Origin: a virus
Reading direction: 5' to 3' (one strand)
Length of the DNA: 22,447 nt
Virus record (IMG/VR): IMGVR_UViG_3300047353_000006
Coordinates: 1 to 22,447 of that record
The notes below the pieces were generated by a model that saw nothing but the letters and a program-made list of their open reading frames with translations, had not been told where the DNA came from and did no database searches. Below are positions 1 to 22,447 of the stretch, piece after piece. The translations under genes were made by a program, and so were the position numbers. Position 1 is the first letter of the stretch, and every line of letters begins with the position of its first letter.

Positions 1-199
1 TACCTGAAACAACAAGGTCTTGCGCTGGGCCTACTTTAGTAATGGGTGCACCTTCACCTGCAGTACCATCATGAGCGTGTCCAGTAGATGCGTTAAACCC
101 TGCCTCAATGGCATTGTACTCAGCATCAAAGTCATCTGCATCAATGACGTTACCGTTAGCAATGTTGTTTGCTGTATCTTGACGTGTATAACCTGCCAT
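1..199 (-). CDS. Tail fibre / appendage protein, N-terminal part (runs off the window)
   Basis: Only the first 66 codons are in the window; the gene continues to the left of base 1. The start ATG is at 199-197, with an AAGGA ribosome binding site about 7 nt upstream and 10 nt after the stop of the nozzle gene. The N-terminus (MAGYTRQDTANNIANGNV...) followed by a segment containing STGHAHDG resembles the virion-attachment end of podovirus tail fibres, where a conserved N-terminal domain binds the tail and the rest, unseen here, binds the host. Position directly after the nozzle gene agrees with this. Which receptor it recognises cannot be told from this fragment. Confidence 0.7.
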   Translation of the reverse strand, partial: MAGYTRQDTANNIANGNVIDADDFDAEYNAIEAGFNASTGHAHDGTAGEGAPITKVGPAQDLVVSG

Positions 200-209
200 G
201 TTTTAGTCC

Positions 210-1748
210 TTACTGTCTATCGTTCTGTCTAAACTCTAGCAGGGCCGTGTCTAGAGTGAATGTAGGGTTTGTAGAGTTGTCTTCAATACGTATGGCTATA
301 GTCTTACCTGATCCAATGAGATTTGTGTTGTAGACCTTATCTAACTCACCGCCGTATGTAGAGGTGTCAAACACAGAGGTAGAATCACCAAAGATAAATA
401 CGGCAGTACCTGTACTTTCTATAGTCTCAGTAGAGGGTTGTATAACACCCGTGTTAGTAGATGTACCAAAGTCATACTTGACGTTAAGATCCAAGGCCAT
501 ACTACCAGTGGGTTCTGCATACAGTGCCATCTTGTAGAAGGACTTACGCATTTGAGGGTCAGACAAAGGCATATAAGGAGACTCATAGATAGCCTCAATA
601 GGTAGACCATCAAAGCTTGAACCTGTGTCTAACTCATACACGTAGCCATCTGTATTAGCAAAGGCAACGGTCTCAGATGTATCTGTGTATCTACTATCTG
701 CTACAAAGGCTTTGATACCATAAGTAGTAGACCAGCTAATACCAGCAGCACCCTGTGAGACAAACTTTGTAGCGATTAAACCTTTAGCTGCTGTTGCTTG
801 CTCCGACTCAATGTAAGCAAAGATACGATACTGTGCTTTTTCTCTCATAAGTACAGAGCAGAAGTTAGGTGTACTTCCAAGAAATTTAGTGGCGTCTTTA
901 GCAATAGGATCAGATGCAATGTCCAACCCGAAGTCACCAATACGGTCAGTAGCGCTTAGAAGCCGGATACCATCAGGGGCAAGATACATGATGTCGCCAC
1001 CAACTTCCTGAATAGTGTCACCGTTAACACAACCAATGCGATCTGTGATAGGTGCTACTTGGAAGTCTGAGGAGGTGTTGCCTGTTATACGTTTAACGCT
1101 ATCAGTAGTAAACACAATGAGTTGGTCGCGGAAGACAGCTAGACCTGTTATCTCATTAGCTACGTTGATAGAGCCTGCACCATTAGCAGCATTAAAGTCA
1201 TCTACAGTAAAGGGTGCAGTAAAGTAAAGGTTATTACCCTTAGCGTAGAACGCTGTATCTTTGAATACTGCTACATTCTCTGCGCCTAGTACGTCTGTGC
1301 TACCTGTAATAGCAGTAAGAGTATTGCCTGACGTGGTGTATATAGCAGGGTAGTTGCTACTATCTACAAAAAGAACCTTATCATCACCGTCTAGGTTATA
1401 CAGAACATGCTTAGCCTTACCGCCAAGCAAAGGTCTTGCACCCATAGATGTCCACGTAGTACCTGTGCCGTAGTAGTACTCTGTTACGTTAGATCCATTC
1501 TGCCTAGCTACAACAATACGCCCAGAGCTTATTACTTTGAGCGCAAGTATAGAGCCAGATCCAGGTACAGCTGTAGTGCTGAACTTCTCAAAGCCTTTAA
1601 TCTTAGAGTAGCCACCCTCTTTGCTAGACTCAAAGTTCTGCAGTAAAGTAGCAGAACCCACAGCATTACTACCCTGTTGTAGAGGGCTAAGGTTAGAGAT
1701 GAGACCGCCTCTAAACTCAATAGGGAATGTCTGCCACTGTGTAGCCAT
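210..1748 (-). CDS. Tail nozzle / tail stabilisation protein (T7 gp12 / P22 gp10 type role)
   Basis: 512 residues, beta-rich, with short repeated strand-turn units typical of the propeller-like nozzle proteins that close the distal end of podovirus tails. The segment at residues about 236-273 (DRIGCVNGDTIQEV..., LAPDGIRLLS, ATDRIGD) is the most recognisable part of the family. No signal peptide, membrane segment or coiled coil is seen. The ATG overlaps the stop of the upstream adaptor gene (TAATG), so the two are probably translated together. In this architecture the adaptor ring binds the portal and the nozzle binds the adaptor, which fits the gene order. The call rests on sequence character and context; the exact subfamily is unsure. 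Confidence 0.72.
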   Translation of the reverse strand: MATQWQTFPIEFRGGLISNLSPLQQGSNAVGSATLLQNFESSKEGGYSKIKGFEKFSTTAVPGSGSILALKVISSGRIVVARQNGSNVTEYYYGTGTTWTSMGARPLLGGKAKHVLYNLDGDDKVLFVDSSNYPAIYTTSGNTLTAITGSTDVLGAENVAVFKDTAFYAKGNNLYFTAPFTVDDFNAANGAGSINVANEITGLAVFRDQLIVFTTDSVKRITGNTSSDFQVAPITDRIGCVNGDTIQEVGGDIMYLAPDGIRLLSATDRIGDFGLDIASDPIAKDATKFLGSTPNFCSVLMREKAQYRIFAYIESEQATAAKGLIATKFVSQGAAGISWSTTYGIKAFVADSRYTDTSETVAFANTDGYVYELDTGSSFDGLPIEAIYESPYMPLSDPQMRKSFYKMALYAEPTGSMALDLNVKYDFGTSTNTGVIQPSTETIESTGTAVFIFGDSTSVFDTSTYGGELDKVYNTNLIGSGKTIAIRIEDNSTNPTFTLDTALLEFRQNDRQ

Positions 1749-2437
1749 TAGAAATGTACTCTCGTGTCTCGCAAGTATTCTGTGCGATTAATATGTAGAC
1801 TACGTAACTGTTTAATACCTTGCTCAAACTTTTGTAGTGATAATTGTGCAGTCTGTGTGTCACCACGGAACTGATAAACATAGTACATAGCACCGTCTAT
1901 AATCGTATAACGATATTGCTCAGGTAATGTAGGTATATCTGTAGCAAGCTCTAGATCATAGCCTGTACGGAAATACTCATATACTACTTCATACTCTTTA
2001 TCAGGGGTAGGATAAAAGATTAACTCTCTGCTAGGGGTACGTACAACATGAGTTGGTGTGTTTCTTACACTTGTGGTAGAGTTATACTCAGTATCTGCAT
2101 ACTTGTCAAGCCATTCTTCATAAGTTAGCACTTTTAGTTTGACTGTACCTACGTTAAGAGAATCGTCACGCTTTATGCGGAAGGTGTTCATGTTAATAGT
2201 TTTACTATCATAAGGCATACTATAGCGCACTTCACCAGGAAGTAGCACTTCTGTCTCTTCTACATGGTTCCACGGCCACTCAAACTCTTCTTGATTGATA
2301 TGGCGAATAGCAGAGTTTACTGCATCCTTAGCAAAGCTGTAGTAACCAGTAGCACCAGAGAAGTTAGAAGAGGAAAGCTCTACTTCGTTAAGGCGGCGGT
2401 TGATATCGTTAACTAGGCTAATGTAATCGTATGCCAT
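1748..2437 (-). CDS. Head-tail adaptor (T7 gp11-like tail tubular protein A role)
   Basis: 229 residues, a usual length for podovirus adaptor proteins. The N-terminus (MAYDYISLVNDINRRLNEVE) is helical, followed by a segment rich in W, E and N. The C-terminal part has LPEQYRYTIIDGAMYYVYQF then a helix with GDTQTAQ, a pattern I associate with phage adaptor proteins that assemble as a ring below the portal. Start ATG at 2437 has AAGGAG about 8 nt upstream, 2 nt after the stop of the preceding gene. The downstream nozzle gene overlaps its stop by one base. Alternative: a generic structural protein; adaptor is favoured by position between fibre-tail adaptor and nozzle. Confidence 0.72.
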   Translation of the reverse strand: MAYDYISLVNDINRRLNEVELSSSNFSGATGYYSFAKDAVNSAIRHINQEEFEWPWNHVEETEVLLPGEVRYSMPYDSKTINMNTFRIKRDDSLNVGTVKLKVLTYEEWLDKYADTEYNSTTSVRNTPTHVVRTPSRELIFYPTPDKEYEVVYEYFRTGYDLELATDIPTLPEQYRYTIIDGAMYYVYQFRGDTQTAQLSLQKFEQGIKQLRSLHINRTEYLRDTRVHF

Positions 2438-2439
2438 TC

Positions 2440-2757
2440 TTACTTCTCCTTGACACGCAGAAATACACTACGCTCATACTGTAGTCCACCTAGTGTAGTT
2501 ACCTTGCATGTAATCTTGTAGCGTTTATTATTTGTACCTAAACTCAAGCGTATAGTAGTCACAGTTGTAGTGTTAGTACCTTGCACAAACTGTAGTCCAT
2601 CTACAACATCTGTATTGTTTACTTCTGTTTTAGTGCCTGCTGCGTCATCAATATACCAAGTAACACCAGAAACAACGTCACTTCCTAAGAAGCGCGACCA
2701 GTCTATGCTGTAGTCAAGTAACTCATCTTTATCTTTATCCGGCCACCTATATGACAT
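2440..2757 (-). CDS. Fibre-tail adaptor-like virion protein
   Basis: 105 residues. It begins MSYRWPDKDKDELLDYSIDW, which matches the usual start of a small phage protein family ([WP]DKDPDE.LDY..DW) often annotated as a fibre-tail adaptor or phage stem protein. The rest is a single predicted beta domain with strands containing ITCKVTT and the closing RSVFLRVKEK, typical of Ig-like virion modules. AAGGA lies 6 nt before the ATG. It sits between the repeat-containing structural protein and the head-tail adaptor. The family pattern is recognised from memory; the assignment to a particular virion site is inferred. Confidence 0.65.
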   Translation of the reverse strand: MSYRWPDKDKDELLDYSIDWSRFLGSDVVSGVTWYIDDAAGTKTEVNNTDVVDGLQFVQGTNTTTVTTIRLSLGTNNKRYKITCKVTTLGGLQYERSVFLRVKEK

Positions 2758-2766
2758 TTCTATTCC

Positions 2767-3390
2767 TTACGCTGTAATGTGTACAGTATTGTTTGTGTCT
2801 TGCTTACCTATAAACAGAGTGCGCTGTCTGCTATACTCATCTGCGTAATCTTGGTAAGGGAATACTACAGCTGTTGGATCTGCTAGATTAACAGACAGAG
2901 TAGCAGATATTGTATCGAGTGTCACTGAAGCTTGAGCATCTTCATCAGTAAACTCGTAGTTGTTTAGCGTCAGAGATACACCTGTGATGGGTATATCTGC
3001 CTTGGCATCAAACCCTAGTGTCTCTGCGGTAATAGTAGCAGGTATAGTGTCAAACACTATAGAAGCTTTAGCATCTACATCTGCAAAAGTATTGATACTG
3101 AAAGAAGCGGTGACAGCTGTAGGTGTGGTACTAGCTTGCGCTTCTGTAACTACAGCATTGATAGTTGTAGCAGCAATAACCTCTGCTATAGATGTAGTAG
3201 CCTGAGCATCAAACTCAATAGCTACTTCACCTGTAGCGGCTACACTACCCAGCGTGTGAAATGCTATAGCTTCGTAAAGCAAATCACCTGTGCTAAACTG
3301 AGCAAGTGTTCCTGGCAAGAACGCATTAGCAAATACTGCTGTAGCACTCTGTGAAAGAGGGGTCTCAGATAAAGCTGTAAAGCCTAGCAT
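2767..3390 (-). CDS. Repeat-containing phage structural protein, unknown role
   Basis: 207 residues, no Cys, no Trp, very rich in Ala, Thr, Val and Ile. The start MLGFTALSETPLSQ is a common opening in small virion proteins of marine phages. The middle consists of imperfect repeats built on acidic-Ala-x-Ala(Ser) followed by a beta strand: FDAQATTSI, DVDAKASIVFDTIPATIT, FDAKADIPITGVSL, DEDAQASVTLDTISATLSV. The C-terminus has a charged tail (YADEYSRQRTLFIGKQD). A GAGGGG ribosome binding site is about 9 nt before the ATG. I infer a virion component because it lies inside the tail gene block; no specific function can be read from the sequence. Confidence 0.6.
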   Translation of the reverse strand: MLGFTALSETPLSQSATAVFANAFLPGTLAQFSTGDLLYEAIAFHTLGSVAATGEVAIEFDAQATTSIAEVIAATTINAVVTEAQASTTPTAVTASFSINTFADVDAKASIVFDTIPATITAETLGFDAKADIPITGVSLTLNNYEFTDEDAQASVTLDTISATLSVNLADPTAVVFPYQDYADEYSRQRTLFIGKQDTNNTVHITA

Positions 3391-3456
3391 GTTATGTGAC
3401 CCCTCTTACTGTTACGGGTTTAGTGTAGTTACTCAGGCTGCGTGGGCCATGTGATG

Positions 3457-4677
3457 TCAGGCCGCTAACTCTGATGCTTGATTTACTCCGAGGATATCTT
3501 CAAGCTTACTGCGTATACCAAGACCATCAAGGTTCTGTGCAAAAGATGGGGACCACCACAAGTTACTCAAGTGTAGGTAGTCCATAGAAGCCTGACCACT
3601 ATCCATTATTGTTTGCGGTGCTGATCCAAATGCGCCTGCGGGGTAAGCGTGTTTTATCATGTCACAAAAAGCAGGGTCATACTTACCACTTTCCATGCAA
3701 AGCTCCCCACGTTCTTTTGCATAATCCCAGAAGGGTGTGTTGTATTTAGACCCAGCAAAGTAGTGCATCATGATTATGCGTTCTACGTTTCTTACCAAAC
3801 CTACATATTCCATGTTGGCCTGTTCTACAGGCACAAGACCCTGAAGGTAGTTAATTGCGTTGTCTATAACAGTGCTGGCCATACCAAAAGACATAGCTTC
3901 CAGAGGCTCTAAGAAGAATGACGCATTACCATTGCTCGCTACTCTATCCGTAAAGTTACGGTTCTTTGAGTAGTTGTTGAAGCCAAACGAGTTAGTCTCT
4001 TCGCTTGGGGTCAAATCAAAGTCACTAAAGATTGCCTTGACGTCTTCTTTTACTTCTTCAAGGGTGTTGATGTCACTGTTATACAGATACCCAATGGAAC
4101 ATCTGTTTTGGAGGGGTATTCCAAAGACCCAACCATATGGGCGAGCAATTGTAAGCGTGTGAGAAAACTTGGGAGCGTCCCAGTAACACTGGTTAACGTG
4201 AACAGCGTTGACAGGGATGTAAGCAGACTGCGAGTGCTTACTGTAATCCTTGGGGCGACCAGAACAGTCAATGATGTAATCAGCATCAATGTCATCTGGT
4301 TTTACATTATGTTCAAACAAGTCAACATGATCTTTTAGTCTTCCATACACGTAGTCCTGCATCTTGTTTGCGTTAAAGTGCAAGGCCACTGTTGGTGAGG
4401 GAAACTCATGGAGAAACTCTTCTTCAGTGGCAGACCAACCCCGCTTGAAGATACCCGTTTTTACGTAGCCATCCACAAGATCAAAGTCTTTGGGACCAAA
4501 CCCTAGGGTTCGATGCAGAAGGGAAGGGAGCACGAGAGTTGTCCCCTCGCCTACCGCCTGCGGTTTAATGTTAGGATCGTAGTGCCACTCAACTTTTGCT
4601 TCTGGAAAGCTAAGTTTCATTTGCACCGCCGACATGCACCCAACAGTTCCACGACCTATGACCGCGTACTTCTTCAC
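3457..4677 (-). CDS. Flavin-dependent (tryptophan-type) halogenase
   Basis: 406 residues, shorter than the roughly 500-540 of bacterial tryptophan halogenases but covering the core. Visible features: FAD-binding GRGTVG at 8-13 (GxGxxG); the VGEGT segment at 42-46 (family VGEAT); Lys73 in YVKTGIFKRGW, aligning with the catalytic lysine of PrnA/RebH; FAD-domain IIDCSG at 135-140; WVFGIP at 183-188, a variant of the family signature WxWxIP with Phe for the second Trp; LEPLEAMSFG at 256-265, whose Glu260 aligns with the second catalytic residue of PrnA; and HYFAGSKYNTPFW at 305-317. Such enzymes use FADH2, oxygen and halide to halogenate electron-rich substrates, and need a flavin reductase, absent here. 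The GTG start forms a GTGA overlap with the stop of the tail assembly chaperone gene, so translation is coupled to tail genes. A related cyanophage enzyme, VirX1, has been characterised as an iodinating halogenase. The substrate is unknown. Confidence 0.88.
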   Translation of the reverse strand: MKKYAVIGRGTVGCMSAVQMKLSFPEAKVEWHYDPNIKPQAVGEGTTLVLPSLLHRTLGFGPKDFDLVDGYVKTGIFKRGWSATEEEFLHEFPSPTVALHFNANKMQDYVYGRLKDHVDLFEHNVKPDDIDADYIIDCSGRPKDYSKHSQSAYIPVNAVHVNQCYWDAPKFSHTLTIARPYGWVFGIPLQNRCSIGYLYNSDINTLEEVKEDVKAIFSDFDLTPSEETNSFGFNNYSKNRNFTDRVASNGNASFFLEPLEAMSFGMASTVIDNAINYLQGLVPVEQANMEYVGLVRNVERIIMMHYFAGSKYNTPFWDYAKERGELCMESGKYDPAFCDMIKHAYPAGAFGSAPQTIMDSGQASMDYLHLSNLWWSPSFAQNLDGLGIRSKLEDILGVNQASELAA

Positions 4678-5114
4678 GACATGTCCAAAACAGAAGGAAG
4701 CGTTGGCCAGACCACAGAAGTTGGGAACGTAGCTTGAGCCGTAATATCCAACAAATCTGTTCGGTACTGTGTGACTTCCGTTTGTTCATCAGAAGTTAAC
4801 CCACTCCATCGCATAGGATTTGAAACCACAGGGTCAACAAACGCCCGTAATTGGCTGGCTCTTAAAAGCCTAATTTCAGCAGCGTTAGCAGCATCTATTT
4901 CCGCCTGAGTGGGGGGTGTTGGGGCAATGTATGCCCCAATCGCACCGTCTGCCTGCATCTGGGCAAGCAGTACAGTGTTGTCGATAGTCATGTCGGCGTC
5001 ATTTACATCTAGGGTATACGGCGTCCAACCTTCATACTCAGGCAGATTAAGAAAGCAGTCAATACGATTGCCTGTGTCGTCAATATAAACCGCGTCTTTG
5101 TAAACATATGTCAT
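4674..5114 (-). CDS. Tail fibre assembly / tail assembly chaperone-like protein
   Basis: 146 residues from ATG 5114, chosen because GAGGT lies 7 nt upstream and the ATG overlaps the preceding stop as TAATG; an in-frame start 6 codons upstream is less well placed. The N-terminal half is a small acidic domain. The C-terminal half has the usual pattern of phage tail assembly chaperones: PPTQAEIDAANAAEIRLLRA, then RWSGLTSDEQTEVTQYR, LLDITAQATFP, VVWPTLP. These proteins help fold or trimerise fibres and are usually encoded directly downstream of their fibre gene, as here. The family recognition is good; whether it serves the 928-residue fibre, the 156-residue protein or both is open. Confidence 0.72.
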   Translation of the reverse strand: MTYVYKDAVYIDDTGNRIDCFLNLPEYEGWTPYTLDVNDADMTIDNTVLLAQMQADGAIGAYIAPTPPTQAEIDAANAAEIRLLRASQLRAFVDPVVSNPMRWSGLTSDEQTEVTQYRTDLLDITAQATFPTSVVWPTLPSVLDMS

Positions 5115-5584
5115 TAAGAGTACCTCACCCAAAGACCGGGAAATGATGGACCCCAGTTTGTACTAGCTTCAGGCGGGTTTCTCATTGCTGGAGTCATTAA
5201 CCGCCAACTTCCCGAATAAGTCTGGTCACTTTGTAGGGAGGAATTGGTAGAAAAGCTGTTGTTCTGACTAGCAGTCAGACCTGTCGTACCAGAGGTAGAG
5301 GTTGTTTGGTTTGTAATAGCTACCGCTCCCCCCTCTATGCCACGGGATTCTAAATTGCTACCTGCGGTAGTCCTACCCTCTTTATAGCCTACCCCTTGAG
5401 TATTTGATTGCGAAGTGTCATGTGCAACGGTGTACGTTCCCACTCCGTTGACGGCTGTACTAGCTCCAGTGGTAATATCGCCGCTTCCAAGGATAGACGA
5501 TCCGCCGACCGTCTTTAGGCCACCCACGTTTGACAGGTTCCTGCTGTTGTCAATAACGGTTGTGCCGTTTACCTGTATAGCCAT
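5114..5584 (-). CDS. Short tail fibre / tip protein, Ser-Thr-Asn rich
   Basis: 156 residues. The N-terminus MAIQVNGTTVIDNSRNLSNV is a common attachment motif of small phage fibre proteins (NGTTVID.SRNL.N). The middle is a low-complexity S/T/N/G stretch likely to form an elongated beta fibre, and the C-terminus ends in a compact W/P-rich segment (NWGPSFPGLWVRYS) like receptor-facing tips. It lies between the long fibre and the assembly chaperone, 18 nt after the fibre stop. GGAGGAT about 5-8 nt before the ATG serves as ribosome binding site. Fibre identity is inferred from composition and context. Confidence 0.6.
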   Translation of the reverse strand: MAIQVNGTTVIDNSRNLSNVGGLKTVGGSSILGSGDITTGASTAVNGVGTYTVAHDTSQSNTQGVGYKEGRTTAGSNLESRGIEGGAVAITNQTTSTSGTTGLTASQNNSFSTNSSLQSDQTYSGSWRLMTPAMRNPPEASTNWGPSFPGLWVRYS

Positions 5585-5602
5585 CTTCGTATCCTCCTAC
5601 TA

Positions 5603-8389
5603 TTAGCTATTGAGTTGTGCTTTAAGCTCATCAATCTGAACTTGCTGCTCTTTGATTGCCTCTATCAAGAGACCAACCATGTTGCCGTATTGGACAGTCA
5701 AGTGACCTTCACCACCCTCTTGTACCAATTCAGGCATAACCTTCTGTACTTCTTGAGCAATAACACCAGATGACTTCTCATCATTGTGTTTGAACGTGAA
5801 GTTGTAACCACCAAGCTGCTGCACCTTGCTTACCGCATCTGTGATAGGTGTAATATCTTTCTTGGTGTTCTCATCTGACGTGGTGTTAAACGTGCCAGCT
5901 TGCATCGTGCCAGTAGTCAGGATGCTCTTGTTGTTATAAGAGCGTATCCAAGTGGTGTCTTGCATCTGCCAGCCACCAGCGTAGTTCTCCCAGTAGATAC
6001 CCTTTGCGCCATTCACCCTAAACCAATCGTTTGCGTAGATTTTGTTATGCGTGACGTTGTCGCTGGTGTTAACGTTCTGGTTTGCCGTGAACGTGGTGTA
6101 ACCCGCACCGTTGGTGAGCTGGTTGTTGTTTGTTACATTGGTTGCGCCATCAGCTACGTTTAGAAGTGCACGAGCCGCAGCCGCCGTGTAAGAGCGTCCA
6201 TAGGTGTCAAAGCCGTTAGTACCTGTAAACAGACCCATACCATAAGTATCACCGCTTGTTGAGAAAGTCCCTGAACCGTTAAAGTAGCGAGAAAAGAGGT
6301 ATCCCTGAGAGGTACGTTGGGGAACTGTGCTGTTACTTTCGCCTGTTGATACCGTGTAAGGGAAGCTGTAGTTGTTAGCGTTTGTATCGCCTGTATAGCC
6401 TAAGTTAGCCAGTGTCATGGTACGAGTAGCTAAGTTAGTGACGTGACCATATGTATCAAGATCAATGTCGCTGACCACGTTAGCACCTGTAAGTGCTGTG
6501 AGGCTACCTTGTGAAGACGTATCAGAGTGTGCTACAGCATCAGCTGTAACTGTGATACCACCACCAGCGCCAATATTGAACGTGCGGTTAGCACCCAGTG
6601 TACCACCACCAGTAAGACCGTTACCTGCTGTGAATGTGGTGCTGTCATCTACCTTAGCATCTAGGGCTGTCTGCAGACCGTCTACGTTAGAGATAACGTG
6701 AGCGTGTGAGTCATCCTGTACAGCAGCTGTGATGCTGATATTACCTGTACCATCAAAGTTAGCGTTACCTACTACGTCACCCGCGAGAGCAATGTTACGT
6801 GCTGTGGCTAAGGCAGTAGCTGTAGCAGCGTTACCAGATGTGTTCTGGTTACCAGCAGAATTGACACCTGGAAGTGTAATGTTAGCTGTACCATCAAAAG
6901 ATACACCGCCAATGGTACGTGCTGTCTCTAGCGCAGTTGCTGTAGCGGCATTACCGGATGTGTCTTGGTTACCCGCAGTATTTACACCAGCTAGGTTGAT
7001 GTTAGTAGAGCCATCAAAAGACACGCCACCAATGTTACGTGCTGTCTGAAGTGTGGTAGCTGTACTTGCGTTACCTGTAAGAGATGCAGTTACACCAGCA
7101 AACGTAGGTGTTGCAGTAGTACGAATGTCTTGGATAGTATCAAAGGTTGTGCCTGTGAGAGTTAAGCTATCACCAGCAGAATAGATAGAAGTCTCAGCTA
7201 CCTCTGCAAAGACAATGTTAGTTGTACCAAACGTAATCGTACCTGAGGTGGTAAGTACATCCAAGTGACCTGCGTTGTTAGTGCCTTCCTTGATAAAGAA
7301 AGCATCACCTTTACCTAGAGCGTCTGGGTCAGAAGGTGACGAACTATCTGTGTCCGTAGAACGAGTAAGAACCCACGCAGTAGAACCATCACCTACTGTG
7401 GTTACTGTGTATACACCATTTTGTGTTTGATCTGTCTGGTTGGCTACAAGTACACGGTCATTCAATATCATGCTAACGTCATCTAGTACTAGAGCAGCAT
7501 TTGTACCTGCATTAACAAGTGTAGCACCTACACCAGAGGAGCCGTTGTTATATGTAGCATTTAAGTTACTAGGATGCTCTGCTCGTACAGGATCGTGATA
7601 GTGGATACCTGCAGAAGCAATCGTGTCAACGTACTGTTTTGTTGCAGCACTTAAAGCGGCACTAGGATCAGCACTCAGAGTTACTGTACCGGTAGCAGTA
7701 ATGTTGTTGAATGTCACGTTTGACGTAGTAGCTACGGCTTGATCTACATCAGAGAGATCCGCTGCAGCAATAGTGATGTTAGCTGTACCATCGAAGCTTT
7801 TACCTGCAATGGTTCTAGCAGTTTGTAATGCTGTTGCAGTATCTGCATTACCTGTGAGGTCAGATGTAACACCGTTGAAAGTAACAGCATCACCAGTACC
7901 TACAGCCTGACCGATAGAGATAGCACCAGCGTTGTATGTAACGCCAGTACCACCAGAGAGGTGCGCGTCAACACGAGCGTCTGTGTAGTAGAGCGAAGCA
8001 CCTTCAGGTAGATCCGCAGTAGTGTGATTACCAAATGTGACTGTAGCAGCAAGGTCATTGCTATCAACGTCTAGTGTAGCAGCCGCAGAAGCTGGGTAAG
8101 TCATGAATATGTCTTTAGTACCCGCTGAAAAGTCTACAGCAGAAGTACCGTTAGAGCCAGACAGTACTGTTGTACGGGTAAGAGTGTTACCTGTGTTCCA
8201 AGTACCTAGTCCTACTTCCCACTCATCAACACCAGAAGCGGTATGCACAACAGCATAGTAAGTCGTGTCACCATTCGACATATAAGAGTTGAAGGGTTCA
8301 AAGGTAGCCCCTGCCCCACCTAGAGCAAATGCACCAGTACCAGCGGTAGTAGTCCCTTCTTTTACACGATCTTTAATGATGAATGCCAT
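5603..8389 (-). CDS. Long tail fibre/spike with C-terminal S74 intramolecular chaperone
   Basis: 928 residues. N-terminal domain (about 1-115, MAFIIKDRVKEGTTTAGTG...) is of the type that anchors side fibres to the virion. The central 120-700 region is a chain of repeats with the core TATALxTAR.I.GVSFDGTANI, three of them near-identical at 40-residue spacing. The C-terminal about 91 residues are a Peptidase_S74 chaperone: SDENTK at 838-843 gives the Ser and Lys of the self-cleavage dyad, followed by YNFTFK, SSGVIAQEVQ, MPELV, VQYGNMVGLLIEAIKEQQ and a terminal coiled coil. By family precedent the chaperone trimerises the fibre and cuts itself off before Ser838. ATG 8389 has AGGT 8 nt upstream. 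Host recognition is the expected role; the receptor is unknown. Confidence 0.85.
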   Translation of the reverse strand: MAFIIKDRVKEGTTTAGTGAFALGGAGATFEPFNSYMSNGDTTYYAVVHTASGVDEWEVGLGTWNTGNTLTRTTVLSGSNGTSAVDFSAGTKDIFMTYPASAAATLDVDSNDLAATVTFGNHTTADLPEGASLYYTDARVDAHLSGGTGVTYNAGAISIGQAVGTGDAVTFNGVTSDLTGNADTATALQTARTIAGKSFDGTANITIAAADLSDVDQAVATTSNVTFNNITATGTVTLSADPSAALSAATKQYVDTIASAGIHYHDPVRAEHPSNLNATYNNGSSGVGATLVNAGTNAALVLDDVSMILNDRVLVANQTDQTQNGVYTVTTVGDGSTAWVLTRSTDTDSSSPSDPDALGKGDAFFIKEGTNNAGHLDVLTTSGTITFGTTNIVFAEVAETSIYSAGDSLTLTGTTFDTIQDIRTTATPTFAGVTASLTGNASTATTLQTARNIGGVSFDGSTNINLAGVNTAGNQDTSGNAATATALETARTIGGVSFDGTANITLPGVNSAGNQNTSGNAATATALATARNIALAGDVVGNANFDGTGNISITAAVQDDSHAHVISNVDGLQTALDAKVDDSTTFTAGNGLTGGGTLGANRTFNIGAGGGITVTADAVAHSDTSSQGSLTALTGANVVSDIDLDTYGHVTNLATRTMTLANLGYTGDTNANNYSFPYTVSTGESNSTVPQRTSQGYLFSRYFNGSGTFSTSGDTYGMGLFTGTNGFDTYGRSYTAAAARALLNVADGATNVTNNNQLTNGAGYTTFTANQNVNTSDNVTHNKIYANDWFRVNGAKGIYWENYAGGWQMQDTTWIRSYNNKSILTTGTMQAGTFNTTSDENTKKDITPITDAVSKVQQLGGYNFTFKHNDEKSSGVIAQEVQKVMPELVQEGGEGHLTVQYGNMVGLLIEAIKEQQVQIDELKAQLNS
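6797..7070 (-). repeat. 120-bp tandem repeats inside the fibre gene
   Basis: The string ACGTGCTGT recurs on the plus strand at 6797, 6917 and 7037, exactly 120 bases apart, within longer near-identical blocks encoding a 40-residue unit (TAR.IGGVSFDG...GNQ.TSGNAATATAL.). A diverged copy lies near 7790-7870. Such in-frame repeats can expand or contract fibre length by recombination. Confidence 0.85.
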
Positions 8390-8411
8390 TGTGCAATACC
8401 TATCTTATGGA

Positions 8412-8849
8412 TTAACTGATGCGGATTACAGCGTTACTTGCGTCTGCAGTTGGGAACACAATAGTGAAGTCACCGCTAGTTGAAGTAACAGTACCGCCGA
8501 AGTCAAACACTGCAACAGCTTTGTTGCCTTGTGAGACATTGTAGATGATTGCACCGTCTGCAGCAATACTCAAGTTAGTGAAAACTTCATCAGCGAAGTC
8601 TACAAAAACAGTATTACCAGACAAGGTAATGGTAGCACTATCAAGCGCCTGACCACCAGCAGTGTAGTTAGTACCTACTGCTTCATCTGTGTTACCTGTT
8701 ACGTCAGAGTAGTTAGTTGTGCCAACACCATAAGTGCCAGCTGGAGTAGCTTTGATCAGAGCAACATTAAGTGTGTCTGTATCCATGTCGTGAACACCCC
8801 CAAGAAGCTCTTGCTTGAAGCTGTTGCACATTGCAGTTGTAATAGCCAT
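8412..8849 (-). CDS. Small phage structural protein of the MAITTAMCNSFK family
   Basis: 145 residues, beginning MAITTAMCNSFKQELLGGVH and containing DTLNVALI, NYTAGGQAL and a beta-rich C-terminal half (FVDFADEVFTN, GAIIYN, AVAVFDFGG, FTIVFP). This pattern is widespread in tailed phages, usually near the capsid or tail genes, and is normally annotated as a hypothetical structural or minor tail protein. AAGGGA lies 9 nt before ATG 8849. It is the first gene after the terminator that follows the capsid gene, so it may be expressed at a different level from the capsid protein. Exact virion location is not known to me. Confidence 0.65.
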   Translation of the reverse strand: MAITTAMCNSFKQELLGGVHDMDTDTLNVALIKATPAGTYGVGTTNYSDVTGNTDEAVGTNYTAGGQALDSATITLSGNTVFVDFADEVFTNLSIAADGAIIYNVSQGNKAVAVFDFGGTVTSTSGDFTIVFPTADASNAVIRIS

Positions 8850-8869
8850 CTTGAGATGTCCCTTTATGT

Positions 8870-8908
8870 GTTAAGAAAGCACAAAGGGGCCAGCGTATAG
8901 CCAGCCCC
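8870..8908 (-). terminator. Intrinsic terminator after the major capsid gene
   Basis: On the minus strand GGGGCTGGC-TATAC-GCTGGCCCC forms a 9-bp stem (7 Watson-Crick and 2 G-U pairs in RNA) with a 5-nt loop, followed directly by TTTGTGCTTTCTT. It lies 13 nt downstream of the capsid stop codon. The T tract is interrupted, so partial read-through into the tail genes is likely. Confidence 0.75.
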
Positions 8909-8921
8909 AATGTTAAGCCGA

Positions 8922-9977
8922 TTAAGCAGCGTTGTAACGTGCAGTTACAAGTGCTTCTGGGCGGAGAATCTTGCGACCGTACAAGTGCATACCGCGAACA
9001 ATGTCAGCGAATGAATCTGGGTCACGGTAGTTCTCTACCTTGTTGATCTGCTCAGCAGATGCTACTGCATCGTCTTGACCAGCTACGATAACACCGTAGT
9101 TGTCATCCTGACCAGTTGTACCAGAAGTACCTGCGCCAGTACCAGCAGCGGGAAGGTTGTTGGAAATGTATACACGGAAGCCGTGGATGTTGTTCATTAC
9201 CAAACCGTTCATCAAGCCGGAACCACCAAAGTCTGCGTTCAACAGGCGTGAGTCTTCGTCTTTAAGTAGCTCTGCGAACACCGGGTCTACACAGACCCAA
9301 CGACCACGTGCGTCAACATTTGCTACATCCATCTGACGTGCCATACGTGAGATAAGCTGCAAAGGTGAAGCAGTAGTTGCGGAGAACGAAGTCGCACCAG
9401 GCAAACGTGGAGCCAGTGGGATGGAGTCACCTGTACCACCGGAGTCGGCAGTTGTGATGTTGTTCATGTCACCGATAGTCAGGTGGTTTGCTGTGAGCAA
9501 TTCACCAGTCAAGTTACCAGCTGTGTCATGCTGTGCATCACCAGAGGTAGTTGTGATCAGAACACCAGCAGTGGTGTGACCGGACAAGTAAGACAAAACG
9601 TCTGCGTCCATGGAGTCAGCCATCTTATATGCTGCGCGGTCAGCGGCGAGGCTAACGTAGTCAACATTGGAGAACTGATCTTCGATGTCATCCATTTTGA
9701 ATGCGAAGTAGTTGGCTTTGTCGATTGTCAGAGAGAAGTCTTCATCGTTCAACTTCTCAACAGAGATAGCTGTGTGACGCTCAAGAGCGTTGACAGTTAC
9801 ATCTGGTTCTTTCTGAATGCGAACCACATCGCCTTGGTTGGCGATCTCACCGAAGTAAGAGTTGTTTGTGATTGCGTTAGTTACAGCTGCCTTACGAAGG
9901 GCAATCTGTGCTTGTTTCGAGTAGATAATCGGGGAGAAGTTCCCGTTAAACCCACCGCTTGCGGAAGTAATAGCCAT
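8922..9977 (-). CDS. Major capsid protein (HK97-fold, podovirus type)
   Basis: 351 residues. The start is ATG 9977, with a strong AAGGAG 7 nt upstream; an in-frame reading extends 16 codons further but contains basic, capsid-unlike sequence and lacks such a site. The protein opens MAITSASGGFNGNFSPIIYS, then has a long helix, TNNSYFGEIANQGDVVRIQ, a segment LTIDKANYFAFKMDDIED, the helix YVSLAADRAAYKMADSMDAD, a variable middle, and the closing RGMHLYGRKILRPEAL, which is typical of marine podovirus capsid proteins. Location right after the scaffold-like gene, with its own long leader and a terminator behind it, is what a highly expressed capsid gene should look like. Confidence 0.88.
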   Translation of the reverse strand: MAITSASGGFNGNFSPIIYSKQAQIALRKAAVTNAITNNSYFGEIANQGDVVRIQKEPDVTVNALERHTAISVEKLNDEDFSLTIDKANYFAFKMDDIEDQFSNVDYVSLAADRAAYKMADSMDADVLSYLSGHTTAGVLITTTSGDAQHDTAGNLTGELLTANHLTIGDMNNITTADSGGTGDSIPLAPRLPGATSFSATTASPLQLISRMARQMDVANVDARGRWVCVDPVFAELLKDEDSRLLNADFGGSGLMNGLVMNNIHGFRVYISNNLPAAGTGAGTSGTTGQDDNYGVIVAGQDDAVASAEQINKVENYRDPDSFADIVRGMHLYGRKILRPEALVTARYNAA

Positions 9978-10141
9978 AATAATTCTCCTTATAGATATGG
10001 CGTGAGGTTTTACGCTACATACCAACTAAAGAGGCTCTTCATAGTAGGGTGGTCAGCTATGCTCTAAGGATGGCCGTCCGTTGAGCGCTGGGCCTATAGT
10101 CTGAGGTAGTTCTTTGATGTGGCTTTAGCTTAGTGAAAAGC

Positions 10142-10174
10142 ATGTACAGGCAGTTTATGCCTGACACTGTACAT
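10142..10174. repeat. Nested inverted repeat in the capsid leader
   Basis: Outer arms ATGTACAG (10142-10149) and CTGTACAT (10167-10174) are perfect 8-mers. Inside them CAGGCA (10147-10152) and TGCCTG (10158-10163) form an alternative perfect 6-bp hairpin with loop GTTTA. The two structures share bases and are mutually exclusive in part. There is no T tract, so it is not a standard terminator; a 5' stabilising stem or a protein-binding site are possible. Confidence 0.7.
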
Positions 10175-10181
10175 ACCTATA

Positions 10182-10209
10182 GTTGTATGCATCTTTGCTA
10201 AGATGTCAA
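10182..10209 (-). promoter_or_regulatory. Sigma70-like promoter for the capsid gene
   Basis: A perfect TTGACA -35 box at 10209-10204 lies immediately after the stop codon of the scaffold-like gene. With a 16-bp spacer it is followed by TACAAC at 10187-10182 (4 of 6 matches to TATAAT). It reads leftward into the capsid leader. The -10 box is weak. Confidence 0.45.
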
Positions 10210-11163
10210 CTATTTCTTTGACAAATCGTAAACAAATTTGCCATTACGTTGAGCTTCCATAATTTCGTCTGCTCGTTTCTCGTATTCTTTGATAGTCATC
10301 TTAGCAACCTGTGACTCACGTAAGTAAGATGAACTGTCTTCTGGCTCAGGTGCAGCAGAGCGTTTGCTCTTAACTGAACTTGCTGCAGCTTTATCTGAAG
10401 TGCTTGATCTCTTTGTAACAATACCAGTATCAGCTTTGTAGAGGTCAATCACACGAGCTACAGACTTAGCATCATCCGTGTTTTCGTAGAGAGCATCCTG
10501 TACCCACTTAGGCTGGTTATCTGCCCATGTATGAAAAGCATCGTCTTCACGGATAGATACAAAGTCTGGGTGTATCTGCGTTAGCTCAGCTTCTGCCTTT
10601 TCACGTTTAGCTGTAGAGCGCAACGCTTCAATCTCTGCTAGACGTGCATCCAAAGTAGATGACTTCTTGTCGGCTTCTTTCGCAGCAATAGCTTCTACAA
10701 TGCCTGCAATGTCTGGGTATTTCTTAGCCCAAGCGTCAATCTCTTCTTCCGACTTAGGGAGTACAAGCTCATTCTTTGCAGCTGACTCTAGTTGTTTCTC
10801 TAGCTTTTCAAGCTTAGCAGTGAAATCTTTCTCTTTCTCCTGCATGTGTCGGCGTAGATCACCGTACCGTTTCTTGAAGTTTTTCTCTTCACCGCTTAGC
10901 TCAGCATCCTCTTCTTGTGCTTCAGCTTGTGGTTCTTCTTCTTGTTTGGTACGACTCTCTGCCTGAACTTGGGGTTCGCTAGGCTCTGAGCTATCGGGTT
11001 CCGCTTCAACAGCCTCTTCCGTTTCATCTGTATCGCCACGTGCTTGTTTCAGCAGTGCCTCTAGTTCTTCTTCATCACGCTTAACACGTGCTGCGTTTCG
11101 TTGGTGTGAAGCTGATGTAGTTTGGATCAACTTCGTTTCAATCTCTTGAGGCTCTGATATCAT
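10210..11163 (-). CDS. Capsid scaffolding-like protein
   Basis: 317 residues, highly charged, Glu/Ala/Lys rich, without Cys. Residues about 20-90 are acidic and low-complexity; about 93-130 form a coiled coil (FKKRYGDLRRHMQEKEKDFT...). A conserved middle contains KSEEEIDAWAKKYPDIAGIV and HPDFVSIREDDAFHTWADNQ, which I associate with scaffold proteins of marine podoviruses. The C-terminus has basic clusters (SVKSKRSAAPEPED) and ends NGKFVYDLSKK, as expected for the capsid-binding end of a scaffold. ATG 11163 has AAGGAG 6 nt upstream. Position directly before the capsid gene supports the role: guiding procapsid assembly, then leaving or being degraded. Confidence 0.75.
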   Translation of the reverse strand: MISEPQEIETKLIQTTSASHQRNAARVKRDEEELEALLKQARGDTDETEEAVEAEPDSSEPSEPQVQAESRTKQEEEPQAEAQEEDAELSGEEKNFKKRYGDLRRHMQEKEKDFTAKLEKLEKQLESAAKNELVLPKSEEEIDAWAKKYPDIAGIVEAIAAKEADKKSSTLDARLAEIEALRSTAKREKAEAELTQIHPDFVSIREDDAFHTWADNQPKWVQDALYENTDDAKSVARVIDLYKADTGIVTKRSSTSDKAAASSVKSKRSAAPEPEDSSSYLRESQVAKMTIKEYEKRADEIMEAQRNGKFVYDLSKK

Positions 11164-11228
11164 GTTATACTCCTTATGATGGGGCCAGCCTTAGCTGGGT
11201 AGCCTTATAGTTATTGGATAGTTTGTAG
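11164..11228 (-). other. Short spacer with a small hairpin
   Basis: 65-nt gap between the 507-residue protein gene and the scaffold-like gene. It contains CCAGC (11185-11189) and GCTGG (11194-11198) around a 4-nt loop, and the scaffold ribosome binding site. No T tract follows the stem. The minus strand also has AACTATAAGG, close to the ACTATAGG boxes of the capsid leader. Confidence 0.45.
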
Positions 11229-12752
11229 TTACTTCTTCTTCTTTTTACGTTTCTTAGTTACAAGAGCACCTTTGTTTAGACCATCTTCATCAGCGCCTAC
11301 TGTAAACGAACCACCACCAGGTGTGCTATATGTAGTTTCTGTTACGCTACTGCCACTTGGGTCTGTTGTAGTGCTACTGCTTATGGGTGTATAAGTATTG
11401 CTGTCGTTGTTGCCGCTATCACGTACCCATGCTGGTTGTGATCGTCTTGCTTCCGCAGCTGCAATCTCAGCCTCTCGTGCTTCAATCTCTGCTAATCTTT
11501 TGCGAGAAGCCTCAGCCCTTTCTTGCGTAGCTTCAAAATTAGACTGTATTGTTTCTGCGTATGGAGTTGGACCTTGGTCATAAGGCGTTGTAACATCCCC
11601 AGCAACTACCTCTGGAGTGTATGGCTCAGGTTTTTCAGCCTCATACCTATCAAACTCACCATCAGTAGCATCTTCTGCCTTAGCTTTCTCAAGTGCTGCT
11701 GCCTCTTCCTCATTCTCTGGGAAGAACTCATCCTTCAGTGCACCAAACACACGTTTGATCAAACCAGGTTTTTCTTCTTTAGATGCTTTTAGCAAACCTT
11801 CAAGAACAGCTTTGTCTGAAGTAGAAGTAGCTTTATCATTAACCCTACGCTCAATCTCATTCTCTAAACGTCTTGCACTATCCATCATAGCACCTTTTAT
11901 GAAGAGACCCATGATTGGGTTTATAGCACCGACAGCAATAGCTACTCCAGTCATCTTAGAGGACTGCTGCTCTTCCAGCATATTTGCAATCTCTTCTGTG
12001 GTAAGCTCTGCATAGTTAACAGCTTTTGGCATAGGTGCGCTATAGCCACCGCCGCCATTCCCACCGCCAGATACAATCTGAGGTGCAGGCTGTGCTGTTG
12101 TCGTACCTACAGAATCTTGGTAGTTTGTTTTCTCTTGTAGCGTATAGCCTGGTGGGATAGTTGTCTGAGGCTTACCATCAATGAACGTGATGAAAATAGT
12201 GTGACCTGCTTCATTCTTGTAAGAGCGAACCTCTACAGTAGGCATATCACCAGCTGATTCATAGCCTGTGCTAATACCTTCAGCACCTAAGCCCAGCGCA
12301 CCCATCTCATCATAACCTTCGTCACCGGGGGAAAGAGCATAGCCACCTGATCCAGTGTAGCCACCTATAGCCATTTCCATAGGTTGTCCATCATCTTCTA
12401 CTTCTAGCTCAGAGATGTCAAACATCATGTCATCTTCTGGTTCAATGATTTCCATACCACCTACGGGTTCACCTCCAATGCGTCCGTTCTCTTCCATGTC
12501 TTGATAGCCGAACTTAGCTTTAGCGCGTAGGTCTTCAAAGTACTTAACACCATAGTAACGTACTACGTCAGCAGGTACAACATACTCACCTTCACTTAGT
12601 TGTGCAGGGATGTCATCTCGTACTTCCTCTGGCATAGAACCTAATGGTACTTCGTTACCAGACACAGGGTCAATACCTTGAGTGTTTTCAGGTACTGTGT
12701 CTAAGTCTAGAGCGCCACCTTCTGCGAAGGCCATTTCCATCTGTTTATCCAT
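11229..12752 (-). CDS. Hypothetical head-module protein with a conserved SEGEYVVPADVV segment
   Basis: 507 residues. A conserved segment at about 46-76 (DDIPAQLSEGEYVVPADVV, then RYYGVKYFEDLR) is widespread in phage proteins encoded near the portal. The following 80-240 region is acidic and Gly-rich; residues about 267-290 form a hydrophobic stretch (MTGVAIAVGAINPIMGLFIK), then comes an acidic coiled-coil-like part and a Lys/Arg-only tail at 500-507. The ATG at 12752 overlaps the upstream gene by 8 nt. The hydrophobic segment in a large head-module protein would fit a virion protein that reaches the membrane during DNA entry, but this is inference. I do not recognise a named function. Confidence 0.6.
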   Translation of the reverse strand: MDKQMEMAFAEGGALDLDTVPENTQGIDPVSGNEVPLGSMPEEVRDDIPAQLSEGEYVVPADVVRYYGVKYFEDLRAKAKFGYQDMEENGRIGGEPVGGMEIIEPEDDMMFDISELEVEDDGQPMEMAIGGYTGSGGYALSPGDEGYDEMGALGLGAEGISTGYESAGDMPTVEVRSYKNEAGHTIFITFIDGKPQTTIPPGYTLQEKTNYQDSVGTTTAQPAPQIVSGGGNGGGGYSAPMPKAVNYAELTTEEIANMLEEQQSSKMTGVAIAVGAINPIMGLFIKGAMMDSARRLENEIERRVNDKATSTSDKAVLEGLLKASKEEKPGLIKRVFGALKDEFFPENEEEAAALEKAKAEDATDGEFDRYEAEKPEPYTPEVVAGDVTTPYDQGPTPYAETIQSNFEATQERAEASRKRLAEIEAREAEIAAAEARRSQPAWVRDSGNNDSNTYTPISSSTTTDPSGSSVTETTYSTPGGGSFTVGADEDGLNKGALVTKKRKKKKK

Positions 12753-12933
12753 TTACTTTGTCCCTCAAGTACTGTAGTTGACGTAGCGCACGTATAGCAC
12801 CCTGATGTCTATGCAGTTCTGCAGTATCTGTAATGTTCTCCATACTGCGGTGCTGTGCGGAAATACGCTCCTCTAACTCAGAGAGGAACGCTTCCCACGT
12901 AGATGTAGTGTTTACAAAGCTCTTAAGCGACAT
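12745..12933 (-). CDS. Small helical protein encoded after the portal
   Basis: 62 residues from ATG 12933, which overlaps the 3' end of the portal gene by 11 nt; a GTG start 7 codons upstream is also in frame. The sequence is nearly all helical (TWEAFLSELEERISAQHRSM, then ELHRHQGAIRALRQLQYLRD). The pattern W..FL..L...I...HR..E.......L.R.QG...ALR.L..LRD..N is common in short proteins that follow portal genes in many phages. Function unknown to me. The tight overlap on both sides suggests translation together with the portal. Confidence 0.65.
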   Translation of the reverse strand: MSLKSFVNTTSTWEAFLSELEERISAQHRSMENITDTAELHRHQGAIRALRQLQYLRDKVNG

Positions 12934-15052
12934 TACCGCTGAATCCTTGCTCACCCGGTGTAGGTGCTGTACCCATGCCTATCTGACCACCGCCGCCACC
13001 TGATGTGTCCTGTACGCCTCCCTGAGGCGCTTGTGGTGCCTGTTGGCCTCCTTCAGGTGCTGGGACACCCTGTGGGCCTTCTGGTGGCTGTGCTGGCTGC
13101 TGAAAGCCTTTGAGGATCTCAGCTTGGATAGCAGCATCCTGCATAGAGTTAGTAACCTTGTCTGGGTCAAGATCCATAGACTTAGCAATCTCACGAATGA
13201 TGTAGTCCATCTTAGCGAAGGGAGCTAATACTGGGTTCTGTGCAACCTGCAAGAACTGCATCAAGCGTTGTGACCGTACTTCGTTAGCCATCAAGCTCTC
13301 TGTACCAGATGCATGTACCTCTAAGTCACCACGAATTTGCTCATCAAAGTCAAACTGCATGTTGAAAGAGAAGAATGCTTTACCTAAGGGGCGAAGCAGA
13401 TAGTCATCTACGTTCTTAACTACCGTCCGAATACTACCGTTAGCAGCAGACATAAGCATAGAAATACCAGAAGCTGTACGCCCAACGCCAGATACTCCGG
13501 TTTGTCCGTGAGCAAAGCTAGGGAATCCAGTACTCTCATCTGCTAGAACTCGTGCCTTATCAAAGAGTTGCATGTTCTCTTGTGCTACGTTGGGGAACTT
13601 GGTGCCGAAGATAGCCTGACCGGGTGCACCCCCAGCCCTGCGAAACACCTTGCCGGGATACACAGATAGGTCTTGCCCCGGTGTCAGGTTAGTCTCATCG
13701 ACTTCAATGATAAGATTACCAGATAGTGCAGCGTTGTCAATAGCCATACGCATAAAGCCATTCATCAAAGTCTGCGTGTCATCCATGTTCTCAGCAATAC
13801 CTACGCCAAAGAAGCTGTAGGGGTTATGCTCGTAAGGAACAGCGTAGTAAGGGATACGTGTAGGCTTGAAAGGATTAAGTACAAAGCGTAGTACTTCACC
13901 GTTACATACCCATACGTTACAGTTAACCTCGTCTAAGTCTTTCAACTCACTAGGTATTTTAACTCCATGCTCTTCTAGTAGCTCTGTATCTACGAAGCCC
14001 CAGAACTCAAGTACTTCCCAACGCTCAGAAGATGGCTGTGTATCGTCATCCTCCATAGTCATTTCCCAGTACTTCTGAATGTAGTCCGGCCCTTTATCTA
14101 CAGCCATTTGAACTGAGTCAGACATAAAGTAGGGGCGGTTTTTCAAAGAGCGTAGCTGTGTGCGAGACATCTTATGACGTTCAACAGTATACTCTGCATC
14201 ATTCATAGACTTAGCTTCTGGGTCTGGGTAGAAATCCCAAGAAGAAACATGGCTACACTCAGGTACAGTTTTTACCAGAGGGTCATACTCACCATCGTCA
14301 TTCCAGTTAGGGTATTCCTTATCTACAGCGAATGGGCCTTTCATGACACCTGTGCCAAGTAGAGCCATCTCAAATGCCATAGATCGTAGATGTGTAGAAG
14401 CACCAGACTCTTGTAGCTGATCGTGGATCTTCTTCTCCATTTTCTTAGCTGCAATCATAGCAGGGTGAAACGATACAGTAGATGGTGTAGTTCCGTCACC
14501 TTCGATAATCTTATCAGATACAGCTTCAAGCTTGCTGTTAAGCCCAGCCATACGAGCTTGCAGATCCATGAGTGTCTCACCAGGTTTCAGTGTAGTGTCA
14601 CCACTGATGAGATACGGACTAGCAGGTTTTTCTTCTGTTACAGGCTTAAGTGCATCTCCTGCAGCCTGAGCTTTAGGATCAATGTTGATATGCACCGCTT
14701 CTGCTACACCATCAGGTAATACAGAAGGATTAACAGACAGGGGGAACTTGTTGTTGCCAAAGAGTACGTCTACGATCTGACCGTATGCAGCAAGTGTCTT
14801 AGTCTTAGTAACCTTAACAAATACCCGCGACTTCTCAGTATCTGTAAACGACACGTCATTACCGTAGATACCACGGTAGTTACGATATGCTTTCAGCCAG
14901 CGTTGTTCGTCTGCGTAACGAGAGTCTTCTGCTCGTTTGTATCGCTCCTGTACAAAAGCTACTACACTATCTTTACGTTCAAAGATACTGTCCGTACTGT
15001 CTTCTGCAGCTACGACTTCATCTGTCTCAAACATTTCTTCTTGTTCTGCCAT
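12923..15052 (-). CDS. Portal protein
   Basis: 709 residues, the size range of podovirus portals. N-terminal acidic segment, then helical region with WLKAYRNYRGIYGND and the TKTKTLAAYGQIVDVLFGNN segment; a central wing region with WEVLEFWGFVDTELLEEHG, CNVWVCNGEVLRFVLNPF and IPYYAVPYEHNPYSFFGVGI; then MDDTQTLMNGFMRMAIDNAA and TASGISMLMSAANGSIRTVV, which are typical of the stem and crown of portals. The last about 60 residues are a Pro/Gln/Gly-rich tail. The portal is the dodecameric ring at the capsid vertex through which DNA is packaged and ejected. ATG 15052 follows the terminase stop by 3 nt, the standard order. Confidence 0.85.
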   Translation of the reverse strand: MAEQEEMFETDEVVAAEDSTDSIFERKDSVVAFVQERYKRAEDSRYADEQRWLKAYRNYRGIYGNDVSFTDTEKSRVFVKVTKTKTLAAYGQIVDVLFGNNKFPLSVNPSVLPDGVAEAVHINIDPKAQAAGDALKPVTEEKPASPYLISGDTTLKPGETLMDLQARMAGLNSKLEAVSDKIIEGDGTTPSTVSFHPAMIAAKKMEKKIHDQLQESGASTHLRSMAFEMALLGTGVMKGPFAVDKEYPNWNDDGEYDPLVKTVPECSHVSSWDFYPDPEAKSMNDAEYTVERHKMSRTQLRSLKNRPYFMSDSVQMAVDKGPDYIQKYWEMTMEDDDTQPSSERWEVLEFWGFVDTELLEEHGVKIPSELKDLDEVNCNVWVCNGEVLRFVLNPFKPTRIPYYAVPYEHNPYSFFGVGIAENMDDTQTLMNGFMRMAIDNAALSGNLIIEVDETNLTPGQDLSVYPGKVFRRAGGAPGQAIFGTKFPNVAQENMQLFDKARVLADESTGFPSFAHGQTGVSGVGRTASGISMLMSAANGSIRTVVKNVDDYLLRPLGKAFFSFNMQFDFDEQIRGDLEVHASGTESLMANEVRSQRLMQFLQVAQNPVLAPFAKMDYIIREIAKSMDLDPDKVTNSMQDAAIQAEILKGFQQPAQPPEGPQGVPAPEGGQQAPQAPQGGVQDTSGGGGGQIGMGTAPTPGEQGFSGNVA

Positions 15053-15055
15053 GCG

Positions 15056-16654
15056 TTAATACCCGAATGTTGTGTCACTAGCTTGGAAGCCTGTGCGCTG
15101 TGTTGCTGGGTTGAAGTCCCATATGCTGCTGCGAGGACGTGTCATAACACCGTAACGTAAAGCATCGTACAAGTGATCCTCTGCGTGAGTGTCTACATCT
15201 TCTGGGTTTCTTTTGTCCAGAGGAATGCTTGGTATCTGCGCAATAGTATTTGTGCAGTTGTTCATGAATACTAGGCGAGGCTTCTCAGTGAACTCATCTA
15301 CCTGTAAACGCCTGTGTATTTCGTTTTTACCTGCGACACGAGAGCCTCTTGAGCGATCTGATGGACGCCAGCGGCAACCCTTCATAATCATTTGCTCAGC
15401 TAGTGATGGCCCCGTGTCGCCACGGTTGTGCCACAAAGAAGAGTCTAGCACCCCGTATCTGATTCCGCCATCGTGTTTCTCTAAGTCTAAGATCATATCT
15501 GCTAGATCAGTAGCTGTAACCTTAGAACAATATAGCTCTCTGTAAATAACGAGTTGCTCGTCTGGTGCAACAGCAAACCAGAGAACTCCCGTATAAGATC
15601 CGTAGCCGTAGTCGCAAGCTCTAAACTTAGCCCAGTTATCGGGAACTTCAAAAGCGTCAATGACATGGTGGCTTCTGTCAAACTCTGGGAATGCGGCTCC
15701 ATCGTTGATATCCCAATTACCTTCTAGGAGTTGTTTTCTTTGATGCTCCGGTAGTGATAAGAGCATCGCTTCATAGTCGCCTGCATCCGCAAGGTAGGGG
15801 TTATCGAAGAGTGACGCAGGAATAAACCTACGCTTAAACAGCGGCTGACCTGCTTTACTGTGTCCCTCAGGATAAGTGATAGTGTCGCCTGTTTCAACAT
15901 TTGTAGCCCAAAAAGATTTATTCGCTGGGCCAGGATCAATGAACATCTTCTTAACCCACTGATGTCCACTTCCGCCTGGGTTGGTAGTAGCCCTCATGTA
16001 CAAACCTAAGTGCTGGGCTGAGCTACGTAAACGAGATCTCATGTAGTCCCAAGCATAAGGTGAAGACCATTGTGTAAGTTCGTCAAACCCTATCCAGTTA
16101 AACGCCTGCCCTTGGTAGCGAGTAACATCTGTATCTTTATCCAAGTATGACATCCAGAGACGACCACCCCTTGGGCTAGTCCACTGTGATTTTCTTTCTG
16201 ACCACTTGATTCCTGGTATGGCACGTGGGTATAGCTCCTGTGACTTCTGAATAAGTTCTCTTAGTTCTTCTGTAGTGTGACGTACAAGTAGACCTGAGAA
16301 GTTAGGATCGTTCAACCCATGAAGTGGGTCTGCAAGCATGGCGTAAGACTTACCACCACCAGCGGCACCACCATAAAGTACTTCACGCTCTGACGAACTC
16401 AGGAATGAAGTTTGAGGGCCGGGGTTGGGCTTGAACACGATCTCTTGTGCTACATCCACATCATACTCAGGAGCGACTACCTGTGCAGGAACAGTCTCCC
16501 GATCAGGGGTAGCTACCTGTTCAACTACTTTTGCCGGACTCTGCGTATGCCCCGACCCCTTGGCTTTCGAGCTTCTCGATTTCCTCAAGGGTTTCTTGGA
16601 GCCACTGGGCAAGCTTGCGTTTAGTTGCAGCTGCTTTTTTACGTCTTTGCTCAA
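15056..16654 (-). CDS. terL: Terminase large subunit (packaging ATPase and nuclease)
   Basis: 532 residues if the TTG at 16654 is the start. Walker A is GGAAGGGKS at 95-103, Walker B WIGFDE at 187-192, and an ATPase coupling segment ATTNPGG at 222-228. The RNase H-like nuclease shows acidic residues at CDYG (Asp348), LDSS (Asp404) and EDHLYDALRYG (Asp493/Asp497). It cuts concatemeric DNA and drives it into the procapsid through the portal. The first about 65 residues are low-complexity, basic and overlap the upstream HTH gene by 134 nt, so the true start may lie further in (for example GTG near codon 66). No ATG exists before the ATPase domain. The catalytic core is beyond doubt. Confidence 0.93.
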   Translation of the reverse strand: MSKDVKKQLQLNASLPSGSKKPLRKSRSSKAKGSGHTQSPAKVVEQVATPDRETVPAQVVAPEYDVDVAQEIVFKPNPGPQTSFLSSSEREVLYGGAAGGGKSYAMLADPLHGLNDPNFSGLLVRHTTEELRELIQKSQELYPRAIPGIKWSERKSQWTSPRGGRLWMSYLDKDTDVTRYQGQAFNWIGFDELTQWSSPYAWDYMRSRLRSSAQHLGLYMRATTNPGGSGHQWVKKMFIDPGPANKSFWATNVETGDTITYPEGHSKAGQPLFKRRFIPASLFDNPYLADAGDYEAMLLSLPEHQRKQLLEGNWDINDGAAFPEFDRSHHVIDAFEVPDNWAKFRACDYGYGSYTGVLWFAVAPDEQLVIYRELYCSKVTATDLADMILDLEKHDGGIRYGVLDSSLWHNRGDTGPSLAEQMIMKGCRWRPSDRSRGSRVAGKNEIHRRLQVDEFTEKPRLVFMNNCTNTIAQIPSIPLDKRNPEDVDTHAEDHLYDALRYGVMTRPRSSIWDFNPATQRTGFQASDTTFGY

Positions 16655-16940
16655 CTTCGACTCTCTTCTTTAGGCCCATATGAGATATGTAACGACCTGT
16701 TTCTTTGCTTAGCCACTGTGCTACTGCACGATAACTATACTGCTTAAGATGCCTCTTTGCAAGCTCTAACGCTTCAAGCTCATGTTCGATTGGTACTAAA
16801 AGCTTATCATTGTCAGGATGTAGTTCATAACCCCATGGTATCTTAGGAGTTACACGAACTATTATGTGCCATTCTTTTTCGTGTCCTTTAGGTGGCTTTG
16901 GTAGTTGCCAGAATCCTAAGTCTCTTGTTGGAATACTTAT
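16521..16940 (-). CDS. HTH protein between the terminase subunits, apparent AUA start
   Basis: An open frame of 139 residues that has no ATG, GTG or TTG before residue 88. Reading from ATA at 16940-16938 gives MSIPTRDLGFWQLPKPPKGH if initiation inserts Met. AGAAGG lies 9 nt upstream and the ATA overlaps the small terminase stop as ATAA. The protein has EWHIIVRVTPKIPWGYEL in the first part, a helix-turn-helix at about 67-92 (YSYRAVAQWLSKETGRYISH) and a basic coiled coil after it. I recall similar HTH proteins beside terminase genes in marine phages, so it probably binds packaging-site DNA. The next in-frame upstream stop leaves only 13 codons before the ATA. Existence of the gene is well supported; the start is not. 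Confidence 0.7.
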   Translation of the reverse strand: MSIPTRDLGFWQLPKPPKGHEKEWHIIVRVTPKIPWGYELHPDNDKLLVPIEHELEALELAKRHLKQYSYRAVAQWLSKETGRYISHMGLKKRVEVEQRRKKAAATKRKLAQWLQETLEEIEKLESQGVGAYAESGKSS

Positions 16941-17305
16941 TCGTTCGTACCTTCTTTTGGTGGTAGGTAGAAGATGCCACCACTTGATGTGACATCCACT
17001 TTATCTACCTTACCAAGTCCAGCACGATCTAGCAAGTCTTTTGCTGCGACCATCTTCTCTTTTATTCCTAGTTCAGTAGGATCATATAAAGCGCCAACCA
17101 TAGCCATAGCAGCCTTGGGCGCAGTACGAGCAAAGTAAGTACGTGTCTTCTCACCTATCTCTTCCTTCAATGATTCAACAATAGCTGATGTGCTACTGGT
17201 TTCACCATATCCTGCTAGTTTCTTTGCAGCTACAACGTCACCGCCAGCCTCATCAAAGAGAACCTCAAGAAACTTAAGTTGTTTTTCGGTTAGATTTCTC
17301 GCCAT
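16937..17305 (-). CDS. terS: Terminase small subunit
   Basis: 122 residues. N-terminus LTEKQLKFLEVLFDEAGGDV followed by AAKKLAGYGETSS is the DNA-binding HTH of small terminases; the middle KEEIGEKTRTYFARTAPKAA and LYDPTELGIKEKMVAAKDLL forms the oligomerisation helices; the C-terminus GLGKVDKVDV...GGIFYLPPK is typical of this group and contacts the large subunit. It recognises the packaging site on phage DNA. The start overlaps the DUF1127 gene by 32 nt and its TAA stop overlaps the next gene's ATA. Length and position before the large subunit fit the family. Confidence 0.85.
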   Translation of the reverse strand: MARNLTEKQLKFLEVLFDEAGGDVVAAKKLAGYGETSSTSAIVESLKEEIGEKTRTYFARTAPKAAMAMVGALYDPTELGIKEKMVAAKDLLDRAGLGKVDKVDVTSSGGIFYLPPKEGTNE

Positions 17306-17447
17306 AGGTATACTCTCTTATCTGACCACGTGCAATACCGATGTCACGTAGTTCTTTGTCGCTCATGTTCTGAAGTAACCAGAAGTCTGCACGAGCTTGT
17401 TGTGCTTCTTGTAACGCGCGGAAGCCTCGTTGAAAGAAATTTAGCAT
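17274..17447 (-). CDS. DUF1127-family small protein
   Basis: 57 residues: an N-terminal basic helix (MLNFFQRGFRALQEAQQARA), then DFWLLQNMSDKELRDIGIAR and GQIREYTYGE. The segment L..MSDKELRDIGI.RG.I is the signature of DUF1127, a family of tiny Arg-rich proteins abundant in alpha- and gammaproteobacteria; some members have been linked to RNA turnover and to phosphate or carbon metabolism. ATG 17447 has a strong GGAG 7 nt upstream. The 3' end overlaps the terminase small subunit by 32 nt, so it is the first gene of the packaging transcript. It lacks the usual polybasic run of host members. The family call is good; its function in a phage is unknown. Confidence 0.78.
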   Translation of the reverse strand: MLNFFQRGFRALQEAQQARADFWLLQNMSDKELRDIGIARGQIREYTYGEKSNRKTT

Positions 17448-17448
17448 C

Positions 17449-17480
17449 ACTATCTCCTTTGTTGTGTGTGCGGAGATAGT
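17449..17480 (-). promoter_or_regulatory. Perfect hairpin that covers the DUF1127 ribosome binding site
   Basis: In the transcript ACUAUCUCC (17480-17472) and GGAGAUAGU (17457-17449) form a perfect 9-bp stem with a 14-nt loop. The 3' arm contains the Shine-Dalgarno GGAG, and the stem ends one base before the AUG at 17447. When folded, the site would be hidden from ribosomes. No T tract follows, so it is not a terminator. Confidence 0.75.
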
Positions 17481-17534
17481 TATACTGAGTTAACGGTATA
17501 GTAGTACCCACATAATGTGCATACCCGCTATTCG

Positions 17535-17894
17535 TTATATGCCTGAGAATGTCTCTGTAACAGTCAGGATAGTGTCTACATGCCCAGCCGTTGCAGGAGT
17601 TACTTGTATCTTGTCGCCGGGAGCAAGAACAATCTCAATATCTGAGAAAGTTATGTACTCACCAGCACCTAAGTTCTTACCAGTAAGGAAGTGCGAGGTG
17701 TATGTATCTGCTGCAACATACCACTCAATCTCAATGCTAACATTACCAGTAGTATTGATAACGTGAAGATAGCTAAGCTCTGCTGTACAGTTAGGAGGAC
17801 AAGTATATACATCCTCTGTAGTAGTACCTGAGTTATGCCCATAGACAGAACGCCTACGAGCAGGTCTACCCTGATGATTGAGCGTGATAGCCAT
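17535..17894 (-). CDS. Small beta-rich virion-type protein
   Basis: 119 residues from ATG 17894 (MAITLNHQGRPARRRSVYGH), 1 nt after the stop of the gene before it. The body is a beta sandwich: TTTEDVYTCPPNCTAELSYL, VINTTGNVSIEIEWYV, YITFSDIEIVLAPGDKIQVT, VDTILTVTETF. The strand order with LAPGDKIQV and a preceding strand pair resembles small phage decoration or head-fibre-like proteins found near the packaging genes. There is no signal peptide. Role as a capsid accessory protein is inferred. An 87-nt gap with the hairpin described above separates it from the DUF1127 gene, so a promoter may lie there. Confidence 0.6.
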   Translation of the reverse strand: MAITLNHQGRPARRRSVYGHNSGTTTEDVYTCPPNCTAELSYLHVINTTGNVSIEIEWYVAADTYTSHFLTGKNLGAGEYITFSDIEIVLAPGDKIQVTPATAGHVDTILTVTETFSGI

Positions 17895-17895
17895 A

Positions 17896-18117
17896 CTACA
17901 CTGCTTTCTTTTTAGGTTTTGGCTTAGGCTTAGGTTTATCCATCTCAGCCTGTGCCTTCCGGCATATCTCTGTAACATTGTAATCGCTACAGCCTACATT
18001 ACCGAAACGATCCTCTGATGCTGCCTGATTGCCACGTTCATCCCAAACACAACCGTGTTCGTCAATTCGGTAGCCGTGCGCTTCTAGCGCCTTCTTATAC
18101 TTAGTGTAGAAATGCAT
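17896..18117 (-). CDS. Hypothetical 73-residue protein with Lys-Pro tail
   Basis: The ATG directly follows the TAG of the preceding gene, so it is probably coupled. The sequence starts MHFYTKYKKALEAHGYRIDE, continues HGCVWDERGNQAASED with three Cys spread through the middle, and ends in a KPKPKPKPKKK repeat. The Lys-Pro tail suggests nucleic acid or surface binding, but I recognise no family. It belongs to the run of small genes between the envelope and packaging modules. Confidence 0.6.
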   Translation of the reverse strand: MHFYTKYKKALEAHGYRIDEHGCVWDERGNQAASEDRFGNVGCSDYNVTEICRKAQAEMDKPKPKPKPKKKAV

Positions 18118-18285
18118 CTACTTACCTTTTTTCATAGGCCGTGCTGCAGGGTTAGATGCACCACAATAGCCACCCTTGTTATAACCTTTTTTAGCCATAC
18201 CACCATATGCCATCTTCTTCTTAGGCATCTTCATCTTGGCTCCGCCACAGTTGCATTCGCCGCCCTTACCGCATGTACACTTCAT
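18118..18285 (-). CDS. Tiny Cys-rich basic protein, 55 residues
   Basis: Starts MKCTCGKGGECNCGGAKMKM, with four Cys in the first 13 residues (C3, C5, C11, C13: CxC-x5-CxC) and a fifth at position 41 (GGYCGASNP). The remainder is Lys, Gly and Met rich. The CxC pairs look like a metal- or redox-binding site. The ATG overlaps the upstream TGA (ATGA), and AGGAAAAG lies 4 nt ahead. Similar tiny Gly/Lys/Cys proteins occur in marine phages, to my recollection without known function. Confidence 0.65.
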   Translation of the reverse strand: MKCTCGKGGECNCGGAKMKMPKKKMAYGGMAKKGYNKGGYCGASNPAARPMKKGK

Positions 18286-18560
18286 GTTCTTTTCCTACCT
18301 GATGCTGTTGTTGACCACTTGACCCTTTTAGGACCAGTCTTCTTTGCTGCTTCTTTCTTACTTATTTTGCTTGCCACCGCTTTGGGGCGACATGCCGGAT
18401 AAGGTCTACCACTTTCCGAAGTACCCGACCTACCACATTCTTTACCTGTTTTAACATCTGTCCATTCCTCTCCGAACCACTTACCTAAGCCGCCCTTAGC
18501 AAAACCTCTAGCATTGGGTAGTACATGTTGACTACGAGACTTTGTTTTTCTTTGTGCCAC
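18282..18560 (-). CDS. Conserved basic protein with GGLGKWFGEEW core
   Basis: 92 residues from GTG 18560, chosen because GGAGGT lies 7 nt upstream; the longer frame to the right lacks a good site and would overlap the next gene almost entirely. Core: GGLGKWFGEEWTDVKTGKEC, then GRSGTSESGRPYPACRP and a Lys-rich C-terminus ending TTASGRKRT. The GGLGKWF.E.W.D...GK.CGR......YP.CRP pattern recurs in small proteins of phages and large DNA viruses; function unknown. Two Cys and the basic tail suggest a nucleic-acid or zinc-linked role, which is speculative. It overlaps the previous gene by 29 nt. Confidence 0.7.
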   Translation of the reverse strand: MAQRKTKSRSQHVLPNARGFAKGGLGKWFGEEWTDVKTGKECGRSGTSESGRPYPACRPKAVASKISKKEAAKKTGPKRVKWSTTASGRKRT

Positions 18561-18699
18561 TATACTTACCTCCACGTGCTTTGTATGTTTTGGTAAGCCA
18601 AGCAGATGCATATGCGCTGGGCCATACGTCAAACTTCTTCTTAGCTTCTGCCTTAACACGATTGTACAACTTCATGTTAGTAGGTTTGGGTGCTGCCAT
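18532..18699 (-). CDS. Conserved 55-residue protein with FDVWPSAYASAWL core
   Basis: Sequence features: MAAPKPTNMKLYNRVKAEAK, then KKFDVWPSAYASAWLTKTYK and a basic tail. The motif LY.RVKAEAKKKFDV(W/Y)PSAYA..W..K.YK.RGG is a small family I recall from many phages and some giant viruses, function unknown. The ATG overlaps the upstream TAA as TAATG, and the gene's 3' part carries the GGAGGT used by the next gene. This family and the GGLGKWF family lie side by side here. Confidence 0.72.
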   Translation of the reverse strand: MAAPKPTNMKLYNRVKAEAKKKFDVWPSAYASAWLTKTYKARGGKYSGTKKNKVS

Positions 18700-18977
18700 T
18701 ACCATTTCACCTTGTCTGCCCAGTAAGCTGCTGAGAGCTTACCCTTCTTTATGTTTTTAGCGTGTCGAGCTTTAAAGCTTGCACGTTTCTTCTTCATCTT
18801 ATCAGATTCACCCGCTTTAGGCTTGCCTGCTGTGGATGCTCCTTGCTCACCAAAGCGGATGAGCTTGATGGTGTCACCTTCCTTGGCGAGTACTGCGTGG
18901 GATTTAGTTGGATGCTTAGGGGTGCGCTTGGGTTTGTTGTAACCTTCAAACTTCTCTCCACGATACTCAATAGCCAT
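18699..18977 (-). CDS. Conserved basic protein with SFKARHAKNIKKGKLSAAYW core
   Basis: 92 residues from ATG 18977, one base after the TAA of the EF-hand gene. N-terminal half is a small beta domain (MAIEYRGEKFEGYNKPKRTP, AVLAKEGDTIKLIRFGEQGA). The C-terminal half is a basic helical motif: KAGESDKMKKKRASFKARHA, then NIKKGKLSAAYWADKVKW. The RASFKARH...KGK.SAAYWA.KVKW pattern recurs in phage proteins, including myovirus and podovirus genomes from the sea. It probably binds DNA or RNA given its charge, but this is inference. Confidence 0.72.
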   Translation of the reverse strand: MAIEYRGEKFEGYNKPKRTPKHPTKSHAVLAKEGDTIKLIRFGEQGASTAGKPKAGESDKMKKKRASFKARHAKNIKKGKLSAAYWADKVKW

Positions 18978-18978
18978 A

Positions 18979-19335
18979 TTACTTCTTGCCCTTCGTATAA
19001 GCCTGTCCACCATAGAACGCTGCAACGATAGCCGCTACTGATACAAAGTAGGTAGGTGCCATGTCACCTAGAGTAGAAGATGCGTGGGTAATACCTATAC
19101 CTGCAGACAATACAACTGCGAAGGGGTAGAGAAGCATGCCGAACAAAGCGAACCACGCCATGTTGCGCTGGGCATCTTCTTTCTTGTCTTCATTCTCGAA
19201 GCGTACTCTGCGCTCATACATAGCCATTTCGTCATCTGTGATAACACCATCGCCATCTTCGTCAGCTGCATCCCACTGGCTACCAGCTTCTAACTGTTTA
19301 CCTTGTGCCATTCTTTCTTCTTCTCTGTAACTCAT
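18979..19335 (-). CDS. EF-hand protein with two membrane helices
   Basis: 118 residues. A canonical 12-residue calcium loop is at 25-36: DEDGDGVITDDE, with Asp25, Asp27, Asp29, Gly30, Ile32 and Glu36 in the standard places. After a charged helix (MYERRVRFENEDKKEDAQRN) come two hydrophobic segments at about 58-82 (MAWFALFGMLLYPFAVVLSA) and 93-114 (APTYFVSVAAIVAAFYGGQA), then a basic end. The ATG overlaps the upstream TGA. Two helices, a small size and a neighbouring membrane-anchored coiled coil would suit a holin-like or envelope protein, with calcium as a possible switch; that is inference. I recall related EF-hand two-helix proteins in other marine phages. Confidence 0.75.
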   Translation of the reverse strand: MSYREEERMAQGKQLEAGSQWDAADEDGDGVITDDEMAMYERRVRFENEDKKEDAQRNMAWFALFGMLLYPFAVVLSAGIGITHASSTLGDMAPTYFVSVAAIVAAFYGGQAYTKGKK

Positions 19336-19913
19336 AGAGGGTTATCCGCTAGTTCGTCATAAGCTTTCCAGATGTCATCTACTTCAGTCTGCAACGTATC
19401 TAGAGTATCACCCAGTCCATCTGTGATAGTCGTAGCTTTATCTACTTGGCTGCGTAGGTCCAGTAGGATCTTCTGCTGCTCTAGGATCTGCTGCATGTTT
19501 GTAGTAAGCTGGGCAAGCTTCTGGTTTAAACCACGTACATCGTTATCTGCAATAGCCTGCTCTAACGTCTGGATACGAGATACAAGCTTAGCCTCTAGCT
19601 CTTGAGACTTAGTTAGCAACATAGAGTCTAGAGCTACAATCTCACCACTTAAGTTGTTGTTAACCTCTGTTAGGTTGCGCTCAGCAGAAGTATCTACAGA
19701 TGTTATACGTCTATCCATATCTCCAGCTTTAGAGTCTAGCTCATCTACCCGCTCAAGGGATTCCTCTACTCCAGCTTCTACACCATAGAAACGGTTGAGA
19801 GTATCGTAGCCAAAGTAGACACCACCAGAAATAGTTGAGAGGACGGGCACAGCTACTGCAACCATCCACCCCTTAATGTTGTATCCACCTACGCTAAACT
19901 CAAAGTCCATCAT
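19332..19913 (-). CDS. Membrane-anchored coiled-coil protein
   Basis: 193 residues. One membrane segment at about 14-35 (GWMVAVAVPVLSTISGGVYF) near the N-terminus, then an almost uninterrupted acidic coiled coil from about 49 to 185 (VEESLERVDELDSKAGDMDR, LEAKLVSRIQTLEQAIADND, LAQLTTNMQQILEQQKILLD). There are no Cys. The layout resembles phage proteins of the spanin or tape-anchor kind and a marine phage family of TM plus coiled coil. ATGATG at 19913 overlaps the upstream TGA. Sitting between two exported proteins and the EF-hand membrane protein, it is probably part of an envelope or lysis unit. Confidence 0.65.
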   Translation of the reverse strand: MMDFEFSVGGYNIKGWMVAVAVPVLSTISGGVYFGYDTLNRFYGVEAGVEESLERVDELDSKAGDMDRRITSVDTSAERNLTEVNNNLSGEIVALDSMLLTKSQELEAKLVSRIQTLEQAIADNDVRGLNQKLAQLTTNMQQILEQQKILLDLRSQVDKATTITDGLGDTLDTLQTEVDDIWKAYDELADNPL

Positions 19914-20746
19914 TGTGTTGGCATAGCCCCGTACTGATTAATGTATTCACCTGCTGCGTAGATCTCTGTAGCATTCTTCATCTCAGGAGTCAAGTAACCC
20001 TGGAAGCCTGTACCGAAACCTGAGTCATCCCAAGTAATAACGAACTCATCAATAGACTGAGTGTAAGTGATAGCGGTGTAGCTACCTACCATGAAGTTAC
20101 CCTGTGCTGCGTAGTTGTCTACAGTAGCAGTAAGGTCATCATTGTTAGCAGCGGCCATGAAAGCACCAGCCTGTTGAGCGAAGTTCTCTACAGCAGCTAC
20201 TGCCTCGTTATACTCGTTAACCTCAGCAGTGTCTAAGCTGTACGCATCTGTCTCAAGCATACCTTGTAGCTCAACTTGCTCAGGCTTAGTATCTGCCTCT
20301 GCCGCTGTAGAAGCTACCTCAACCGCTGTCATAACTACAGCTGTAGCTGCGGTAAGGTTGTCTACTGCAGTGTTCAAGCTGTTCATAGAAGCTGCATGTT
20401 CCTGCATAAACAACTGCTCAGCTGTACTAGCAATAGCGTAGTCATGGTTGAGTACAAGCTCTTTAGCTTCTAGGTATGCGCCTATCTCCTCTGTAGTAAT
20501 GATACCATCATTAAGTGCATCATCGTTAATGACACCACCAATAGCTGCGTAACCTACAGCACCTACAGCCAGAACAGCACTATCAGTTATACGATCTTGT
20601 ATATCACTGATAGAAGCGATAAGCATATCAATCTTCTCTTGCCCTGTCAGTGAATACTCAGGGGGTGGTGGCGACTCTGCGTTTGCTACTGCGGAAACGG
20701 TCACTAAGGCTGAGCTTAGGAGTATTGTCTTGAGCGATCTCTTCAT
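19910..20746 (-). CDS. Exported Ala-rich protein of unknown function
   Basis: 278 residues with a clear signal peptide: MKRSLKTILLSSALVTVSAV then ANA at 21-23 before ES, so cleavage after residue 23 is expected. The mature part is acidic and Ala-rich, mostly helical from about 35 to 200 (KIDMLIASISDIQDRITDSA, TAVDNLTAATAVVMTAVEVA), with a more beta-like C-terminus (NFMVGSYTAITYTQSIDEFV, WDDSGFGTGFQGYL). There are no Cys. AGGA lies 8 nt before the ATG. The gene starts 89 nt inside the preceding one, in another frame. It ends in TGA overlapping the next ATG. I recognise no family. Periplasmic action is expected if the host is Gram-negative. Confidence 0.6.
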   Translation of the reverse strand: MKRSLKTILLSSALVTVSAVANAESPPPPEYSLTGQEKIDMLIASISDIQDRITDSAVLAVGAVGYAAIGGVINDDALNDGIITTEEIGAYLEAKELVLNHDYAIASTAEQLFMQEHAASMNSLNTAVDNLTAATAVVMTAVEVASTAAEADTKPEQVELQGMLETDAYSLDTAEVNEYNEAVAAVENFAQQAGAFMAAANNDDLTATVDNYAAQGNFMVGSYTAITYTQSIDEFVITWDDSGFGTGFQGYLTPEMKNATEIYAAGEYINQYGAMPTQ

Positions 20747-21326
20747 CTGTGTCTTCCTCTCCTACCCGTAACAGGGTGTCCCAGAACGGCTGGTCTGTCT
20801 CATATCCAACAATGTAGAGCGCTGGACTCTCTCTATACTTTTTTATTGCTGCCTTCCCCATGAGCAGCTTTCCCGTCTTACTGTCGTTGATAGGGCATGG
20901 TGTATTAGCTAACATCATACTCCTGAACACGACAGGGTCTTGGCACAGAATAGATATCGCTGATACCTGTAACCCTAAGCCACCTACCTGCTGTGGCGCT
21001 CCTAAGAGCCTAGCATTCTTTCTGCGGTTACAAGCCTCATCCTGTTGCATGGCACCACGAGATATACCTATGATGCTAACCTGTATCCCTGTAGAGCTAG
21101 GTAGTAAGCAACTGTCGTTACCACCACCACCCATCATAGTAGGTGCTATAGCTGACATAACAGGAGCAGCACTACCAGCACCAGTAGCATTGTAGTTGTT
21201 AGTCACAGTCTCATCAGAGTTGTTACTGTCTACGGTACTGTTCTCGTTACTTGTAGAGAAGTCACCCGTTACATCACCTGCCCCTGCACTTGTCGCCAAG
21301 AGTACTGCGAATAACACTGTCTTCAC
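20658..21326 (-). CDS. Exported Cys-containing, Asn/Ser/Thr-rich protein
   Basis: 222 residues from GTG 21326, chosen because it begins a signal peptide (MKTVLFAVLLATSAGAGDVT with AGA at 14-16). A low-complexity region rich in N, S and T follows at about 20-50, then Gly-rich MMGGGGNDSC. The core has DEACNRRKNARLLGAP, then AISILCQDPVVFRSMM and NTPCP, followed by a charged C-terminus. This family, with C.RR.DA..L and two more Cys, is one I recall from many marine phages, sometimes called structural; its role is unknown. No strong ribosome binding site precedes the GTG, but it lies inside the lipoprotein gene (53-nt overlap), so re-initiation is likely. Confidence 0.65.
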   Translation of the reverse strand: MKTVLFAVLLATSAGAGDVTGDFSTSNENSTVDSNNSDETVTNNYNATGAGSAAPVMSAIAPTMMGGGGNDSCLLPSSTGIQVSIIGISRGAMQQDEACNRRKNARLLGAPQQVGGLGLQVSAISILCQDPVVFRSMMLANTPCPINDSKTGKLLMGKAAIKKYRESPALYIVGYETDQPFWDTLLRVGEEDTDEEIAQDNTPKLSLSDRFRSSKRRVATTP

Positions 21327-21486
21327 ATAATAGCTGTACAGCCGCGTCTTCCTGTCCGATGATAGCAAGTGTCTTAGCATTCTGGTTTCTCTGGCATACG
21401 TCATCACTGACACGACACGATGCTGTATAGGTTACACTGGTACAACCTAACAATAACACAACAGGGATTAGCTTAACCCACACCAT
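21274..21486 (-). CDS. Small phage lipoprotein with Cys module
   Basis: 70 residues from ATG 21486 (AGGA 6 nt upstream); a GTG one codon earlier is in frame but too close to that site. MVWVKLIPVVLLLGCTSVTY gives a signal peptide with lipobox LLGC ending at Cys15, so a lipid-anchored mature protein of about 56 residues. The rest holds four further Cys: SCRVSDDVCQRNQNAKTLAI, then LLCEDSVIRSTLGDKC. Outer membrane spanin subunits are also small lipoproteins, but they are Pro-rich, which this is not. The Cys pattern instead matches the next gene. Starts 14 nt inside the preceding gene. Confidence 0.7.
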   Translation of the reverse strand: MVWVKLIPVVLLLGCTSVTYTASCRVSDDVCQRNQNAKTLAIIGQEDAAVQLLCEDSVIRSTLGDKCRGR

Positions 21487-21733
21487 CACGTTTCCTGCTA
21501 GGATCTAGTACTTCATACTTAGTGAGGTGACCCTCAAGGTACATAGCTCTCTCTACATGGTCTAGAGTGTATCGCACTCCAGTGTCAGCTTCGATAGATG
21601 CCCTTACATAGAACACGTCAGACTTAGGAATATGTACACGCTGTAGTTTTCTAGCATCGTTAGCTGCTATAGCTTCGTAAAACTCTTCAATAACACTCTC
21701 TGATGCGTATAGTTGTATTCTTTTGTTAGCCAT
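21473..21733 (-). CDS. Hypothetical 86-residue soluble protein
   Basis: Start ATG 21733 (MANKRIQLYASESVIEEFYE); the frame stays open for 53 more codons, but these have the character of non-coding sequence and run through an inverted repeat. The protein is helical at first (VIEEFYEAIAANDARKLQRV), with a likely beta segment FYVRASIEADTGVRYTL and a charged tail. No family recognised. No clear Shine-Dalgarno sequence is seen before the ATG. It is the first gene after the control region on the minus strand and its 3' end overlaps the lipoprotein gene by 14 nt. Confidence 0.55.
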   Translation of the reverse strand: MANKRIQLYASESVIEEFYEAIAANDARKLQRVHIPKSDVFYVRASIEADTGVRYTLDHVERAMYLEGHLTKYEVLDPSRKRDGVG

Positions 21734-21760
21734 TGTCAATAGTTTTTTCTGGAGAAAGGG

Positions 21761-21830
21761 GTACGTGGCGTTATTACATGCAGGAGGGAGGAGACATGAG
21801 GAGGAAATACACGCAATATACGCCACGTAC
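21761..21830 (-). ncRNA. Candidate stem-loop with CCTCC-rich (anti-Shine-Dalgarno) loop
   Basis: GTACGTGGCGT (21761-21771) and ACGCCACGTAC (21820-21830) are a perfect 11-bp inverted repeat enclosing 48 nt. On the minus strand the loop contains TTTCCTCCT and CTCCTCCCTCC, complementary to ribosome binding sites. A 4-bp CATG/CATG pair can close a smaller loop around the second run. It would lie in the 5' leader of the 86-residue protein gene. Whether it acts as an RNA is not shown. Confidence 0.5.
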
Positions 21831-21835
21831 AGTAG

Positions 21836-21982
21836 TGTAACACTTATGTTTGTTGCTTTTATCTGTGTTACATAGTCTAGAGTATACAGCACTACTGTAA
21901 CACTTACAAGTAAAAACTTTATCTTAGTTAAACTTTCTTATATGTGTTACTCTTCTTAAGAGTTATAACACTTAAGTGTAAC
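21836..21982. repeat. Repeated TGTAACACTTA boxes and palindrome (operator-like)
   Basis: TGTAACACTTA occurs at 21836-21846 and 21896-21906, exactly 60 bases apart, and the related TATAACACTTA at 21964-21974. The inverse GTGTTAC is at 21865-21871 and 21944-21950. The third box is part of the perfect 12-bp palindrome ACACTTAAGTGT (21968-21979). The arrangement looks like multiple sites for one DNA-binding protein, downstream of the leftward promoter. Confidence 0.6.
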
Positions 21983-22002
21983 TGTATTGCTCCTGCTCCG
22001 CA

Positions 22003-22030
22003 GTTATACCCATAGAAACACCCCAGTCAA
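22003..22030 (-). promoter_or_regulatory. Sigma70-like leftward promoter for the envelope block
   Basis: On the minus strand TTGACT (22030-22025) and TATAAC (22008-22003), each 5 of 6 matches to consensus, are separated by 16 bp. Transcription would start near 21996 and run leftward through the palindrome and GTAACAC boxes into the 86-residue protein gene. Confidence 0.6.
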
Positions 22031-22146
22031 CCCCTATTCTGTCGTATCGTGTAAGTTTTTTCTCAGATGTGGTACTTTTGTGCCTCTTCGTATACGAGAC
22101 CCCCGTTTCAAATTTCACTTCTGTGTGTTTGTACATGTATACGTAA

Positions 22147-22180
22147 CCCCCAACCCCCCCATGGCCCACGCCCCACCCCC
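22147..22180 (-). other. G-quadruplex candidate on the minus strand
   Basis: Five runs of at least three C on the plus strand (lengths 5, 7, 3, 4 and 5 at 22147, 22154, 22165, 22171 and 22176) are separated by loops of 1-4 bases. The minus strand therefore matches the standard G-quadruplex pattern with a spare run. Confidence 0.65.
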
Positions 22181-22293
22181 TTCATGTAACGCGAATTGCG
22201 CATAGGGGGGTGCCTATCCAAGCCAAGCCACTGAAATCATTGCGTTTAGGTACTGACACCGCGTCAATCTACATGAAAATAGGCGTATTTTTG

Positions 22294-22329
22294 TGGTGTT
22301 TTCGCAACAGTGGTGCGTTTTTGCAACAG
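22294..22329. repeat. Imperfect direct repeats TGGTGyGTTTTyGCAACAG
   Basis: TGGTGTTTTCGCAACAG (22294-22310) is followed directly by TGGTGCGTTTTTGCAACAG (22311-22329), differing by a 2-base insertion and a C/T change. A second pair, TACCACACCC, occurs at 22341-22350 and 22372-22381, 31 bases apart. Iteron-like, but only a few copies are visible. Confidence 0.55.
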
Positions 22330-22384
22330 GGATGCACAAATACCACACCCACCCGAGAGGTGTCACATTTTTACCACACCCCCT

Positions 22385-22437
22385 CGCGCACACGCACACA
22401 CATACGCGCACACACATACGCGCAGACACACACGCGC
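22385..22437. repeat. 14-bp tandem repeat GCGCACACACATAC, alternating purine-pyrimidine
   Basis: Units GCGCACACACATAC (22406-22419) and GCGCAGACACACAC (22420-22433) follow a 20-bp variant at 22386-22405. Bases 22385-22424 alternate strictly between pyrimidine and purine, a sequence prone to left-handed DNA. The array runs to the window edge. Confidence 0.7.
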
Positions 22438-22447
22438 CCAAGCGCAA

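Follow-up and report, generated by a model that had tools for sequence, protein, structure and literature searches.

The halogenase gene lies on the minus strand of an IMG/VR virus fragment of 22,447 nucleotides (hereafter the window). The backbone is of the HMO-2011 podovirus type, with Roseobacter phage CRP-207 as a close relative (88% identity over 72%). The terminase, portal, capsid and adaptor genes occur in the same order in CRP-207, which carries a different fibre cassette without a halogenase. The two phages also differ in an internal virion protein, encoded by a 507-aa reading frame in the window (11229-12752) and by a 945-aa counterpart in CRP-207, with 71% identity over the shared part. 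The features of the locus are presented in Table 1.

Table 1. Features of the halogenase locus (window coordinates).
Feature	Position	Strand	Evidence
FDH-family gene of 406 aa closing the fibre-tip cassette	3457..4677	-	PF04820, PHROG 2928, PDB/Foldseek, AF2
GTGA shared by halogenase start and chaperone stop	4674..4677	-	sequence; 1/4/8-nt equivalents in 23/24 relatives
GRGTVG codons (GxGxxG, residues 8-13)	4639..4656	-	homologue alignment
Catalytic Lys73 codon	4459..4461	-	invariant in 26 homologues; aligns with PyrH K75
H90-E-F92 codons (Trp2 HxF motif of the arene pocket)	4402..4410	-	aligns with PrnA H101/F103
W183-V-F-G-I-P188 codons (WxWxIP variant)	4114..4131	-	alignment
Catalytic Glu260 and Ala261 codons (Ser in PrnA/Thal)	3895..3900	-	invariant in 26 homologues
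Tail-fibre assembly chaperone, frame open to TTG 5132	4674..5114	-	PF16778, E 5e-8; PHROG 4628, 8e-14
156-aa fibre-tip-like protein, type I, ends SGSWRLM...NWGPSFPGLWVRYS	5114..5584	-	position and sequence; putative tip role
928-aa tail fibre, C-terminus a peptidase S74 chaperone domain	5603..8389	-	PF13884, 6e-15; PHROG tail fibre families
First downstream backbone gene, 207 aa	2767..3390	-	directly 3' of chaperone in halogenase-less relatives
Minimal mobile cassette, fibre 3' end to halogenase end	3473..5685	-	97.5% identical to L004, flanks unrelated

The GTG-initiated reading frame is real and lies far beyond chance, since its dN/dS against close relatives is 0.035-0.17. Values for the tip gene are 0.15-0.35, those of the halogenase being lower or similar; the halogenase is under purifying selection and the tip evolves faster. 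The 406-aa product matched PF04820 (E 7e-27; 94.7 bits against a curated cut-off of 21), PHROG 2928 (1.6e-69) and 30 PDB chains from all classes of solved flavin-dependent halogenases (FDHs), and is almost certainly a member of this family. As originally described, its start (GTG, 4677-4675) overlaps the stop of the chaperone gene (TGA, 4676-4674). For the chaperone gene the probable start is ATG 5114, which has a base in common with the preceding stop (TAATG), and tip, chaperone and halogenase would therefore be coupled in series.

Lys73 and Glu260, which the original prediction had named as the catalytic pair, aligned exactly with PyrH K75 and with the PrnA E346/Thal E358 position, and both are invariant in the 26 aligned homologues. 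The catalytic-site residues of Thal are K79, E358 and S359 (PMC7948982). The GxGxxG motif is likewise present (G8-R-G10-T-V-G13), and so is the HxF motif of the arene pocket (H90 and F92, the latter invariant). Two altered signatures had been missed: GWVFGIP stands in place of GWxWxIP, with Phe185 for Trp, and FLEPLEAMS in place of FxxPxxSxG, with Ala261 for Ser, an Ala that is invariant among the homologues. The overlapping motif FX[DE]PX[EFL] is intact. FxxPxxSxG, or variants of it, is said to mark all active FDHs; WxWxIP is thought to block monooxygenation, and variants of it occur in active FDHs. Because of these two replacements activity is still a prediction, and we consider it likely that the enzyme is an active halogenase. 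The Ser-to-Ala change was considered as proof of inactivity and rejected, as the long FDHs of phages P-SSM2 and HTVC008M, themselves putative halogenases, share the Ala. Genes annotated as tryptophan halogenases in CP21 (L051), Syn1 (L089), S-SSM7 (L090) and P-TIM40 (L092) carry Gln in the position of the catalytic Glu (EPLQ or EPIQ), and these may lack the capacity for halogenation.

Structure prediction agreed with the assignment: the AF2 model (pLDDT 88, pTM 0.87) displayed an FDH fold with an FAD-binding domain, was placed by Foldseek on PrnA, PyrH and RebH, and had only FDHs among its best 50 PDB matches. The protein is approximately 100-140 residues shorter than VirX1, PrnA and RebH, a difference in size that had gone unnoticed. 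Its segment 74-103 comprises 30 residues compared to 72-85 in the long phage FDHs, and the missing substrate insert amounts to ∼50 residues in VirX1-like phage FDHs and 85 in RebH. In the profile alignment to RebH, residue 110 is followed directly by residue 198, so that 111-197 are skipped; no segment corresponding to the Trp4 motif or helical lid was found in this alignment, and the C-terminal motif is unlike that of RebH. FDHs from which lids or loops have been removed are reported to accept larger substrates, Trp within proteins among them (PMC7948982, PMC9775415).

In comparison to PrnA, RebH, PyrH and Thal, the window protein shares the fold (TM 0.67-0.75 by query length), GxGxxG, the catalytic Lys and Glu and the HxF motif. 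These enzymes are only 16-19% identical to it and longer (511-551 aa), have both the Trp4 lid and an insert between HxF and the next core strand, and read WxWxIP and EPLES, whereas the window protein has neither lid nor insert, reads WVFGIP and EPLEA, and is encoded in a phage late operon. VirX1 of cyanophage Syn10 (PDB 6QGM), to which the enzyme had been likened, is also a viral FDH without a helical lid and is weakly similar (E 2e-10); this analogy proved to be loose, as VirX1 has 531 aa, possesses the insert, and lies outside a fibre cassette as far as could be tested through a relative in Syn1. The insert between HxF and HFxA that characterizes the VirX1-type long form is absent from the window enzyme, and short and long FDHs form separate clades. 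The window enzyme belongs to a separate short, lidless and essentially phage-only FDH subfamily.

Two signature peptides of the family were found at three loci in 84,980 bacterial and archaeal genomes, as opposed to 230 in IMG/VR. All three cellular loci are in metagenome bins, and the subfamily is essentially viral as far as a pattern scan can show. The bins in question (L086, L087 and L088) are archaeal, Poribacteria and Chloroflexi MAGs, and the loci are perhaps viral contigs binned with cells. No isolate with the clade was found among 50,697 phage records, a collection that may omit records very near the window, and the best match was S-RIM4 (45%).

The 156-aa tip-like protein had no match in the same 50,697 records, and its full-length relatives occur only beside halogenases. 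The AF2 monomer model, built from 10 sequences, had a pLDDT of 43 and was left out of the fold search. In a second scan, covering 79 halogenase loci, nearly all of the relatives with 49-53% identity were located behind a large Gly-rich fibre gene and a small gene. All ten of the small genes tested matched PF16778 (E 8e-5 to 1e-10), that of L132 below the curated cut-off. Reduction at 95% identity left 24 chaperone-linked and 44 unlinked halogenases. The coupling to tail genes noted in the window is conserved among the former: in 23 of the 24, as in the window, start and stop have 1, 4 or 8 nt in common, a recurrence in other phages that had escaped the original prediction.

On a 77-row tree the linked halogenases require a single change, compared to a mean of 20.5 after shuffling (0/500 as low). 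They form two subclades with support of 100 and 99, matching the two types of tip: LWVRYS-type in type I, and in type II Gly-rich proteins, several with a collagen stalk, ending GSIRIYY-like. The branch uniting the linked clade had an SH-aLRT of 76 in a quick tree. Chaperones with at least 45% identity to the type II query were accompanied by a halogenase in 12/12 cases, and more distant ones in 0/65; for relatives of the type I chaperone the figure was 7/7. Full-length tip relatives were found beside a halogenase in 8/8 (type I) and 5/5 (type II) cases, in scans of chaperones and tips that reach close relatives only and in which some loci are the same contigs. No conserved stretch was found in 12 diverse type II tip ends, and the scan was repeated with four closer ends. 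This linkage of halogenase, tip and chaperone is the main new result, and a functional tie of the enzyme to the tip or the chaperone is likely. We found no report of the linkage in the open-access literature on halogenases with tail fibres or with roseophages.

Fibre coupling was rejected as a general feature of phage FDHs: those of Sf-CH8, CP21, HTVC008M, S-SSM5, S-MS29 and S-SSM7, as well as of freshwater relatives, are located elsewhere. It is not a trait of the whole short family either, since the more distant short FDHs (43-48%) occur in other contexts, e.g. DNA metabolism. Cyanophage PrnA (T4-like gene cluster 212; PMC3037559) also comprises phage FDHs, some of them short (359-390 aa), which differ in their scattered positions (before talC, gp33 or DNA genes) and lack a tail chaperone upstream.

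Cassette DNA of the window was compared with that of 45 relatives. The segment from the fibre 3' end to the halogenase was 97.5% identical in L004, 93.6% in L005 (where the match reaches 5894) and 92% in L017, with unrelated flanks. Similarity stops at most 39 nt before the halogenase stop codon in L004-L012 and L015, and 11 nt past it, before the terminase gene, in L013; L014 diverges earlier. L005 and L017 share their junctions (97.7% identity over 2.3 kb), and the same junctions recur in independent contigs and dozens of loci. The backbones differ, being Cobavirus-like in L013, L014 and L041 (relatives CRP-5 and SIO1), CRP-902-like in L015, and others elsewhere. L013 and L014 have terminases that are 94% identical and halogenases that are 62% identical, the L013 halogenase being 94% identical to that of the window; similarly, L124 and L134 share 96-99% identity in backbone genes and 62.5% in halogenases. 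L016 has a window-like backbone (adaptor 86%), a different tip, and a halogenase with 53% identity. Empty sites, in which the chaperone is followed directly by the terminase or by the MLGF gene, were found in Cobavirus-like (L216, L234) and HMO-type (L198, L214, L243) phages, respectively.

The data show that tip, chaperone and halogenase are a mobile cassette swapped between unrelated roseophage backbones. A tip and its cognate chaperone, common to unrelated backbones, constitute a mobile host-recognition module, and the halogenase subclades track tip type rather than backbone. Modules of fibre and chaperone are known to swap between phage families (PMC10579305); in Alteromonas phages A5 and V22 they have likewise moved across unrelated marine phages, with no halogenase or other tip-modifying enzyme reported, unlike the window cassette (PMC10579305). 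One locus, L003 (6187-12089), joins an unrelated upstream half to 3.5 kb that are 96.8% identical to the window and include backbone genes, its downstream genes being 100% those of the window. It may be a recombinant or an assembly chimera and was therefore dropped as evidence of transfer on its own.

The best explanation for this arrangement, to which we assign a probability of roughly 0.48, is that a phage-specific lidless FDH, encoded last in a host-recognition cassette, acts on the fibre tip while this is still in the cytosol and unassembled. FDHs depend on reduced flavin from the cytosol. In established FDH chemistry, FADH2 and O2 yield a C4a-hydroperoxide, halide then gives hypohalous acid (HOX), and the Lys guides HOX to an electron-rich arene. 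Since reduced flavin is required and a signal peptide is absent, the reaction would be cytosolic, and as the abundant co-translated partners there are tip and chaperone, the tip would be the most likely substrate, a proposition to which we give about even odds. The overlapping start would cause the enzyme to be made alongside the chaperone, late in infection; host FADH2, O2 and seawater halide would generate a hypohalous species guided past Lys73, and the absence of lid and insert would allow a large substrate to enter, most likely the new fibre tip, free or chaperone-held. Halogenation of its aromatic residues prior to assembly could then tune receptor binding or stability. The original prediction thus holds for the open reading frame, its motifs and its coupling to tail genes; its suggestion of a fibre target has gained strong contextual evidence (cassette, linkage and tip tracking), with the tip as a candidate substrate, while a host surface target is unlikely, given the lack of a signal peptide, a Rossmann strand from residue 3 and the cytosolic reduced flavin.

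FDHs acting on proteins provide precedents (PMC9775415, PMC10286304): MibH (5UAO), SrpI (PMC10286304) and engineered PyrH (PMC9775415) share the FDH fold and act on tryptophan inside peptides or proteins, yet they are biosynthetic peptide enzymes or engineered ones, with no tie to virion proteins. Several points speak against modification of the tip. Physical linkage alone could keep the halogenase with the fibre genes; two unrelated tip types share the enzyme, so that a single recognized site is not obvious; and Ala261 and Phe185 differ from the residues of proven FDHs. Aromatic enrichment at the tip C-termini was weak (p 0.04 before correction; p 0.32 for at least one aromatic) and was not relied on as a clue to the substrate.

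It is also conceivable, if somewhat unlikely, that the enzyme is an auxiliary metabolic gene product halogenating a host small molecule (indole, signal, pigment or antibiotic), the slot behind the fibre being a cargo hot spot and the whole region being exchanged. Small arenes, free indoles among them, are indeed substrates of VirX1 and group C FDHs (PMC8407142, PMC8269204), the arene pocket retains its HxF part, related short FDHs occur in non-tail contexts, and the Alteromonas modules bring a CheY-like auxiliary gene with the fibre (PMC10579305). Hot-spot cargo should, however, turn over, whereas the same neighbour and overlap are kept in 24 lineages down to ∼50% identity, and the tracking of tip type by the subclades is again at odds with cargo. 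The two altered signatures suggest another scenario, namely that the protein is not a halogenase but a flavin monooxygenase with an FDH fold, adding hydroxyl groups to aromatic residues in the tip or in some other substrate: the motif thought to prevent monooxygenation has become WVFGIP, and Ala261 is invariant in FLEPLEAMS. We regard this as distinctly unlikely, as the halogenation-specific Lys and Glu are invariant, WxWxIP variants occur in active FDHs and FX[DE]PX[EFL] is retained.

Co-inheritance with tip type and late expression would equally be accounted for if the enzyme acted on a cytosolic host protein or receptor precursor, so that late new receptors stop binding the phage's own tips (control of superinfection or debris binding); tip type and enzyme would then both track one receptor. 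Such a role needs a cytosolic receptor precursor and is improbable. The enzyme has no secretion signal, late-infected cells make little new envelope protein, and we know of no precedent. That the gene is a functionless passenger, or the arrangement a product of contig chimerism, is very improbable and already largely refuted: the window is a metagenome fragment and L003 is possibly chimeric, but dN/dS is low (0.035-0.17) and the same junctions recur in independent contigs such as L005 and L017.

Phage halogenases have appeared in lists of metabolic genes since 2010, to our knowledge without an assigned target. For one group of them the locus points to a specific partner, a tip and its chaperone, co-inherited over deep divergence. 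Tentatively, marine phages may possess a maturation enzyme dedicated to halogenating the tips with which they bind receptors, with enzyme, chaperone and tip exchanged as one cassette between families. If modification of the tip is true, a virion protein would be halogenated post-translationally in nature, and one viral halogenase group would have a role; host recognition would make use of a chemical group outside the genetic code, so that neither receptor nor host range could be predicted from the sequence of the tip alone. Protein halogenation would in that case also gain a useful tool, a short enzyme that lacks a lid and brings its own protein partner.

Some further arrangements were observed among the other phage halogenases. 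Two adjacent halogenase genes occur in one phage in L022 (9992-12411), L146 (2808-5170), L166 (3995-6318) and L095 (S-RIM44; 2995-6106), apparently as independent duplications or pairs. In L033, L052 (HTVC008M) and L089 (Syn1), genes for 2OG-Fe(II) oxygenases, or genes resembling phytanoyl-CoA dioxygenase, lie near distant halogenases, and are possibly other modifiers of the same target. In the T4-like relatives L018 (8337-10004), L122 and L123, a carbamoyltransferase gene (matching PF16861/PF02543 in L018) immediately precedes the halogenase gene, and fibre genes lie on the opposite side.
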